Source of the DNA: Haloprofundus salilacus
Lineage (GTDB): Archaea; Halobacteriota; Halobacteria; Halobacteriales; Haloferacaceae
NCBI RefSeq assembly: GCF_020150815.1
Contig: NZ_CP083723.1
Coordinates: 558,001-622,000, forward strand
Direction: 5' to 3'
DNA: 64,000 nucleotides
Shown here: positions 1 to 64,000 of the stretch, piece by piece
Layout: every line of letters begins with the position of its first letter
How positions within the stretch are numbered: the first letter of the stretch is position 1
Translations under genes and position numbers: made by a program
Notes under the pieces: generated by a model
The model's database searches: none
What the model was told of the DNA's origin: nothing
What the model saw: the letters and a program-made list of their open reading frames with translations, nothing else

Positions 1-121
1 GACGGTTCGATCTCTCAGACTACGTATTTTGACCGATTTCGCCGTGCCCCACCGCGTCGACGACGTCTTCGACGTATCGACCGCAATCTCCCGCGTGCCG
101 ACCGCGTTTCCGCCTGTCTCG
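1..121. other. window edge, no gene called
   Basis: No frame on either strand gives a recognisable protein end or start. The few open frames here are short and rich in Arg, as expected of shadow frames in GC-rich DNA. Confidence 0.4.
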
Positions 122-898
122 TCAGTTCATCGCCGCCGGAATTTGCTCGATGATGTCGGTCGCGAGCAGCCCGTCTCCGTACTCCTCGTCGGCGAGTTCG
201 CCCGCCTGACCGACGAGCCACGTGCCAAGTTTCGCCGCCTCGACGTGGTCGAACCCCTGTCCGAGGAGCGAGCCGACGATACCGCAGAGCACGTCGCCGG
301 TGCCCGCGACGGTCATCGCGGGCGTCCCCGTCTCGTTCGTCCAGTGGACGCCCTCCGCGAACACCTCGTCCGTGCCGCCCGTCAGGACGACCGTCGCGCC
401 CGTCTCCGTCGCGAAATCGTCAAGCGAGCCGTACTCCTCCTCGATGCGTTCTGTCTCGTCGGTGTCGGGGGTGAATATCGTTCCTTCGAGGTCCGTCCCG
501 ACCGCCGGACGGATGGCGTCGGCGTCGACGACGACGGGGACGTCGGCCTCGGAGATCAGACGCTGTACCGTCTCGGGTTCGGGGTCGTACAGCCCCGGAC
601 CGACGATGAGCGCGTCGCTCCAGTCGGCCAGCGTCAGCGCGGCGTCCAACGACTCCTCCGAGAGGCGGTCGTCGGCGTAGCGACTGACGAGCAGGTTCTT
701 CGAGTAGCCGGCGACGATCGGAAATATCTCCTCCGGGGTGAGCGCGCGAACGACGTCAGACCCGCTCCGCATCGCCGCCTCGCCGACGAGTGCGGGCTGG
801 TTCGTGAAGTCGATACTCCCGGCGACGACGCCGACTCTCCCGTTGTCCCCCTTGTCGGCTCCCGACCGCTCGGTCAGTCGTTGTAGAAGCTCCTCCAT
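122..898 (-). CDS. nnrD: ADP-dependent NAD(P)H-hydrate dehydratase
   Basis: The 258-residue protein matches the YjeF C-terminal (ribokinase-like) family, which dehydrates damaged hydrated NAD(P)H using ADP. A Gly-rich segment GVVAGS lies near residue 23, and the signature GTGDVLCG with the catalytic Asp near residue 200. Length is normal for a stand-alone dehydratase. The epimerase half (NnrE) that is fused in many archaea is absent here, so it must be encoded elsewhere. The ATG start is followed at once by a typical haloarchaeal acidic N-terminus. It is a cytosolic metabolite-repair enzyme. The neighbour on the left lies outside the readable part of the window. Confidence 0.88.
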   Translation of the reverse strand: MEELLQRLTERSGADKGDNGRVGVVAGSIDFTNQPALVGEAAMRSGSDVVRALTPEEIFPIVAGYSKNLLVSRYADDRLSEESLDAALTLADWSDALIVGPGLYDPEPETVQRLISEADVPVVVDADAIRPAVGTDLEGTIFTPDTDETERIEEEYGSLDDFATETGATVVLTGGTDEVFAEGVHWTNETGTPAMTVAGTGDVLCGIVGSLLGQGFDHVEAAKLGTWLVGQAGELADEEYGDGLLATDIIEQIPAAMN

Positions 899-1029
899 AC
901 TGACGACGCAACGGGACGCGACAAAGGCGGTGGGCCTGCAGAATCATGTTCGGCGATGTTCGTCGCCGCCGCTATTGCGGTGAATGTTGCCGATACGGTG
1001 GATGCTGCGGGCATCGTAGATTGGACAAC

Positions 1030-1413
1030 TCAGGTGTCCACCGGATGCGAGACGTGCACGGCCCGTCTGTCGACGACGAGCACCTCGCGGCCGTAGGCGC
1101 GGAACGAAAACAGTCGGTCGGCGGTCACCTCCTCTCTCGAAAGTCTGAAAACTGCGTCAAGCGCGTCCGGATCAATCCAGTTGTACAGCGGTTCGTCGAG
1201 TTCGAGCGCGGTGCAGCCTTCGGCCTCGGCGACGGCGAAAACGACCGCCTCGCTCAGCGACTGGTCGTCGTCTACGCTGTACTCGACGGCGATCGTCGGC
1301 GGTTCGACGTCGTTCGCGGCCGTGCGGTGATCTGACCCGTCGAGGGGACGGTCGCTCTCGCCGTGTCCCCCGGTCGGGTGGGTGATACTGGGGTCGTCAT
1401 CGGTTGGCGCCAT
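1030..1413 (-). CDS. HalOD1 output-domain protein
   Basis: The 127-residue protein has a disordered, acidic N-terminal 35 residues followed by a HalOD1 domain. This short haloarchaeal domain is often seen at the end of signalling proteins. The diagnostic core is a stretch with AVAEAEGC near residue 61, then LDEPLYNWIDPDALD and a hydrophobic C-terminal strand pair. The domain is thought to work in signal output, but its biochemistry is unknown. A second single-domain relative lies at 18006-18254 and shares the pattern of Leu, Pro-Leu-Tyr and Asp-Pro-Asp-Ala-Leu. It is a cytosolic, single-gene unit. Confidence 0.75.
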   Translation of the reverse strand: MAPTDDDPSITHPTGGHGESDRPLDGSDHRTAANDVEPPTIAVEYSVDDDQSLSEAVVFAVAEAEGCTALELDEPLYNWIDPDALDAVFRLSREEVTADRLFSFRAYGREVLVVDRRAVHVSHPVDT

Positions 1414-1508
1414 TGTTGCCGATAGTTCGTGACGAACGTGGTTGGGCTTGGCCGTTCACGGATGAAGGCGTTCATACGTGGCCCCGGGAGAGACCCGCAA
1501 TCCTCCGA

Positions 1509-2174
1509 TTACGCCTGTTTCGGCCGACTGCCGTCGGCGAGTCCGGTGCCTTCGATGAGTTTGGCTTGACCGCGTCGAAGCCGTCCGGCGACCGCGCGCG
1601 GGGAGATGTCGAACTTCGCCGCGAGTTCGTCGAGCGTGATCCGACGAGGCTCGTCGAAGTAACCGGCACGGTACGCGACGGCCATCGCCTCCCGCTGTTC
1701 GGGCGTCATGTCGCCGAGCGGGTCGAGCCGTCGGTCCGCGGAGGTGGAGACGCGGGTGAGCGAGATGGGTATCTCGTTCTCGCGGCAGAACTGCGTGAAC
1801 GCGGTCGCTCTGTCGCCGTCGGCGAACCGGACTGAGAAGTGCCACTCGACGGAGTTGGCGCGCGCCTCGAGGAGGGTTCCGTCGTTCTGCACGATACCGC
1901 GGAGCGTTCCGGCAGCCTCGTGGTTCCACCGCGCGCTAAGCAGGACGCCGTCATCTACTCGGTCGACGATGTTGATCTGGTCGATGGCCGGTTCGCACTG
2001 GGCCGACGACGCGAAGTCGTCCGACTCGCCGTTGAGCAACCAGAAGAAGGGTATCACCGTGTCTCCCGTCGGGACGACCCTGTCGATTTCGATGCGCGTC
2101 TGCGGGTCGTCGCCGATCGAGCGCCCCAACGCGCAGTCCTTCGTTGGGACGGTGAACGTGACGTTGACACTCAT
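1509..2174 (-). CDS. Bat-type (bacterio-opsin activator-like) regulator, HTH_10
   Basis: The 221-residue protein has the two-part layout of haloarchaeal Bat relatives. Residues 1-150 form a beta-rich N-terminal sensor-like domain. Residues 155-215 form the HTH_10 helix-turn-helix, with the family signature LTPEQREAM-like segment (here MTPEQREAMAVAYRAGYFD) followed by LDELAAKFDISPRAV. It very probably binds DNA. No target can be read from the sequence, because the neighbouring genes are unrelated HalOD1 and KTSC proteins. No PAS or GAF domain is visible, unlike the long Bat proteins. The ATG start gives a natural N-terminus. Confidence 0.82.
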   Translation of the reverse strand: MSVNVTFTVPTKDCALGRSIGDDPQTRIEIDRVVPTGDTVIPFFWLLNGESDDFASSAQCEPAIDQINIVDRVDDGVLLSARWNHEAAGTLRGIVQNDGTLLEARANSVEWHFSVRFADGDRATAFTQFCRENEIPISLTRVSTSADRRLDPLGDMTPEQREAMAVAYRAGYFDEPRRITLDELAAKFDISPRAVAGRLRRGQAKLIEGTGLADGSRPKQA

Positions 2175-2299
2175 GCTCGTAGGGTGGACGTACTGGTAGA
2201 TACCCCTGTCTGTTCTCTCGCTTTTCTAACATTCTCTGCGGCGGACCGAACTCGTGGTCAGGGCGACGATTGACGGGTCTCGACACCGACGTCCGAACT

Positions 2300-2647
2300 A
2301 TGAAAGCGGTGACGAAGGACGGCTGTGAGGTAGAGTGCGCCGAGGTCCGAGAGCGAGACCACGGGGTGATGCTGTACGACGGCGACGACCGACAGGTCGG
2401 GTACGTCCCGTACGACAGCCTCGAACACGTCGTGCCAACCCGCCTGCCGGTGAGTTCGAGCAGTCTGCGGAGCGTCGGCTACGACGAGGACGCGGGCGCG
2501 CTCGAACTCGAGTTTCACAGCGGCGGGGTCTACCGATACGAGGGCGTCGCCGAGGAGACGTACGAGGAACTGCTCCACGCGTCTTCCCGCGGGCGGTACT
2601 TCCACGACCACATCCGCGGCGAGTACGACTACCGACGGATTCTGTAG
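2300..2647 (+). CDS. KTSC domain protein
   Basis: The 115-residue protein ends in a KTSC domain. The small conserved block runs from SSSLRSVGYDEDAGALELEF through GVYRYEGVAEETYEELLHA to GRYFHDHI (residues about 49-110). KTSC domains are found alone or joined to tRNA and nucleotide enzymes; they are thought to bind RNA or nucleic acid, but this is not proven. The N-terminal 45 residues form a beta-rich add-on. The ATG at 2300 is chosen over an upstream in-frame start at 2270 because the residues before it do not look coding. Confidence 0.72.
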   Translation: MKAVTKDGCEVECAEVRERDHGVMLYDGDDRQVGYVPYDSLEHVVPTRLPVSSSSLRSVGYDEDAGALELEFHSGGVYRYEGVAEETYEELLHASSRGRYFHDHIRGEYDYRRIL

Positions 2648-2772
2648 GGAGTTCAGCCTGCGGAGGTGGCGGAGTCGTCGCTCGGCGGTCGGTGGCTGAC
2701 GCTGGCGGTCGGCGACTAGCGGTTCGCGGTCGGCGGAACACTCGTGTCGGTGGTCGCAGTAGTCGTCGTCGG

Positions 2773-3477
2773 ATGCAGATTTCGGTCTCGGTCGACGACA
2801 GAGAACCGTCGACGCTCGTCTCGGCGGTCCGCGCCCACGAGGACGTCGCGGCGGTGAACGTCTCGCGACTCGCCTCGGGCGACATCGTCGTCGGCGACGT
2901 CCGCGAGACGCCGGTTCGACGCGACAGAACGCCTGAGCCCGACGACTCGGTTCGTGTGGCGTTCGAGCGAAAGACGGTCCGCGACTACGCCAGTTCAGTG
3001 TTTCGGCGCTCCGGAACCACGCTGGGCGAGCAGGTCGAGAAGATGAACGCCGCCTACGCCCACTCTTACGTCCTGCTGGAGGGGAACCTCGCGGACGTGG
3101 ACGAGTTCGAGGAGCGGGCGAGCGCGATCCGCGGGTCGATGGCCTCCATCACCGCCCGCGACGCGACGCCGGTGATTCCCTGCGGCACGCAACGACTCCT
3201 CGTCGATGTCGCGGTTCGAATCGGCCGCAAGCACCTTGAATCGCCGTCGACACGGTCGCTCCGCGCCGGCGCCGTGCCGAACCGGAACGAACCGGTGACG
3301 AAGCGGATGTACGGCTGTATCGAGGGCGTCGGCCCGACGACGGCGGCGGCGCTGTACGACGCCTACCCGACGGTCGAAGCCGTCCTCTCAGCGTCGGTGT
3401 CGGACCTCCAGCGAATCGGAGGCGTCGGCGAGACGCGGGCACGGGCCATCCACGAGGCGTTCCGGAGCCGCGAATAG
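2773..3477 (+). CDS. ERCC4-domain (XPF/Mus81-type) nuclease
   Basis: The 234-residue protein holds an XPF-family nuclease domain followed by a helix-hairpin-helix domain. Visible active-site elements are VDDRE near residue 8, GDIVVGD near 37 and FERKTVRDY near 66, matching the ERKxxxD motif. A double HhH (IEGVGPTTAAALYDAYPT, then IGGVGETRA) occupies the last 55 residues and should bind branched DNA. The helicase half of the archaeal Hef protein is missing, so this is a stand-alone nuclease that cuts flap or fork structures in repair. The frame is open far upstream, but the conserved domain begins at the ATG at 2773. Confidence 0.88.
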   Translation: MQISVSVDDREPSTLVSAVRAHEDVAAVNVSRLASGDIVVGDVRETPVRRDRTPEPDDSVRVAFERKTVRDYASSVFRRSGTTLGEQVEKMNAAYAHSYVLLEGNLADVDEFEERASAIRGSMASITARDATPVIPCGTQRLLVDVAVRIGRKHLESPSTRSLRAGAVPNRNEPVTKRMYGCIEGVGPTTAAALYDAYPTVEAVLSASVSDLQRIGGVGETRARAIHEAFRSRE

Positions 3478-3573
3478 CCGGGCGCGGCGCGTCGCAAACT
3501 GAGCCGCGCCCGTCGACCCACTGCGAGTTTGTAGGCTCAACAGCTTCGGGGCTGGCCGCCGAACGCTGCCACG

Positions 3574-3811
3574 ATTGTCGCGAACTTCACGACAAGCACG
3601 TCGGAAAACGCGTGCTCTCGCAGAGCGGGAACGAACTCGGGACGGCCGAACGCGTCGAGAACGGCGACCCGTACGTCGAAATCGAACCCGACGCCGACCC
3701 GAATATCCTCGACGAACTGAACTGGGATGGCACAGTCAGCCAGGAGGTACACCGCCTCGGGACCGCCACGTCGGCGACATCACCGAAGGAACGGTTCGTC
3801 TCGGGGTCTAA
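3574..3811 (+). pseudogene. decayed PRC-barrel-like paralogue with two frameshifts
   Basis: Read with two one-base deletions repaired, this stretch gives a protein that aligns end to end with the intact gene at 3903. Frame one gives VANFT, then after a lost G near 3590 comes DKHVGKRVLSQSGNELG and a run to EVHRL. After a lost C near 3758 it continues RDRHVGDITEGTVRLGV and stops at 3809-3811. The matching blocks in the intact copy are EGKPLLDGTGEHVG, ETYPL and RCDAIDSVTDEKIRL. The expected start position holds ATT instead of ATG. It is therefore called a pseudogene. An error in the sequence is possible but would have to occur three times. Confidence 0.6.
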
Positions 3812-3902
3812 CAGCGTTAGCTGGGACTCCGAAGGGGAGCGCCCGCCGTCGGGTTCACCCGACCACACCTATACGCGACTCGGCGTCGTTCCCTCCCACG
3901 CC

Positions 3903-4151
3903 ATGTCTACAGATCTGATCGACGACGAGGGTAAACCGCTCCTCGACGGAACTGGCGAGCACGTCGGCTTCGTCGCCGACGTGGAGGACGGAACCGCCTA
4001 CGTCGAACCCGACCGCGACATCGACGACGAGTCGAAACGGCGACTGGGATGGGGGCCGTCGAAGGCGGAGACGTACCCGCTCCGATGCGACGCCATCGAC
4101 AGCGTGACCGACGAGAAGATTCGCCTGCACGCCGACTACGGCGGCGAGTAG
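3903..4151 (+). CDS. PRC-barrel-like small protein
   Basis: The 82-residue acidic protein has the PRC-barrel pattern. A Gly-Lys/Glu-Gly start (EGKPLLDGTGEHVGFVADV) is followed by a strand with TAYVEPD, a helix ending in LGWG, and a C-terminal strand DAIDSVTDEKIRL. PRC-barrel proteins serve in RNA handling and as scaffolds, and the role of the short haloarchaeal forms is unknown. The ATG at 3903 is preceded by a frame that belongs to the decayed paralogue just upstream, so translation very likely begins here. Confidence 0.65.
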   Translation: MSTDLIDDEGKPLLDGTGEHVGFVADVEDGTAYVEPDRDIDDESKRRLGWGPSKAETYPLRCDAIDSVTDEKIRLHADYGGE

Positions 4152-4211
4152 AGACCGAATGCTGCGCCCCCGCAAACGGATTTTCGACGGTCACCGGAGG
4201 ACACGACTTCG

Positions 4212-4871
4212 ATGCTCGTTCTCGGAGACGCCCACGCCGACGACCCGGCGAAACGCCGCGCGCTGTTGGCTGCCTACCGCGCCGCGCGAGAGAATCCGGC
4301 CGTCGAGGCGGAAACGGCGCTGCAGCTCGGTGACCTGCACCACTACGACCTCCCGGTTCCGACGTGGTTCGTCGGCGGCAACAACGAGGCGTTCGACGTC
4401 ATCGAGTCGATGCGTCGCGGCGACACCTCGCTCACCGCGTCGCGGCCGCACCTGCTGGCGAGCACCGCGGTCGAACTCGACGGCCTGCGCGTCGTCGGCC
4501 TCTCCGGGACGTACGCACCGACGCAGTACGACAGGCCGCGCGTCGAACTGCGCGGCGAGCGCCGCCGACACTTCGTCAGCGAGGATATCGAGTGCGCGAG
4601 GGCACTCGGCGACGCGGACGTGGTGCTCTGCCACCAGGCGCCGCACGGCGTCTTCCGAATACGCGGCCGCGACGTCGGCTGCGACCCGGTCGACGAGGTG
4701 CTGCGGGCGCTCTCGCCGGAACTCTGCCTCGTCGGCCACTACCACCGCCACGCCGAGGGGTCGGTCGACGAGACGCGAGTCGTCAGCCTCGCGCCCGCGT
4801 GGGAACGCTACTACTCGCTCGACCCCGAAACGCTGGAATCGTACGAGAATCTCGGCGCGGACGCACCCTGA
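4212..4871 (+). CDS. calcineurin-like metallophosphoesterase
   Basis: The 219-residue protein carries the full metal-binding set of the family. GDAH lies at residues 5-8, GDLHH near 39, GGNNE near 55 (the usual GNHE has Asn for His), CHQAPHG near 142 and GHYHRH near 176. These bind two metal ions for hydrolysis of a phosphomono- or diester. The substrate cannot be told from sequence. The protein is cytosolic, with no signal peptide, and appears to be transcribed alone. The Asn-for-His change in the GNHE block is the only departure from the usual motif. Confidence 0.82.
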   Translation: MLVLGDAHADDPAKRRALLAAYRAARENPAVEAETALQLGDLHHYDLPVPTWFVGGNNEAFDVIESMRRGDTSLTASRPHLLASTAVELDGLRVVGLSGTYAPTQYDRPRVELRGERRRHFVSEDIECARALGDADVVLCHQAPHGVFRIRGRDVGCDPVDEVLRALSPELCLVGHYHRHAEGSVDETRVVSLAPAWERYYSLDPETLESYENLGADAP

Positions 4872-4965
4872 GCCGAGTGTCGAGTACCGATTCCGTTCGC
4901 GGAGACAGTCTCGCGTCGAGGCCGTTCGCCGAACAACTTTGCTGCCGCCGCTCGTTCGCTGACAC

Positions 4966-6048
4966 GTGTTCCGACGCACGCTGCTTCACCGGAGCGGTTC
5001 GGTGCTCGCCGGTTTCTGTGGGGTGAGCGGGGTCGACATCGGCGGTGTCGACGTCAATGCCGATGCCGTCGACGCCGATGCCACCTTCGGAGGCGTGCGG
5101 TCGACGTACCGGAACCCCGTCTACGACCGCGTCTTCGCCGACCCGGCGGTCGTCCGCGACGACGACGGGGCGTTCTACGCCTACGGGACGTACAACGACT
5201 GGAGCAGTCCCCGACCGCGGCGGCTGATTCCGATACTCAGCTCCGGTAACCTCGTCCGTTGGGAGTACGTCGGCGAGGCGCTCCGGCGGATTCCGGCGTG
5301 GCGAAGGTCGAAAAATTTCGGTCTCTGGGCGCCGGACGTGAGGCGAATCGGCGGACGGTACGTTCTCTACTACTCGCTCACGCGGTTCGGCGACGAAAAC
5401 CCGGCCATCGGCGCCTCCGCCTCCGAGACACCCGCCGGGCCGTTCGAAGACCGGGGAAAGGTGCTGCAGAGTGACGACATCGGTCTCCCAAACACCATCG
5501 ACCCCTGCCCGTACGTGGAGAATGGTACGCCGTATCTCTTCTTCGGGAGCCACCGCGGAATCTACGGCGTCCAGCTGACGCCGAACGGCCTGTCGGTCGC
5601 GGGCGACCCGTTTCATATTGCAGGCGACGGCGTTGAGGCGCCGTACGTCGTCCGGCGGAACGGCCGGTACTACTTCTTCGGCTCGCGCGGAACCTGCTGT
5701 GACGGAGCCGAGAGCACGTATCACGTCGTCGTCAGCCGCGCGGACTCGCTTCGGGGACCGTACCGCAACAGGGTCGGGGAGTCGCTGCTCGAAGCGCCGG
5801 GGACGACGATTCTCCGCGGCGACGACACCTTCGCTGCGCCCGGCCACAACGCCGTCGTCGTCGACGACAGCGGGGACTGGTGGACGCTCTACCACGCGTA
5901 CGAGCGGGCGAACCCATGGGCGTGGTCGAGAGCGGTGCCGCGCCGGGTGCCGATGCTCGACCGGATGGTGTGGGAGGACGGGTGGCCGACGGTCCCGTCC
6001 CGAACGCCGAGTCGTGTCGCGCGGGCGCCGACCGTCGGCGGTCACTGA
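4966..6048 (+). CDS. GH43-type glycoside hydrolase (arabinanase-like), probably exported
   Basis: The 360-residue protein shows the five-bladed propeller pattern of family GH43. FADPAVVRDDDGAFYAY near residue 58 carries the catalytic base Asp. A second acidic site lies in TIDPCPYVENG near 180, and the acid Glu probably in GVEAPYVVRRNG near 222. Repeated Tyr-rich strands (YYSLTRFG, YLFFGS, YYFFGS) fill the blades. It should hydrolyse arabinan, xylan or a related glycan. A GTG at 4966 gives an N-terminus with Arg-Arg and a weak hydrophobic stretch, compatible with a Tat signal but not clear. It stands alone, with no sugar-transport genes beside it. Confidence 0.8.
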   Translation: MFRRTLLHRSGSVLAGFCGVSGVDIGGVDVNADAVDADATFGGVRSTYRNPVYDRVFADPAVVRDDDGAFYAYGTYNDWSSPRPRRLIPILSSGNLVRWEYVGEALRRIPAWRRSKNFGLWAPDVRRIGGRYVLYYSLTRFGDENPAIGASASETPAGPFEDRGKVLQSDDIGLPNTIDPCPYVENGTPYLFFGSHRGIYGVQLTPNGLSVAGDPFHIAGDGVEAPYVVRRNGRYYFFGSRGTCCDGAESTYHVVVSRADSLRGPYRNRVGESLLEAPGTTILRGDDTFAAPGHNAVVVDDSGDWWTLYHAYERANPWAWSRAVPRRVPMLDRMVWEDGWPTVPSRTPSRVARAPTVGGH

Positions 6049-6059
6049 CCCCGTCCGAG

Positions 6060-6521
6060 TCAGCCGTCGCCGTCGCTGCGCCACCGCCGGACTGCATCGA
6101 CGAGCGCGTCGGCCGCCTCGTCGGCGTCGAGTTCGTCGATGTCGAGGGTCAAGTCGGCGTCTGCCCCAGGTTCGTCGAACTCGGCGTGGACGACGTAGAC
6201 ACCCCGTTCGTCGATGCCGTTCTCGCGGGCGCAGTTCCGCTCCAGACACGTCTGCAGCGACGCGGTCACGTGGACGAGACGGGCGTTTGGCAGTTGCAGA
6301 AACCGCTCCTCCCACTCGCGGTGATAGAACGTTCCGTCGAGTAGCCAATCCGCATCGGGGCGCTCGACGACGCGGTCGTACAGTCGTTCGTACGTCCGCC
6401 GCGAGAAGTCGTCCGAGTGCAGCACCTCGAACGGCGCGCCCGCCGCCGCCAGTCGCTCGGCGGCCCGCGTCGCGACGGTCGTTTTGCCGGCCCCCGGCGG
6501 CCCGCAGACGAGGAGGATCAT
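6060..6521 (-). CDS. P-loop kinase (AAA_33 / APS kinase-like)
   Basis: The 153-residue protein opens with a Walker A motif CGPPGAGKTT at residues 6-15. HSDDFSRR near residue 40 and LLDGTFYHREWEERF near 60 resemble small-molecule and tRNA kinases such as the PSTK and adenylylsulfate kinase groups. A C-terminal helix rich in Asp closes the domain. The phosphate acceptor is not evident. The gene ends 11 bases from the end of the convergent GH43 gene. Confidence 0.68.
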   Translation of the reverse strand: MILLVCGPPGAGKTTVATRAAERLAAAGAPFEVLHSDDFSRRTYERLYDRVVERPDADWLLDGTFYHREWEERFLQLPNARLVHVTASLQTCLERNCARENGIDERGVYVVHAEFDEPGADADLTLDIDELDADEAADALVDAVRRWRSDGDG

Positions 6522-6545
6522 GCCGCGGCGACGGTCGACGCTCGG

Positions 6546-6770
6546 TTACTTCATCCGCTTGCGGAGACTGTCGAGCGTCAGTAGCCCTTGTATCGCGTAC
6601 GAGAGTTTTCTGCTCTTTCGCGCGACGGTGGCGGCGCCAAGGAGTAGTCCCGCGCGTTTCATGTTGCCGCGCTTCCACGCCAGTCCCGCCTGCGCGATGA
6701 GCGACAGCAGATTGAGTCGGCCGAGTGTGCTTCCGCCTTTCTTTCCATCGGAGGGGTTTTTGTATGCCAT
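6546..6770 (-). CDS. small basic protein of unknown function
   Basis: The 74-residue protein is strikingly basic for this organism, with many Lys and Arg residues (SDGKKGG, WKRGNMKRAG, RKSRKLS, SLRKRMK). A mildly hydrophobic stretch LNLLSLIAQAGLAW lies near residue 19 and AGLLLGAATVA near 40. It may be a peripheral membrane protein. I do not recognise a family. The start ATG at 6770 sits just after a T-rich stretch that could hold its promoter. Confidence 0.5.
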   Translation of the reverse strand: MAYKNPSDGKKGGSTLGRLNLLSLIAQAGLAWKRGNMKRAGLLLGAATVARKSRKLSYAIQGLLTLDSLRKRMK

Positions 6771-6835
6771 GTGACAAGATACGGCTCCCAGATACGTAAG
6801 TAACAGGGCAGAAATCAGTCAATTCGAGCGATTCG

Positions 6836-8140
6836 TCACGCCGCCTGTTCCTCGGCGCGCGCATCATGATTGCGCTCGTCGATGCGGTCCGAAACCCAAT
6901 CGACGGCCGGCGTCGCCGTCACGCCGTGGACGACGACGGAGAAGAGGACGATACAGCCGACGAGTGCCCACAGCCTCGGCGCCCCGGGGAACGCGGCGCT
7001 GTTCAGCGCGTACGCGAGGTAGTAGAACGACCCAATGCCGCGGATACCGAAGAACGCGATGGCGGCGCGCTCGCGCCAGTCGCGGCTGAAGCCTAGGAGG
7101 CCGACGACGCCGGCGACGGGGCGGACGACGAGGACGATCGCCAGCGCGACGGCGACGTCGACGAGCGTGAGCGGGTCGAGCAGCCCCGTAACGAGCGCGC
7201 CGCCGAACAGCACCATGACGACCGTCATCAGCGCCTGTTCGCCCTTCTCGGCGACGCTGTGGAGCGTCTCGTTGTAGTCGTGGCGCCGCTCGACGCCCCG
7301 AAGCACCAGCGCTGCGACGAAGACGGCGAGGAAGCCGTACCCGTCGACCAACTCGGTCACGCCGTAGGCGACGAGCGTCCCGCCGAGCGCTTCGAGACCC
7401 TCGACGCTCTGGGCGAGTCGCGTCTTGGCGGTGACGCGGAAGACGAGCGTCGCGAGGAGGTAGCCGACGACTACGCCGCCGAGCAGCCCCACGACGATTC
7501 GGTAGGCGACGTCAACGGCGAGCCAGTCGCCGAACCAGTTCTCGGGTGCGAGACCCTTCGCAGCGAGAGCGATGGCGAGGTAGGTGAAGGGGAAGGCGAA
7601 GCTGTCGTTGAGGCCCGCCTCGGAGGTGAGCGCGAACCGAACCTCGTCGGCTTTCCCCGGTTGCCCTTCGGCCATATCGGCCTCGTCGCCCTCGCCCGGC
7701 GGTTCGACCTGCACCTCCGACGCGAGTACGGGGTCTGTCGGCGCGATCACCGCCCCGAGCAGCGCGGCCGTCGGGATTGCGAAGCCGGCGACGCCCCACC
7801 CGAGAAACGCGGCGGCGGCGATAGACAGCGGCATCGTGACGACGAGCAGCCGCCACGTCGACGCCCATCCCCTGAGAGTCGGCGCGCGGTCGAGTTTCAG
7901 CCCGGCGCTCATCAACGCGAGGATGACGCCGAGTTCGGCGAGTTTCTCCGCGACGGTGCCGTACTCCAGCGGGTTCGGGTTCGGGAGGCCGAGCGGGAGT
8001 GAGAAGACTATCGCGCCCAGCGCGACGTAGAACATCGGCAACGAGATTGCGCGCTCGGAGATGATTCGCGGGAGGACGGCGACTCCGAGCATCGCGACGC
8101 CGAGGATGGTGAGCGTGACCACGTAGGGGTCGAGAGCCAT
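6836..8140 (-). CDS. NhaP-type cation/proton antiporter (CPA1)
   Basis: The 434-residue membrane protein has about 12 hydrophobic segments. Diagnostic ion-path motifs are APTDPVLASEV near residue 132, SEAGLNDSFAFPF near 173 (the ESGLND-type motif) and FFGIRGIGSFYYL near 370. Such proteins swap Na+ or K+ for H+ across the plasma membrane. An acidic cytoplasmic loop EPPGEGDEADMAEG separates the first two motifs. There is no long C-terminal regulatory domain (TrkA-C), so this is the short form. It is likely important for salt and pH balance. Confidence 0.88.
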   Translation of the reverse strand: MALDPYVVTLTILGVAMLGVAVLPRIISERAISLPMFYVALGAIVFSLPLGLPNPNPLEYGTVAEKLAELGVILALMSAGLKLDRAPTLRGWASTWRLLVVTMPLSIAAAAFLGWGVAGFAIPTAALLGAVIAPTDPVLASEVQVEPPGEGDEADMAEGQPGKADEVRFALTSEAGLNDSFAFPFTYLAIALAAKGLAPENWFGDWLAVDVAYRIVVGLLGGVVVGYLLATLVFRVTAKTRLAQSVEGLEALGGTLVAYGVTELVDGYGFLAVFVAALVLRGVERRHDYNETLHSVAEKGEQALMTVVMVLFGGALVTGLLDPLTLVDVAVALAIVLVVRPVAGVVGLLGFSRDWRERAAIAFFGIRGIGSFYYLAYALNSAAFPGAPRLWALVGCIVLFSVVVHGVTATPAVDWVSDRIDERNHDARAEEQAA

Positions 8141-8181
8141 ACGGCGAATACTGCGAGCATCCGGAAATAGCTGGGCCGCCG

Positions 8182-8427
8182 TCAGAGATACCGGCGGTAG
8201 CTACAGCCGCTGCAGGAGAGCACGTCGGAATCGACTCGGAGGACGCCGTCGCAGTGGACGCACTGTCCGGCGAGACGGCTGTCGGACGCCTCGACCGCTC
8301 GTCGCAACCACCCGACCTCTTCGCGGAGTCGGACGAGTTCCGCCTGCTGTAGGCGTTCTGACCGACGAGCGGTGTGCGTGCGCCGCCGTTCCGTCCGCTG
8401 CCGCACCGAGCGTTGGCCTACAGTCAT
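8182..8427 (-). CDS. small zinc-ribbon protein with N-terminal coiled coil
   Basis: The 81-residue protein has an Arg-rich start, a helix with heptad character (ERLQQAELVRLREEVGWLRRAV, residues about 24-45), and a C-terminal zinc ribbon with two Cys pairs (CVHC near 56, CSGC near 72). Such proteins are common in haloarchaea and act as small adaptors or regulators, with no known target here. A TATA-like stretch lies directly before the ATG on the minus strand. Confidence 0.6.
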   Translation of the reverse strand: MTVGQRSVRQRTERRRTHTARRSERLQQAELVRLREEVGWLRRAVEASDSRLAGQCVHCDGVLRVDSDVLSCSGCSYRRYL

Positions 8428-8497
8428 ATGTTACCGTACGTCATTGATGGGCTTGAACCTCTGTACGCGCCCGACGGTCGGACGTTCTCCCCCGCAG

Positions 8498-9649
8498 TCA
8501 CTCGCCGCTGGCCTCCGCGTCCGTCTCTGGACCCGTCTCCGGGGTCGACCCCAGCGCGTCCATCGTCGTCTCCGGCGTCACTGACTCGCCGTGGAGCAGT
8601 TCGGAGAAGGCGATGCGAACGAGTTGCAGCGACAGCACTAACACGAGCGGTCCGAGAAACAGCCCGTACCAGCCGAACAGCATCGTCCCCATGATGTACG
8701 AGAACATCACGAGACCGGTGTGAATCTTCCGCCCGGAGATGTACGGCCGGAGGACCGTCTGCGGGAGGATGTCGAGGAGGAGAAACGAGACGACGAGAAG
8801 GCCGAGCGGGTAGACGAGCAGGTCGCCTGGCGCCTGAAACGCCCGAACGAGAAGCGCCAGCACGAGCGGCACGTAGACGATTTTCCCGACGACGATGGGG
8901 ACGAGCGTCGCCAACCCGGTCAGGAGCGCGAGAAGCGCCGCCACCGGGACGGTCACCGGGTCCGGGGCGACGGCGTTGTACCCGTAGTAGACCCCTGTCG
9001 CCAGCACCGCGACGACGAAGATGAGCAGGATGTTGCCGAAGTAGAGCGTCTCCAGGTCCTTGTCGACGGCCGTCGCGTAGCCGTACGCCGCGCTCCCGGG
9101 CTCGGCAACGTCCGAGCGGAACCAGTTGGCGACCTGATCACCGTCGCGGAGCAGGAAGTAGCCGATGGCGAACGCCAGCGAGAGGTGGAGAAGCCCGTTC
9201 GCGACGGCACCCAGCACGCCGACGCCGGCGGAGAGCACCCCTTGCAACTGGCCGCCGCGGAGGGCGTCGAAGACGCGTCCCGGTTGCTCGACGACCGACG
9301 CCAACTGCGCGGGGTTCCGATTACCGGGGAGGTACTGTAACAGTCCCTGTAACTGCCCGTTGATGAGCGAACTCAGTTCGTTGAGTCCGACGAGGGCAAC
9401 GGCCCCGACGACGAGAAACAGCGGTAACAGCGTGACGAGTAGCGTCGAGATGGCCGCGATACCGTCTGAGGACGTCCAGTTCCTGACGCGGCGGTATATC
9501 GGACGCGTCCCGTAGTAGGCGAACAGTCCGAGCGCGAGCGTCCCGACGAACGAGTAGGCGACGAACAGGAGCGTCGCTCCGAGCGCGAGGGTGAGCACCC
9601 ACCACCCGACGACGTTCCGCGAGAGAGACGTATCGATGTCGGTGAACAT
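8498..9649 (-). CDS. AI-2E family (PerM-like) transporter
   Basis: The 383-residue protein has about seven to eight membrane segments in the layout of the AI-2E/PerM family. An early pair (WVLTLALGATLLFVAYSFVG, then LGLFAYY) is followed by a soluble middle and a conserved C-terminal core with LYFGNILLIFVVAV and the proline-containing segment YPLGLLVVSFLLLDILPQTV. The C-terminal tail is disordered and acidic. Substrates range from autoinducer-2 to Na+/H+ in relatives and cannot be chosen here. The start at 9649 is preferred over an upstream in-frame start because the residues before MFTDIDTS look non-coding and lie over the divergent promoter. Confidence 0.78.
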   Translation of the reverse strand: MFTDIDTSLSRNVVGWWVLTLALGATLLFVAYSFVGTLALGLFAYYGTRPIYRRVRNWTSSDGIAAISTLLVTLLPLFLVVGAVALVGLNELSSLINGQLQGLLQYLPGNRNPAQLASVVEQPGRVFDALRGGQLQGVLSAGVGVLGAVANGLLHLSLAFAIGYFLLRDGDQVANWFRSDVAEPGSAAYGYATAVDKDLETLYFGNILLIFVVAVLATGVYYGYNAVAPDPVTVPVAALLALLTGLATLVPIVVGKIVYVPLVLALLVRAFQAPGDLLVYPLGLLVVSFLLLDILPQTVLRPYISGRKIHTGLVMFSYIMGTMLFGWYGLFLGPLVLVLSLQLVRIAFSELLHGESVTPETTMDALGSTPETGPETDAEASGE

Positions 9650-9693
9650 ACCGGGGAATACGACGCCGAGAGTGAAACCCGTGGGGGGTGAGG

Positions 9694-9700
9694 TTTTACT
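9694..9700 (+). promoter_or_regulatory. TATA-like box for the GH5-like gene
   Basis: The TTTTACT element is centred 27 bases before the ATG at 9724, the spacing expected of a leaderless haloarchaeal transcript. This supports the ATG rather than the in-frame GTG at 9688 as start. Confidence 0.55.
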
Positions 9701-9723
9701 CTTGCGCCACAAACGACCCGCCG

Positions 9724-10740
9724 ATGGCATCGTTGACGGGCGTTCGTGGCGCGATCTACTTTCCGACGCGCGCGCACAACCACTACCAGACGTGGGCGGG
9801 CTACGACTCGGCGCGGGCGGCGAGCGACCTCGACTACGCCAACCGACTGAACCTCGACGCCGTTCGCGTCATCCTCAGCTACCACCGCTGGCGCGAGAAC
9901 CGCCGCGCCTTCGCGGACGCGTTCGACGACTTCCTGCTTCACGCGGAGAACCGGGGCATCCGAGTCCTCCCGGTTCTGTTCGAGAGCATCGGCAGACAAC
10001 CGACCAAAGCGCGACGCCGGGCGACCGGCGACGCTCCCGCACTGAAATCGCCCGCCGGTGCGACGGTTCGGCAGCCGTGGAAGTGGGACGGACCGCGAAA
10101 CTTCACGCGATGGGTCATGAATCGCTGTACCGATCCCGACGTCGTTCTCGCGCTCGAAATCATGAACGAACCCGGCGAGTGGGGACCGCGACTAAGCTTC
10201 GTCCGCGAGATGCTTCGGGTCGCGAACGAGGCGGCCCCGTCGGTCCCGCTGACCGTCGGCTGTAAGGACATCCGGTACAACAAGCAGTTCTCGGACCCTG
10301 AGCCCGACGTGTACCAGTTCCACATGAATCTCCCGCCGACCGAGAAACAGGCGCGGCGGGAGATCCGCGACGCGGTGACGTTCGCCCGCGCACACGGCAA
10401 ACCGGTGTGGCTCACCGAGTGGCAGCGACTCCGCCGGAGTCCGCGCTCGCCGCTCCGCCCGAACTACGCCTCGCTCGCGCCAATAATCCGCCAGAGCGCG
10501 CTCGACGGCGACTTCTTCTGGCAGCTGATGCTCAAACCGGCGTACATGCGAAAACAGCGCGAGCGGGGCCGCATCAACGGACTGTTTCACGACGACGGCG
10601 CGGTGTTCTCCGCCGCCGACGCGACAGCACTGGCCCAACGCCCGGAGGCGGAGTCGCGCGGAGAGACGGAGGGCCAGTCGGTCGAGTGGGTCGAACGACA
10701 GAAACCCCCGAGCGGGTTCGGTGCGGGCGGCGGAAACTAA
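9724..10740 (+). CDS. GH5-like TIM-barrel glycoside hydrolase
   Basis: The 338-residue protein has the strand-end motifs of clan GH-A cellulase-like enzymes. LDAVRVILSYHRWREN near residue 46 marks an early strand. LALEIMNEPGEWGP near 145 carries the Asn-Glu acid/base pair, and PVWLTEWQRLR near 235 carries the second Glu (nucleophile). A Tyr/His site sits between them (VYQFHMNLPP). It probably cleaves a beta-linked glycan. No signal peptide is visible at the chosen start, so a cytosolic location is likely. The last 40 residues are low-complexity and hydrophilic. Confidence 0.72.
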   Translation: MASLTGVRGAIYFPTRAHNHYQTWAGYDSARAASDLDYANRLNLDAVRVILSYHRWRENRRAFADAFDDFLLHAENRGIRVLPVLFESIGRQPTKARRRATGDAPALKSPAGATVRQPWKWDGPRNFTRWVMNRCTDPDVVLALEIMNEPGEWGPRLSFVREMLRVANEAAPSVPLTVGCKDIRYNKQFSDPEPDVYQFHMNLPPTEKQARREIRDAVTFARAHGKPVWLTEWQRLRRSPRSPLRPNYASLAPIIRQSALDGDFFWQLMLKPAYMRKQRERGRINGLFHDDGAVFSAADATALAQRPEAESRGETEGQSVEWVERQKPPSGFGAGGGN

Positions 10741-10758
10741 TTCTTCGGCGGAGTTCGC

Positions 10759-11163
10759 TCAGTCGCTCTCTTCGAACTCGAGCGCGACCGAGTTGATACA
10801 GAACCGCTTGCCGGTCGGTTCGGGACCGTCCGAGAAGACGTGGCCGAGGTGGCCGTCGCAGTTCGCGCAGCGAACCTCGATGCGGCGCATCCCGTGGCTG
10901 GTGTCCTCCAACTTGGTTATCTTCTCCTCGTCGGCGGCGTAGAAACTCGGCCACCCGCAGGAGGAGTCGTACTTCGTCTTTGAGTCGAACAGCACCTCGC
11001 CGCAGCCGGCGCACTTGTAGACGCCGTCGTCGTCGCGGTCGACGTGCTCGCCGCTGAACCGGGGTTCGGTACCGCTCTCGCGGAGGATTTCGTACTCCTC
11101 CTCGGTCAGTCGCTCGCGCCACTCGTCGTCCGATTTGGGGAGGTCTGTCTGTTGTTCGCTCAT
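10759..11163 (-). CDS. msrB: peptide-methionine (R)-S-oxide reductase
   Basis: The 134-residue enzyme reduces the R epimer of methionine sulfoxide in proteins. Two zinc-binding Cys pairs are visible (CAGC near residue 50, CANC near 98). The family blocks are SSCGWPSF near 68, CDGHLGHVFSDGP near 101, and RFCINS near 120, which holds the catalytic Cys. It is the last gene of the run HAD - aldo/keto reductase - MazG-like - MsrB, with a 25-base gap before it. The ATG at 11163 starts a usual-length protein; the frame is open further upstream only as a shadow. Confidence 0.93.
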   Translation of the reverse strand: MSEQQTDLPKSDDEWRERLTEEEYEILRESGTEPRFSGEHVDRDDDGVYKCAGCGEVLFDSKTKYDSSCGWPSFYAADEEKITKLEDTSHGMRRIEVRCANCDGHLGHVFSDGPEPTGKRFCINSVALEFEESD

Positions 11164-11188
11164 GGCTCGAAGTAGGGTCCGAACCCGG

Positions 11189-11578
11189 TTAGGGGTTCTG
11201 CTCGCGGGCGTCGGTGTCGAATTCAGTGCCATCGACGGGTTCGACCCGTTCCAGCACGATTCCTCTCCCGAATCCGCCGCGAGCGTCGCGCTTCTCCCGT
11301 CGGAGACGGTCGAGTTCCGCGTCGTCGACGCCCAGAGCCTCCCGAATCGCGTCGACGACTTCGCATACGTCGGCCAGTTCCTCGGTATCGCGACTTTCGG
11401 CGAACTCTTCGGCCTCCTCGACCAACTTCTCGGCGAGTCGACGCCGATACTCCTCACCGTCGGCGACGTTCGTCACCGGGCGCTCACCGCTCTCGCGGAT
11501 GATTCGGGGAATGTCGTCGCGAACGAGTTTCTCGTACTCGCGGGTTGGTGCACCGGTTTCCTCGCGTTCGTCGCCCAT
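11189..11578 (-). CDS. MazG-like / PRA-PH-type nucleotide pyrophosphohydrolase
   Basis: The 129-residue helical protein matches the short phosphoribosyl-ATP-pyrophosphatase-like group. YEKLVRDDIPRII near residue 15, then a helix with the metal-binding acidic pattern KLVEEAEEFAES near 51 and EELADVCEVVDAIREAL near 67. Members split non-canonical or damaged nucleoside triphosphates to monophosphates. The C-terminus adds a Gly-rich GGFGRGIVLERV segment. It starts five bases after the aldo/keto reductase stop, so the two are probably co-transcribed. Confidence 0.8.
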   Translation of the reverse strand: MGDEREETGAPTREYEKLVRDDIPRIIRESGERPVTNVADGEEYRRRLAEKLVEEAEEFAESRDTEELADVCEVVDAIREALGVDDAELDRLRREKRDARGGFGRGIVLERVEPVDGTEFDTDAREQNP

Positions 11579-11582
11579 CGAC

Positions 11583-12371
11583 TCACTCCGGAAACAGCTC
11601 TTCCTCGCGCTCTATCGACTTTATCTTCGCCACGTCCTCGTCGTCCAGATCGAGGTCGACGGCCGCGAGGTTCGCCCGCATGTGCTCTTCGCCGCTCGCC
11701 TTCGGAATCGTAACCACGTTCTCCTTCCCGGCCAGCCACGCGATGCTGACTGCTGCCTCGTCGGTATTGTGCTTCTCGGCGACCTCCGAGAGTTCCGACA
11801 CCTCGAACACTTTCCCGGCGGCCAGCGGCGAGTACGCGACGAGATAGTAGTCGTTTTCCTGCGCGTGGGAAACGAGTTTGGGCGAGTAGAACAGCGGATG
11901 CAACTCGGTCTGGTGGGCAAAAAGCGGCGTATCCAGCAGGTCGAGCGCCTCGTCGAGTTCAGAGAGAGTGAAGTTGCTCACGCCGACGTGTCGGATTCGG
12001 CCTGCGTCGCGGAGTTCGTCGAACGCGGCGAGCGTCCGCTCGGGATCGTACGCGTCGATAGGTCGGTGGACGTACAGCAGGTCCGCGTAGTCGACACCCA
12101 AACGCTGGAGGCTTCCGGTCGTGCTCGACAGCACGTCGTCGTAGCCGAGTTTGTCGGCCCACACTTTCGTCGCGACGACGACGTCCTCGCGCGGGACGTC
12201 GCTCTCGGCGAGTCCCTTTCCGACCACGTCCTCGTTGTCGTAAATCTGCGCCGTGTCGAGGTGTCGGTAGCCCACGTCGAGCGCGGTGCGGACGCTCTCG
12301 ACGCCCGACTCGCTGTCGAGTCCCATCGTGCCGAGACCGATCGGCGGGAGCGTCGTCTCGCGGCCGCTCAC
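11583..12371 (-). CDS. aldo/keto reductase
   Basis: The 262-residue enzyme has the TIM-barrel set of the AKR family. IGLGTMGL sits at the start, GYRHLDTAQIYDNEDVVG near residue 34 carries the catalytic Asp and Tyr, VATKVWADKL holds the Lys, and HRPID near 102 supplies the His. The NADPH-binding tail IPKASGEEH lies near 225. It reduces aldehydes or keto-sugars. The GTG start overlaps the stop of the HAD gene by four bases (GTGA), which implies translational coupling. A distinct paralogue lies at the right edge of the window. Confidence 0.88.
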   Translation of the reverse strand: MSGRETTLPPIGLGTMGLDSESGVESVRTALDVGYRHLDTAQIYDNEDVVGKGLAESDVPREDVVVATKVWADKLGYDDVLSSTTGSLQRLGVDYADLLYVHRPIDAYDPERTLAAFDELRDAGRIRHVGVSNFTLSELDEALDLLDTPLFAHQTELHPLFYSPKLVSHAQENDYYLVAYSPLAAGKVFEVSELSEVAEKHNTDEAAVSIAWLAGKENVVTIPKASGEEHMRANLAAVDLDLDDEDVAKIKSIEREEELFPE

Positions 12372-13117
12372 GCGCCGGTTCCTCCGTCGGAGTCGGCCGT
12401 GGTCTCCGTCTCGGCTTCGACAGACGGCGTCGGTGCGTCGCTGACACTGTCGCCGCTGACCGCCACGCCGTCGATGTCGAGCAGTCCGGCGAGCGACTCG
12501 ATCTCGTACGTCGGCTCGACGTCGAGGGGGTAGCCCGCGCGGTGTTCGCGACGGATGAACGCCGAGTCGAGTCCGGCGTTGTGCGCCGCGAGCACGTCGG
12601 TGCCGCTGTCGCCGACGAACAGCGCGTTCTCGGTGCCGAGGTCCGCGAGGGCTCTGTCGACGTAGTAGGTGTTCGGCTTCTTTCGCGCGACGCTCTCGGG
12701 GATGGGTTCGCGGCCGTACGCCGTCTCGAAGAGGTGTTCCACGTCGAAGTGAGAGAGGACGAAGTCGACCGTCGCCTGCTGGTTCGAGGAGACGATGCCG
12801 AGCGGGTGGTCGAGCGAGCGAACCACGTCGAAGTCGTCGTACAGCGCCTTCCGTCCGGCGCGAATCTCCGCCTGCTGTGCCCGCGAAGCACAGCGGTCGC
12901 GGGCGGCGAAGATCGTCTCCGCGTCGAGGCCGTAGGCGTCGGCGACGTCCGTCAGACCGTCGGGCGTGACGCCGAGGGTCATCGCCGCCACGTGGTCTGC
13001 GTGCGGGTCGTTAACGCCGCAGTCGACGAACGCTTCGCGGGCCGCGCGTTCGAGTACGGCGACCTCCACGAGGCTCACCAGCACACCGTCGTTGTCGAAG
13101 ATGATTGCATCGTACAC
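12368..13117 (-). CDS. HAD-family hydrolase
   Basis: The 249-residue protein begins with the HAD nucleophile motif IIFDNDGVLVS (residues 5-15; the first Asp is the nucleophile). Motif 2 is in GIVSSNQQATVDFVL near 115, a Lys is in RKKPNTYY near 150, and the acidic motif is VGDSGTDVLAA near 172. It should be a phosphatase of the phosphoglycolate/beta-phosphoglucomutase type. The GTG start at 13117 is chosen because the conserved domain begins there, and a T-rich stretch lies about 27 bases upstream. The last 40 residues are a disordered Thr/Glu tail. It is the first gene of the operon. Confidence 0.82.
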   Translation of the reverse strand: MYDAIIFDNDGVLVSLVEVAVLERAAREAFVDCGVNDPHADHVAAMTLGVTPDGLTDVADAYGLDAETIFAARDRCASRAQQAEIRAGRKALYDDFDVVRSLDHPLGIVSSNQQATVDFVLSHFDVEHLFETAYGREPIPESVARKKPNTYYVDRALADLGTENALFVGDSGTDVLAAHNAGLDSAFIRREHRAGYPLDVEPTYEIESLAGLLDIDGVAVSGDSVSDAPTPSVEAETETTADSDGGTGA

Positions 13118-13181
13118 TGCCGTGTACTGGCGACCGAGATGCCAAAAAGCATCCGCCGTCGAACGCACCGACAAACGAATC

Positions 13182-13187
13182 TTTTAG
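13182..13187 (+). promoter_or_regulatory. TATA-like box before the 14-codon leader ORF
   Basis: TTTTAG is centred 28 bases before the ATG at 13213, not before the ATG of the FAD oxidoreductase. The transcript is therefore expected to begin at or near the mini-ORF start. Confidence 0.45.
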
Positions 13188-13212
13188 CGCCTCGCGGCCA
13201 ACCGTTTTCCCA

Positions 13213-13257
13213 ATGGCGAAGTCCACAACGGTCGACACCGACTGGGAGGGACGATGA
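13213..13257 (+). CDS. 14-residue leader ORF overlapping the FAD oxidoreductase start
   Basis: An ATG at 13213 opens a frame encoding MAKSTTVDTDWEGR and stops at the TGA at 13255-13257. That stop overlaps the ATG of the next gene as ATGA. The TATA-like box upstream has the right spacing for this ATG, so the mini-ORF would be read as a leaderless message and the FAD gene by coupled re-initiation. Whether the peptide does anything is unknown. Confidence 0.4.
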   Translation: MAKSTTVDTDWEGR

Positions 13258-14318
13258 CCCGAACCGTCTGTATCGTCGGTGCGGGTGCGGCGGGCGTCGG
13301 CGCGGCGTACGCGCTCCGAGACGCCGAGGCAGACGTAACTGTTCTCGAGAAGAGCCGCGGCGTCTGTGGCCGGGCGGCGACGCGCCGCCGCAGCGACTGC
13401 CGCTACGACCACGGCGCGAACTACTTGAAAGACGCCGACGAGCACACCGTCGAACTCGTAGAGTCCCTTGGCGACGACGGACTCGTCGCCTTCGACGACC
13501 CGGTGTGGACGTTCGACGCCGACGGAACGATCTCCGAGTCCGACCGCGACCCGGAGACGAAGTACACGTGGGAGGAGGGCATCACGCAGCTCGCGAAGCG
13601 ACTCCTCGCGCGGACGGACGCGACGGTCCACCGGGAGACGCGCGTTGAGCGCATCCAGCGCGGCAGCGGACGCGAACACGTCGACGAGGACGCCAACGGC
13701 GACCGGTGGTACCTCGTCGACACCGACGGGGAGTCGTACGGTCCCTTCGACGCGCTCGTACTGACGCCGCCGGCCCCGCAGACCGCCGCGCTCCTCGCGG
13801 AGACGAAGTGGCACAGCGAACATCTCCCGGCGCTGCGCGAGGCCGTCGGCACGGTTCGCTATCGGACGATTCGCTCGGTGATGCTGCACTACCCCTTCGA
13901 GGTGGACGTGCCGTACTACGCGCTCGTCAACACTGACAAGAAACACGATATTGGGTGGCTCTCGCGCGAGGAGTGCAAGCGCGACCACGTCCCCGACGGC
14001 GAGAGTCTGTTGGTCGTTCAGATGGCTCCACAGTGGTCCGAGGAACACTACGACGAACCGTTGGAGGAGACGGCCGACGTCGTCGCCGGGAAAGTCGCCG
14101 ACCTGATGGACGACGACCGACTCGCCGAGTTCGACTGGACTGACGACCAGGGTTGGCGCTACGCGCAACCGAACTCGGGCGCGAGCGAGGAGATTCTTCG
14201 CCGCGGCGAGGACGACGGTCTCTTCTTCGCAGGCGACTGGGTCGCCGGCGAGGGGCGCGTCCACCTGGCGCTGTGGAACGGCGTCAAGGTCGGTAAGCGG
14301 ATTTCGGGGTCGTTCTGA
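13254..14318 (+). CDS. renalase-like FAD/NAD(P)-dependent oxidoreductase
   Basis: The 354-residue protein opens with a dinucleotide-binding fold VCIVGAGAAGVGAAYAL (residues 5-21), then LEKSRGVCGRAATRR near 34, the amine-oxidase-like Arg/Gly block, and YDHGANYL near 53. A C-terminal FAD contact FFAGDWVAGEGRVHLALWNG lies near 325. The layout matches the renalase/amine oxidase group, which oxidise small amines or dihydronicotinamide isomers. The substrate is unknown. It is divergent from the repair operon on the left and has a short leader ORF in front. Confidence 0.82.
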   Translation: MTRTVCIVGAGAAGVGAAYALRDAEADVTVLEKSRGVCGRAATRRRSDCRYDHGANYLKDADEHTVELVESLGDDGLVAFDDPVWTFDADGTISESDRDPETKYTWEEGITQLAKRLLARTDATVHRETRVERIQRGSGREHVDEDANGDRWYLVDTDGESYGPFDALVLTPPAPQTAALLAETKWHSEHLPALREAVGTVRYRTIRSVMLHYPFEVDVPYYALVNTDKKHDIGWLSREECKRDHVPDGESLLVVQMAPQWSEEHYDEPLEETADVVAGKVADLMDDDRLAEFDWTDDQGWRYAQPNSGASEEILRRGEDDGLFFAGDWVAGEGRVHLALWNGVKVGKRISGSF

Positions 14319-14336
14319 GCGCTCTCGCCGACCGGT

Positions 14337-16106
14337 TCAGTCTCCACTGACCTCTTCGTGAATCTTCTCGCCGCGCTGTAACCGCGAGGCGATGGTGAAC
14401 GTCTGCTCGCGCTCGCGGCGCGTCGGGAAGTGTGCCGACAGGTAGCGCGCGACGGCGACGGCGAGCGTCCGAACCTCCTCGGGGGAGTCCTCGCGTTCGT
14501 CCATCTGCGCGAATCCGGCTTCCAGCGCCTGGTACGTGTGGAACCCCGCGTCCTCGCGGAGCAGCGCCTCGCCAAGCCGCGCCTTCAGCGTCGACAGCTC
14601 GCCGCCCGCGTCGAGGTAGTGCGCGGCAGCGCGCCCGGCGTCGTTCACCTCGCCCTCCATTTCGAACGTCATCCGGAGGTCGCCGAGCAGTTCGTCGGAG
14701 TCGGCGCTCTCTGCCCCCCGCTCGGGAATCGGCGCGGCGGGCGTGTTGAGGAAGCGGTCGAGGTAGACGTTGACCGCCGCGTCGAAAACTCCTCTATACA
14801 GTTCCGGCGCGTCGGTTCGCTGACTCGCCTGATGGACGGCGTTCGCGTAGGTGAACGTGTGGTGGACAGTGTTCCAGTCGGCGAACTCGTTGGCCGTCGA
14901 GAACTGCGCGACGCGCGTCGCGGCGGCGTAAGCGACCGCTCGGGCGAGTTGCTCGACGGTCGCGCCCTGCCGGATGGCGCCTTCGAGTGCGGCGACGATG
15001 CGGTCGGGGTCGTCGTCGCGGAGCGTCTCGGTGAAGTCGTCGGGTTCGGTCCACTCCTCCCCGTCGCCTTCCGCGCGCAGCTCGGCGAGACGGTCGAACG
15101 AGTCGTCGAGCATCGCGGCAAGGTCTAGCGGCTGTCGCCACGAGGAGCGCTCTTCGCTCCGCGCGGCGGTTGCGAGGCCCTCGACGAGACTCGGGAGGAC
15201 GTGCTCGGCGTGGTCCCACCCGACGATATCGAGCGACTCGCAGGACTTGTTGACGAAGTCCATCGTGTGTCCCGTGTCGAGGTAGCGGTGGTCCGTCGCC
15301 GCGGAGACAAGCATGTCGGTGAGCTCCGCCTGCGAGGCGCCGGAGGCGATAGCCGTCCGCAGACAGCGCTCGGCGCCGTCGGCGTCGCGAACTTCGATGC
15401 AGTCGCGGAACCACGATTTCAGGCGCGAATGCGGCAGGTCGCGCGCCTCGAACGACTCCTGGTCGAACTTCGGCGGTTGGTCCGCGCAGTCGGCGGCAAC
15501 GTGGACGAGGCCCTGGTACAGCGCGCGCTTCTCGTCTTCGTCGCGCAGCGTCGGCAGGACGTTCGCCATCGCCGTGAGGATAGTCAGCCCCGAACTCCAC
15601 CCGCCCTCGCGGTAACGCGTGCCGAACAGCACTCCGGTCTCCACCTGTTCGCTCGGGTCGACGCCCGCGTCGACGAGGCCGATTGCGGATTTCGCGAGGA
15701 CGAGTCGGAGGTTCTGTTCGAGACCGTCCTCGAGTCGGTTCGCCCAGTGGTCAGCGGGCGGTTCGTCGCGCGTCGGTCGCGGATCGACGTAGACGGTTCC
15801 GTCGCGTAGTTCGACGGGGTAGCTCTCCACGTCGTCGGCCCACGGGTCGAACGTGTCGCCGCAGGAGAGTTCGAACCGCGCGTGGTGCCAGTGGCAGGTG
15901 AGGATGCCGTCCTCGACGCTGCCCTCGGTCAGCGGAAAGCCCATGTGTGGGCAGCGGTTATCGACTGCACGTACCTCACCCTCGTGGTGAAACAGCGCTA
16001 TCGCGCGCCCCCGGACGTTGACGAGTTTTCGGCCCGCTTCCGCCAGTTCGCGTTCGTCGCCGACTGCGACGAGGTCGGACCCGGCGTCCGGCGTGTCGGT
16101 GCTCAT
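14337..16106 (-). CDS. Rieske [2Fe-2S] protein fused to a large helical region
   Basis: The 589-residue protein starts with a Rieske domain, residues 10-110. Cluster ligands are visible in CPHMGFPL near residue 48 and CHWHHARF near 69. The remaining 470 residues are mostly helical, without a known fold that I recognise. They hold two similar blocks: one from ERCLRTAIASGASQAEL to about 60 residues on, and one from ALEGAIRQGATVEQL onward. His-rich spots DHRYLDTGHTMDF and NTVHHTFTYANAVHQ fall at comparable places and could bind metal. It is probably an electron-transfer or oxygenase-like enzyme. A TATA-like TTTTGTC lies about 25 bases before the ATG. Confidence 0.75.
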   Translation of the reverse strand: MSTDTPDAGSDLVAVGDERELAEAGRKLVNVRGRAIALFHHEGEVRAVDNRCPHMGFPLTEGSVEDGILTCHWHHARFELSCGDTFDPWADDVESYPVELRDGTVYVDPRPTRDEPPADHWANRLEDGLEQNLRLVLAKSAIGLVDAGVDPSEQVETGVLFGTRYREGGWSSGLTILTAMANVLPTLRDEDEKRALYQGLVHVAADCADQPPKFDQESFEARDLPHSRLKSWFRDCIEVRDADGAERCLRTAIASGASQAELTDMLVSAATDHRYLDTGHTMDFVNKSCESLDIVGWDHAEHVLPSLVEGLATAARSEERSSWRQPLDLAAMLDDSFDRLAELRAEGDGEEWTEPDDFTETLRDDDPDRIVAALEGAIRQGATVEQLARAVAYAAATRVAQFSTANEFADWNTVHHTFTYANAVHQASQRTDAPELYRGVFDAAVNVYLDRFLNTPAAPIPERGAESADSDELLGDLRMTFEMEGEVNDAGRAAAHYLDAGGELSTLKARLGEALLREDAGFHTYQALEAGFAQMDEREDSPEEVRTLAVAVARYLSAHFPTRREREQTFTIASRLQRGEKIHEEVSGD

Positions 16107-16261
16107 AAGAGACGGTGACGAGTACCAGAGACAAAACCGTTCGCTGGAGCGCGTTTTTGTAACTGTTCTGTTATAAATCGAGGCGGGTTACATCCTGTCG
16201 AAAGACCGGCTATCGCGCCGCAGACCGGTCCGGTAGTCGAGACAGTTCGGCGACGAGATGA

Positions 16262-16269
16262 TTTATATA
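16262..16269 (+). promoter_or_regulatory. TATA box for the PHP gene
   Basis: TTTATATA is centred 28 bases before the GTG at 16294. A second possible box, TTATAAAT at 16171-16178, could give a longer message that includes an in-frame ATG at 16258. Confidence 0.6.
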
Positions 16270-16293
16270 GCAGCACGCGTAGTTCCTATAACA

Positions 16294-17292
16294 GTGTCGC
16301 TCACCCTCCACATCGACCCGCACGTCCACTCCGAGGCGTCGTACGACGGGACCGACCCGGTCGAACTCATCTTGGAGCAGGCGGCCGAAATCGGTCTCGA
16401 CGCGGTGGTCATCACCGACCACGACGCCATCGAGGAGTCGCTTCGCGCGGCCGATCTCGCGCCGCTGTACGGTCTCGTCGGCATTCCCGGCGTCGAAGTT
16501 TCGACCGCCGAGGGCCATCTGCTCGCTATCGGCGTCGAGGAGATGCCCCCGACGCGACGACCCTACGGCGAGACGATCGAGTGGGTCCACGACCACGGCG
16601 GCGTCGCTATCGTCCCGCACCCGTTCCAGCGGAGTCGCCACGGCGTCAGACGGCGGGTGCTCGACGCGCTCATCGGCAACGAGACGCCCGAGGCGAGCCC
16701 CGCGGACGGCGTTGACGGCGGCGACGATACTCGTGCCGACACCAACGGCGGTACCGACGCCGACGAACCGACCGCCACCTCCCGAACGCCGGACGCCGTC
16801 GAGGTGTACAACTCGTGGCTGTTCACGGGTTACAAGAACCGACGGGCGCGACGTTTCGCCGACGCGCACGGCTACCCCGGCGTCGCCGCCAGCGACGCCC
16901 ACACGCTGTCGCTCGTCGGGCGGGCGTACACGGAACTCACGATTCCCGACGCGACGCGCGCGGACCTCGACGCCTCGCTGGTTCTCGACGCCATCTGCGG
17001 CGGTTCGACGGAGGTACAGGGCCGGCGAACGCCCATCCCCGTCTCCGCGCGCCACTACGCCATCGGCGCGGCCAGACAGAGCGGCTACTACGCCAAACTC
17101 GGCGCGCTCCGCAGCGGGAAGGCGGCGAAGGCGGGCGCGATGCTCAGCGGCAAAGCCGCCAAGACTGGCGCGTTACTCGGCGGGCGGGCGGCGAAGACGA
17201 GCGCCGCCCTCGGAGGACGGTACGCCGCCCTCGGCGCGGCGCGGGGGGCGCGTTTGCTCTCGAACCTCTCGCCGCTGTCACGTTCGCTGTAA
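16294..17292 (+). CDS. PHP-domain phosphoesterase with repeat-bearing C-terminus
   Basis: The 332-residue protein has a PHP domain. DPHVHSEASYDG near residue 7, VVITDHDAIEES near 39, IPGVEVSTAEGHLL near 65, VPHPF near 106 and AASDAHTLSLVG near 200 supply the metal-binding His/Asp set. PHP enzymes hydrolyse phosphate esters. The last 65 residues hold repeats of the form GKAAKAGAMLS / GKAAKTGALLG / GRAAKTSAALG, an amphipathic, basic segment unusual for this organism and likely to bind membrane or nucleic acid. A GTG start is favoured by the TATA box; the ATG at 16258 is the alternative. Confidence 0.78.
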   Translation: MSLTLHIDPHVHSEASYDGTDPVELILEQAAEIGLDAVVITDHDAIEESLRAADLAPLYGLVGIPGVEVSTAEGHLLAIGVEEMPPTRRPYGETIEWVHDHGGVAIVPHPFQRSRHGVRRRVLDALIGNETPEASPADGVDGGDDTRADTNGGTDADEPTATSRTPDAVEVYNSWLFTGYKNRRARRFADAHGYPGVAASDAHTLSLVGRAYTELTIPDATRADLDASLVLDAICGGSTEVQGRRTPIPVSARHYAIGAARQSGYYAKLGALRSGKAAKAGAMLSGKAAKTGALLGGRAAKTSAALGGRYAALGAARGARLLSNLSPLSRSL

Positions 17293-17354
17293 AACCAGCC
17301 ACCGTCGCCGCCGAAGCTTCATTGGCCGTGCCGTCGAACGAGCGACTACCCCCG

Positions 17355-17873
17355 ATGAACTCCGACGACGTTCCCGACCCCGGTGATTTCGCCGGCGCCG
17401 ACCCGCTGAACGAGCGGACCGACACGCTCGACCGCGGAATCATCTATCTCCTCCAGAAAAACGCCCGGACGTCGTTCACCGACGTGGCGGCGGCGCTCGG
17501 CGTCTCCGACAACACGGTCCGGAACCGTATCGACCGACTCCAAGATGTTGGCATTATCGACGGCTACACGATTGAAATAGATTACAACCAGACGCCCGGC
17601 CAGCACCACTACATCTTCATCTGTTCGGCGCGGGTGACTCAGCGCGAGGAGCTAGCCGAAGCGGCGCTCGATATCCCCGGCGTCGTCGAAGTGCGGACGC
17701 TGATGACCGGCGAGCGAAACGTCCACATCGAAGCCGTCGGCGTCGACAACGACGACATCACTCGAATCGCCTTCGCACTCGACGAGCTCGGTCTTGAGGT
17801 CGTTCAAGAGGATCTCATCAGACGAGAGGACCGCCGCCCGCTCGCAAACTTCGAGTTCGAAAAGCGAGACTGA
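17355..17873 (+). CDS. Lrp/AsnC family transcriptional regulator
   Basis: The 172-residue protein has an N-terminal helix-turn-helix (LDRGIIYLLQKNARTSFTDV to SDNTVRNRIDRL, residues about 25-62). It is followed by the Lrp ligand/oligomer domain, with RVTQREELAEAALDIPGVVEVRTLMTGERNVHIEAVG near 100-140. The first 22 residues are an acidic, Asp/Pro-rich extension. It binds DNA as a dimer or octamer, but the effector and targets are unknown. A basic downstream tail (RREDRRPLANFEFEKRD) follows the domain. A second, shorter Lrp protein lies at 19819. Confidence 0.88.
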   Translation: MNSDDVPDPGDFAGADPLNERTDTLDRGIIYLLQKNARTSFTDVAAALGVSDNTVRNRIDRLQDVGIIDGYTIEIDYNQTPGQHHYIFICSARVTQREELAEAALDIPGVVEVRTLMTGERNVHIEAVGVDNDDITRIAFALDELGLEVVQEDLIRREDRRPLANFEFEKRD

Positions 17874-17972
17874 GCTGTGTCGGTATATATACTCCGTCGG
17901 ATTTCCGGACACTGGGTTTCGAAAAACGAACTTCTTGGCGGTCAAATATCCGCATATCGAGATTTGAGGCAA

Positions 17973-17982
17973 TTTATTTATA
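17973..17982 (+). promoter_or_regulatory. TATA box for the second HalOD1 gene
   Basis: The AT-rich run TTTATTTATA ends 24 bases before the GTG at 18006, fitting a leaderless message. Another TATATATA run at 17884-17891 is not linked to a known gene. Confidence 0.55.
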
Positions 17983-18005
17983 CAGTTCCGAACCGTACTC
18001 CGTTC

Positions 18006-18254
18006 GTGTCGTCAGGAAACATATACGAGTATCGAATCGACACCGACGAACTGCCGAGCGTCGGAGTCGTCAGCGCGGTAGCAGAGGTCGAGGGCCTCCC
18101 GGTACTGGAGTTACAGACCCCGCTGTACGACGTGCTCGACCCCGACGCGCTGGACACGCTCGTCGCTGGCGGCGACCGAGGAATCTCTCTCGCGTTCGAG
18201 TACCTCGGACACGAGGTGACCGTCAACAGCGACGGCACCGTGGTAGTCCAGTGA
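18006..18254 (+). CDS. HalOD1 output-domain protein
   Basis: The 82-residue protein is essentially only the HalOD1 domain. YEYRIDTDELPSVGVVSAVAEVEG is followed by LELQTPLYDVLDPDALDTL and a strand pair EYLGHEVTVNSDG. It shares the Leu..Pro-Leu-Tyr..Asp-Pro-Asp-Ala-Leu pattern with the protein at 1030-1413 but lacks its long disordered N-terminus. Its signalling partner is not visible nearby. The GTG start follows the TATA box at leaderless spacing; the longer in-frame extension to 17877 crosses that box and is rejected. Confidence 0.75.
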   Translation: MSSGNIYEYRIDTDELPSVGVVSAVAEVEGLPVLELQTPLYDVLDPDALDTLVAGGDRGISLAFEYLGHEVTVNSDGTVVVQ

Positions 18255-18264
18255 CCGGACTGCC

Positions 18265-18534
18265 CTACGACTCTATCTTCTCGACGATTTTCTTCGCCTC
18301 GTCTCGCGCTGTCTCCTCACCCGCTTGCTTCTTGATGAGCACGCTCTCGACCTCCCAGTCGTCGCTTCCCTCCCGTTTTCCGGTCCGAACCTCACTACCC
18401 TCCGACACCGACTGGGCGGCGTTTGCGGCCCAGTCGGGCGTCCGAATCGTCTCAAATTCGTCGGGGTCGCGGAAGCGAACGTGGTAGTAATCGTCGCCCT
18501 CTTCGACGGTCTGAACGTCGGTTGGGTCAGCCAT
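18265..18534 (-). CDS. conserved haloarchaeal small protein, unknown function
   Basis: The 89-residue acidic protein begins at the ATG at 18534 and contains a short beta-rich core DDYYHVRFRDPDEFETIRTP, followed by a helix with QSVSEGSEVR and a charged tail ending in DEAKKIVEKIES. No motif tells its role. It converges with the HalOD1 gene, whose stop is ten bases away. Confidence 0.5.
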   Translation of the reverse strand: MADPTDVQTVEEGDDYYHVRFRDPDEFETIRTPDWAANAAQSVSEGSEVRTGKREGSDDWEVESVLIKKQAGEETARDEAKKIVEKIES

Positions 18535-18650
18535 CAGAGTAACCACTGCGACAAGTGGGGTAAAACGGAAGCCTGAATCCACGTGTACGAGACACACCGC
18601 TCGGCGTTCGAGCGCGAAAGAAGGAACGTCGGTGACCGCTCGTGGGGCTC

Positions 18651-19721
18651 TCAGTCCGCGACGAGGCGACGCTTGCCGGCTGTCTCGCCGAGTTCGAGCA
18701 CGTCGTCGAAGAAGTCCAGCGAGTCGTGCGGTCCGGGGTTCGCCTCGGGGTGGTATTGACGGGTGATGACGTTCAGTTCCTCGCTCGCCAGCCCCTCGGC
18801 GGTGTCGTCGTTGACGTTCACCTGCGTCACGTCGAGGTCGCCGGGGTCGGCGACGGTGTAGCCGTGGTTCTGCGTCGTCATCACGACCTTGCCGCTATCG
18901 AGGTCGCGGACCGGTTGGTTGACCCCGCGGTGACCGAACGCCATCTTCTCGGTGTCGCCGCCGAGCGCGCGGGCGACGATCTGTTGGCCGAGGCAGATGC
19001 CGGCGACGGCGACGTCGTCGTCCTCGACGAACGCTTCGACCAGCGATTGGGCGTTCGAGAAGTTCGCCGGGTCGCCTGGGCCGTTCGAGACGAACAGGAC
19101 GTCCGGATCGACGGCGGCGACGTCGCTCTCGGAGACGTCGTACGGCAGGACGTGGACGTCCGCGCCGCGTTCGCGCAGCGAGGAGACGATGGAGCCTTTC
19201 GCCCCACAGTCGACGAGCGCGACGGTCGGGCCGTCGCCCTCGTAGTGGCGAGCCTCGGGAACTGTCACCTGTGAGCCGATGTCGGTGTGCTCGCTCATCC
19301 CCTTGCACTTCTCCAGTTCCGCGCGCGCGTCCTCGGGGGTCACGTCGGGACCGACGGCGATACCGCACTTCATCGCCCCTTCTTCGCGGACCGTCGTGAC
19401 GAGGTCACGCGTGTCGAGGTGGTCGATGGCGGGGACGCCCTCGGTGGTGAGCCACTGGGCGACGTCGTCGGTGAACTCCCGTGCGAGCGCTGCGCGCGGG
19501 TGAACGCGAGAGGACTCGAATCGCTCTCGCCGGACGCCGTAGTTTCCGATGAGGGGGTACGAAAAGGTGAGAACCTGTTCTTCGTACGAGGGGTCGGTGA
19601 GGCTCTCTTCGTATCCTGTGTAGGCGGTCGTGAACACCAGTTCTCCGCGGGCGCGTCCCGGCGCACGGCCACGTCCTTCGACGACGCGTCCGTCAGCCAG
19701 CGCGATGTAGGCGTCCGACAT
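18651..19721 (-). CDS. carA: carbamoyl-phosphate synthase small subunit (glutaminase)
   Basis: The 356-residue protein has the CarA N-terminal domain (FTTAYTGYEESLTDPSYEEQ near residue 30) and a class I glutamine amidotransferase domain. The glutaminase Cys is in GICLGQQ near 240. The partner His and Glu are in QYHPEANPGPHDS near 326. It feeds ammonia to CarB for pyrimidine and arginine synthesis. CarB does not lie in this window on the left, where the HalOD1 and 89-residue genes begin. The gene is divergent from an Lrp regulator, and a shared control region lies between them. Confidence 0.95.
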   Translation of the reverse strand: MSDAYIALADGRVVEGRGRAPGRARGELVFTTAYTGYEESLTDPSYEEQVLTFSYPLIGNYGVRRERFESSRVHPRAALAREFTDDVAQWLTTEGVPAIDHLDTRDLVTTVREEGAMKCGIAVGPDVTPEDARAELEKCKGMSEHTDIGSQVTVPEARHYEGDGPTVALVDCGAKGSIVSSLRERGADVHVLPYDVSESDVAAVDPDVLFVSNGPGDPANFSNAQSLVEAFVEDDDVAVAGICLGQQIVARALGGDTEKMAFGHRGVNQPVRDLDSGKVVMTTQNHGYTVADPGDLDVTQVNVNDDTAEGLASEELNVITRQYHPEANPGPHDSLDFFDDVLELGETAGKRRLVAD

Positions 19722-19745
19722 TACGAGAAACACATGGGACCGGGG

Positions 19746-19796
19746 GTAATAAGTGCTTCTTTCGTAGCGAAGTTACGAATTTCGTAATCGGTATAT
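19746..19796. promoter_or_regulatory. divergent carA / lrp promoter region with palindromic operator
   Basis: Three elements are visible. A TATA-like CTTATTAC for carA (minus strand) lies at 19746-19753, 29 bases from its ATG. A TATAT for the Lrp gene lies at 19792-19796, 25 bases from its ATG. Between them sit a TTCG-3-CGAA repeat at 19761-19771 and a perfect palindrome TTACGAA-T-TTCGTAA at 19773-19787. The position and form suit an Lrp-type site that controls both genes. Confidence 0.6.
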
Positions 19797-19818
19797 GCCC
19801 CGCGGTGCACGTCGGTGT

Positions 19819-20238
19819 ATGGACGACCTAGACCGCCGCATCCTGAACGTCCTCCGACGGGATGCACGAACGCCCTACACGGAGATCGCCGAGCGCGTCG
19901 GTACGTCCGAGGGGACGATTCGAAACCGAGTCGAACGGATGACCACCGAGGGCGTCATCGAACGGTTCACCGTCTCCACCCGGACGGGGAACATCAAAGC
20001 GATGGTCGAGATCTCGGTCGAGATGAACGTCAACACGAGCGAGGTGTCGGAGCAACTCGCCGACTGGGAGACGGTCGATTTCGTCTGGCAGGTCTCTGGG
20101 GAGGAGGACATCGTCCTCGTCGTCGACGCCGCCGACACGCGCGCGGTGAACGACCTCATCACGCGCGCCCGAGAGATGGAGGAGGTCAAGAGCACGAAGA
20201 CGCGACTCATCCTCGACGAGCGTCTCGGCCAGGGATAA
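19819..20238 (+). CDS. Lrp/AsnC family transcriptional regulator (next to carA)
   Basis: The 139-residue protein is a standard Lrp. MDDLDRRILNVLRRDARTPY opens the helix-turn-helix, which reaches SEGTIRNRVERM near residue 48. The C-terminal RAM domain includes VEISVEMNVNTSEVSEQLADW and VVDAADTRAVNDLI. It likely responds to an amino acid or nucleotide and controls carA and itself, given the divergent layout and the palindromic site between the two. The first ATG in frame is upstream (19795), but the spacing to the TATA-like box fits 19819 better. Confidence 0.9.
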   Translation: MDDLDRRILNVLRRDARTPYTEIAERVGTSEGTIRNRVERMTTEGVIERFTVSTRTGNIKAMVEISVEMNVNTSEVSEQLADWETVDFVWQVSGEEDIVLVVDAADTRAVNDLITRAREMEEVKSTKTRLILDERLGQG

Positions 20239-20286
20239 CGGCCCCCAACGTTTTCGCGCTCGCTGATGTATCGGTCACCAAGCTCA

Positions 20287-21486
20287 ATGCCGTCCCCAGC
20301 GAACTCCACCTCGGCGACGCCAACGGCCGAGACTGACGACCGGTGCGTCCGTGCGGACGGCGGTAGGTCAAGCGGGCCTTCGGCCCGTGAGCAGACGAAG
20401 CGAAGTGACGGTAGTGAGCCGAACGGAGTGAGGCGAACCTCGTCACGAGCAACGCGCAGCGATGGCGGTCACCCGGCGCACAGCGACCGGACGCTCGTCT
20501 TACATCCGAACAGCGGGAGCGGTGACCACAGCCACGAAGTCCGCCGTCTGGCCACGGAACAGGGCTTTTCGATTTACGAAACCGACTCCGCCGGCGACGC
20601 GATTCGGTTCGCCCGCGACGCCGTCGAGAGCGGGGCTGAGTTCGTCGCGGCCGCCGGAGGTGACGGGACGCTCAACGAAGTTATCGAGGGCATCCGCCGC
20701 GCGGACGGCTTCGACCAGGTCACCTTCGGCGTCGTCCCGTGCGGAACGGGGAACAACTTTGCCGAGAACGTCGGAGTCGAGAGCGTCGAACAGGCCTTCG
20801 AGGTGTTCGAGTCGGGCGACCGACGGCAAATTGACCTCGGCGTCGTCACGTGGGGCGGGGACGAACCGTCGTGGGCGAGACGGGGGAACGAATCCGCAGA
20901 CGGCGACGAGACCGGCGAAACCAACGAGACCGACAAAGCCGACGAGACAAGCGGAACTCGCGCGTTTCTCAACTCCTGCGTCGGTGGGTTCACCGCCGAG
21001 GCCAGCGGCGAGACGTCCTCGGACCTGAAAGAGCGATTCGGCGTCGCTGCCTACGTCGTCAACACGCTCCGAGTGATGACCGATTTCGACGGCATACGCA
21101 TGCACATCGACACCCACGGGCGGAAGGAATCCTGGTCCGGCGACGCCGTCTCGGTGCTCATCGGCAACGGTCGTCGCTTCCCCGTCGAGGGCCGCACGCA
21201 GGCCGACATGGAGGACAGCCTGCTCGACGTGACCGTCGTTGAGGAGCAGCCGACCGTCGACCTCGTCGGACAGGCCGCCGCCTCCCGTCTGTTCGGCCAC
21301 GAGACCGAACACATCGACCGTCTGAAGACGCCCGCCCTGCATCTCGACGTCCTCTCCGGAGAGTCGCTCCGCTTCAGCCTCGACGGCGAGATGATCGAGA
21401 CGTCGTCGCTGACGGTCGAAACAGTAGAAGGCGTCGTCGAACTGCCGGTCGGCGACGCGTACGAACCGGACCCGGACGACGACTGA
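20287..21486 (+). CDS. diacylglycerol kinase-family lipid kinase
   Basis: The 399-residue protein carries a DAGK catalytic domain. LVLHPNSGSGDHSHEV lies near residue 70, AAAGGDGTLNEVIEGI near 120 and VPCGTGNNFAENVG near 150 (ATP/lipid-binding Gly-rich loops). A second domain contains LIGNGRRFPVEG near 300. An acidic, Thr/Glu-rich insert (ADGDETGETNETDKADETSG) splits the middle. It probably phosphorylates a diacylglycerol or archaeal lipid alcohol. The N-terminal 60 residues come from a repetitive sequence and may not be translated; GTG at 20428 is an alternative start that would remove them. Confidence 0.78.
   Translation: MPSPANSTSATPTAETDDRCVRADGGRSSGPSAREQTKRSDGSEPNGVRRTSSRATRSDGGHPAHSDRTLVLHPNSGSGDHSHEVRRLATEQGFSIYETDSAGDAIRFARDAVESGAEFVAAAGGDGTLNEVIEGIRRADGFDQVTFGVVPCGTGNNFAENVGVESVEQAFEVFESGDRRQIDLGVVTWGGDEPSWARRGNESADGDETGETNETDKADETSGTRAFLNSCVGGFTAEASGETSSDLKERFGVAAYVVNTLRVMTDFDGIRMHIDTHGRKESWSGDAVSVLIGNGRRFPVEGRTQADMEDSLLDVTVVEEQPTVDLVGQAAASRLFGHETEHIDRLKTPALHLDVLSGESLRFSLDGEMIETSSLTVETVEGVVELPVGDAYEPDPDDD
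20341..20460 (+). repeat. purine-rich low-complexity segment inside the kinase N-terminus
   Basis: A perfect hairpin CGGGCC-TTC-GGCCCG near 20375-20390 is followed by about 70 bases made of loosely repeated units such as GAAGCGAAGTGAC, GTAGTGAGCC and GAACGGAGTGAG. Its codons give Arg/Ser-rich peptide unlike the rest of the protein. I recall similar GAGTGAG/CGAAG-type sequence between haloarchaeal genes. Confidence 0.5.
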
Positions 21487-21531
21487 GCGTCCGGACAGCC
21501 GAATTTGCCGCTCTCGCAGCCGCGGACCGGG

Positions 21532-22218
21532 TCAGTCGTCGGTTCGTCGTTCGCTCGTCGTCGGCATCGGTTCGAGCCACTTCTTGTGCGTGTGGATGCG
21601 CGTGTACGCCTCGGCCAGCAATTTGTCGACCGGACTCAGCTTCACGACCGGGTTGACGCGCCCCTCGCGGATGGCGTCGGCGACCGACTCCGGCGAGAGG
21701 TCGGGGGCGTCGATTTCGGTGTACGCTCGCCCGACTTCGATGGGGTAGTGCGCGTCGCTGCCGCCGACGAGCGGCAGGTCGAGTTCCTCGGCGAGTCGCC
21801 GCGTCCGCGCGATGTGTTCGGGGTTCTTCCCGTTGAGTTCGACCGCGTCGAAGGCCGCCCCCGAGTCGCGCGCGGAACTGTTTCGAAACGGGTGCGCCAG
21901 AATCGTCGCGCACCCGCGGTCGTGGGCGAGGTCGACCAATTCGCCCGGCGTGAGCGCGTTCGGTTCGGTCCGACTCGGCGGGTTCGGTCCCACGACGAGG
22001 ACGTGGCCCTCCGTCGTCGTCACCTCGGTTCCGGGTATGGTCGGAAACCCACCCTCCGCGGAGTACGTGTAGTCGTGGTTCGTCACGGCTAACCCGTCGA
22101 GTCCCCGGAGTCGGGCGAAGACGGCGTGTAGTTTCAGACCGAGCGGGTCGTAGCGCGTCGCGCGTCCGCGCCACCCGTGGAAAAACCGACTGTGTGAGTG
22201 CAGGTCGACGGAGAACAC
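21532..22218 (-). CDS. PHP-domain phosphoesterase
   Basis: The 228-residue protein matches the compact PHP domain. VDLHSHSRFFHG near residue 4, LAVTNHDYTYSAEGG near 39, IPGTEVTTTEGHVLVVG near 58, LAHPFRNSS near 101 and VGGSDAHYPIEVG near 150 supply the metal ligands. It should be a phosphoesterase of the same broad kind as the longer PHP protein at 16294, but lacks the C-terminal repeats. A Lys-rich segment (HTHKKWLEPMP) ends the protein. The GTG at 22218 is chosen because the domain starts there; the frame upstream is Ser/Arg-rich and overlaps idi. Confidence 0.82.
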   Translation of the reverse strand: MFSVDLHSHSRFFHGWRGRATRYDPLGLKLHAVFARLRGLDGLAVTNHDYTYSAEGGFPTIPGTEVTTTEGHVLVVGPNPPSRTEPNALTPGELVDLAHDRGCATILAHPFRNSSARDSGAAFDAVELNGKNPEHIARTRRLAEELDLPLVGGSDAHYPIEVGRAYTEIDAPDLSPESVADAIREGRVNPVVKLSPVDKLLAEAYTRIHTHKKWLEPMPTTSERRTDD

Positions 22219-22447
22219 ACTGAATAACGTCGCTACAAACCCTTTGTTCTTCCCCCGAATACGCCGATTCTCGTCACCGCGCGGTACGTCCACAGGAGTC
22301 TCCTCTCCGTCGGCGATACTCGACGACCACCGCCGATGCTGACCGCCACCGACCGCCGACGACGCTCGCCACCGGCGACCGAACCGTGCTGGTCCCGGCG
22401 AAAGTCGCATCGAAGAGTCCTTGACCCCTGTCGCAGATGGAACACGT

Positions 22448-23053
22448 ATGAGTGCGAATTCGAGCGGCACGGGGTCGGAATCGATCACGGCCGACGAAGA
22501 CGAGGTCCACAAGAACGCCCGCCAGAACGTCGTCGCCGTCGACGAGAACGACGAGAAGCAGGAGGTCGTTAACCGGCTCACCGCCCACACCGGCGACGGT
22601 ATCCGTCACCGCGCGTTCACCGCGCTCGTCTTCGACCACCGGGGCCGCATTCTCCTCGGCCAGCGCGCCCCCACGAAGCGCCTCTGGGACACCCACTGGG
22701 ACGGCACCGTCGCCTCCCACCCCGAGGACGGCCAGACGCAGGAGGAGGCCACCCGCCAGCGTCTCGAAGAGGAACTCGGCGTCACGCCCGACCAGTACTC
22801 CGACCTCCGCGTGACGGACAAGTTCGAGTACAAGCGCTATTATCCGTCTGTCTCCGGCGCCGACGGCGTCGAGTGGGAGGTCTGCTCGGTGCTGAAGCTG
22901 ACGCTCGACGACGTGTCGCTCGACCCCGACGAGGACGAGATCGCCGGCCTGCTGTGGGTCGACTACGAACACCTCCACGACCACCCCGACTGGTACCGCC
23001 AACTGCGCCTCTGCCCGTGGTTCGAGATCGCGATGCGTCGCGACCTCGACTGA
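22448..23053 (+). CDS. idi: isopentenyl-diphosphate delta-isomerase, type I
   Basis: The 201-residue Nudix-fold enzyme interconverts IPP and DMAPP for archaeal isoprenoid lipid synthesis. A Nudix-type block lies near residue 95 (TQEEATRQRLEEELGV) and a conserved acidic pair in GVEWEVCSVLKL near 140. The position of the catalytic Cys of the E. coli enzyme (NSVCGHP) reads GTVASHP here, so that Cys is absent. The acid residues are retained. The N-terminal 30 residues are disordered. The start ATG is followed by an acidic leader typical of this organism. It overlaps the upstream shadow frame of the PHP gene but not its coding sequence. Confidence 0.85.
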   Translation: MSANSSGTGSESITADEDEVHKNARQNVVAVDENDEKQEVVNRLTAHTGDGIRHRAFTALVFDHRGRILLGQRAPTKRLWDTHWDGTVASHPEDGQTQEEATRQRLEEELGVTPDQYSDLRVTDKFEYKRYYPSVSGADGVEWEVCSVLKLTLDDVSLDPDEDEIAGLLWVDYEHLHDHPDWYRQLRLCPWFEIAMRRDLD

Positions 23054-23059
23054 GCGCCG

Positions 23060-23497
23060 ATGCCGCCGACACGACTGCTTCTGGCGACGGCGGCCTCCGA
23101 CGCCATCTTCTCGCACGCCCGCGAGGGTCTGCGTTCCGACGGCGGACCGCGGGAGGTGTGCGGCGTCTTATGCGGCGAACGAACCGACGGCGACGCTCCG
23201 AACCGCGTGACCGGCGTTCGCCGGGTGCCGAACGTCGCCGCCGACCCGCGATCGCGCTACGAACTCGACCCGGAGGCGACGCTCTCAGCTATCGAATCGG
23301 TCGAGGCGACGGACGACGATGTGGTCGGCTTCTACCACTCTCACCCCGAGAGTCGGGCGCGACCGAGCGAGACGGACCGCCGCGAGGCGACGTGGGAGGG
23401 CTACGTCTACCTCGTCGTCTCGCCGACGCGCGACGAGATGGGTGCGTGGCGCTGGACCGGCGAGCGGTTCGTGCCGCTCGAGGTCGAGGCTCTCTGA
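23060..23497 (+). CDS. JAMM/Mov34-type metalloprotease
   Basis: The 145-residue protein has the JAMM zinc signature, VCGVLCGE with the Glu near residue 35 and FYHSHPESRARPSETD near 93, which supplies two His and the Asp. Haloarchaeal relatives remove SAMP ubiquitin-like modifiers from proteins (desampylase), a role that fits but is not proved here. It starts seven bases after the idi stop, so the two may be co-transcribed. Length and motif spacing are normal. Confidence 0.86.
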   Translation: MPPTRLLLATAASDAIFSHAREGLRSDGGPREVCGVLCGERTDGDAPNRVTGVRRVPNVAADPRSRYELDPEATLSAIESVEATDDDVVGFYHSHPESRARPSETDRREATWEGYVYLVVSPTRDEMGAWRWTGERFVPLEVEAL

Positions 23498-23586
23498 CCG
23501 TCGGGACGGCACGATTCGGCGAGCGGCCGGGAGACGCAGCGGCGATTCGATAATAGCTATCCCTCCGTGCGACCAAGCGCCGGTAG

Positions 23587-24291
23587 ATGACCCCCGACCC
23601 CGAGTTGTACGACTCGTTGGACGGACAGGTGGCGCTCGTGACGGGCGCGAACCGCGGTATCGGCCGGGAAATCGCGGCGCAACTGACCAACCTCGGCGCG
23701 ACGGTGTACGCGGGCGTTCGAAGCGCGACCCACGACATTCCAGACGACCAGCGCCGCGTGCTGCTGGACGTGACGCAGGAGGGCGACGTGCACGAGGCGA
23801 TGGCGACCATCGACGAGGACGAGGGCCGACTCGACGTACTCGTGAACAACGCCGGAGTCATCGGGCCGAGCGAGTCGCTGGCGGCGGCGCGGACGCCCGA
23901 AATCGACCGGACGCTCGCAACGAACCTCCGCGGGCCGGTGCTCGTCACGAAGTACGCGCTCCCGGCGCTCACCGCCGCCCTCGGCGGCCGCGTCGTCAAC
24001 GTCTCGTCGGGAATGGGCGCGATAACGGAACCGCAGTCGGGCGGGTCGTCCGCCTACCGAATCTCGAAGACCGGACTCAACGGGCTGACGGCGTATCTCC
24101 ACGGCGAGTACGGTGACGAGGGACTGCTGGCGAACTCGGTCTGTCCCGGATGGGTCCGAACCGACATGGGCGGCGAGAACGCCAGTCTGCCGGTCGAAAA
24201 AGGCGCGGAGACCCCGGTGTGGCTCTGCCGGTTCCGCCCCGGGGGTCCCGCCGGGAGGTTCTGGCGCGACAAACAGGTCGTCGACTGGTGA
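23587..24291 (+). CDS. short-chain dehydrogenase/reductase
   Basis: The 234-residue enzyme shows all SDR signatures. The dinucleotide site is TGANRGIG at residue 19, NNAGV near 82 supports the sheet, and the catalytic pair is the Ser in VNVSSGMG near 140 and YRISK near 155. A PGWVRTDMGG block follows. It uses NAD(P)H to reduce or oxidise a carbonyl; the substrate is unclear. It ends convergent with the alpha/beta hydrolase operon. Confidence 0.9.
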   Translation: MTPDPELYDSLDGQVALVTGANRGIGREIAAQLTNLGATVYAGVRSATHDIPDDQRRVLLDVTQEGDVHEAMATIDEDEGRLDVLVNNAGVIGPSESLAAARTPEIDRTLATNLRGPVLVTKYALPALTAALGGRVVNVSSGMGAITEPQSGGSSAYRISKTGLNGLTAYLHGEYGDEGLLANSVCPGWVRTDMGGENASLPVEKGAETPVWLCRFRPGGPAGRFWRDKQVVDW

Positions 24292-24330
24292 GCGAGGTGC
24301 GGTCGGAACCGCGAGAATAGACGGCCCGAC

Positions 24331-25227
24331 CTACTCCGCCAGAAACTCCTTTAGCAGCTCGCTGACTCGAACGGATTCTTCGTGTTGGACCCAGTGGGTC
24401 GCGTCCTCGAGCATCACCAACCGGCCGTTTTCGCACATATCGACGCTGTCGCGGGCCATCGACTTCTTGAGGGCCTGGTCTTTCGCCCCCCAGATGACGA
24501 GCGTCGGCGGTTTGACGTGGCCGTTCTCTGGTTCGGGCCGCGAGCGCGCGGCGGCGCGATACCAGTTCAGCATGCCGGTGAACGCGCCGGGGCGCCCCCA
24601 CGCCTGCCGGTAGCGCTCGAAATCCGAGGAAGAGAACGTCCCCGGTTCGCTCGTCTCGCGCATCGTCCGGACGGCCAGTCGCCAGTCGCCCGCCTTCGCG
24701 AGTCGCTCGGGAACGAACGGCAGTTGGAAGAAGCCCACGTAGCCACTCCGGAGCTTCTGTCTGAAGCTCCGTTTGAGCGTCCGTCGGAACACTGTCGGGT
24801 GCGGGACGTTGAGAACTCCGAGGTGGTCGACTCTGTCGGGGTAGTGAAGCGCTACCCACCACGCGACGGCCGCCCCCCAGTCGTGGCCGACGACGGCGGC
24901 GGTGTCGCGGTCGAGCGCGTCGAGGATGCCGACCACGTCGGCAGCGAGTTCGTCGATGTGATACGCCGAGACGTCGTCGGGTTTATCGCTGAGGTTGTAG
25001 CCGCGCTGGTCGGGGACGACGACACGGTACCCGGCGTTCGCGAGCGGTCGAATCTGGTCGCACCAGCCGTACCAGAACTCCGGGAAGCCGTGGAGTAAGA
25101 CGACGAGCCGGCCGTCTTCCGGACCGGCTTGAATCGTGTGCAACCGGACGCCGTTGGTCTCGACGTAGACGGACTCGCCGGGAACGTCGGTCACCGGTGC
25201 GCGCTCCGCGTCTGTATCACTCGCCAT
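24331..25227 (-). CDS. alpha/beta hydrolase (epoxide hydrolase-like)
   Basis: The 298-residue enzyme has the epoxide hydrolase/haloalkane dehalogenase layout. The oxyanion block is LLHGFPEFWYGWC near residue 46, the nucleophile Asp is in VVGHDWGAAVAWW near 110 and the His in DATHWVQHEE near 277. Asp as nucleophile separates it from Ser esterases. A cap domain covers residues 145-225. The ATG lies three bases after the stop of the DUF4864 gene. It ends a run of four minus-strand genes that starts with a medium-chain dehydrogenase. Confidence 0.85.
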   Translation of the reverse strand: MASDTDAERAPVTDVPGESVYVETNGVRLHTIQAGPEDGRLVVLLHGFPEFWYGWCDQIRPLANAGYRVVVPDQRGYNLSDKPDDVSAYHIDELAADVVGILDALDRDTAAVVGHDWGAAVAWWVALHYPDRVDHLGVLNVPHPTVFRRTLKRSFRQKLRSGYVGFFQLPFVPERLAKAGDWRLAVRTMRETSEPGTFSSSDFERYRQAWGRPGAFTGMLNWYRAAARSRPEPENGHVKPPTLVIWGAKDQALKKSMARDSVDMCENGRLVMLEDATHWVQHEESVRVSELLKEFLAE

Positions 25228-25229
25228 CC

Positions 25230-25634
25230 TCACTCCATGGGGGCGATGTCGTCGGTCAGCCAGCAGCCGTCGTGCTCGCCGCCGCGCTGCCGCGATAGCT
25301 GAAACTCATAGCGAACCTCCTCCCCGTCGGGCGCGACGACGACGACTTCCTGTCTGGCGGTGTCGCCGTCAACCTCGACCGGCGTCGTCGCCGCCCGCTC
25401 GTGATCCACCAGCGGTCGGTAGATGTCGCTTCGCGCCGTGCGGGTGAACCGTTCGAGCGACCCCGACGTGCGCCGGCGCTTCGCGGAGGCGAACACGTAC
25501 GTCGTCTCGATTCCGCTGTCGAGGTACGGTTCGTCGTTGTGTCGGAGGCTCTCCAACTGGAGTTCGACGACTTCTTCCGGGGACTGTCGCGGCGTCGGTT
25601 GCGGCAATCCGTGGCGTCGATACTGCTCGTTCAT
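25230..25634 (-). CDS. DUF4864-like protein
   Basis: The 134-residue protein matches the DUF4864 pattern SPEEVVELQLESLRHNDEP near residue 19, TTYVFASAKRRRTSGSLERF near 45, then YRPLVDHERA near 75. This fold is cone-shaped like NTF2. No reaction is known. The first ATG that starts the conserved region is at 25634; the longer frame to 25685 overlaps the upstream stop. It sits between a two-helix membrane protein and an alpha/beta hydrolase and is probably co-transcribed with both. Confidence 0.68.
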   Translation of the reverse strand: MNEQYRRHGLPQPTPRQSPEEVVELQLESLRHNDEPYLDSGIETTYVFASAKRRRTSGSLERFTRTARSDIYRPLVDHERAATTPVEVDGDTARQEVVVVAPDGEEVRYEFQLSRQRGGEHDGCWLTDDIAPME

Positions 25635-25681
25635 GGTTTTCGTACGCCGCACGGCTCCAAATAGCTGATTGCCGACTCTCG

Positions 25682-25996
25682 TCACTCGTTACCGCGAGTG
25701 GCGGCCGTCATCGACCACACGGCCGTCAGGCCGAGGATGAGCGCTGGAGCCAGCGGTAATGCGAGCATGGCGGCGAAAAACGACAGCCCGAGTTCGCCCG
25801 GCGCGCTGGGAACGAGGTAGATGACGCCCGGGACGACGAGAAACGACAGCACGACGGCGGCGACGAGCGCCCACCCCCGGACGCCGAACCCCGACGGTTC
25901 CGGTTCCGCGTTCGGTTCACCGTCGGGTCGGTGGACATACCCGCCGTCCGTCTCCGTCTCCCGCCCCGTCGTAGACTCCTCGCTACTCGTACTCAC
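25682..25996 (-). CDS. two-helix membrane protein, unknown function
   Basis: The 104-residue protein has an acidic, disordered first 36 residues, then two hydrophobic segments (GWALVAAVVLSFLVVPGVIY and SFFAAMLALPLAPALILGLT). The GTG start overlaps the last 14 bases of the upstream dehydrogenase gene, which suggests translational coupling. No homologue is recognised. Confidence 0.6.
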   Translation of the reverse strand: MSTSSEESTTGRETETDGGYVHRPDGEPNAEPEPSGFGVRGWALVAAVVLSFLVVPGVIYLVPSAPGELGLSFFAAMLALPLAPALILGLTAVWSMTAATRGNE

Positions 25997-27026
25997 TGTC
26001 GGGTATTACGACCACCTTGCCAAAGCCCTCACGGTTCTCTATCATCTCGTGGGCGCGCTCGGCCTCGCTCATCGGCAGAGTCTCTCGGATGCGCGGCTCG
26101 AAGGTACCGTCCCAGACGAGTTCGAGCACGTCGTCGACCTGTCCGGGCGTCGCCATCGTTGACCCGATGACCGACAGTTGGTTCCAGAAGATGCGGTTCA
26201 GTCCCGCGCCGGGGTTGCCGCCGGTGGTCGCCCCGCAGGTGACGACGCGGCCGCCTTTCGCGAGACTCTTCAGCGAGTCGGGGTACGTCGCCTCGCCGAC
26301 GTGGTCGACGACCATGTCGACGCCGCGCTTGCCGGTCAGGTCACGAATCTCGGCCGCGAAGTCGTCCTCCTCGTAGTTGATGACGTGCTCGGCGCCGCAC
26401 TCCTCGGCGTACTTCAGTTTCTCCTCGCTGGAGGCGGTGGCGTACACCTCCGCGCCCGCGTAGTCGGCTATCTGAACCGCTGCGTGGCCGACGCCGCCCG
26501 AGGCCCCGAGGACGAGTACCTTCTCGCCGGCCTCCAGTCCGCCGCGGTCGAGGAGCATGCGCCACGCAGTCTGGAAGACGAGCGACGCCGACCCGGCGAC
26601 CTCCCAGTCGACGTGGTCCGGCACGGGAACGAGGTTCTGTTCGGGGACGGCGGCTTTCTCGGCGTGGACGCCGCGCACGTGTTCGCCGATGATGTGGAAG
26701 CGGACGCAGCGCGCGACGTCGCCCTCGCGGCAGAACTCGCACTGGCCGCACCAGACGCCCGCGCTGACGGCGACGTGGTCACCCTCCTCGAACCGAGTGA
26801 CGTCCTCGCCGACGGCTTCGACGACGCCCGCGGCGTCGCTGCCGGGGATGTGCGGCATCTCCAGGTCGATACCGGGCATCCCTCTGCGCGTCCAGATGTC
26901 GAGGTGGTTTAACGCGCCCGCCTTTACGTCGACGAGTACCTCGTCGGCGTCGGGTTCGGGGTCGGAAAAGTCGCCGTACTCGATTACGTCGCGGTCGCCG
27001 TGCTCCGTGAACTGGACGGCCTTCAT
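25983..27026 (-). CDS. medium-chain alcohol dehydrogenase/quinone reductase-like
   Basis: The 347-residue protein is a medium-chain dehydrogenase. A structural zinc lobe with four Cys is present (CGQCEFCREGDVARC near residue 95), and a dinucleotide loop GASGGVGHAAVQIA near 170. The catalytic zinc ligands of true alcohol dehydrogenases are not visible: the usual Cys and His-Glu positions read NHLDIW and GSDAAG. It may therefore reduce quinones or enones with NADPH without zinc. The first ATG with the classical start MKAVQF is at 27026. It heads a four-gene operon. Confidence 0.85.
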   Translation of the reverse strand: MKAVQFTEHGDRDVIEYGDFSDPEPDADEVLVDVKAGALNHLDIWTRRGMPGIDLEMPHIPGSDAAGVVEAVGEDVTRFEEGDHVAVSAGVWCGQCEFCREGDVARCVRFHIIGEHVRGVHAEKAAVPEQNLVPVPDHVDWEVAGSASLVFQTAWRMLLDRGGLEAGEKVLVLGASGGVGHAAVQIADYAGAEVYATASSEEKLKYAEECGAEHVINYEEDDFAAEIRDLTGKRGVDMVVDHVGEATYPDSLKSLAKGGRVVTCGATTGGNPGAGLNRIFWNQLSVIGSTMATPGQVDDVLELVWDGTFEPRIRETLPMSEAERAHEMIENREGFGKVVVIPDSEYE

Positions 27027-27183
27027 ACTGCGTCCCACCACCCGGCGCGCCAAAACTGTGTGTTTCCGTCCGACGATTTGCCGGTTGTTCATCGTCTATT
27101 AAACATACGTGGCGTCGGGCGCAGCGACGCGCTCGCTCCGATCGTCGCCCGGAGTTTTGGTGCCGCCGTGCGAACCACCCCGC

Positions 27184-27936
27184 ATGAGCGAAAACGAAGG
27201 CGGCCTCGGCGAGCAGCACCACGGCACCGAACCCGACGACGACCACGGCCACGGCGACGGTCACAGGTCGGATACCGACGACCGGCTCGGCTACAGGTCA
27301 GACACCGGTGACCACCACAGCCACGACTCGGACGGCGACGACGACCCCCACCATGACGACGACCCCCACCATGACGACGACCCTCATCACCACCACGACG
27401 TAGAGACGCTCGGATTCGCCGTCGTCACCGTCTCCTCATCGCGCTCGCTCGACGACGACCCGGCGGGCGACGCCATCGCCGCCGCGTTCGAGGCGGAGGG
27501 TCACGAACTCGCCACGCGCGAACTCGTCGCCGACGAGTACGACGGCGTTCAGGGCACGGTCAACCGACTCGTCAGCCGCGACGACACCGACGTAGTCGTC
27601 ACCACCGGCGGGACCGGCGTCACACCCGACGACGTGACCGTCGGAGCCGTCGAACCGATTCTGGAGAAGGAACTTCCGGGGTTCGGCGAACTGTTTCGGC
27701 GGTTGTCGTACGAGGAAATCGGTACCCGCGTCGTCGGCACCCGCACCACCGCGGGTGTCACCGACGGCGTTCCGGTGTTCTGCCTGCCCGGGAGCGAGAA
27801 CGCTGCCCGCCTCGGCGCAGAGGAGATCATCGTGCCCGAGGCGGGCCACCTCGCTGGGTTAGCGACCCGCGACGAGGGCGACGAAAGCGGTTCGAACGGC
27901 GAGAACGGTGAGGGGAACGGAGACGACGAGCAGTAA
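27184..27936 (+). CDS. moaB: MoaB/MogA-type molybdopterin protein with His/Asp-rich N-terminus
   Basis: The 250-residue protein has a C-terminal MoaB domain. [13 protein letters not shown] lies near residue 81, [15 protein letters not shown] near 137 and [15 protein letters not shown] near 172. It should adenylylate or otherwise process molybdopterin. The N-terminal 75 residues are disordered, with many His and Asp (three near-identical units of DDDPHH). The C-terminal tail is Gly/Glu-rich. The His run could bind Mo, Cu or Zn, but that is inference. The start ATG at 27184 follows a short leader. Confidence 0.85.
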
Positions 27937-27945
27937 TCGGCGCCG

Positions 27946-30048
27946 TTACGCGTCGCCTTTCTTGACGCCGTCGCCGTCGTCGCGGCCGGGGTCGTGGCTC
28001 TCGAACCACTCGGTGAGTTCGCGCAGGCGGTGGGTCGCCCGCTCGGGCGCGCCGACGTTGTGGTGCTCGTCGGGGTAGACGACGAGTTTCGCGTCGACGC
28101 CGCGCCGACGGACGCTCACGTACAGCTGTTCGGCCTGCGACGGCGGACAGCGCCAGTCCTCGCCGCCGGCGGTGACGAGAAGCGGCGTGTCGATTTCGTC
28201 CACGTCGTGGATACTGGAGATGGCGCGGTACGCCTCGGATTTCTCCCACGGCAGGCCGATGTCGTGGACGTACCACTGGTGTAAGTCGGCGGTACCGAAC
28301 AGCGAGTAGAAGTCGTAGATGCCGTGTTCGGGCGCGGCCGCGGCGAACATATCCGTCCGAGTAACGACGTAGGCGGTGTTGATGCCGCCTTGCGAGAAGC
28401 CGGAGACGAACAGGCGGTCGGCGTCGGCCCACCCGCGTTCGACGAGTTCCTCGACGCCCGAGACGATGTCGTCGGCCTCGCGCGGTCCCCACTCGCCGCG
28501 GATGGATTCGCTGAATGCGCGGCCGTACGACGTGGAGCCGCGGTAGTTGACGTTGAAGACGACGTAGCCCCGGCCGGTCCAGTAGCTGTAATCGAAGCTG
28601 AATCCGGGGGCGTCGTAGGCGGTGGGACCGCCGTGGATGTGAGCGATGAGCGGTCGAGACTCCTCACTCTCCCCTTCCGGGTCGAACCCGTCGGGGAGGT
28701 ACGCGAGTCCCTCCACTTCGATTCCGTCGCCGTTTTCGTAGTGAACTCGCTCGCAGGTTGGCAGCGCGGCGTCGGCCAGCAGGTCGTCGTTCAACCGCGT
28801 CAGCCGTAGCGGGTCGCTCCCGTCGAGGTCGGCGGTGTCGAGCGCGTACAGGTCCGCGCCCTCGCTCGGGTGGCTCAGACAGACGACGGCGCGGTCGCCG
28901 CCGACGGAGAACCGGGTGACGGTCCGGTCGATCCCCTGCTTCTCGAACGCGCGCTCTGGGTCGTCTCGCTCGGCGTCAAGGCGGACGAGTCGGGTCAGCG
29001 CCTCGTCGCCGACGGGTGCGAGGAGCTCGTCGTCGCTCACCCACTCGGGTGCACCGCTCCGCGCCCGGGTGCGGTCCAGCGAGGCTGAAATCGACCGCGG
29101 CTCCGAATCTTCGGCGTCGCGGACGACGTACACTTCGGTCGGGTGGTAGGTGTTCGTCGGGTTCGCGCCGTCGAACGCGAGTCGCTCGCCCGCCGCGTTC
29201 CACCGCGGGTTCGAGACGCCGACGCCGCCGTCGGTGAGCCGTCGGAGGTTCCCGCCGTCGGGCGCGACGGTGTAGAGGTCCTGCTCGAACGTGTGGTCGG
29301 GCTTCTCGCCGCGGTACGACCGGAAGGCGATGCGGTCGTCCGCGCCCCACGCCGGGTGGAGGCCTCCAGTGCTCATCGCCCCGCGGGCGTAGGCGTCGTC
29401 GAGTCGTCGTGACTCCCTAGTCGCCACGTCCACGACGAACAGGTAGCTCCGAACGTCGTCCAAAAAGCCCATTCCGTCGCGCTTGTGCTGGAGGCGGGTG
29501 ATTTCGACCGGGCCGCCGTCGCGGCGGTCGTCGAGGTACTCGCGCTGCTCCTCGGTCGGGTCGCGCGCGGCGACGACCACTCTGTCCCCTTCGGGCGACC
29601 AGTCGAACTCGCGGACGCCCTCGTCGAACTCGGTGACTTGACGGGCGTCGCCGCCGAGCGCGAGGTCGAACAGCCAGACCTGTGGTTTCGGCTCCTCATC
29701 ACCGTCGCTGCCGCGGCTCTCTTCGCCGTCCTCGTCTACCTCGCTTTCGTCTCCCGATTCGTCGCTTCGACCGACTTCGAGCGCCACGTCGCGGTCGCGA
29801 CTCGCGAGAAACGCGAGTCGTTCTCCCGTCGGTCCCCACGCGGGCAACCCGGCGTCGGAGGCGCGGGTGAGACGGTGCGGCTTCCGACTCCCGTCTGTAG
29901 GCGCGACGAACAGCGATCTGCGCGTCTCGTTGGCGTCGGGGTCGCTCTCGGCGACGACGAACGCGACACGGTCGCCGATGGGCGAGACGGCCACGTCCCG
30001 GATTCGTCGGAGGTCGTAGAAATCTTCGAGCTCGAGCGGGTCTGCCAT
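27946..30048 (-). CDS. S9-family prolyl oligopeptidase-like peptidase
   Basis: The 700-residue enzyme has an N-terminal beta-propeller, with repeated WD-like strands such as [14 protein letters not shown] and [13 protein letters not shown]. The C-terminal alpha/beta-hydrolase domain has the nucleophile in [13 protein letters not shown] near 560, the acid in [11 protein letters not shown] near 635, and His in YPDEHHNV near 665. It cleaves peptides, probably with acyl-aminoacyl or prolyl specificity. An acidic insert rich in Glu and Asp ([15 protein letters not shown]) lies in the propeller. It is convergent with the MoaB-like gene. Confidence 0.9.
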
Positions 30049-30183
30049 GCGGTCATCTCCCAACCACGACACATGTCGGTTCTGGTCGCGGAACGGGTCG
30101 CCGGGGCAGTCGGTCGCGGCGGGAGCTGAGTCACCGGACGACCCGACTCGAATCCGACAGCAAGCATTGTTTCGTGGCGGCGA

Positions 30184-30189
30184 TTTAAG
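30184..30189 (+). promoter_or_regulatory. TATA-like box for ilvD
   Basis: TTTAAG is centred 26 bases before the ATG at 30213, as expected of a leaderless message. Confidence 0.5.
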
Positions 30190-30212
30190 CCCACTCGCGG
30201 TAAGTGCGGTAC

Positions 30213-31979
30213 ATGAGCCAGCAGCAACCGCACCCGGACGAGGGTCAGGAAGGGGCCGATGCCGACCGCTTCGCGGGCGAGAAAGACCCTGACCTGCCGA
30301 GTTCGGCGGTCACGTCGGGCGCCGAGCGCGCCCCGCACCGAGCGATGTTCCGCGCGATGGGTTTCGACGACGACGACCTCTCGGCGCCGATGGTCGGCGT
30401 CGCCAACCCCGCCGCCGACATCACGCCGTGTAACGTCCACTTAGACGACGTGGCCGACGCCGCCATCGCCGGCGTCGAAAGTGCAGATGGAATGCCCATC
30501 GAGTTCGGCACCATCACCATCTCCGACGCCATTTCGATGGGGACCGAGGGGATGAAAGCCTCGCTCATCTCCCGCGAGGTCATCGCCGACTCGGTCGAAC
30601 TCGTCGCCTTCGGCGAGCGGATGGACGCGCTCGTCACCGTCGCCGGATGCGACAAGAACCTCCCGGGGATGATGATGGCAGCCATCCGCACCGACCTCCC
30701 CACTGTGTTCCTCTACGGCGGCTCCATCCTCCCGGGCGAGCACGAGGGCCGCGACGTGACGGTGCAGAACGTCTTCGAGGGCGTCGGCACCTACGCGCAG
30801 GGCGAGATGAGCGCCGACGAGTTGGACGACCTCGAACGCCACGCCTGCCCCGGCGCGGGGTCGTGCGGCGGGATGTTCACCGCGAACACCATGGCCTCCA
30901 TCTCCGAGGCGCTCGGGCTCGCGCCGCTCGGCAGCGCCAGCGCCCCCGCCGAGTCCGACGAGCGATACGAGATCGCCGAACGGGCCGGCGAACTCGCGCT
31001 CGAAGCGGTCGAGGACGAGCGCCGCCCCTCCGACATCCTCTCGCGGGAGTCGTTCGAGAACGCCATCGCGCTGCAGGTGGCGATGGGCGGGTCGACCAAC
31101 GCCGTCCTGCACCTCCTCGCACTCGCCGCCGAGGCGGGTATCGACCTCGACATCGACGACTTCGACGACATCTCCCGGCGCACGCCCAAGATAGCGAACC
31201 TGCAACCCGGCGGCACGCGCGTGATGAAGGACCTCCACGACGTCGGTGGCGTACCGGTCGTCCTCCGGCGGCTGCTCGACGCCGACCTGCTCCACGGTGA
31301 CGCGATGACCGTCACCGGCCGGACGATGGCCGAGGAACTCGACCACCTCGACATCGACGACGACGGAATCGACGCGGACTTCCTCCGCCCAGTGTCGGAC
31401 CCGTTCTACGACGAGGGGGCGATCAAAATTCTGAAGGGCAACCTCGCGCCCGACGGCGCGGTCATCAAGGCGACGGGCGACGACGCGTTCCACCACACCG
31501 GTCCCGCGAGGGTGTTCGAAAACGAGGAGGACGCGATGCGCTACGTCCAGTCGGGCGAAATCGAGTCCGGCGACGTCATCGCCATCCGCAACGAGGGACC
31601 GCAGGGCGGCCCCGGCATGCGAGAGATGCTCGGCGTCACCGCCGCCGTCGTGGGGCAGGGCCACGAGGACGACGTGGCGCTGCTGACTGACGGTCGGTTC
31701 TCCGGAGCGACGCGCGGACCGATGGTCGGCCACGTCGCGCCCGAGGCGGCCGTCGGCGGTGCAATCGCGCTACTCGAAGACGGCGACGAGGTGACCGTCG
31801 ACATCCCGAACCGGACGCTCGCCGTCGACCTGACGGACGGGGAACTCGACGAGCGCCGCACCGACTGGGAGCCAAACCCGCCGAACTACACCTCCGGCGT
31901 GCTGGCGAAGTACGGCCAGTCGTTCGACTCGGCGGCGAACGGAGCCGTCACCAATCCGGCGGTGAAGCGAGACGACTGA
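30213..31979 (+). CDS. ilvD: dihydroxy-acid dehydratase
   Basis: The 588-residue enzyme dehydrates dihydroxy-acids in valine, leucine and isoleucine synthesis. Fe-S ligands are visible in ITPCNVHL near residue 72, [11 protein letters not shown] near 145 and [16 protein letters not shown] near 215. The metal and substrate regions follow, with [12 protein letters not shown] near 290 and [14 protein letters not shown] near 490. Length is normal. The N-terminal 35 residues are an acidic tail. The start matches the TATA-like box. It appears monocistronic, with oligo-T just after the stop. Confidence 0.97.
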
Positions 31980-31980
31980 G

Positions 31981-31998
31981 TTTTTGGTCCAGATTTTT
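31981..31998 (+). terminator. oligo-T terminator after ilvD
   Basis: Two runs of five T separated by seven bases (TTTTT at 31981-31985 and 31994-31998) follow the ilvD stop codon directly. T-rich stretches end transcription in archaea. No hairpin is needed or visible. Confidence 0.55.
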
Positions 31999-32005
31999 GC
32001 GTCGG

Positions 32006-32164
32006 CTACGGCCGTCCCCACTCGTAGAACCAGTAGGCGAGACCGAACAGCATCAACCCGATTCCGAGCGTCGACGTTGCCGGTTCGGGGATGAGAAAGA
32101 GCACGAATCCGGCGACGATGAGGAGCCCCGGTCCGATGTCGTCGGTGTAGTTCGCGAGGTTCAT
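32006..32164 (-). CDS. small two-helix membrane protein
   Basis: The 52-residue protein has a hydrophobic segment GPGLLIVAGFVLFLIP, then a second STLGIGLMLFGLAYWFY. It ends in a charged tail. The start ATG at 32164 is preferred over the upstream in-frame Met because it begins a natural acidic N-terminus (MNLANYTDD). No family is recognised. Confidence 0.5.
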   Translation of the reverse strand: MNLANYTDDIGPGLLIVAGFVLFLIPEPATSTLGIGLMLFGLAYWFYEWGRP

Positions 32165-32223
32165 GCCTCCGAATACGCGAGGAAGCCACGTAAACGTACG
32201 GCCTCGGAAAGGCCGCTGTCGGC

Positions 32224-34182
32224 TCACGGACTCTCGACGAACAGGTCGACGGGTCTGTCGCCGCTCACCGAGAGCGTCGCGCCGACGAACGCCCCGGCGT
32301 CGTTCGTGCGGTAGCGCACGGACTCGACACCGCCGCCTCTCCGACCGAACGAGAGTTTCGGTCGGCGGACGTACGGTTTTTGGAACTGGACGCGGAGCGT
32401 CCCACCGCTCGGCGTCAGTCCCCGGTGGCTGTCGAACGCGGGCGTGTGGTCTCTAACGTGGGCGCTGGCGCTTTGGATTCGCCACAGGCTGCCGTCGCTG
32501 CGTAACGCGCGCGCCGCGCGTACCGAACCAGCCTGCCCCTCGTCTCTGACAGCGCGGTTGTTCGTATAGAGGTTATGCGACGCGCCGCGCAGTTCGAGTA
32601 GCGCTACGTCGCCGGTCTGTCGAATCGTGTTTCCGGAGACCACCGTCTCGGAACTGCCGACCAACACGCCGGGGACTTCGGGGTCTGCGTCTTCGCGCTG
32701 GTGGAGGTAGTTGTCCGCGAGTTCGTGACCGCCGCCCGAACCGCCTTCGACGGTGATGCCGGGCAGCACCGCGCCGCGGACTCGGTTGTTTCGGACCGAC
32801 ACTGCCTTCGCCTCGTCGAGGAGGATACCGTCCTCGCCCGGGCTGGTGACGGTGTTCCCGTCGACGCGCCCGTTCTCCGCCCACTTGATGCGAATGCCCA
32901 CTTCGGCGGGTTCGGTGAGGATGTTGTTCGTCACCTCGAAGTCCGAGACCGGACTCTGGATGTTGACGCCGTGACGACTGTAGCCGACCAGTTTGTTTCC
33001 GGCGACGGTGATGTTGCGGCCGCCCTTCTCGGGGTCGATGGCAACGCCCGCGAACTTCGTCGTTTGGTTCGTTCTGAGCCCCTCCGTCGAGTGGACGCTC
33101 ACGTTCCCCCGAATCGTCACGTTGTGAACCGCGCCGGGGCCGCGGACGTGGCAGAACGACTTGTGGTAACCGAAGCCGATGTTGTCGGTGATGGTGACGT
33201 GCGCGCCGTCGTCGGATGCGCCCGGTGCGCCGGTGGCGATGCCGGTCAAACTCCCTTGGTGGCTGTTGCCGACGATGTTGCTGGTAATGATGACCGTGTT
33301 TGCGACTTCGTTCGTCCCGCCGGGCGACCAGAGGTCGCAGGCGATGGCGCGGTCGGTCCCCTCGGTGACGATGTTGCCCGAGACGAAGATGTTCTGCCCG
33401 CCGAGTTGGATGCCCCGGTCGCCGTACTCGCGGATGCGGTTGTCGACGACTCTGACGTTCTGGCTGCCGCGTTCGACACTGATGCCGCTGCCGCCGTCGC
33501 CGTGTTCGCGGTACGGGTGCGTCCGCGTCACCGAGTTCCCGCGGAGGACGACGTTCGACGCGTCGCGGACGATTATCCCGTGGAGTTTCTTCGCGGCGTC
33601 GTCCTGGTTCTCGGTGTTGCCGTGGTAGCCCACGTCGCGAACCGTCACGTCGTGGCAGCGGGAGTTGTGCCCGATGCGGATGCCGCCGACGTTCGCCTCG
33701 TCGGCGGGTTTGACGAGTGTCGGTACGCCCGCCCCGACGACGGTAACGCCGTCGGCGTCGACATCCAGCCAGCTCGTCGTCCGGTACGGCGCGTTCTTCG
33801 GGTCGATACGGATGGTCTCTCCGGCCGAGAGGTTCTTGAACGCGCGTTCGAGTTCGTCGTCGTTGCGGACGACGTGGTCGGCGACGCCGCGGATACGGCC
33901 GGTGTTCACCGACGGCGTCGTCAGCCCGTGCCGTCGCCACCCGTCCTGCGTCGAGACGAACGGGAGCAGGTTGTCGGTCTGCGTCGTCCCGAGGTAGACG
34001 TCCCACTTCGACGCCGACGCGGGAGGCTCTCCGTCGCCATCGGTCTCGCCCCCCGTGATGCGGAGTCGCTCGCCCGGCCGAAACTGGTTCCATCCGCCGT
34101 CGGGGGCCTTCTCGATGTGCGGCGTCGATGTCGCTCCGGCCGCGACTAACGCTAACAGTCCTCGTCGTGAGAGTTCTCCCAT
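32224..34182 (-). CDS. exported right-handed beta-helix protein (pectate-lyase fold)
   Basis: The 652-residue protein begins with a Tat-type signal (LSRRGLLALVAAG, residues 4-16), so it is folded before export. The body holds many repeats of the NosD/parallel beta-helix kind, such as VVLRGNSVTRT, NVRVVDNRIREYGDRGI, NIFVSGNIVTEGTD, FEVTNNILTEP and VSVRNNRVRGAV. A beta-sandwich lies at the end. It may bind or cut surface polysaccharide; catalytic residues cannot be assigned. It is a single gene. Base composition matches its neighbours. Confidence 0.82.
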   Translation of the reverse strand: MGELSRRGLLALVAAGATSTPHIEKAPDGGWNQFRPGERLRITGGETDGDGEPPASASKWDVYLGTTQTDNLLPFVSTQDGWRRHGLTTPSVNTGRIRGVADHVVRNDDELERAFKNLSAGETIRIDPKNAPYRTTSWLDVDADGVTVVGAGVPTLVKPADEANVGGIRIGHNSRCHDVTVRDVGYHGNTENQDDAAKKLHGIIVRDASNVVLRGNSVTRTHPYREHGDGGSGISVERGSQNVRVVDNRIREYGDRGIQLGGQNIFVSGNIVTEGTDRAIACDLWSPGGTNEVANTVIITSNIVGNSHQGSLTGIATGAPGASDDGAHVTITDNIGFGYHKSFCHVRGPGAVHNVTIRGNVSVHSTEGLRTNQTTKFAGVAIDPEKGGRNITVAGNKLVGYSRHGVNIQSPVSDFEVTNNILTEPAEVGIRIKWAENGRVDGNTVTSPGEDGILLDEAKAVSVRNNRVRGAVLPGITVEGGSGGGHELADNYLHQREDADPEVPGVLVGSSETVVSGNTIRQTGDVALLELRGASHNLYTNNRAVRDEGQAGSVRAARALRSDGSLWRIQSASAHVRDHTPAFDSHRGLTPSGGTLRVQFQKPYVRRPKLSFGRRGGGVESVRYRTNDAGAFVGATLSVSGDRPVDLFVESP

Positions 34183-34322
34183 CAGTAGTTCGCTGTGGTC
34201 GATGGTTCGTCGTCGATGCGCTGGACGTCGGAATGAGTCAATTGCTTCGAACTACGCCGCGGATACGCTAAACCGTATCTCAGGGAAACGAGACGGTATC
34301 CGTAGATACTCAGTCTCGCCGT

Positions 34323-35006
34323 TCACTCGTGGAGCGCCGCCGCCAACAGGAGCACGGCGACGACGACGAGCGCCAACGCCGACAGCGACATCCCGCCGGA
34401 ACCGAGCGTTGCCACCTCGCCGCCAAGAAACACCGTCGCGACGCCGACGCCGACGCTCCCGACCGCGTGGGTCGCTTCGAGGCTCTTCGTCTCGGCGGCC
34501 CGGCCGAGTTGCTCGCCGACGTTGATGGCCTGTTCGCCGAGGTCGTAGACGAGCACCGTTGCCACCGTCCCAACGAGTAACGGTTGGAGCGTCTCGGGGT
34601 CGAGCAGGCCGCTGACCAGCACGGTGAGGAACAAAAGCGCCGCGCCCGCCTTGAGGAGGCCGCGGGAGCCGTCTCCCCGGAGCGGCGCGAGCGCCAGTCC
34701 GACGACGAGGACGCCGAGCAGTCCCGGGACCGTGCGGACGAGCGCGCCGGGTTCGCTCGAAGCGGTCGCGCCGAGCGCGACGCCGACGAGCGAGACGACG
34801 ACGCCCGCACCGACGACAACCCAGCGCAGGCCCGTCTCGCGGCGCGTCTGCAACGCCGACCCGACGGCAACGACGACGGATCCGGCGACGATGAGCGCGA
34901 GCGCGCCGAACGTCCCCTCCGTCAGGTGCCACGTCGCCGCGGCGGCGACGAGGAGTGCCAGCGTCGAACTCAACAGCGCGGGTTTGCGGACGAAGGTGCC
35001 GCTCAC
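34323..35006 (-). CDS. DUF7519-like membrane protein
   Basis: The 227-residue protein is mostly hydrophobic with about seven membrane segments, for example LLSSTLALLVAAAATWHLT, VVSLVGVALGAT and LALVVVAVLLLAAALHE. A short cytosolic piece EQAINVGEQLGRAAETKS lies near residue 150. It is the last gene of an operon in which each start overlaps the previous stop by four bases (GTGA). Its role is unknown; the operon resembles haloarchaeal DUF58 clusters. The family number is from memory. Confidence 0.62.
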   Translation of the reverse strand: MSGTFVRKPALLSSTLALLVAAAATWHLTEGTFGALALIVAGSVVVAVGSALQTRRETGLRWVVVGAGVVVSLVGVALGATASSEPGALVRTVPGLLGVLVVGLALAPLRGDGSRGLLKAGAALLFLTVLVSGLLDPETLQPLLVGTVATVLVYDLGEQAINVGEQLGRAAETKSLEATHAVGSVGVGVATVFLGGEVATLGSGGMSLSALALVVVAVLLLAAALHE

Positions 35007-36256
35007 GCCATCGCCCTCCGGTTGTTCGCGAGCGCCGACTCCAGCGGGGCGTCCGGTCCCCAGTCGACGGTCGGGATGCCCGTCCGTCGGAGCGTCGACA
35101 CCCGCGCAGCCCGTTCGGTCGCCGCGAGGCGTTCGCCGACGGTCGTCTCGTCGGTCACGTCCGGACTCACCGCCGTCACGGCGTGGCCGTAGGCGTCGAG
35201 TCGCCGCGCCGCCGTGACGATGTCGTCGTCGCACAGCGGCGAGAACAGGAATATCTGGGTGTTCGAGCCGAGTCTCTGTCGGAGCAGTTCGACCTGCTCG
35301 TCCAGCGGCGGCGCCTCCCGCGGCGGCGTCGGCGCGAACGCCGGATGCGTCTCGAACAGGCGGTGGAGTTCGACGCGCTGGTTCGCGCCGCCGCCGGGCG
35401 CCTGCCAGCAGAACTCGCGGCCGAACGCGGCGACGCCGACCCGATTACGCCCACCGAATAGGGGTTCGAGCAGCTGTTTCGCAGCGGCGACGCTGCGAAC
35501 GACCGCGTTCGGTTCATCGTCGTGCGCGCGGTACGCCTCCGGTCGCGCGTCGACGAGCAGCACAACCGACATCGACCGTTCTTCTCGATATTCGACGGTC
35601 GTCAGTTCGCCCGAGCGGGCGAACCGCTTCCAGTCGACCCGACTCATCGAGTCGCCGCGGCGGTACTCGCGGGTTCGGGTGAACTCCAGCCCCGACCCTT
35701 CGTTCGAGGAGAGCACCCGACCGACGGTGTCGAGCGTCACGTCGCGACCCGCCGGGGCCTCCGACTGCCCCGTACAGGCGAGTTCCGTCTCGTCGCTCAC
35801 CGTCGTTTCTACCTCGTGCTCGCCGCTGATGTCGCGCGCAGCGACCGTCGCGGGGACGAAACTGTGCTGGCCGGACTTCGCTTCGACGCTGTACTCGAAG
35901 GAGACGGCCGACCCCGGACGGAGCGCTGCGCCACGCCGGGGCGCCCCATCGACGACCGACAGCGCCGCCGGCACGCCGTCGACGATGCGGAGGTCCGCGA
36001 GCGTGTTCTCGCCGACGTTTCGGAGCGTGACCGACACGTCGACCACGTCGCCGGGATTCGGCGAGCGGTCGCTCACCCGGCGGTCGAGTTCGAGCGCCGG
36101 CGTCGGTGCCGAGATGAGTCGCGGGTACGTCGCGAACACGACGCCGACGCCCGCGAGGACGAGCAGGTTCGGGCGATCCGCCAGCAAGCCGACCGCGCCC
36201 GCGACGAGCGAGAGCGCGACGACCCCCCGCCACCTGTGGGTCTGGTACTCGCTCAC
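35003..36256 (-). CDS. DUF58 domain protein
   Basis: The 417-residue protein has two membrane segments at the start (GVVALSLVAGAVGLLA and LLVLAGVGVVFA), then a beta-sandwich region, and a DUF58 domain. The signature is GLEFTRTREYRRGDSMSRVDWKRFARSGELTTVEYREERS near residues 205-245, followed by a von Willebrand-like fold (SVVLLVDARPEA). DUF58 proteins are usually partnered with MoxR ATPases in membrane complexes; no MoxR is found here. It starts with GTG overlapping the upstream stop. Confidence 0.85.
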   Translation of the reverse strand: MSEYQTHRWRGVVALSLVAGAVGLLADRPNLLVLAGVGVVFATYPRLISAPTPALELDRRVSDRSPNPGDVVDVSVTLRNVGENTLADLRIVDGVPAALSVVDGAPRRGAALRPGSAVSFEYSVEAKSGQHSFVPATVAARDISGEHEVETTVSDETELACTGQSEAPAGRDVTLDTVGRVLSSNEGSGLEFTRTREYRRGDSMSRVDWKRFARSGELTTVEYREERSMSVVLLVDARPEAYRAHDDEPNAVVRSVAAAKQLLEPLFGGRNRVGVAAFGREFCWQAPGGGANQRVELHRLFETHPAFAPTPPREAPPLDEQVELLRQRLGSNTQIFLFSPLCDDDIVTAARRLDAYGHAVTAVSPDVTDETTVGERLAATERAARVSTLRRTGIPTVDWGPDAPLESALANNRRAMA

Positions 36257-36834
36257 CGTCGACCCTCGTCGGCGATTCGGGCGATTTCCTCGGCCGTCCG
36301 ACGCGCGGCTCCTCGCGCACTCCGCGCGCTCGGTGGGGATTTCGACGGATTGCCGCCATCGGCGCGCAGCGACGACTCGGTTCGCAGGAACGCGGCGGCC
36401 GTCTCGTCGTCGGTCCATGTGCCTTCGTCGACGCGTCGCTCGGCCTCGGTTCGGTCGTACCCTTCGGTCGTCCGGAGCGTCTCCACGGCGGCGCGGCGGA
36501 GGCGGTCCCGGAGCGCCGCGCGCCGGCGGCGTCCGATCAGGGGAATCGAGAGCCGCCAGTCCGACAGCGCCTCGTCGAACCCTTCGCCCGGCGACGGGGC
36601 CGATACGGGTCGCTCGGCCTCGGGCATCTCCGCCTGTTTGAGGCGGGCGCTCCGACCGGAGACGAGTACGGGGACGGCGACGAGCAGCCCGACGACCGCG
36701 AACGCGGCCATCAGGAAATAGTCGTTGCCGAGCAACTTGACGAGTCCGTCCGTGGGGAGCGCGCTCCCGCCGGTGACACCGGCGAGGAGGACGACCAGAC
36801 CGGTCCCCGCGAGGAGGAGACGGCGGACGTTCAT
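36253..36834 (-). CDS. DUF7269-like membrane protein
   Basis: The 193-residue protein has a first hydrophobic segment (LLLAGTGLVVLLAGVTGG) and a second (YFLMAAFAVVGLLVAVPVLVSG) with a short outer loop. The rest is a soluble helical region with RLRRAAVETLRTTEGYDRTEAERRV near 115. Its start overlaps the upstream stop by four bases. No function is known, and the DUF number is from memory. It is part of the DUF4129-DUF58 operon and may be a subunit of the same membrane complex. Confidence 0.6.
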   Translation of the reverse strand: MNVRRLLLAGTGLVVLLAGVTGGSALPTDGLVKLLGNDYFLMAAFAVVGLLVAVPVLVSGRSARLKQAEMPEAERPVSAPSPGEGFDEALSDWRLSIPLIGRRRRAALRDRLRRAAVETLRTTEGYDRTEAERRVDEGTWTDDETAAAFLRTESSLRADGGNPSKSPPSARSARGAARRTAEEIARIADEGRR

Positions 36835-37634
36835 CGGTCCCCTCCAGAGTTGCCGCGGAAGCGGCGGAGGTAGTCGCGAGCGCGCTGTCGACGCTCGTCG
36901 GTCACCGCCGCGCCGCCGTAGCGGACGTTCTCGTACAGCGAGGTGAGCCCCCAGACGGCCTCGGCGTCCTCGCCGCGTTCGGCGACCTTCTCGCCGCGTT
37001 CGCGGGGCGTGAGCTTCGTCTCGCGTTCGAGTCCGACGGACGCGAGCATCTCACACCAGGCGGCGGAGACGTCGTCTTTCGGCTTCGGGTCGCCCACCGG
37101 TTCGTCGGTCGTCGACGACCCGTCGTCGGAGGTTGGGAACCAGCGACCGACGAGGGCGGCGAGGCGGTCGCGGTAGGTGTAGGCGGCGACGAGCAGCCCG
37201 AACAGCACGGCGAACGGGAGCATCGCTTCCAAGAACGCCAGCAGCCGTTCCCACAGCGACGGCTCCTCGGGCACACTGTCTCCGGTGCCGGACTCCGACT
37301 GCGACTGGGACTGCTGCTCCTGCTGCTGTTGCTGCTCCTGTTGGGCCTCCTGTCGCTCGGCCTCGAGGATCTCCTCGGCTTGCTCCCAACCCGCGTCGGA
37401 GTCGCTCGACTCGCTATCGGCCGACGCCTCGGCGTCGCCGCTCTGTGACGGGTCTGCCACCTGCTGTTTCAGTTCGTCGGCCTGTTCGGACCCGATGGGG
37501 AGCATCGACGAATCGAGGTCGATTACGTCGTCGGGGTCCGTCTGGACCGACGAGTCGAGCGTTCCGGCGGCCGTCCCGAGCGAGAAGAGACAGCACACCG
37601 CGACGGCGATAGCGAGCAGTCCGTCCCTGTTCAT
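36831..37634 (-). CDS. DUF4129 domain protein
   Basis: The 267-residue protein has a signal peptide or N-terminal anchor (AIAVAVCCLFSLGTAAG). A long disordered extracytoplasmic part is rich in Ser, Asp and Gln (QQEQQQQQEQQSQSQSES near 98), followed by a membrane segment LPFAVLFGLLVAAYTY near 140. The C-terminal DUF4129 domain holds SAAWCEMLASVGLERETKLTPRERG near 190 and WGLTSLYENVRYGG near 227. This domain is often found on transglutaminase-like proteins in the same clusters. It is the first gene of the operon. Confidence 0.82.
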   Translation of the reverse strand: MNRDGLLAIAVAVCCLFSLGTAAGTLDSSVQTDPDDVIDLDSSMLPIGSEQADELKQQVADPSQSGDAEASADSESSDSDAGWEQAEEILEAERQEAQQEQQQQQEQQSQSQSESGTGDSVPEEPSLWERLLAFLEAMLPFAVLFGLLVAAYTYRDRLAALVGRWFPTSDDGSSTTDEPVGDPKPKDDVSAAWCEMLASVGLERETKLTPRERGEKVAERGEDAEAVWGLTSLYENVRYGGAAVTDERRQRARDYLRRFRGNSGGDR

Positions 37635-38061
37635 GGTCGAGAGCGGGCGTGGTGGGCGTTCGTGTCTTGTCGCATTGATTGATAGTTTCCCCCCTGTGGG
37701 ATGGTTAGCTGTCGCGAGTTATCCGACTCGGAGGAATTTCCGGCGCCCAGTCTCATAGGTATTTTGCTCGGTACGCGAAAATAGATAAGAAATAGTGACT
37801 GTTCTTCAATTTATACTGTCCCTAAGAATTTCATTCTGAAAATCCTACCGGTTCCGACTGGACGCTCGGCCACGTCGCCGACCCGTCCGTCGATTAGCGG
37901 GGAGATAACCGCCGGATTTTGCCCACAGAGCGGTCGAAACGCGGCGTTGGCAGTCGACACACTCGGCGGTGGCGACCGTCCGAACGGAGAGATGCGGCGG
38001 GCAACCGCCGGGAACCGACCGGAACGTTCAACTGACAGAACTCGACACAGTGAAATCTAGC
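37635..38061. other. AT-richer intergenic region
   Basis: This 427-base gap between divergent genes holds no convincing ORF. About 37660-37860 is unusually AT-rich for this genome and contains several possible TATA boxes on both strands (for example TTTATAC near 37810). On the minus strand AAACTATCAATC lies about 40 bases before the DUF4129 start. The plus-strand gene at 38062 could use the right part. Confidence 0.4.
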
Positions 38062-38331
38062 ATGATTTTCGACGAACTCTTTGACGAACTCTTCGACGCG
38101 CTCGGGTCGCTGGTTGGAGAGCTTCTGAGTGGCGTCTTCGCCGTCGTCGCCGGCGCACTCGACATCGGTTGGCGCTGGTTCCTCCGCGGCCTCTACGTCT
38201 TCGTCGCGCTCGGCGGTCTCTACGTGCTCGCGACCTACGAGCAACTGTCGGGGTTCGGTCTTCTCGGCGTCGTCGTCGGCGTTCTCTGTTTGGCTGCGGA
38301 CCTGCGGCTTCTCCTGCGCGGTCGGATCTGA
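38062..38331 (+). CDS. small membrane protein, unknown function
   Basis: The 89-residue protein has an acidic start (MIFDELFDELFDAL) and an amphipathic helix, then membrane segments around LLSGVFAVVAGALDIGW, FLRGLYVFVALGGLYVLA and FGLLGVVVGVLCLAADL. No family is recognised. The ATG at 38062 is chosen because the upstream open frame is Arg/Gly-rich and not haloarchaeal in style. It is followed by tRNA-Pro on the other strand. Confidence 0.5.
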   Translation: MIFDELFDELFDALGSLVGELLSGVFAVVAGALDIGWRWFLRGLYVFVALGGLYVLATYEQLSGFGLLGVVVGVLCLAADLRLLLRGRI

Positions 38332-38397
38332 CCCAGTTCTGCTCGTGAAACACCGTCTCGTCGCTACGCGATGCTCGCGACGTTGTCGTCGGAAAAG

Positions 38398-38468
38398 TGG
38401 GACCGCCGAGATTCGAACTCAGGTCCTACCGACCCCATCGGCAGAGGATACCACTACCCTACGGTCCC
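38398..38468 (-). tRNA. tRNA-Pro (anticodon GGG)
   Basis: The 71-base gene folds as a cloverleaf. The acceptor pairs GGGACCG with CGGTCCC, and the discriminator is A. The anticodon arm TGCCG-ATGGGGT-CGGTA gives anticodon GGG with U33 before it. The T arm is CTGAG-TTCGAAT-CTCGG. No intron is present. CCA is not encoded. Short oligo-T follows the 3' end on this strand. Confidence 0.93.
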
Positions 38469-38494
38469 GCATCTGGGCTAACGGGCGACCCTCG

Positions 38495-38501
38495 TTTAAT
38501 A
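38495..38501 (-). promoter_or_regulatory. TATA-like box for tRNA-Pro
   Basis: On the minus strand TATTAAA lies about 30 bases before the mature 5' end, a spacing expected of haloarchaeal tRNA promoters with a short leader. Confidence 0.5.
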
Positions 38502-38594
38502 CCTTCGTTTCGGAGGCAGCGAAAATCGCCCGACAGCGACGCGGTAGCGTCTCACACGCGACGGACGACGCGCTTCGCGCTCCACCGTTACGCC

Positions 38595-39674
38595 TCAGTC
38601 GTCGCTCTCGCGCGGGACCACGAGTTCGTCGTCGTCGCGAACGGCCATGCTCGTCACCGCGTCGCCTTCGTAGACGGCTAACCCTTCGTATCGCCCGATA
38701 ACGTAGCCGTCGTGCGCTGATTCGACGGTGTCCACCCGGTCACCGTGCGGCGTCACGATGTCGGCGACGACGTCGCCCGCCGAGACGACGTCCCCGGCGT
38801 CGACGCGGTGGCGGACTACTCCGGCCGTCTCCGTCCGCGGGTGGACGGCGCGCCGGACCGGATACTCGACCGGGGCGGGCGGGACGCCGATTCCCAGTTC
38901 GTCGACGCCGTCGGGGAACTCCTCTACCATCCCGAGTTCGCGGAGGACGCCGTAGACGCCCGCGACGCCCGCCGCGCGGACGTCCTCCTCGACGACGCTG
39001 TGTCCCCCTAACTCCGCGGTGAACGCTGGAACTCCGGCGGCGTTCAGCGCCGCGCCCGCCGTCGAGCGGTGCAACCCCTGGTCGAGATACTCCTCGGCGG
39101 GGTATTCGGTGAGAACCGGCAGGCCGAACGCGTCGACCAGTCCGGCGAGTTCGTCGGCCAACGACTCGGCTTCGGCCTTCGTCCGTCTCTCGCCGTACAG
39201 CACGCGATCGCGGATGGAGAACGGAACCGACCCGACCTGCGCGGTGTGCAGGTCGACGAGCGCGTCCGCGGAGTCGACGAGCGCGTCGTACAGCAGTTGG
39301 TCGATTCGCTCCTGCGTCTTCGGCGGTCGGGTGGAGTCGCTCTCGGGGTCCGGGAAGTAGCGGTTCGGGTCGTCGTCAGCGTAGTACGACGTTCGAGCAT
39401 TACGACGCAATCCGGCGGGGTTGACCAGCGGAACGCAGACGACAGTTCCCGAGAGTAACCGGGGAAGTTCCTCGCGCATCGCGTCGTGCGCGACGGCGAC
39501 GCCCGTCGCCTCATCCCCGTGGACGCCCCCGGTGAGCCACAGCGTCGGGCCGTCGCTCTCGCCGCGGGCGACGACGACTGGCAATCGCTCGTCGCCGCCG
39601 GTCGGCAGTCCGGTCGCGTTCATCCACCCACGGGTCAGTTCTCCGGGTCGCGCTTCGGCCGTTCCGACGTTCAT
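38595..39674 (-). CDS. succinylglutamate desuccinylase / aspartoacylase family protein
   Basis: The 359-residue zinc carboxypeptidase-like enzyme shows the metal site in TGGVHGDEATGV near residue 50 (His and Glu), with VDLHTAQVGSVPFSIRD near 142 supplying the second His. NPAGLRRNARTSYYADDDPNRYF near 83 resembles the substrate-binding Asn-Arg pair. The C-terminal 80 residues form a beta-barrel domain (VVRHRVDAGDVVSAGDVVADIV) with a lipoyl-like strand pattern. It removes an acyl group from an amino acid or related compound. The ATG at 39674 has a T-rich box about 26 bases upstream. Confidence 0.8.
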   Translation of the reverse strand: MNVGTAEARPGELTRGWMNATGLPTGGDERLPVVVARGESDGPTLWLTGGVHGDEATGVAVAHDAMREELPRLLSGTVVCVPLVNPAGLRRNARTSYYADDDPNRYFPDPESDSTRPPKTQERIDQLLYDALVDSADALVDLHTAQVGSVPFSIRDRVLYGERRTKAEAESLADELAGLVDAFGLPVLTEYPAEEYLDQGLHRSTAGAALNAAGVPAFTAELGGHSVVEEDVRAAGVAGVYGVLRELGMVEEFPDGVDELGIGVPPAPVEYPVRRAVHPRTETAGVVRHRVDAGDVVSAGDVVADIVTPHGDRVDTVESAHDGYVIGRYEGLAVYEGDAVTSMAVRDDDELVVPRESDD

Positions 39675-40084
39675 AGCGCCCCGTCTCTCGGTATCGACAA
39701 AAGGCTGCGTCCGTCGGCAGAAGCGACGGGGGCGCTGCACCACCTACTTCGACGCGCGTCGCGGGAGCGGTCGACCAACCTGTTTCGAGCACCTCCCCGG
39801 CGCGAACCAGCGGCTAGCCCTATGAAAGTGTCCAATAACTGCAAATCTGTGCTGGGATCGGTCGCAATTGTGGTCTTTTTCCCGAATGTACGATGTCGAT
39901 CTCCGAAACCCAAAGTAATACCATCTGTCCCAAACTCTCTCGGCGTGCTGCCGGCGGGTAGCCAGTCACTGGAACCCGGAGTCACCGGCAGCATCACACT
40001 GATTCGCCGCGGTGTCCGTGCCGTCCGGTACCGACGGGTGTCAGGGTCCGGTTAACTATACGCCGACGAGGCGACCGTCATTCG
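39675..40084. other. intergenic region without a convincing gene
   Basis: A gap of about 410 bases. The stretch 39820-39940 is less GC-rich than its surroundings, and a frame of 77 codons (39822-40055, plus strand) is open but has poor haloarchaeal codon and residue use and no homology that I recognise. The right end holds the Nudix promoter. Confidence 0.4.
40052..40060 (+). promoter_or_regulatory. TATA-like box for the Nudix gene
   Basis: TTAACTATA is centred 28 bases before the ATG at 40085, which fits a leaderless transcript. Confidence 0.55.
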
Positions 40085-40612
40085 ATGACTTCGGACGAGT
40101 GGTCCCTCCTTCGCACGGTCTCCGTCGGGAGCGACGACGCCCGCGTCGGCTACGATCGCCTCCGCCGACCTGACGGCGAGATCGAGGGCCAACTCTGGAT
40201 AGACAGCCGAGATTCGGTCTGTGTCGTCGCCGAACACGAGGCGAAAATCGTCCTCGTCGAGGAGTACCGACCGCGGCTCGGCGAGACGGTGCTCTCCTGT
40301 CCCGTCGGAGCGGTCGAAGGCGAGGAGTCGCTCACCGAGGCGGCCGCCCGGGAACTCCGTGAGGAGACCGGTTACTGCGCCGACTCGCTCCGACTGCTGG
40401 AGACGAGTTACCCCGTCGCGTGGCTCCGCAAACGCCGCGGCATCGTCTTCGCGTCCGGTCTCACGCCTGGCGATAAAGAGACAGACGCCGACGAGTTCAC
40501 CCGGGTTCGACGGCTCCCGGTCGACGACGCGCTCGACGAGGCCCGGAGGCAACCGGTGACCGACTGGACGCTGCTGCCGCTGCTTCTCTCGCGGTACGAA
40601 GGTCTCCTGTGA
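40085..40612 (+). CDS. Nudix hydrolase (ADP-ribose pyrophosphatase-like)
   Basis: The 175-residue protein has the Nudix box GAVEGEESLTEAAARELREETGY near residue 80-102, which binds metal and catalyses pyrophosphate cleavage. The strand before it (VVAEHEAKIVLVEEYRPRLGE) resembles ADP-ribose or NADH pyrophosphatases. It has a short acidic N-terminus and no signal. The substrate is uncertain. It ends seven bases from the end of cbf5 on the other strand. Confidence 0.86.
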   Translation: MTSDEWSLLRTVSVGSDDARVGYDRLRRPDGEIEGQLWIDSRDSVCVVAEHEAKIVLVEEYRPRLGETVLSCPVGAVEGEESLTEAAARELREETGYCADSLRLLETSYPVAWLRKRRGIVFASGLTPGDKETDADEFTRVRRLPVDDALDEARRQPVTDWTLLPLLLSRYEGLL

Positions 40613-40619
40613 TTACGAT

Positions 40620-41492
40620 TCAGACGAGCACGCGTTCGAGCGCGACGACGGTTCCCCGTTCGGCGTCGGGGTCGCCGACGAGCCGTCCGAGACAGACCGC
40701 CGCCCCGTCGGGCGTGTAGCAGGCGAGCAGTTCGTCACGCTCGATGCCGTCGTCGGCGTCGAGGACGCCCGGCGCGTAGACGGGTGCCCCGGTGGCAACC
40801 TGTTCGGCAGCGCTGTCGGCGATGACGACGGACGGAAGATGGTCGAGCGCTCGCTCGGCGGGCGCGACGGTCTCGCGGAGGAACGACTCGTCGCCCTCTT
40901 CAGCGAACGCCAGCGCGTCGGCGAGGTTGTGCAGATTCGCAAGGTCGGTGTCGTCGAATGGGTCGGTCGCCGTCCGGCGGAGGTGACCCATGTGCGCGCC
41001 CGTGCCGAGCGCCAGACCGATGTCGTGACAGAGCTTTCTGATGTAGGTCCCGCTCTCGCAGCGAATCCGGAGCAACGCCTGTCGTTCTGTCACTTCGAGC
41101 ACTTCTAGCTTGTATATCTCGCGCATGCGCAGGCGGCGCGAGACAGCGCTCTTGCGCGGCGGTTTCTGGTACAGTTCGCCCTCGAACTCGGCGACGACGG
41201 ATTCGAGGTCGCTCGGCGCGGGTTTGTGCAGTTCGAGCACCGAGACGTACTCCTTCGATCCTTCGAGAAATACCTGCGCGAGGCGCGTCGCGTCGCCGGT
41301 GAGGATGGGGAGACAGCCGGTCACCTTCGGGTCGAGCGTCCCGGCGTGGGCGGCGCGCTCGACGCCCGCGAGGTCGCGGACCCAGCCCGAGACCTGGTGG
41401 GCCGAGGGGCCGGGCGGTTTATCGAGGTTGACGACGCCGAACTCGAGCAGTTCGTCGACCGAGCGGTCGTCGGGTGGGCCACGCATCGTCAT
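40620..41492 (-). CDS. cbf5: tRNA/rRNA pseudouridine synthase Cbf5 (H/ACA complex)
   Basis: The 290-residue TruB-family enzyme has the catalytic Asp in AHAGTLDPKVTGCL near residue 48-61, and KPPRKSAVSRRLRMREIYKLEV near 112 forms the substrate-binding loop. A C-terminal PUA domain starts near 215 (LPSVVIADSAAEQVATGAPV). It pairs with Nop10, Gar1 and H/ACA guide RNAs for rRNA modification and can modify tRNA U55. It begins one base after the cytidylate kinase stop. The ATG at 41492 and one at 41486 are both possible starts. Confidence 0.93.
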   Translation of the reverse strand: MTMRGPPDDRSVDELLEFGVVNLDKPPGPSAHQVSGWVRDLAGVERAAHAGTLDPKVTGCLPILTGDATRLAQVFLEGSKEYVSVLELHKPAPSDLESVVAEFEGELYQKPPRKSAVSRRLRMREIYKLEVLEVTERQALLRIRCESGTYIRKLCHDIGLALGTGAHMGHLRRTATDPFDDTDLANLHNLADALAFAEEGDESFLRETVAPAERALDHLPSVVIADSAAEQVATGAPVYAPGVLDADDGIERDELLACYTPDGAAVCLGRLVGDPDAERGTVVALERVLV

Positions 41493-41493
41493 C

Positions 41494-42072
41494 TCAGAAC
41501 TCGTAGCGGACGCCGGTCACCGGATACTTTCCCTCGTCGGCGTCGGCGTCGTACGCCTCGACGGCGGCGACGAGCGTGTCGAGGACGGGTTCCGGTCCCC
41601 AGCGGGCGGTGTTGAGCACGAGGTCGTAGATAGAGAGGTCGTCGATGGGGATGTCGTAGTACGCCATGTAGCGCTTGGCCTCGCTGGCCTCGCGGCGTTC
41701 GGTCTCCGCTCGCGCGGTTTCGACGGATTTCTCCTCGCGGTCGGCGATGCGCTCGGCGCGGACCGATAGCGGCGCGTCGAGCCAGATGCGGAAGTCGGCG
41801 TGGTCGCCCGCCAGCCACCCGGCGAGCCGGGATTCGAGGACGACCCCGTCGCGTTCGGTGGCGATATCGTAAAGGCGGCGGTCCAGGTCGCGGTCTATCT
41901 GGTCGTCCTCCTCGGCGAGCTCGTTGAACTCGACGGGCGACAGCCCGCGCTCCTCGGCGAGCGTGCGGAAGATGTCGCCGCCGGAGATGTGTTCGTAGCC
42001 GAACGCCTCGGCGAGTCCGACCGCCGTGGTGCTCTTGCCACTGCCCGGCGGGCCGGAGACGGTTAGCAACAT
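41494..42072 (-). CDS. cmk: cytidylate kinase
   Basis: The 192-residue archaeal-type kinase opens with a P-loop ([20 protein letters not shown], residues 6-25), then [14 protein letters not shown] near 30 and [24 protein letters not shown] near 82. A lid-region [28 protein letters not shown] lies near 110. It phosphorylates CMP and dCMP. It stands in the conserved run adk, DUF106, cmk, cbf5. The first ATG at 42072 starts the P-loop directly. Confidence 0.92.
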
Positions 42073-42221
42073 ACTCCCTCTCGGCAGGAGAAATTGAAAG
42101 GTGTTGTCGTTGGCGACGACACCGCGAGCGCGTCGCACAGTCGCTCGCGGGCCGATTCGATCGCAGCGGTCGCTCGGTGATCGGTTCCGGTACTGAAAGT
42201 CGAAAGCGGGACGCCGAACGG

Positions 42222-43160
42222 TTACGACGTGGTCGGCGTCGTACTGATGTTCAGCCCTTTGCGGATGATCTGGGAGAACGCCATCGAACAGAGGAAGTAC
42301 CAGACGATCCACGTCTGTATCGGTCCGACGACGCCCTCCTTCCACGACACCTCTCCGGCCAGCGGGATGACGATGTTCTCGAGCGTCACGTGTTCGGGGC
42401 TGCCGCCGATGCCGATCGCCCAGTACATCCAGAGGAACACCGGGATGGTGAGGAACATGATCCACACCATGGGGCGGAACTGCTCTTTGAACATCCCCAT
42501 CTGCTCGCCCATTGCCTCCATCTGCTCCTCCTGAATCGCCTGCAGCGCCTCGTCGTCGTCGTTCTCCTGGGCCTCTTTGCGCCGGTCCTGGAGGTCCTTC
42601 ATGCGCGACTGGTACTGGCCCATCTTGTCCATGTCCATCAGGTTCGCCTGCAAAATCGTGGAGTAGAGACCGGTGCCCATCGCGAGCACCATCACGACGG
42701 CGTAGAAGGGGAGTATCTCGGCCAACGGTCCGAGGAAGACGTCGAACGCCCCGCCGACGACGTTACGCACCTCCGCGACCGAGTAGCCGAGGAACAATCC
42801 GACGGTGACGACCGCCGCCCCTTTGTCCCACTTCGACCACTTCGTCGTCTCGATTTCGTCACCGTCGCTCGTCGATGCGGACGACGAAGACGCCGAGGAC
42901 GAGGACGCCGACGAGTCGGCGCTGCCGTTGAGACCTGCGCGAACGGCGTCGGGGTCCTGGATGCGGAACCCCTCGTCGCCGTCGATGAGGATACCTTGCT
43001 CGATGAGGCGGCCCCACTGGCCGCTCGAGAGGTCGTCGCGCACGTCGACCCACCGAACCTCGTCGTCGGCGTCGGCGCGCTCTAAGACGACCTCTATCGC
43101 CCGCTCCATCTCCGAGTTCTCGGAGACGAGCAAACGAACCCGCGATTCGACTCTTGCCAT
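42222..43160 (-). CDS. DUF106 (EMC3/YidC-like) membrane protein
   Basis: The 312-residue protein has a soluble N-terminal winged-helix-like region ([31 protein letters not shown]) and a Ser-rich linker, then membrane segments around 112-175, 230-252 and 282-305. A coiled-coil with [24 protein letters not shown] near 178 lies between them, as in the archaeal YidC/EMC3 group that inserts membrane proteins. The N-terminal domain is an addition. It lies between adk and cmk, as in many Euryarchaeota. Confidence 0.85.
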
Positions 43161-43312
43161 TGCCGGAGATTGGCTACCATCGGTTAAGAAGCTTTTAGTA
43201 TCGTTCCGCGGTCGAAAGCTCGAATCGCGGTCGTCGACGACGGCGGCGTGGGCCGTCTCGGTCGGTCGAACCGTCTTCTGCCGTTCGTGCGGCGTTCCGT
43301 TCTCTCCGGCGT

Positions 43313-43930
43313 CTACGCGTCGTCGACGGCGGCGGTGACGTCCTCGAACACTTCGTCGGGCGTCTGCTCGCCGTCGATTTCGACGAGGTCGCCGGTGTCG
43401 CGGTAGTACTGGATGACCTCGGCCGTGTTCTCCTCGTAGACGCGGAGGCGCTCGCGGACCACGTCTTCGGTGTCGTCGTCGCGCTGGACGAGACGGTCGG
43501 CGATCTCGTCGTCGTCGGGCATGTCGAATTCGACGTGGTAGATGTCGCCCGTCTCGGGGTCGAGGCGGCGGCCGGTGAGGCGCCGGACGAGTTCGTCCTC
43601 GCTCACGTCGAGGTAGATGACGGCGTCGAGGTTCGTGATTTCGTCGAGATACTCCGCCTGCGAGAGGTTCCGGGGATAGCCGTCGAGGACGAACCCCGAT
43701 GCGCTCGAGAGCGCCTCCTCGACGATCTCGTTGACCAGTCCGTCGGGGACGAGTTCGCCCGCGTCCATGTACTCCCGCGGCGTGCCGTACTCGGTCTCCA
43801 TGTCCTTGTTCGCCCGGAGCGCATCGCCGGTCGTCACGTGTTCGAGGGAGAACTCCTCGGCGAGTCGCTTGCTCTGCGTTCCTTTGCCAGCGCCCGGGGC
43901 ACCGAGTAACAGCACCTTCTTGTCGCTCAT
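43313..43930 (-). CDS. adk: adenylate kinase
   Basis: The 205-residue enzyme has the P-loop [16 protein letters not shown] (residues 7-22), the NMP site [13 protein letters not shown] near 32, and the AMP-binding [16 protein letters not shown] near 77. The lid region [21 protein letters not shown] near 117 shows the long form. It balances ATP, ADP and AMP. It heads the run with DUF106, cmk and cbf5. The minus strand carries a TTTATCC-like box just upstream of the ATG. Confidence 0.96.
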
Positions 43931-44085
43931 ATCTGCCCCATCTCCCTCCGGGGATAAAGAACTGAAGATAGCCGCCGATACCACCCCAACGGAAAGCGCA
44001 GTTTACCACCCGAACTCGTCTCCATTCTCGTCGACGGAGCGCGGAATCGCCCGGATTTTTGCCGCTCGGTCGCGTCAGTCCGCGT

Positions 44086-44493
44086 ATGACCCGATTCGAC
44101 GCGGACGACCCGTCTGAGCGCCGAAAGCTGTTCGCCGACGCCGTCTCCGCGCACCGAACCCGCGCCAGCGACTTTCTCACGATTCAGGTCGACGCCGCCG
44201 AGGAACCCGAACTCGACGAGACCGCGGACCCTACGCCGCCGTGGGTGCAGTTCTTCCAGCAGACGGTGAACGTCGACTGCACCGACGCCGAACTCGACCG
44301 GCTGAAGACGCTCGTCGGCGACTACCCCGAGTTCCGCATCGACGAACTGGAGCAACCCGAGGAGGCTGAGGGGACGAACGTCCGAATCACCGCCCGCGCG
44401 GACCCGAACCGCCTCGCGGACTTCTTCGAGCGGACCATCCGCGAGGTGTACGGCTATGGCGAGGACTACCGCGCGTGGGTCGTCGCCGTCTGA
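44086..44493 (+). CDS. acidic protein of unknown function
   Basis: The 135-residue protein begins MTRFDADDPSERRKLFADAVSAHRTRASDFL and has a strongly acidic middle (VDAAEEPELDETADPTPPWVQFFQ). The ending is beta-alpha-beta (VRITARADPNRLADFFERTIREVYG). No motif tells the role. An ATTTTTGC run lies about 27 bases before the ATG. It stands between adk and UspA and may belong to either transcript. Confidence 0.5.
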   Translation: MTRFDADDPSERRKLFADAVSAHRTRASDFLTIQVDAAEEPELDETADPTPPWVQFFQQTVNVDCTDAELDRLKTLVGDYPEFRIDELEQPEEAEGTNVRITARADPNRLADFFERTIREVYGYGEDYRAWVVAV

Positions 44494-44557
44494 GATTCTT
44501 CGTCGTCTGCAGATCGCCGAATGCCTTCTTTCTGTCCGTCTCTACTCGAATGCTGAA

Positions 44558-44565
44558 ACATATAC
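44558..44565 (+). promoter_or_regulatory. TATA-like box for UspA
   Basis: ACATATAC is centred about 27 bases before the ATG at 44589, as expected of a leaderless message. Confidence 0.55.
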
Positions 44566-44588
44566 GACTCTCCTTCGTACGCTCGGCT

Positions 44589-45050
44589 ATGAGCGAGTCC
44601 AACTTGTCCCGGAACACGTCACTTTTCGCCCGCCCGGTCGTCCCCGTAGCCAGCGTCGACGACGCCGAAACGACGGCGGGGGCCGTACTGCCTCGAATCG
44701 CGGCGGTCGGCGGGGAGCTGCTGGCCCTCCACGTCGTCGAGAAGGCCGGCGGCGCGCCGGACAAAGCGTCCGTCGAACAGCGCGAAGAAGTCGCCGCCGA
44801 GGCGTTCTCGGTCGTCCGCGAACTGGCCGACGAGGCCGGCGTCGACGTGACCACACGTATCGCTTACGGGACGGACATCGCGGACACCATCCTCGACGTC
44901 GCCAGCGACGAAGACGCGTCCGCGGTCGTGTTCACCCCGCGCGGCGGCAGCAAAGTAGTTCAATGGCTGACCGGGAATGTGGCTCTGTCGCTTGTTGAGA
45001 ACGCGGACCGACCGGTAGTCTCGCTCCCCGACCCTAAGCCGGGGCGGTAG
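44589..45050 (+). CDS. universal stress protein UspA
   Basis: The 153-residue protein has the Usp fold, with PVVPVASVDDAETTAGAVLPRI at the start and a C-terminal half with FTPRGGSKVVQWLTGNVALSLVENADRPVVSLP. The last part matches the ATP-binding Gly-x2-Gly-x9-Gly(S/T) pattern only loosely (GGSKVVQWLTGNVALSL). It probably binds ATP or AMP. It sits directly upstream of a transporter that itself carries two Usp domains. Confidence 0.78.
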   Translation: MSESNLSRNTSLFARPVVPVASVDDAETTAGAVLPRIAAVGGELLALHVVEKAGGAPDKASVEQREEVAAEAFSVVRELADEAGVDVTTRIAYGTDIADTILDVASDEDASAVVFTPRGGSKVVQWLTGNVALSLVENADRPVVSLPDPKPGR

Positions 45051-45110
45051 CTGTGAGAAACACGACACCGTGACAGTCCCTAAAAACCAAGCGGGAACGA
45101 CATTCCAAAC

Positions 45111-45118
45111 TATTTAAA
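45111..45118 (+). promoter_or_regulatory. TATA box before the 16-codon leader ORF
   Basis: TATTTAAA is centred 28 bases before the ATG at 45143 and about 80 bases before the transporter ATG, so the message is expected to begin at the leader ORF. Confidence 0.6.
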
Positions 45119-45142
45119 CAGATCGAGAACCACCTACTCGCC

Positions 45143-45193
45143 ATGTCTTTCCTGAGAACAGCATCGCCGCAAGTATTATCCGAGTGGTTCTAA
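45143..45193 (+). CDS. 16-residue leader ORF before the APC transporter
   Basis: The frame MSFLRTASPQVLSEWF stops at TAA 45191-45193, and one base later the transporter ATG begins. No Shine-Dalgarno is needed: the TATA box spacing predicts a leaderless mini-ORF. Translation of the transporter would then depend on re-initiation. The peptide is hydrophobic at its end and may have no function of its own. Confidence 0.45.
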   Translation: MSFLRTASPQVLSEWF

Positions 45194-45194
45194 G

Positions 45195-47429
45195 ATGGCT
45201 GACGAGGAGTTAGCCAAGGACCTCGGGTTGTTGTCGGCGATGACTATCGGTATCGGGACGATGATCGGCGCGGGTATCTTCGTCCTCCCGGGCGTTGCCG
45301 CCCAGGAAGCGGGTCCCATCGTCGTCGTCTCCTTCGTCGTTGGCGGTCTCATCGCGATGGTGAACGCGCTGTCGGTGTCGGAACTCGGCACGGCGATGCC
45401 GAAAGCCGGCGGCGGCTACTACTACGTCAACCGCGCGCTCGGCCCGCTTTTCGGGTCTATCGCCGGTCTCGGCGACTGGGTCGGCCTCGCGTTCGCTTCC
45501 GCGTTCTACTGTATCGGCTTCGGCCAGTATCTCGCCGAACTCGTCGGCCTCCCCGGCGTCCTGTTTCTCTCGCCGATACAGGTGGGCGCGCTGCTCGCTG
45601 GGTTTGTCTTCGTCGGCGTCAACTACATCGGCGCGAAGGAGACCGGCGGCGTCCAGACCGTCATCGTGCTCATTCTGTTGGCGATTCTCGGCGTCTTCGC
45701 CGTTGCGGGGTGGAGCTCCTTCGACTACGCGACGCTCGCCGGCGAGGACGGTCTCGCCCCCTTCGGCTTCGGGGCCATCCTTCCGGGAACCGCGTTAGTG
45801 TTCGTCTCCTTTCTCGGCTACGCGAAAATCGCGACCGTCGCCGAGGAACTCAAAAACCCTGGCCGTAATCTCCCTATCGCCATCATCGGCAGCGTCGCGC
45901 TCGTCACCGTCGTCTACGCCATCCTGGTGACGGTGATGCTCGGCGTCGTCCCGTGGACCGACTTGAGCCAGGATGCGCCGGTCGCGCAAGCTGCCGAAGT
46001 CGCGTTCCCGGCTGGTATCGCCGGCGCCGCGGCGACGGTGATGACGCTCGGCGCGCTGTTGGCGACGGCGTCATCGGCGAACGCCTCGATTCTCGCGTCT
46101 GCGCGCATCAACTTCGCGATGGGTCGCGAAAAAATCGTCACGAACTGGCTCAACAAGATTCACCCGAGGTTCGCGACGCCGTACCGCTCGATTCTGGTGA
46201 CCGGACTCATCATCATCGTCTTTATCTCGGCTTTGGGCCAGGACCTTGCGGTGTTGGCGAAGGCGGCGAGCGTACTGCACCTCATCGTTTACGCGCTGAT
46301 GAACGCCGCACTCATCGTCTTCCGCGAGTCCGACGCCGTCGATTACGACCCGGAGTTCCGCGTGCCGTTCTACCCGGTGACGCCCATCGCAGGGGCGCTG
46401 CTGTCACTCGGACTCGTCGCGTTCATGGACGACATCGAGATCGCGCTGTCGGCGGTGTTCGTCTTGGGCGCAGTGGTGTGGTACTTCGTCTACGCGCGTG
46501 AGAAAGTCGAGACGGGCGGGCTACTCAGTCGGTACATCCTCTCACGTTCGGAGGAAATGCCCGACGCGGCCGTCTCAGCTGCCAGCACGGTCAAACCCGA
46601 CGGCGGCGACTACCGCGTCATGGTCCCGCTCGCGAACCCCAAACACCAGACCGACCTCATCACGCTCGCCAGCGCCATCGCCAAACAGGAGAACGGCACC
46701 GTCGTCGCCGTCAACATCCAGCAGGTTCCCGACCAGACCTCGCTGGAGGCCGCTCGGCGGCAAGGCGACTACGACGCAGCCCACCGCATTCTCGAACGCG
46801 CCCGCGACGACGCCGAGACACTGGGCGTCCCCGTCGAGACACACACCATCCTCTCGCACCGGACGTTCGAGGAGGTGTTCGACGCCGCGCGAACGTACGA
46901 CGCCGACGTGACCGTCATGGGCTGGGGACCCGACGCCCACGGGTCGCCGGGGCGCGCCGAGAGCGCGATCGACGAACTCGCGAGGTCGCTTCCCTGCGAC
47001 TTCCTCGTCCTCCGGGACCGCGGTTTCGACGCGTCGCGCATCCTCGTGCCGACGGCGGGCGGCCCGGATTCGGACCTCTCGGCAGCCGTCGCCAGACTAC
47101 TTCGCACGGAGTACGTGTCGACGGTGACGCTCCTGCACGTCGCCGACGACGAGACCGATGGACGGGCGTTCCTCGAAGAGTGGGCGGCCGATCACGGTCT
47201 CGAAGACGCCGAACTGGTCGTCGAGGCGGGCGACGTCGAAGCGGCCATCGGCAAGCACGCCGCGGACGCGACGATGCTCGTCGTCGGCGCGACGGAGCGC
47301 GGCCTGCTCTCGCGGTTGTTCACCGATAGCCTCGTGTTGAACGTCGTCGACGAGGTGAACTGCTCGGTGTTGCTCGCGGAGAAAAAGCGGACGCGCAGTC
47401 TGCGCGAACGGCTGTTCGGAAACAGCTAA
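45195..47429 (+). CDS. APC-family permease fused to two Usp domains
   Basis: The 744-residue protein has an APC permease (residues 1-430, about 12 membrane segments). The substrate-binding start GIGTMIGAGIFVLPG lies near 19, and the broken helix six region near FVSFLGYAKIATVAEELKNPGRNLP. The C-terminal 270 residues hold two Usp domains (VMVPLANPKHQTDL near 475 and ILVPTAGGPDSDL near 615, with the ATP-loop-like GATERGLLSRLFTDSL near 695). It likely imports amino acids under control by nucleotide binding. It follows UspA and starts one base after a leader ORF. Confidence 0.9.
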   Translation: MADEELAKDLGLLSAMTIGIGTMIGAGIFVLPGVAAQEAGPIVVVSFVVGGLIAMVNALSVSELGTAMPKAGGGYYYVNRALGPLFGSIAGLGDWVGLAFASAFYCIGFGQYLAELVGLPGVLFLSPIQVGALLAGFVFVGVNYIGAKETGGVQTVIVLILLAILGVFAVAGWSSFDYATLAGEDGLAPFGFGAILPGTALVFVSFLGYAKIATVAEELKNPGRNLPIAIIGSVALVTVVYAILVTVMLGVVPWTDLSQDAPVAQAAEVAFPAGIAGAAATVMTLGALLATASSANASILASARINFAMGREKIVTNWLNKIHPRFATPYRSILVTGLIIIVFISALGQDLAVLAKAASVLHLIVYALMNAALIVFRESDAVDYDPEFRVPFYPVTPIAGALLSLGLVAFMDDIEIALSAVFVLGAVVWYFVYAREKVETGGLLSRYILSRSEEMPDAAVSAASTVKPDGGDYRVMVPLANPKHQTDLITLASAIAKQENGTVVAVNIQQVPDQTSLEAARRQGDYDAAHRILERARDDAETLGVPVETHTILSHRTFEEVFDAARTYDADVTVMGWGPDAHGSPGRAESAIDELARSLPCDFLVLRDRGFDASRILVPTAGGPDSDLSAAVARLLRTEYVSTVTLLHVADDETDGRAFLEEWAADHGLEDAELVVEAGDVEAAIGKHAADATMLVVGATERGLLSRLFTDSLVLNVVDEVNCSVLLAEKKRTRSLRERLFGNS

Positions 47430-47506
47430 CCGTAGCGAAGAATGACCGCGCTTTCTGTTCTCGTTATTCTGCGCTCGGCGGTTCGTCGGTCGTCGTCTCC
47501 GCCGCG

Positions 47507-48448
47507 TCAGTCGTCGACCACGGCGGGGTCCGTCAGGTCCGCCGCCATCACGAAGTCCGGTTCGTCGGAGACGCCGACGCGGGCGTACGCCGTGTCGCTC
47601 ACCCAGCGTACGCCCTCCGGAATCAGGACACGCACCTTCTCGGCGTCGACGCTCGCAGCGTCGCAGGCGACCGCCCGATACAGTGCCCGCGCTGCCTCCG
47701 AATCCACCCACGCGCCGACGGCGTACTCGGCCCATCTTTCTGAACTGCCTTCGTCGTTCGGTCGGTCGTACGTCCGGTTCCGGAACGTGAACCCGCGCGT
47801 CCCGCCCTCGCTCACGACGAACAGGCGGTCGTCGTCGGCCGCTGTTCGGAGTCGCTCGCGGGTGAGTTCCGACACCGCCCACGATTCCTCGGCGTCGAGC
47901 GTGAGTCCCTTCAGGTCCGTGCGCGCGTCGCTTCCGGTCCAGAACGACCACGCGGCGTCGGCGTCGGCCGTGACGGCGAGGGCGGGTTCGGCGTCGGCGT
48001 CCGGCGTCGGCATCCCCCAGCGGAACTCGGCGCAGGGCGCAAAGCCGGTCGCGCGCGACTGGCCCAGTCCCGCCACGTTCCACGAAAACACCATGTTCCG
48101 GGCGACGGTCGCGCCGCGCTCTTTCGCCCACGCAAACAGTGCCTTCGACAGGCGCATCGACGCGCCCCGCCCTCGGTAGTCGGGGTTGACACGCATCCCC
48201 TGCGCCCACGCCTCGTACTCCGAGAGCAGTACGCCCTGACAGATGCCCGCGAGTTCCTCCGACGGGCTCTCGGCGTCGCCCTCGGCGTCGAGAACGAACG
48301 TCCGCTGGCGCTCGCTGTCGCCCGTGATCCAGTCGTGGTAGATGCGCGGGATGTAGTCCGACCCGCCGCGCTCTGCCCACGTCTCGCTCGTGAACGCCGC
48401 AACCGCGTCGTAATCTTCGGGTCGTGCCTGTCGGACCGTCAGGTCCAC
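47507..48448 (-). CDS. GNAT-family N-acetyltransferase
   Basis: The 313-residue protein starts with VRQARPEDYDAVAAFTSETW, a standard GNAT opening. The acetyl-CoA loop MRVNPDYRGRGASMRLSKALF lies near residue 90. A second, less clear domain follows in residues 160-300. It is two-domain and larger than most GNATs. The acceptor is unknown. The GTG start overlaps the end of gatD by ten bases, so it is probably co-transcribed with it. A weak alternative is a start within the upstream frame, which is shadow. Confidence 0.78.
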   Translation of the reverse strand: MDLTVRQARPEDYDAVAAFTSETWAERGGSDYIPRIYHDWITGDSERQRTFVLDAEGDAESPSEELAGICQGVLLSEYEAWAQGMRVNPDYRGRGASMRLSKALFAWAKERGATVARNMVFSWNVAGLGQSRATGFAPCAEFRWGMPTPDADAEPALAVTADADAAWSFWTGSDARTDLKGLTLDAEESWAVSELTRERLRTAADDDRLFVVSEGGTRGFTFRNRTYDRPNDEGSSERWAEYAVGAWVDSEAARALYRAVACDAASVDAEKVRVLIPEGVRWVSDTAYARVGVSDEPDFVMAADLTDPAVVDD

Positions 48449-49686
48449 GGCCGGGACTCCTCCTGCAGTTCGCCGACGAGGTTCCGTCCCATCGCGTCGG
48501 CGGGATCGCCGAGGTTCGCGAGCGCCCACATCAGCTTCACCTTCGCCGTGCCGGGGAGCGTATCGCCCGCCTCGACGACGCCGGCGTCGAGCAGGTCGCG
48601 GCCGGTGTCGTAGACGCGGTCGCAGACGCGACCCGAGATGCACTGGCTGGTCATCGCGACGACCGTCCCCTCGTCGACGAGTTCACGGACACGAGGAATG
48701 AGGTCGGTGTGAACGTGGCCGAGACCGGTCCCCTCGATTACCACGCCGGATTTCCCGTCGAGGTAGTCGAACGCCGCGGGGTCCATCCCGGGCGTGAACT
48801 TCAGGAGTTCGACCCCGCCGTCGATGTCGGGGGAGATGTCGGGTTCGACCCCGCCGCGTTCGGCGTGTTCGCGGCGGAACGTCACTTCCTCGCTCTCGTA
48901 GTCGACCACGCCGAGCGGCTTCGCCCCGACCGTCTCGAAGGCGTCGCGGCGCGAGGTGTGGTTCTTGCGCACGCGCGTGCCGCGGTGGAGCGCGCAGACG
49001 TCGTCACTCTCGGTGGCGTGCATGCAGACGAGCACTTCAGCGCAGTCGCTCTTCGCCGCTTCAACCGCGCAGACCGCGTTCATCACGTTGTCCGAGGAGG
49101 GGCGGTCCGCCGAGCGCTGGCTGCCGGTGAAGACGATTGGAACCGGCGTGTCGAGCATGAACGACAGCGCCGAGGCCGAAAACTGCATCGTGTCGGTGCC
49201 GTGCATGACGACGACACCGTCCGCGCCCGCGTCTATCTCCTCGTGGACCGCCCGCGCAAGTTTCTGCCAGACCTCGGGTGTCATGTTTTCGGAGAGGATA
49301 TTGGCGACGACGCGGCCGCGGTAGTTCGCCCGACCCGCGAGGTCCGGCACCGCGCGGAGCACGTCCTCGGCGTCGAACTGCGCGGTCACCGCGCCGGTGC
49401 GGTAGTCGACGGTGGAGGCGATGGTGCCGCCGGTGGAGATGAGCGAAACCGTCGGGAGGTCGTCGTCGAACTCGATCTCGGAGCTGTCGCCCTCGTTGGA
49501 CTGGGCGTCCTCCACGTCGTAGACGCCGCTTTCGAGTACTTCGACCTCGGCATCGTCGCGTTCGATACCGACGTTGTACCCCCCGTCGAGTTTGACGACG
49601 AGGTGGTCGGCCGTCGTCGACGGCATCAGCACGCCCTCGTTCGTGACGCCCCCGCGCTCGACGCGGATGCGGTCGCCTGCGTTCAT
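48439..49686 (-). CDS. gatD: Glu-tRNA(Gln) amidotransferase subunit D
   Basis: The 415-residue protein is an L-asparaginase-type subunit. An N-terminal GatD domain (RIRVERGGVTNEGVLMPSTTADHLVVKL) is followed by the asparaginase core. Catalytic Thr is in VSLISTGGTIASTVDYRTG near residue 81, and a second Thr-Asp-Lys set is in VVMHGTDTMQFSASAL near 160. It releases ammonia from Gln for GatE to convert Glu-tRNA(Gln) to Gln-tRNA(Gln) in Archaea. GatE is not in the window. It is divergent from a small membrane protein. Confidence 0.94.
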   Translation of the reverse strand: MNAGDRIRVERGGVTNEGVLMPSTTADHLVVKLDGGYNVGIERDDAEVEVLESGVYDVEDAQSNEGDSSEIEFDDDLPTVSLISTGGTIASTVDYRTGAVTAQFDAEDVLRAVPDLAGRANYRGRVVANILSENMTPEVWQKLARAVHEEIDAGADGVVVMHGTDTMQFSASALSFMLDTPVPIVFTGSQRSADRPSSDNVMNAVCAVEAAKSDCAEVLVCMHATESDDVCALHRGTRVRKNHTSRRDAFETVGAKPLGVVDYESEEVTFRREHAERGGVEPDISPDIDGGVELLKFTPGMDPAAFDYLDGKSGVVIEGTGLGHVHTDLIPRVRELVDEGTVVAMTSQCISGRVCDRVYDTGRDLLDAGVVEAGDTLPGTAKVKLMWALANLGDPADAMGRNLVGELQEESRPWT

Positions 49687-49841
49687 AATCGCGGATACCC
49701 TCGCGGCGGACTTGAATCCACTCGTTCGCGGACGACTCCCGCGTCGATCGACTGCACCCGAACCGACGCGGCGCCGACTTTCGCTCGCAGCTCATCAGAA
49801 CGAACACAAAAGTGATACCGGATGCGGACCGAGCACTCGGT

Positions 49842-50285
49842 ATGTCCTCGCACACGAATCCGTCCCCCTCCGACAGCGGCGACTCGTCCAGCCGACTCGG
49901 CCGACTGTTCGCGCCGAAAGCGTTCCTTCTCGCGCTCGCGCTCTCGCTCGTCGGCGTGTTCCTCGGCGGTCTCGTCCCCGTCGTCGGGTCGATACCCGGC
50001 GTCAACCTCCTGCTTCGCGCGCTCGGGCTGTTCGCCGCCGCGTTCGTCGTCGGTCTCGTCGCCGAGCGACCGCGGTACGTGGAAGTCGCGCTCGCCGGGG
50101 CGCTCGTCGGCGTGTTCAGCGTCGTGCTCTCGACGCTCGGGGCGTTTCTTCCCGTCGCCGTGAACGTCCTCTCGGAGCACGGCGTCGAGCTCGGCAGCGT
50201 CGGTGCTGCCGTCGGCGCGTTCGTCACGCTCGTCGGCCACTACTTCGGGCGCGACCTCCGCGACGGCGTCACGCGGGAGATATAG
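49842..50285 (+). CDS. small membrane protein, unknown function
   Basis: The 147-residue protein has a Ser-rich soluble start, then hydrophobic segments around AFLLALALSLVGVFLGGLVP, LLRALGLFAAAFVVGLVA, VALAGALVGVFSVVLSTLGAFLP and GAAVGAFVTLVGHYF. The layout suggests four membrane helices. The family is not recognised. It is convergent with an ArsR-like regulator. Confidence 0.55.
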   Translation: MSSHTNPSPSDSGDSSSRLGRLFAPKAFLLALALSLVGVFLGGLVPVVGSIPGVNLLLRALGLFAAAFVVGLVAERPRYVEVALAGALVGVFSVVLSTLGAFLPVAVNVLSEHGVELGSVGAAVGAFVTLVGHYFGRDLRDGVTREI

Positions 50286-50312
50286 GCCGCGACGACGCGT
50301 TCGCCGCCGCGC

Positions 50313-50969
50313 TCACTGAACTGTCCACTTGTCGTTCCGCTGGGCGAGCAAGCCGCGCTCGGACAGCGCGTCCAGCACCTGCTCGACGACCTCTGGGGGC
50401 GCGCCGACCTCCTTGGCGACGGCGAGCGTGCTCGTCGCACCGCCGGCGACAGCCGCGAGCACCTTCGCGTGGAATCGGCTGTCGGCGTCGGTTCCGATGC
50501 GCTCGTTCAGCCTGTCGAGCACGTCGGTCATCCGGCCGTGAACCCAGCGCTGCGCGAGCGAAAGCTCGTTCTCGATGGTTTCGAGGCGGCCGAACTCCCG
50601 CGCTAGCGATTCGAGATCGTCGCCGTTCTGCCGGGGTTCGGCGTCGATGCTGAGATGCGAACAGCGACCGGTCAGTTCGAGGGTCGGACTCGCTGGATAC
50701 GCGCTTTTCGTACCGAACCCGTACGGCGAGACGTTCACCTCCAGGCGGACGTTCTGGGCGATGTGGAAGTACTTCCGCCGCTGGTCGTCGGTTCGGCTCT
50801 CGACGAGACCCGCCTCCTCGAGTTTCCGCAGGTGGTCGATAACGGCCTTGGGGCTGACGCCGAGGTACTCGGATATCTCCGTGACGTAGCAGGGCTTGTG
50901 CGAGAGCAGGCGAAGGATGCGTCGCCGGTTCTCGTTGCCGAGGAGATCCAGAAGTACCGCAGAGTCCAT
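50313..50969 (-). CDS. ArsR-like regulator with two winged-helix regions
   Basis: The 218-residue protein has an N-terminal ArsR-type winged helix (LLDLLGNENRRRILRLLSHKPCYVTEISEYLGVSPKAVIDHLRKLEEAGLV, residues 6-56). After a beta-rich and helical middle, a second winged-helix-like region follows near 150-217 (FHAKVLAAVAGGATSTLAVAKEVGAPPEVVEQVLDALSERGLL). One of the two may bind an effector or act in dimerisation. Targets are unknown; the convergent neighbour is a membrane protein. Confidence 0.8.
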   Translation of the reverse strand: MDSAVLLDLLGNENRRRILRLLSHKPCYVTEISEYLGVSPKAVIDHLRKLEEAGLVESRTDDQRRKYFHIAQNVRLEVNVSPYGFGTKSAYPASPTLELTGRCSHLSIDAEPRQNGDDLESLAREFGRLETIENELSLAQRWVHGRMTDVLDRLNERIGTDADSRFHAKVLAAVAGGATSTLAVAKEVGAPPEVVEQVLDALSERGLLAQRNDKWTVQ

Positions 50970-51064
50970 GCCGACAGATAAGCCGGGAGAACTGAAAAGG
51001 CTGACTACCGTTGTTTCCTCCGCTCGTCGTCGTCCGCTCCGGTCGATTCCTCGGTTCGCCGTCG

Positions 51065-51895
51065 TTACGAATCGAGACTCCGAACGTCTTCTTTCCCGAG
51101 CGCTTCTCCGTCGACGCGCGCTGTCGAGTCGACGGGCGATGTTTCGCCGCCTGGCGACCGTCTCTGCTCGTCGTTTCGTTCCGTTCTGGTAGCGTCTTCG
51201 GCGTCTCCTCCGTCTTCGGCGCCGTGACCGAGCGCCTCGGAGTCGTCAGTCGGCGTTTCGGGGCCGTCAACCGCCGTCCCGACAGCGGTGTCCACCAACT
51301 GCCGACTCTCGGATGTGCCGTCGGTGTTGCCCGTCCCGTTGGCCCGATTCGGCGCCTGTTCGGACGGTCCGACCGTCTCTCCCGGTCCGGCGATGCTGGC
51401 GTGGGTCTCTCTCGTTTCGGCGCGGAGCGTCGACAGTCGACTGGCGTTCGCGCCGACCCGGTCGGCCGCCGCTTCGGTCGCGTCGATGGAGGTGGCCAAG
51501 GCGCTCAGTTCACCGTCCAGTTGGCCGAGGCGACCGTAGTAGATCGGTTCGGGGATACTCCCGTTTTCGGCCGCCGCAGCCAGCGCCTCGCGGCGGTCGC
51601 GCAGTTCGACGAGTTCGGCTTCGAGTCGGTCGATTCGTCGTTCGACGGCCCGCTGATCGCCGCTTCGCTCGAACTCGGCTTCCCACTTCTCGTTTGCGAC
51701 GACGCCTTGGGTCTCTGCGGTCGTCGATTGGACGAACGCTGTCACGTTGTCGCCGAGTTCGCTCTCGCCGTCCGGTTCGATCTGTTCTGTCGACTCGGCG
51801 GTCGAGGCTGACGAGGCGGTCGAGACCGACGCGGCAGCGGGAGCGGTCGCGACGACGACGAGCACCGTGACGAGGAGGGCGTAGACGGCTTTCAT
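51065..51895 (-). CDS. exported coiled-coil protein, unknown function
   Basis: The 276-residue protein starts with a Sec-type signal (KAVYALLVTVLVVVATAPAAA, with AAAS after it). A long helix with heptad character follows (VERRIDRLEAELVELRDRREALAAA near 85), then an acidic Thr/Asp-rich tail. It likely sits at the outer face of the membrane or in the surface layer. No homologue is recognised. It is divergent from nothing obvious and seems to be transcribed alone. Confidence 0.6.
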   Translation of the reverse strand: MKAVYALLVTVLVVVATAPAAASVSTASSASTAESTEQIEPDGESELGDNVTAFVQSTTAETQGVVANEKWEAEFERSGDQRAVERRIDRLEAELVELRDRREALAAAAENGSIPEPIYYGRLGQLDGELSALATSIDATEAAADRVGANASRLSTLRAETRETHASIAGPGETVGPSEQAPNRANGTGNTDGTSESRQLVDTAVGTAVDGPETPTDDSEALGHGAEDGGDAEDATRTERNDEQRRSPGGETSPVDSTARVDGEALGKEDVRSLDS

Positions 51896-52040
51896 CGAAT
51901 TCCGTTACCGGGCGTACGCCCATAAACACGAATATCCGTTCGTTTCGTTCACTCCGGGTTCGTTCTGTTCAGTGTGTTTCGAATCAGCGAGCGAGAGTCT
52001 GACTTGGCCTGCGACGGTGTAATTGGGCAGTAATCTCCTC

Positions 52041-52694
52041 TTACTTCCGGACCGTCGGCTCGTGGAACCTGTCGAAGAAACGAGCCGCGAGAGCGACGGA
52101 GACGACCGAAATCGCCACGCTAGCGACGACGAGTCCCGCGCCCGGTTCGTACCGAAGCGGCGGATGGTAGCCGAACAGGTAATCGAACGCGTCGTTCGCG
52201 AACGCCAACGCGAGCGCGAACGCGAGCGCTCCCCGCGTCGTCGCCCCGATACGGGCGATGAGCACCGCCTCGACGACGAATCCGAGGTGTGTGAGGAGGA
52301 TGCCCCAGTAACTCCACAGCGACGAGAGTCCAAACCCGAAGTAGAGGTCGGGACGGAGGTTCAACGCGACGAACGTCCAGAGACCGAACTTCACCAGCCA
52401 GACGAACGACAGCGTGTGGAGGTAGACGAGCGGGCGGTTCAGCGGCGCGTCGTCGATATCTCGGCCGAGGTTAGGGAGCAGCGTCGCCAGAGAGAGCGTT
52501 CCTAGCGCCAGTGCGGTCGGTGAATCGCCGTACAGCGGCCACAGAAACGTCGATACCGCGGGCATCGTCTCGACGTAATAGCGCACGCCGACGAGAAACG
52601 CCGTCGCGTTGACGACGAGCAACCAGACGAGACTTGGGGCGTTGCCGAGATAGTACTCGACGTATCGGTCGGGGATGAGGCGCACACCCGCCAT
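52041..52694 (-). CDS. DUF1405 membrane protein
   Basis: The 217-residue protein has about six membrane segments (for example VWLLVVNATAFLVGVRYYV near 24 and WSYWGILLTHLGFVVEAVLI near 125) and the DUF1405 pattern NDAFDYLFGYHPPLRYE near 167. No reaction is known. The ATG at 52694 starts the recognised region; the longer frame upstream is Arg/Thr-rich shadow. Its right neighbour ends about 90 bases away on the same strand. Confidence 0.72.
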   Translation of the reverse strand: MAGVRLIPDRYVEYYLGNAPSLVWLLVVNATAFLVGVRYYVETMPAVSTFLWPLYGDSPTALALGTLSLATLLPNLGRDIDDAPLNRPLVYLHTLSFVWLVKFGLWTFVALNLRPDLYFGFGLSSLWSYWGILLTHLGFVVEAVLIARIGATTRGALAFALALAFANDAFDYLFGYHPPLRYEPGAGLVVASVAISVVSVALAARFFDRFHEPTVRK

Positions 52695-52783
52695 TCGTCG
52701 GATGAATGGGCGGTGCGCGGTAAAAGTTGTCGAGACGCCGACGGTGACCCGAAGCCTTGCGGTGGGAGCGTCTGTGTCTTGCG

Positions 52784-55195
52784 TCAGGCCGGTACCTCGA
52801 CGGCCTGCTCGGCGCGCCGTCTCGCCTGCTCCAACTGGTTGCGGAGGCGCGTCTCCGCCGTCCCCGAGAGTGCCCACCCGAGCGCGTCGAGGCTCTCCCC
52901 CGTGACCCTCAGCACGTCGGCGAGCACACCGAGTTCCTCACCCGCCTCCTCGATGTCGTCGCGGTCGACGAGTTCGAGCGCTTCGTCGACGAGTCGCCGG
53001 GCGTGTCGCAGGAGCGCTAGCAGAAGCTCCCGCAACGGGCCGAGTTCGTCCACGGCGTCTCGAACGCCCGTCAGAATCTCGTCTAAGAGCGACTGCAGAA
53101 ACGTGACGAACGAGCGCTTGCCCGTCTCCGGAGCGTCGATGGTGAGCGGTTCGTCTCCGGAGGCCCCGTTCGTTCCCGGCGTCACGCGAAACACACCGAC
53201 TGATCCCTCGCGGTCGGTGACCTCTGCCGTGTACGTGCCGTGGCGGTTGACGTAGATGCCGAAGCGGTCGTCGCCGTCGGGCCTCCCGTCGTACACCGGC
53301 CCGGCGACGTCCTCCTCGAACCGGACGTTGGTGATGCCCGACTGCTGAGAGGCGTCCGCGCGGACTTTCACCGCCTCCTCGTTCGGGACGACGGTGACGA
53401 CGCCGTCGACGCCGGCGGTGTACGTCCCGCCGTCGAACTCGAACGTCTCGGCGTAGGGCGCGCGCCCGGCCCCGTTGACGGTGAGTCGGTGCGACTCGCG
53501 GGTGACGCCCGTGAACGAGACGACGCCGTTCCACGTCGGAACGGCCGTCGGGTTCTCGCTTTCGAGGAGCGCGACGCTCTCGACGTTCGATTCGTGGAGC
53601 GAGGGTGGCGTCGGTGCTCCGTCACCGGCCGGCGTCGATTCTTCGTCGGTTGTCACCGTTCCGTCGTTAGTCGGTGTCAACTCGTCGTCCGTCGGTGGTT
53701 CGTCGTCCGCCGTCGACTCGTCGCCGCTCGTCTCGCCCTCGGCCGCCGACGGCCGCGTCGTCAACTCCCGGACGACGCCGACGACGCGATTCTCGGTCTC
53801 GTCGGAGTCGACGCCGCCGTAGCGCTCGGCGAGCGTTGCCCGGTGTTGGGGGTCGGTGACGTCGACCACCGGGTCCGAAAAGCGCGGCTGTTCCCGCGGA
53901 GCCGTCGTCGCAGTGAGGTGGTGGGCGAAGCTATCCTCGACGAACTTCGGGACGGTGAACTCGAAACGCAGCTGCGGACCGGTGAACCCGTCGATGTGGC
54001 GGAGGTCCTCGGCGGAGACGAGGTCGTACTCGACCTCCACGTCGCGGGTCGCCGCGTCGAACCCGAAGGAGAGACCGGTCTCCCGCAGCGGGATATCCTC
54101 CGGCGGGTTCGCCAACTCGGCGAAGTTGCGGACGACCAGCGACCCGGACAGCAGGTCGTCGGCGGAGACGTTCGGGAGTCTCTCGTGGTCGTACAGCGGC
54201 GCGCCGTCGAGTTCCGGAACGATGTACGGAATCCGAAGCCCCTCGTCGCGGGGGAGTCCGTACGCCGCCGGAACGCGGACGGTCCGGTCGCCGATCTCGA
54301 CCGCCTCGTTCGTGATGTCGGCGATGAACCCGTCGCCCGCGAGTCGTTGAAACGTCCGCGGGCGCCCGTTGACGCCGAGTGCGCTCGCGTGGGAGCCAAC
54401 TTCCGAGAGGACGCTCGGCCGGTCGGCCTCGGGGTCGACGAACTCGTTGTTCGGGACGGATTTGGAGTGGGCGCTCCCGGTGTACAGGACTGGGTCGCCG
54501 GTGTCGCCGTTGACGAACACCTGAAACAGCTCCCAGTCGTGCCAGTGGAAGTTGGTCGTGAACTGGTCGAACGCGGAGTACAGCCAGTACTGGACGACCG
54601 ACAGCGAGGAATCCCGGTAGTCGACGACGTTGTAGAACACCGTCGGCGCCGGCGGCGCCTCGGCCTCGCGGCGGTCTTTCGTGTAGCCGTCGAGAGCGTC
54701 GAATCCGTCGACGACGGTTTCGCCGCCGCGCTCGCTGATGTACCGCCGCGGGTCGGTCGGATACCACAGCTCTCGGACGTCGAAGTACAGATCCGGCGCG
54801 AACTGCTCTGCGAGCGCGCGATGTTCGGATTCGGCGGTCGACTCTTTCGACGACGCGGTCGGCGGCGACTCCGTCGGGCCTAACCCTTCTCTGTCCTGGT
54901 CCGCCGAGAGCATCGCCCCGACGGCGGTTCCGCCGCCGACGGCTAGTGTGAGCGCACCGAGTTTGAGCAGGTCGCGTCTCTCGACGCCACCGTCTTCGAC
55001 CGCTTCGTCGGCTATCGCTCGGTCGCCGCCCGCCTGCCTCTCGGCGCTTTCTCGCTCGTCGGTGCGTGCCCGCTCGTCAGCGTCCGTCCGGTCGTCGGTA
55101 TCCGTTCGTCCCTCAGCGTCCGAGCGCGTTCGCCTGTCGTTACTCGTCGCCCGTTCCTCACCTGCGTCGTCGTCGGTACGTTCGTCGTCGGACAT
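52784..55195 (-). CDS. 803-residue Tat-exported protein, Vps62-like core (tentative)
   Basis: The protein starts with 70 acidic, disordered residues (rich in Asp, Arg, Glu), then a Tat-type signal VERRDLLKLGALTLAVGGG near 72-90. The middle (residues 125-350) has HWHDWELFQVFVNGDTGDP and GSAHSKSVPNNEF, which resembles plant/fungal Vps62-like proteins. The C-terminal half is beta-rich with a Thr/Glu linker and a long helical end (LRELLLALLRHARRLVDEALELV). Its role is unknown. A long leader before a Tat signal is unusual. Base composition matches the surroundings. Confidence 0.55.
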   Translation of the reverse strand: MSDDERTDDDAGEERATSNDRRTRSDAEGRTDTDDRTDADERARTDERESAERQAGGDRAIADEAVEDGGVERRDLLKLGALTLAVGGGTAVGAMLSADQDREGLGPTESPPTASSKESTAESEHRALAEQFAPDLYFDVRELWYPTDPRRYISERGGETVVDGFDALDGYTKDRREAEAPPAPTVFYNVVDYRDSSLSVVQYWLYSAFDQFTTNFHWHDWELFQVFVNGDTGDPVLYTGSAHSKSVPNNEFVDPEADRPSVLSEVGSHASALGVNGRPRTFQRLAGDGFIADITNEAVEIGDRTVRVPAAYGLPRDEGLRIPYIVPELDGAPLYDHERLPNVSADDLLSGSLVVRNFAELANPPEDIPLRETGLSFGFDAATRDVEVEYDLVSAEDLRHIDGFTGPQLRFEFTVPKFVEDSFAHHLTATTAPREQPRFSDPVVDVTDPQHRATLAERYGGVDSDETENRVVGVVRELTTRPSAAEGETSGDESTADDEPPTDDELTPTNDGTVTTDEESTPAGDGAPTPPSLHESNVESVALLESENPTAVPTWNGVVSFTGVTRESHRLTVNGAGRAPYAETFEFDGGTYTAGVDGVVTVVPNEEAVKVRADASQQSGITNVRFEEDVAGPVYDGRPDGDDRFGIYVNRHGTYTAEVTDREGSVGVFRVTPGTNGASGDEPLTIDAPETGKRSFVTFLQSLLDEILTGVRDAVDELGPLRELLLALLRHARRLVDEALELVDRDDIEEAGEELGVLADVLRVTGESLDALGWALSGTAETRLRNQLEQARRRAEQAVEVPA

Positions 55196-55313
55196 AGCCC
55201 TCGATTCGGTCGGCCTTTCAGACCGCTCGTTATGACTTTGTTGGTCACTGGAGACTGGCCGGCGGACCGTCCGGATGCAAAGGCTAGTTAGCGTCGGCGG
55301 CGAACCTGTGCGT

Positions 55314-56840
55314 ATGCAGGCTGCACTCGTCGTTCTCGACGGCTGGGGACTCGGCAACCACGACCGGAGAGATGCCGTGAAAGCCGCGGCGACGCCGAAT
55401 TTTGACCGGTTTCGGGAGAGCGGCGCGTACGGCACGCTCGACGTGAGCGGTCGGCGCGTCGGACTGCCCGACGGACAGATGGGCAACAGCGAGGTCGGCC
55501 ACCTCAACATCGGCGCCGGCCGGGTGGTGAAACAGGCGTTCACCCGAATCAACGACAGCGTCGACGACGGAACGTTCTACGAGAACACTGTCATCACCGA
55601 GGCGTTCGACTACGCCGAGGAACACGGCGGTCGCGTCCACTTCATGGGCCTCGTCAGCAACGGCGGCGTCCACTCCGACCAGGAACATCTGTACGCGCTC
55701 ATCGAGGCGGCGGCTGACCGCGGCGTCGACGCGGTGACCCACGCGTTCACCGACGGTCGGGACACCGCCCCCAAGGGCGGCGCGGACTACCTCGCGTCGC
55801 TGGAGTCCGTCGTCGCAGACTGCGGAACCGGCGACGTGGCGACGGTCTCGGGGCGCTACTACGCGATGGACCGCGACCGGAACTGGGAGCGGACGAAGCG
55901 CGCCTACGACGCCATCGTGAACCGCGAGGCCGACGGCGTAGCGCCGACGGCGGTCGAAGCGGCCGAACAGTCATACGAGCGCGGCGATACCGACGAGTTC
56001 GTCGAACCGACGCTCGTCGGCGGCGGTCCGGCGCTCGAAGACGGCGATGCGGTGTTCTTCTTCAACTTCCGCTCGGATCGCGCACGTCAACTCGTCCGGA
56101 TGCTCGGCGACGTTCGCCCGGAGTGGCCGTTCGAGACGACGCCGCCGGCGATTCACCTGGCGACGATGACCCAGTACGACAAGACGTTCGAGTTCCCGGT
56201 AGCGTTCCCGCCGGAGCAACCGCGGAACACGCTCGGCGAGGTGCTCGCGGGCAACGGTCTCACGCAGCTACGGCTCGCGGAGTCCGAGAAGTACGCCCAC
56301 GTCACTTACTTCCTCAACGGCGGTCGGGAGGTGGAGTTCGGCGGCGAAATTCGGCGCATCGTCCAGAGTCCCGACGTGCCGACGTACGACGCGACGCCCG
56401 CGATGAGCGCCGAGGAGGTGACCGACACCGCGCTGTCGATAATCGAGTCCGACGACCCCGACGTGCTCGTACTCAACTACGCGAACCCCGACATGGTCGG
56501 CCACACCGGCGACTTCGCCGCCGCCGTCGAAGCCGTCGAAGCCGTCGACGAACAGCTCGGCCGCCTCCTCGACGGCGTCCTCGCCGCCGGTGGCCACGCG
56601 CTCGTCACTGCCGACCACGGCAACGCCGACGACATGGGGACGCCGAGCGCGCCGCACACGGCGCACACCTACAATCCGGTTCCGCTCGTCTACCTCTCAC
56701 CGGCGGGCGACGACGGCGGCAAACGGATTCGAGACGGCGGGTCGCTCTGCGACCTCGCGCCGACGCTGCTGTCGCTCATCGGTGTCGACCAACCGCCGGA
56801 GATGACGGGCGAGTCGCTGTTAGAGTCGGGTAGGTTGTAG
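55314..56840 (+). CDS. gpmI: 2,3-bisphosphoglycerate-independent phosphoglycerate mutase
   Basis: The 508-residue alkaline-phosphatase-fold enzyme has LVVLDGWGLG near residue 5 and the catalytic Ser block GLPDGQMGNSEVGHLNIGAGRVV near 50-72. Metal sites are in VLNYANPDMVGHTGDFAAAVEAVE near 388 and VTADHGNADDM near 433. It interconverts 3- and 2-phosphoglycerate in glycolysis and gluconeogenesis. It is full length. The ATG at 55314 is favoured over 55275 because CTAGTTAG at 55284-55291 gives TATA-like spacing. Confidence 0.96.
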   Translation: MQAALVVLDGWGLGNHDRRDAVKAAATPNFDRFRESGAYGTLDVSGRRVGLPDGQMGNSEVGHLNIGAGRVVKQAFTRINDSVDDGTFYENTVITEAFDYAEEHGGRVHFMGLVSNGGVHSDQEHLYALIEAAADRGVDAVTHAFTDGRDTAPKGGADYLASLESVVADCGTGDVATVSGRYYAMDRDRNWERTKRAYDAIVNREADGVAPTAVEAAEQSYERGDTDEFVEPTLVGGGPALEDGDAVFFFNFRSDRARQLVRMLGDVRPEWPFETTPPAIHLATMTQYDKTFEFPVAFPPEQPRNTLGEVLAGNGLTQLRLAESEKYAHVTYFLNGGREVEFGGEIRRIVQSPDVPTYDATPAMSAEEVTDTALSIIESDDPDVLVLNYANPDMVGHTGDFAAAVEAVEAVDEQLGRLLDGVLAAGGHALVTADHGNADDMGTPSAPHTAHTYNPVPLVYLSPAGDDGGKRIRDGGSLCDLAPTLLSLIGVDQPPEMTGESLLESGRL

Positions 56841-56965
56841 CGAACAGGCGACGGATACGTTTCTCCGCGACCGGGTCGTCGCACACCCGCCTCGTCCGGT
56901 TCACGGCCGCTCTCAGCGCACGCGGGGTCTGGCCGCCTTCTCCGGTATAAAGTCCGGGGCGACGA

Positions 56966-57613
56966 TTATCGCAACCTAACGTTCTGCTCCGACGCGTAGC
57001 GGTACAGCGGACCCGCGAGCAGTAACAGGCTGACGACCGCCGCGGCGACGACGAGACGAACGTCGAACAGTCCGGTGAGCGAGTCGGCCGTCAACGCGCC
57101 CAGCGACCCGCCGACGAACACGCCGCCGACGACCCACGGGATTTCGCCGAGTGCGGTTCCGAGCAGATACGAGCGGAGTCGGACGTCGGCAATGCCCGCG
57201 CCGACGGAGACGATGTCCGACGGGGCCGGAAAGAGGCGGCTAGCGGCGACGCTCCGGACGTTGCCGGTCGTGTCGACGAACCGTTCGCCTGCGGCCGCGA
57301 ACCGGCCGCTGTCGCCGCGAACGTGACGCCCGAAGAAGTACGGCGGGACGCTGCTCACGACGACGAGCGCAAGTGCGATTGGCGTCCAGACGAGACCGTG
57401 CGTGTAGCCGACGACGACGGCCAGAAGCGTCGTCGGCCACGCCAGAAGCGGTCGGACGAGCGCGACGAGCGTCAGCACGGTGACGAACCGAACCGGGTCG
57501 GCCGCGAGCCACCGGAGGCGCTCGAACAGCGTCTCGGGCGAGACGAACCACGCGGCGAGTGCCGTGAGGGCGATCACCGCGCCGGTGGAGACGAGAAACG
57601 CTCGGCGCGACAC
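56966..57613 (-). CDS. TVP38/TMEM64-family membrane protein
   Basis: The 215-residue protein has a start segment AFLVSTGAVIALTALAAWFV, then the conserved VTVLTLVALVRPLLAWPTTLLAVVVGYTHGLVWTPIALALVVV near 45. A central G-and-P motif lies at LFPAPSDIVSVGAGIADVRLRSYLLGTALGEIPWVVGG near 127, and two further helices follow. The DedA-like family serves in lipid scrambling or secretion in relatives. The GTG start at 57613 follows an otherwise unbroken frame. Its neighbours are unrelated. Confidence 0.8.
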   Translation of the reverse strand: MSRRAFLVSTGAVIALTALAAWFVSPETLFERLRWLAADPVRFVTVLTLVALVRPLLAWPTTLLAVVVGYTHGLVWTPIALALVVVSSVPPYFFGRHVRGDSGRFAAAGERFVDTTGNVRSVAASRLFPAPSDIVSVGAGIADVRLRSYLLGTALGEIPWVVGGVFVGGSLGALTADSLTGLFDVRLVVAAAVVSLLLLAGPLYRYASEQNVRLR

Positions 57614-57763
57614 TCAACAACACCGCTCCGTGTTCGCTCCGGCAGACGATGCGTGCGCGTCGCAGTTCATACGCCGGCTTCACCGCCCGCGGTCATACTC
57701 CTTATGGCTCGGTTGATTGTCTCGCTGTGACGCACGCGCTCCAAAGCGAAGACGAAGTGACGA

Positions 57764-58273
57764 ATGCGTCCCGAACGGGCACGCGGGACGGTCGTCGACA
57801 TCGTCGACCGCGACACGATAACGGTTAACTCGCACGCGCCGGAATCCGGTGACGTGCCCGACGACGGCGACGCGCCTGGCGGATCGGCGGATGCGGGAGA
57901 CGGTCTCGCCGCCACCCGAAGCGAGCGCATCGAACTCGCTCTCGAGTTGCTCGCGCACCTCGAGCACGACGAGTTGGAACTCCCGGCGGTTATCGACCGC
58001 ATCGAGACGGTGACGACGGACCCGGCGACGACGCGCGAGATTCTCGACGAGGCCGAGAAGCGCGGCATCCTCGAACGCGACGGGGCGAAGATTCTGACGC
58101 GGCGAGGTGGAACGTTCGTTCGTTTCGAGAGTCAAGTCGTCACGCGCGAGGGAGAGTTCGACTGCCGACGCTGCCGGGCGACGATTTCGACGGGCTACTT
58201 CATCCGCTTCGAGGCGGGAGAACTCGGACCGTTCGGCTCGTCGTGCATCAGAAAAGTCACCGGGCGTGAGTGA
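57764..58273 (+). CDS. DUF5830 protein (winged helix plus Cys site)
   Basis: The 169-residue protein has an acidic, disordered first 48 residues and a helical winged-helix-like core (IELALELLAHLEHDELELPAVIDRIETVTTDPATTREILDEAEKRGIL). A C-terminal segment DCRRCRATISTGYFIRFEAGELGPFGSSCIRKVTGRE holds Cys residues in CRRC and SSC, likely to bind a metal. I recognise DUF5830, a haloarchaeal family of unknown role, possibly a regulator. Start choice is between this ATG and a later one. Confidence 0.68.
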   Translation: MRPERARGTVVDIVDRDTITVNSHAPESGDVPDDGDAPGGSADAGDGLAATRSERIELALELLAHLEHDELELPAVIDRIETVTTDPATTREILDEAEKRGILERDGAKILTRRGGTFVRFESQVVTREGEFDCRRCRATISTGYFIRFEAGELGPFGSSCIRKVTGRE

Positions 58274-58318
58274 GAACGCGGGCGAGAGGCCACCAGTCGG
58301 CGTTCCGAGCCGACCTCG

Positions 58319-59503
58319 CTACCGACCGCGGCTGAGCTCTTCGACGAGCCGTTCAATCAGTTCGGCTTGCCGCTGTAGTTCTTCGTTCTGCCGTTCGACC
58401 GCCTTGGTCAGCGTCGCCATCTGCGCCTGCAGCTCTTCGAATCCGTCGGCGTCGCGGGCGTCGGTCGCCGACGCGCCCGCCGTGGCGTTCGTCGCCGCCG
58501 TTGCCTTCGCTTCCGCCGACGCTGGCGCTGGCGTTGCTGCCTCGGCGGTATCGGTCGTTTCGTCGCTCGCCGATTCGAAACCGGACCCCTCGAACGTCGT
58601 CGTCTCCGCCGACTCTGTCGACGCCGACTCGGTCGACGCCGTCGACTTCGCCGGCGCGGCCGACTGCGATTCCGCCGTCGCCTCGGCGACGCCGTCTGCG
58701 ACGCCGACGCTACCGTCGTCAAGGTCCACCGGGTCGTCCGCCCGCGTCGCGTTCTTCGGTTTCTCGCTCAACTCCGAGGGGTTGGCTTTCAACGGCGCGG
58801 GTCCATCACCGAAGGAGACGTTCTTTCGATCCTCGGCCGGTTCGGTCTCGGACTCTCGGGCCTTCGCCTTCCGGAAGGCGTCGAGCGTCGGCACGTCGTG
58901 GTACGTACAGAGCGCGTCGGTCAGCGTCTCGCGGACGGCGCGCGCATCGTCGTTGGGCGCTTTGAACCGCTCTTGGCGAGTCCCGAGCGCGAGCACGACG
59001 GAGGTGGCGACGCTCCCGTCCTCGAACGTGAGGTCGGTCACGTCGTCGTAGTGGAACTCCTCGAACTCCTCGTCCCAGACGGGCGCGCCGATGTGTTTGA
59101 CGACCCGGTCGCTCGTGACGACGAGCGTGAGTTCGCTGAACCGGAACGTCTGTTTCACCGTCTCGCCGGGGTCGGTGATTCCGGCGGCGTTGAGAATTCC
59201 GGCGAGCACGGGGTGTAGCGCGTCCTGGAGGCGCTTTGACGGAATCGCGAACGACCGCTCGCCGTCGAGACCGTAGTTGAGGGTCACTTTCGCCTTTCGC
59301 GACGTGCGACCGCCCTCGGAGATGGAGATGCGTTCGGCGTTGTGCGGGTACTGTTCGACGGACTCGTCGGAGAGCAGTCCCTCCGAGCGGTAGATGAGCG
59401 TCCGCGTCGGCGTGACGAACAGTCCGTCCTCGCCGCCGAGGCTCACCCGGGCAGCGACTGGTTCGTCGCCCAGTTCGGTCTGGACGAGTTCCGGCAGACT
59501 CAT
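58319..59503 (-). CDS. DUF7115-like haloarchaeal protein
   Basis: The 394-residue protein opens with VQTELGDEPVAARVSLGGEDGLFVTPTRTLIYRSEGLLSDESVE, which I connect with DUF7115 (from memory). Two PH-like beta domains are likely (residues 1-100 and 110-210, with QTFRFSELTLVVTSDRVVKHIGAPVWDEEFEEFHYDDVTDL). A long Thr/Ala/Glu linker and a C-terminal coiled coil follow (MATLTKAVERQNEELQRQAELIERLVEEL). It may be a scaffold or sensor. The start ATG at 59503 begins the domain. Confidence 0.68.
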   Translation of the reverse strand: MSLPELVQTELGDEPVAARVSLGGEDGLFVTPTRTLIYRSEGLLSDESVEQYPHNAERISISEGGRTSRKAKVTLNYGLDGERSFAIPSKRLQDALHPVLAGILNAAGITDPGETVKQTFRFSELTLVVTSDRVVKHIGAPVWDEEFEEFHYDDVTDLTFEDGSVATSVVLALGTRQERFKAPNDDARAVRETLTDALCTYHDVPTLDAFRKAKARESETEPAEDRKNVSFGDGPAPLKANPSELSEKPKNATRADDPVDLDDGSVGVADGVAEATAESQSAAPAKSTASTESASTESAETTTFEGSGFESASDETTDTAEAATPAPASAEAKATAATNATAGASATDARDADGFEELQAQMATLTKAVERQNEELQRQAELIERLVEELSRGR

Positions 59504-59635
59504 GGCAGGGGTGTCCCGGCCACACGTGATAAATTCAGGGGGTGCGACGGCGAACAGGAACTCCCGGTGTGAAACCGCCGCACGCCGGACCGAGATGGGA
59601 AGCTTCAAGAGTCTCATCGGACAAGGTGAAACCGA

Positions 59636-59784
59636 GCCCGGGTGGCTTAGCTGGACATAGCGCCGCACTCATAGGGTTCTGAGATTCGGTGCGGTATCGC
59701 CTTGGAAGCCTCCGCCCCTTGGGGCCTGCCGAGCCTCTAACCTGGGATATGCGGAGATCGTGGGTTCGGAGCCCACCCCGGGCA
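59636..59784 (+). tRNA. tRNA-Met, elongator (CAU), with 75-base intron
   Basis: The acceptor GCCCGGG pairs with CCCGGGC before A. The anticodon stem CCGCA (before CTCATA) pairs with TGCGG, giving anticodon CAT. The 5' exon is 59636-59673 and the 3' exon 59749-59784. The T arm is GTGGG-TTCGGAG-CCCAC. The 75-base intron lies after position 37 of the loop, where bulge-helix-bulge introns sit in archaeal elongator tRNA-Met. The mature tRNA would be 74 bases. CCA is not encoded. Confidence 0.93.
59674..59748 (+). other. intron of tRNA-Met
   Basis: It is bounded by the anticodon loop bases (CATA before, A before TGCGG after). It contains the self-pairing GGCCTGCC / GGGGCC-type stretch and a clear CCCCTTGGGG hairpin. 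An archaeal endonuclease should remove it. Confidence 0.85.
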
Positions 59785-60171
59785 TTCTGTGATTCACTGT
59801 CGCGCTCCCTCCGAGTTCCGTCTCGACGTCGTCACGACGATCGAGACGGCCGAGCGTAACCGGATTCGCTGTCGACGTGCGGGCCGAGGAGCCGCTCGCT
59901 CTCCTCGGCAGGGTACGACAAAAAGGCGCAGACGGCGTACGAAGCCGTTCCCCCACTTGCACAAAACGACCGGGTGACACAACCCGGACTCTGACACACC
60001 ATGGCGACCGTTCGAGGCCACCACGAGCGCCGTCGGATGGGCGCGGGGACCCGCGCCGCGACGGCGACTCTGATACTTCGTAGGGACGTTACCCCCATAG
60101 TTTCGATGTGCATACTGCCGTCGGCGTTTCGTCGAACTACCTGTTAAACGCGTTTTGGGGGTCGCTAATCG

Positions 60172-60246
60172 ACGTCAGCCCGTCGTTTCCCCGCCCTCGA
60201 GAGAACACCGTTCGCTCGACCGGAGAAATCTGGCGGTTTTTTTTTT
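60172..60246 (+). ncRNA. candidate small RNA
   Basis: A TATA-like TTAAAC at 60144-60149 would place a start near 60172. From there about 75 bases run to a T10 tract. A GACG-6-CGTC hairpin lies at 60171-60184, and CCGCC at 60191-60195 could pair with GGCGG at 60232-60236. No protein can be read from it. Target and existence are inference. Confidence 0.3.
60220..60246 (+). terminator. GNRA-hairpin and T10 terminator
   Basis: CCGGA-GAAA-TCTGG (60220-60233) makes a five-pair stem with a GNRA loop, followed by CGG and ten T residues at 60237-60246. A T10 run is rare in so GC-rich a genome and is a strong transcription stop in archaea. Confidence 0.55.
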
Positions 60247-60346
60247 AGGGAGTCGTCTCTCTGCTCGCTCTCTGAACCAGCGCTCGCGTCGACCGCCCCG
60301 TTCTCCGGGCGAAGTTACAAGCCTCGGTACGGGGTATCTGTACTTC

Positions 60347-60631
60347 ATGGGTTCGAACACCGCGACGGACGCCGAGCAAACGCCTGCGCGTCGCCCGGCG
60401 GCCGGGCAGACGTGGTTCGACATCATAGAGGACGTCATCGACGCCGAAATCGATAGACAGGAGACCCTCGAATGCCGGTTCGAACAACTGGAGATCGACG
60501 TTCCGCTGCGGATGGAACCGGGCGCCGAAATCGCGCGGTGGCGATTCGACGGTACCGTCCGCGTCCACGTTGAGGGGACGCGCGGACCGCTCTCGGAGTG
60601 GCTTCGATTCTGGTACAGTCGGCTCTCGTGA
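60347..60631 (+). CDS. acidic protein of unknown function
   Basis: The 94-residue protein begins MGSNTATDAEQTPARRP and has a helix FDIIEDVIDAEIDRQETLECRFEQLEIDV. A beta-rich end holds EIARWRFDGTVRVHVEGTRGPLSEWLRF. The start ATG at 60347 is chosen because the upstream frame crosses the T10 run. No family is recognised. It is followed by the nuclease lipoprotein on the same strand with a 48-base gap. Confidence 0.5.
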   Translation: MGSNTATDAEQTPARRPAAGQTWFDIIEDVIDAEIDRQETLECRFEQLEIDVPLRMEPGAEIARWRFDGTVRVHVEGTRGPLSEWLRFWYSRLS

Positions 60632-60679
60632 GAATCGGACCCGGTGGGACCCCGCGGCCTTCCCGGGCGGGAGAGTGAT

Positions 60680-61756
60680 ATGAAACCGCTCCGTACCCCC
60701 GCCGTGACCTCGCTCCGCCGACAACTGCTCGTCTTCGCAGTGAGTTTCGTCCTCGTCGCTTCGGGCTGTGTCGGCGCCCCGTCCGTTCCGTCGCCATCGG
60801 AGTCGCCGGCCGGACCGACCGGCGGCGAGGCCGCCAGTTCTGGCGACGTTCCCGACCCCGACGACGTTCCGCTGCCCGGCAAGGGACCGAACCGAACCGC
60901 GACGGTCGTCGACGTCGTTGACGGCGATACGATAAAAATCGCGTACCCGAACGGCACCCGCGACACCGCGCGCCTCCTCGGCGTCGACACGCCCGAGACG
61001 TACGGCGAGAGCGACCCCGCTGATTTCGAAGGCGTTCCCGACACTGCGGCCGGTCGGGCCTGCCTGAACGACCACGGCGAGCGCGCCAGCGACTACGCGA
61101 CGGAGGCGCTTCTCGACCGCGAGGTGACGCTCCGGTTCGACGCGAACGAACCGCGACGCGGCTACTACGACCGCCTCCTCGTCTACGTGGTCGTCGACGG
61201 CGTCGACCTCAACTACGGTCTCGTCGCCGAAGGGTACGCCCGCGTCTACGACAGCCAGTTCACCGCCCGCGAGCGCTACTACGACGCCGAATCGAGCGCC
61301 CAGCGCGTACAACGCGGGCTGTGGGAGTGCGCCACCGACGACGGTGGTCCACCCGCGGAGACCGACGGCGGTTCGTCGGAGACTGCCGACGGCGAGGACT
61401 CCAGTGGTACCGACGCTTCCGGCGACTCGCTACTCGTCGTCGCCGAGATACACGAGGATGCGGCGGGCGACGACCGGCAGAACCTCGACGACGAGTACGT
61501 CGTCTTCCGGAACGCCGGCGACGAGGCGCTCGACCTGACGGGGTGGACGGTGACGGACGAGGCAGGCAAGGAGTACCGATTCCCCGACGGATTCGTGCTC
61601 GGCCCGGGCGAGACGGTGACGCTCCGGACCAGCGACGGCGTGAACACCGACGAGACACTCTACTGGGAGGCGAGCGGCCCGGTCTGGAACAACGACGGCG
61701 ACGAGGTAGTCGTCCGCGACGACGCCGGGGTGGTCGTCGCTCGGCGGTCGTACTGA
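60680..61756 (+). CDS. thermonuclease-like lipoprotein with lamin-tail domain
   Basis: The 358-residue protein has a signal and lipobox (LVFAVSFVLVASGC, Cys near residue 32), so it should be anchored at the outer membrane face. A SNase domain holds VVDVVDGDTIKI near 75 and ARLLGVDTPETYG near 97, with DRLLVYVVV near 157 supplying the second active Arg. It cuts DNA or RNA. A lamin-tail domain (VVAEIHEDAAGDDR to VVARRSY, residues 250-358) follows an acidic Ser/Asp linker. Both domains are usual for haloarchaeal secreted nucleases. Confidence 0.85.
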   Translation: MKPLRTPAVTSLRRQLLVFAVSFVLVASGCVGAPSVPSPSESPAGPTGGEAASSGDVPDPDDVPLPGKGPNRTATVVDVVDGDTIKIAYPNGTRDTARLLGVDTPETYGESDPADFEGVPDTAAGRACLNDHGERASDYATEALLDREVTLRFDANEPRRGYYDRLLVYVVVDGVDLNYGLVAEGYARVYDSQFTARERYYDAESSAQRVQRGLWECATDDGGPPAETDGGSSETADGEDSSGTDASGDSLLVVAEIHEDAAGDDRQNLDDEYVVFRNAGDEALDLTGWTVTDEAGKEYRFPDGFVLGPGETVTLRTSDGVNTDETLYWEASGPVWNNDGDEVVVRDDAGVVVARRSY

Positions 61757-61807
61757 GTACCGACGGCTTCCGCCGTTCGGAGTCGCGGAAAAACGGTGGA
61801 GTCGCTC

Positions 61808-61999
61808 TTAGACGGCCCGACCGGTCACGTCGGTGCCGATGAGGTACGTTCCGGCCGTGAGCAGTGCGGCCGCGACGACGAGGATGATGCCGCCGACGAC
61901 GCCGGCGAACGTCGACGAGGGGAGTGCGGTCGGCACGAAGCCGAGCGTTCCGGCGACCATCATCCCGAGGCCGAGAGTACCATTGCGTGTTACGTCCAT
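61808..61999 (-). CDS. small two-helix membrane protein
   Basis: The 63-residue protein has segments GLGMMVAGTLGFVPTALP and FAGVVGGIILVVAAALLTAGTYLIG. No family is recognised. The ATG at 61999 follows a short A/T-rich stretch that may be the promoter. Confidence 0.5.
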   Translation of the reverse strand: MDVTRNGTLGLGMMVAGTLGFVPTALPSSTFAGVVGGIILVVAAALLTAGTYLIGTDVTGRAV

Positions 62000-62147
62000 A
62001 CGTCAACTCTCTCGTCACGCACATAATGAATTTCGTTTTCGTTCCGTCGGTCCCTCACGCCTCCGTTCGGCGTTTCCGGTGTTTCCGACGTTTCTACGTC
62101 TGAGGGGAACGATTATCCCGCCGGCCTGCAACCGACGTGATGGACCG

Positions 62148-62867
62148 ATGAGCATAGCTCTCGAAGCCGACCTCCGCTATCCGATGAACGCTGACGACTG
62201 GGTGAAGACGCTCCTCGTCGGCGGCGTGTTGAGTCTCGCTGGGGTTGTTCTCATCCCGCTGTTTTTCGTCCTCGGCTACTACCTTCGCGTCGCGCGCCGA
62301 AGCATGCGCGGCGACGAGACGCCCCCGTCGCTCACCGACTGGGGGACACTGTTCGTCGACGGCGTGAAGGCGGCCGTCGTCCTCGTGGTCTACCAGCTCG
62401 TCCCGTTGCTCGCCTTCGGACTGACGTCGGCATTCCTGCTGATTCCGGTGTTGACCGACGGCAACGTGCCGATGGGCGTGAGCGTTCTCGGCATCGTCGG
62501 CGGACTGCTCCTCTCGACGCTTCTCTCGCTCGCGTTCGGTTACTTCGGCATCGTCGGGACGCTCAACGTCGCCCGCGAGGGGACGCTCGGCGCGGGGTTC
62601 GACTTCGGACGGGTCAAACGCGTCGCGTTCGACCGGGGGTACGCAGTCCAGTGGCTGTACGCGTTCGTCCTCTCGCTCGGAATCAACGCGCTCGTCGGCG
62701 CCGTCACCGCGATACCCGTTATCGGCTGGTCGCTAGTGCTTCTAACCCCGTTGGTCAGCTTCTACGTCGGCGTCGTCGTCTCCCGAATCCACGGCCGGGG
62801 TTACGCGTCGGCACTCGACGAGGAGAACCGCCGTACGGGCGCATCGGCCGCGGAAACTGTCACGTAG
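62148..62867 (+). CDS. DUF4013 membrane protein
   Basis: The 239-residue protein has about six membrane helices, with LLVGGVLSLAGVVLIPLFFVLGYYLRVARRSMRGDETPPSL near residue 22, a Pro-rich loop, and later segments around FLLIPVLTD, LLLSTLLSLAFGYFGIVG and WLYAFVLSLGINALVGAVTAIPVIGWSLVLLTPLVSFYVGV. The family is DUF4013, of unknown function. The start ATG is followed by an acidic N-terminus. It is convergent with a DUF1684 gene. Confidence 0.75.
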   Translation: MSIALEADLRYPMNADDWVKTLLVGGVLSLAGVVLIPLFFVLGYYLRVARRSMRGDETPPSLTDWGTLFVDGVKAAVVLVVYQLVPLLAFGLTSAFLLIPVLTDGNVPMGVSVLGIVGGLLLSTLLSLAFGYFGIVGTLNVAREGTLGAGFDFGRVKRVAFDRGYAVQWLYAFVLSLGINALVGAVTAIPVIGWSLVLLTPLVSFYVGVVVSRIHGRGYASALDEENRRTGASAAETVT

Positions 62868-62944
62868 TATCCTCGAAACGACTCCGTGGCAACGCTTTCC
62901 ACGTGACGACTCTCTCCACGTAGCGACGCTCTCAACGTCGCAAC

Positions 62945-63517
62945 TTATTCTTCGAACCGCTCGCCCGCCGGAATCACCACGTCGAGCCAGTTCTCCTCGG
63001 GCGGGAGCGGGCAGGCGAACGTCTCGCTGTACGCGCAGAAGGGGCTGTACGCGAGGTTGAAATCCAGAACCACTTCGTCGCCGTCCTCCAGTTCCCGGTT
63101 CGGTTCGAACTCCATGTATCGGCCACCGCGGTACGTCTGCTGGCCCGTCGTCTTGTCCCGGAACGGGACGAAAATCGAGTTCGACTCGTCGGACTCCTGT
63201 CGGTAGCCCGCGAGCGTCTGCGTCTCGGCGCTGGCTTCGAACTCGAACGTCACCACGCGGAGGTAGCGGACGTTCGGACCGTTCGTCGTCTCCAGCTCGA
63301 CGGGGTCGGGTCGGTCGTGGGTCGTCACCGTCGCCGCGACGCGGTACTCGGGGTCCGGGTCGAAGTAGTCGAGCCCGTCGAACGACTCCCGCTCCGCCGG
63401 CGGAATCGGCGACTGCGGGTGGTCGTCGAAGAAGTCGTTCTTCTGTTCGCGCTGGCGTTCGACCTCCGCGCGCCACTGCTCGGCGTTGAGTTCCGACTCG
63501 GGTTCGCTCTCGCTCAT
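62945..63517 (-). CDS. DUF1684 protein
   Basis: The 190-residue protein starts with a charged N-terminus and the DUF1684 pattern. EVERQREQKNDFFDDHPQSPIP near residue 18 is followed by a beta-rich core with FVPFRDKTTGQQTYRGGRYMEFEP near 118 and the end signature NLAYSPFCAYSETFACPLPPEENWLDVVIPAGER. The role is unknown in this family. The ATG at 63517 is favoured over 63544, where the frame gives Cys/His-rich residues. Confidence 0.8.
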   Translation of the reverse strand: MSESEPESELNAEQWRAEVERQREQKNDFFDDHPQSPIPPAERESFDGLDYFDPDPEYRVAATVTTHDRPDPVELETTNGPNVRYLRVVTFEFEASAETQTLAGYRQESDESNSIFVPFRDKTTGQQTYRGGRYMEFEPNRELEDGDEVVLDFNLAYSPFCAYSETFACPLPPEENWLDVVIPAGERFEE

Positions 63518-63587
63518 GGTAGTCGGTTGCCGGTGCCGACACAAATCGGTTGGGACCGCGCCGCGGTCGTCGGGGTCGCGACGGCCG

Positions 63588-64000
63588 TCAGTTGGACTTC
63601 GCGTCGGCGAGCCGCCGGAACTGGGCGTCGGTGAGCGAGATGTCGCCCGCGACGAGGTTCTCCTCCAACTGCTTCGTCGTCCGCGCGCCGACGATGGGCG
63701 CCGTCACCTGTTCGTGGTGCATCAGCCACGCGAGACTCACCTGTGCGTGCGTCGCATCGACTTCCTCGGCGACGGCTTCGACGGCTTCGAGCGCGTCGAA
63801 GTTCTCCGGCGTCAGGTAGGAGTCGGCGAACTGCTGGTCGTTGGCTGCCCGCGACTCCTTCGGCGGTTTCTCGTCGCGAGCGTATTTCCCCGTGAGGAAT
63901 CCGCCGGCGAGCGGCGACCACGGGACGACGCCGATGTCGTAGTGGTCGCACATGTCGAGGTAGTTCCCCTCGATCTCGCGGTTCGCAACGTTGTACCGCG
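63588..64000 (-). CDS. aldo/keto reductase, C-terminal part (runs off window)
   Basis: The visible 137 residues hold the C-terminal end of an AKR of the YajO/voltage-gated-channel-beta type. CDHYDIGVVPWSPLAGGFLTGKYAR is followed by LTPENFDALEAVEAVAEEVDATHAQVSLAWLMHHEQVTAPIVGARTTKQLEENL. The NADPH-binding tail APIVGARTTKQ is present. The catalytic start is beyond the right edge. It differs from the shorter AKR at 11583. Confidence 0.88.
   Translation of the reverse strand, partial: RYNVANREIEGNYLDMCDHYDIGVVPWSPLAGGFLTGKYARDEKPPKESRAANDQQFADSYLTPENFDALEAVEAVAEEVDATHAQVSLAWLMHHEQVTAPIVGARTTKQLEENLVAGDISLTDAQFRRLADAKSN

Follow-up and report, generated by a model that had tools for sequence, protein, structure and literature searches.

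A predicted leaderless mini-ORF that may deliver ribosomes to a renalase-like oxidoreductase gene in Haloprofundus salilacus

Introduction

Leaderless small ORFs whose stop codon overlaps the start codon of the next gene as RTGA have been described in mycobacteria, where this linkage is reported to be more conserved than the encoded peptide and where the coupling was proposed to serve ribosome delivery (Shell et al. 2015, PMC4633059). Translational coupling has also been reported for overlapping gene pairs of the haloarchaeon Haloferax volcanii. In nine such pairs the downstream gene was no longer translated once a stop codon had been placed in the upstream one, a Shine-Dalgarno (SD) motif was reported to be non-functional for de novo initiation, and its removal mostly lowered reinitiation without abolishing it, so that the motif is not essential (Huber et al. 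2019, PMC6728339). Coupling is reported to drop to near zero at a spacing of about +22 nt (Huber et al. 2023, PMC10666635), and for E. coli the final 15 nt of the upstream gene are enough. Among H. volcanii genes with a mapped start, 72% were reported as leaderless and 28% as leadered, and small ORFs of 15–31 aa were noted ahead of normal genes in a survey that, as described, sought them only in 97 leaders of 150–250 nt (Babski et al. 2016, PMC4983044). The idea that a short uORF may deliver ribosomes is set out in a review that names −4 as the commonest spacing and whose examples, as presented there, are bacterial (mycobacterial MIRUs) or artificial constructs (PMC12548453).

Here we describe a 14-codon frame at the predicted 5′ end of the message for a renalase-like oxidoreductase gene of Haloprofundus salilacus. 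It lies in a stretch of 64,000 nt, referred to below as the window, to whose numbering all positions refer unless a contig is given. The locus resembles the small ORFs of PMC4633059 in its (predicted) leaderless start, its non-conserved peptide, its RTGA overlap and its proposed function. Unlike that bacterial system, as far as it is described, it belongs to an archaeon and in several genera has an SD-like stretch before the downstream start; its layout is kept over many genera (over families, for a purU-like gene), and a switch between a uORF and an N-terminal tail is visible in sister haloarchaeal genera. The −4 overlap and the SD motif inside the upstream ORF are shared with the H. volcanii pairs (PMC6728339, PMC10666635). 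Those pairs consist of two ordinary operon genes and are reported to depend strictly on upstream translation, whereas the upstream member here is a mini-ORF at the message end for which such dependence is only predicted. The survey of PMC4983044 dealt with long leaders, whereas the short leader here would be the ORF itself, and the present layout would presumably count there as an ordinary short leader. The ribosome-deliverer idea of PMC12548453 is the same, now in a haloarchaeon. In a literature search confined to the main text of openly accessible papers we found no description of leaderless NTGA-coupled mini-ORFs in haloarchaea. The archaeal case would combine the overlap coupling of Haloferax, known from ordinary gene pairs, with leaderless coupled mini-ORFs of the mycobacterial type, and the locus is best read as a haloarchaeal counterpart of the latter.

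Results and discussion

The mini-ORF and its predicted promoter

The mini-ORF opens at ATG 13213–13215 and closes with TGA 13255–13257, which shares bases with the enzyme ATG at 13254–13256 (Table 1). The initial annotation had this frame and its stop/start overlap correct to the base, and had placed the TTTTAG box equally exactly, its centre lying about 28 nt and its first T 31 nt before the A of ATG 13213. The enzyme matches Pfam Amino_oxidase (9.6e-20) and NAD_binding_8 and is similar over its full length to renalase 4zcc (E 6e-25). Its start at 13254 is within one residue of the starts of directly leaderless orthologs in genera g7 and g26 (relatives are cited here by genus number). Since the HAD hydrolase gene upstream is divergent, there is no co-directed gene directly ahead of the enzyme gene, which must therefore have its own promoter and a message that begins between the two genes.

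Table 1. Features of the mini-ORF locus and of two genes elsewhere in the genome with a similar layout
Feature	Position	Strand	Basis or remark
Predicted promoter, BRE-like CGAA (13176–13179) then TATA-like TTTTAG (13182–13187)	13176–13187	+	Promoter matrix (PWM) and conservation
Mini-ORF (uORF), 14 codons + TGA, MAKSTTVDTDWEGR	13213–13257	+	Predicted leaderless; genus-conserved
Shine-Dalgarno-like GGGAGGG within the mini-ORF, 3 nt ahead of the enzyme ATG	13244–13250	+	16S-tail duplex energy
Stop/start overlap ATGA	13254–13257	+	GTGA in one congener
Renalase-like FAD oxidoreductase, 354 aa	13254–14318	+	Pfam, 4zcc match, ortholog starts
HAD-family hydrolase gene, divergent	12368–13117	-	Upstream neighbour of the enzyme gene
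Presumed CetZ-type tubulin/FtsZ-superfamily gene	G000:C1:303493–304671	-	Outside the window; TIGR00065 match below cut-off
purU-like gene, formyltetrahydrofolate deformylase-like (NF004684)	G000:C1:292510–293484	+	Outside the window

Expectation maximization on 234 upstream regions, taken from 400 kb of the genome that exclude the window, yielded a BRE/TATA matrix. The signal that it picked up lies about 28 nt ahead of predicted starts, suggesting that leaderless starts are common in H. salilacus. In the held-out window, position 13213 scores 5.5 at offset 0, a value reached by 0.76% of 18,230 positions, and ATG 13254 scores −0.6, with 26% of window positions as high. The arrangement typical of haloarchaeal leaderless promoters, in which BRE/TATA precedes an ORF's first base by about 28 nt, is thus present at 13213, which supports the mini-ORF start as the position where the predicted promoter would put the transcript start.

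Conservation in the genus and in six further genera

The enzyme was found in 155 of 170 genomes of the family, and its upstream region was read for 90 matches, those left unread being mostly from g21 and g18. All five genomes of the genus keep the box, the spacing, the ATG, the 14 codons and the overlap (GTGA in one), and both the predicted promoter CGAA/TTTTAG and the SD-like GGGAGGG are identical in each. The stretch from the box to the enzyme start is free of indels, while one of about 26 nt occurs in the upstream flank. Over seven genera, the own genus and six others, a mini-ORF ends exactly at −4 in all 33 loci, with a length of 9–29 codons and a mostly unrelated sequence: 16 codons in g2, 21 in g5, 11 in Haloferax (g9), 14 in the Halogeometricum-type g10, 9 to 14 in g11 and 28 to 29 in g16. 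An RTGA overlap (ATGA, or GTGA in one congener) and a linkage kept while the peptide drifts, both characters of the mycobacterial small ORFs, are found here, as is, at 13254, a −4 overlap of the kind (−4 or −1) that marks termination–reinitiation pairs. A sequencing or assembly frameshift was ruled out because the arrangement is identical in the five genus genomes and recurs in 15 Haloferax loci.

Mini-ORF loss from relatives with the same promoter had been named in the initial annotation as evidence that would overturn its reading. We looked for such loss; the TCTTTTAG box is present in all 15 Haloferax loci read, and each of them keeps the mini-ORF. Across 20 loci from the genus and Haloferax, the mini-ORF ATG follows the box at 31 nt in all but one, where the spacing is 32 nt, while its distance to the enzyme is 41 nt in Haloprofundus and 32 nt in Haloferax, a difference of three codons. 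This conserved spacing, like the promoter placement, predicts a message that begins at the mini-ORF start codon. The same annotation had proposed comparing length, stop overlap and codon bias among close relatives. Length and overlap are kept in all five genomes, and the variable sites follow no codon pattern.

Promoter scoring assigned 28 of the 90 loci to the uORF start and 44 to an in-frame leaderless start, with 12 unclear and 6 ties; for the 33 loci of the seven genera the result was 26 uORF, 5 ties, 1 unclear and 1 in-frame. Two observations count against a leaderless uORF: in three of the five g10 loci the promoter score of the enzyme start is within 1.5 of that of the uORF start, or higher, and at one g11 locus no promoter stands out clearly. 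Single uORF calls in g6 (1/9) and g12 (1/4) are probably chance, as their congeners lack them.

The Shine-Dalgarno-like stretch

The 16S rRNA 3′ tail GGATCACCTCCT was taken from both 16S copies of the H. salilacus genome, and duplex energies were computed over the 20 nt that precede the enzyme gene. The duplex with GGGAGGG has −10.5 kcal/mol, which only 5–10% of shuffled sequences reach. An SD motif inside the upstream ORF, usual but not essential in termination–reinitiation, is therefore present, although weaker in g10 and g16. Mean duplex energies per genus range from −6.6 to −10.5 kcal/mol in uORF genera (7 genera, 33 loci) versus 0 to −6.0 kcal/mol in in-frame genera (9 genera, 30 loci; Mann-Whitney p=0.00017), the in-frame set being hand-picked clear cases that omit g3, g6, g13, g21–g24, three g19 loci and one g26 locus. 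Compared with shuffled sequence, Haloprofundus and Haloferax have a good signal, but the stretch is no better than shuffles in all five g10 loci, both g16 loci, the g2 locus and one g5 locus of two, so that part of the contrast between uORF and in-frame genera reflects G-richness.

In-frame tails and overlapping uORFs

Sister genera have their first start codon in the reading frame of the enzyme. When mapped on a tree of 52 enzymes, representatives rather than all 90 loci, the uORF label needs five changes, at least four of them forced by well-supported branches, suggesting that the uORF has been gained or lost several times. Genera g10, g16 and g19 group in one clade of this tree. Both g10 and g19 have a GGTAAAGC-type box that lies 22–23 nt from the first start codon. 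Measured from this codon to the nucleotide-binding motif, the distance breaks the frame in all five g10 loci and keeps it in 8 of 12 g19 loci scanned, the other four comprising three without a recognised box and one in which the script picked a wrong GTG. Both the g10 mini-ORF and the g19 in-frame tail begin VTDR..., and in some the first residues agree, for example VTDRTTSDDGEAKR (uORF, g10, L053) and VTDRVDSSVDSPTR (enzyme tail, g19, L047). We read this pair as one leaderless start codon that may serve either a tail or a uORF, and it provides the best evidence that the uORF start would be a used start.

Proposed mechanism and alternative explanations

The reading that we consider quite probable is that of a leaderless uORF which delivers ribosomes by termination and reinitiation, with loading on the 5′ AUG at 13213. 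The message would start at A13213 or within a few bases of it, the ribosome would bind the 5′-terminal AUG by leaderless initiation, translate the 14 codons and terminate at UGA 13255–13257, and reinitiation at the overlapping AUG 13254, aided by the purine-rich GGGAGGG, would yield the renalase-like enzyme. The peptide would have no function of its own, the 5′ AUG serving to load the ribosome and the frame to deliver it to the enzyme start. In sister lineages, an in-frame 5′ start codon would give a short N-terminal tail instead, and changes of frame would interconvert tail and uORF. The locus itself contributes the promoter placement, the frame, the overlap, the SD-like stretch and their conservation, to which a transcript start at 13213, translation of the mini-ORF and coupling by reinitiation are added by inference. 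As the design is kept in relatives while the peptide changes, the mini-ORF probably brings ribosomes to the enzyme, and the H. volcanii data on coupling, SD motifs and leaderless messages, taken together, likewise suggest a mini-ORF that loads and delivers, with an irrelevant peptide. Of the proposals in the initial annotation, coupling by four-base overlaps agrees with the dependence on upstream translation reported for H. volcanii pairs (PMC6728339). The mini-ORF as carrier of the transcript start gains from the predicted promoter at 13213 and from the start codon, frame and overlap kept in relatives, but its suggested role as a control point finds no support, with no sign of regulation and a peptide that is not conserved.

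An ordinary short 5′ leader, transcribed from near 13213, with direct initiation at 13254 and an incidental 5′ ATG, seems unlikely to us. Leadered genes are no rarity in H. volcanii (28% of those with a mapped start, PMC4983044) and reinitiation there is reported not to need an SD motif (PMC6728339), but an incidental ATG fits poorly with a 5′ ATG or GTG and frame kept in 33 of 33 loci from seven genera despite changes in length, or with the CetZ-like loci described below, whose start distance of 17, 20 or 23 nt always changes in steps of three; moreover, the SD motif is reported as non-functional for de novo initiation in H. volcanii (PMC6728339). The message might also begin near 13233, from a second promoter with GTTTTC at 13204–13209, and so bypass the mini-ORF with a 21-nt leader. 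The second matrix peak of 5.3 at 13233 speaks for this and against the mini-ORF reading, yet the T-run is altered in one congener and absent from Haloferax leaders that keep the upstream box, and 13233 carries no start codon; we regard such a start as very unlikely.

Equally little probability attaches to a regulatory leader peptide, in which the peptide or its codons would respond to some signal and turn the enzyme on or off. Conservation of the mini-ORF and its overlap with the gene speak for this, as does the proposal of regulatory, cysteine-rich leaderless uORFs in mycobacteria (PMC4633059), but the peptides are wholly different between genera (MAKSTTVDTDWEGR, MLAGLTRGVAR, MDATEAPDPTRAVDRTEAVRS), neither a conserved peptide nor a run of signal codons, as expected of an attenuator, is seen, and the few variable sites within the genus (1, 2 and 1 at codon positions 1, 2 and 3) show no codon pattern, on which ground a conserved peptide function was rejected. 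Chance alone, with a start codon happening to lie 28 nt past an AT-rich box and a frame happening to stop at ATGA, is hardly credible. About 10% of out-of-frame starts do end at −4, and a similar leaderless mini-ORF at 45143 is not conserved, but the present one is kept in seven genera.

How much is expected by chance

Among out-of-frame start codons in 862 kb of the H. salilacus genome, a frame ending at −4 was seen for 72 of the 713 that lack a promoter (about 10%) and for 10 of the 33 that have one (p=0.0017). Mini-ORFs that reach −4 by chance, without promoter placement, also occur in relatives (g4, g6, g19 and g21). The −4 overlap alone was rejected as evidence because it is common by chance (about 10%) in GC-rich DNA. 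No excess of promoter-placed −4 mini-ORFs was seen in 400 kb of Haloferax marinum (3/20 vs 75/405, p=1); the genome-wide enrichment is modest, and absent in this Haloferax sample. What stands above chance is the combination of a predicted promoter at 13213, a mini-ORF and an overlap, kept in relatives.

Similar layouts before other genes

Two further genes of H. salilacus, both outside the window, show the same layout (Table 1). The first is a tubulin/FtsZ-superfamily gene, which we take to be a CetZ. In a sample of 30 loci (L199–L228), from 59 genomes with a match, 27 have a predicted leaderless uORF of 6–8 codons with an NTGA overlap at −4, the uORF being present in 13 of 15 genera read. The start-to-start distance is only ever 17, 20 or 23 nt, and the three loci without a uORF ATG are from g15 and g17. 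For the purU-like gene (L229–L257, L299–L321), 30 loci of the family sample comprise 23 with a predicted leaderless uORF of about 8–14 codons, 4 in-frame, 2 ties and 1 unclear, and such a uORF is also present at 21 of 22 loci of a class-wide sample that reaches other families (f2, f3, f4, f6 and f7), often with GGAGGTG ahead of the gene start.

We lean, if only slightly, towards regarding these uORFs as an old and widespread haloarchaeal class of leaderless ribosome-loading mini-ORFs of 6–29 codons with NTGA on the gene's own start, whose members would include those of the renalase-like oxidase, the CetZ-type tubulin and the purU-like gene. Their peptides would drift, small frame changes would switch tail and uORF, and many "short leader" transcripts may belong here. 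As internal SD sites would not recruit ribosomes, a gene that needs a leader or does not tolerate a tail would be given a 5′ mini-ORF. If true, this would explain in simple terms how haloarchaeal genes with a leader can be translated without SD-driven initiation, start and leader annotation would be corrected, and some genes, a tubulin-like cytoskeletal one among them, would be expected to lose much of their expression after a single start-codon change.

Among 305 gene pairs shared with a congener (G004), eight promoter-supported mini-ORFs are conserved, five of them exactly at −4, versus 14 of the 80 that lack such support (p=0.0105). Promoter-placed −4 mini-ORFs shared with this congener occur at G000:C1:657782 (+), with 11 codons ahead of an HTH-regulator-like gene (PWM 11.7), and at G000:C1:159476 (+), with 19 codons ahead of a membrane-protein-like gene.

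Within the window, a leaderless-looking mini-ORF of 16 codons at 45143–45193, with a TATA-like TATTTAAA upstream and a TAA-G-ATG junction (+1 spacing), precedes a C-terminally extended amino acid permease (45195–47429), and was not seen at the 15 other loci read, from a set of 20, in relatives. The permease stretch 45195–46694 has a 98% identical second copy at G000:C1:373371–374861 (−), which suggests a recent duplication or transposition.
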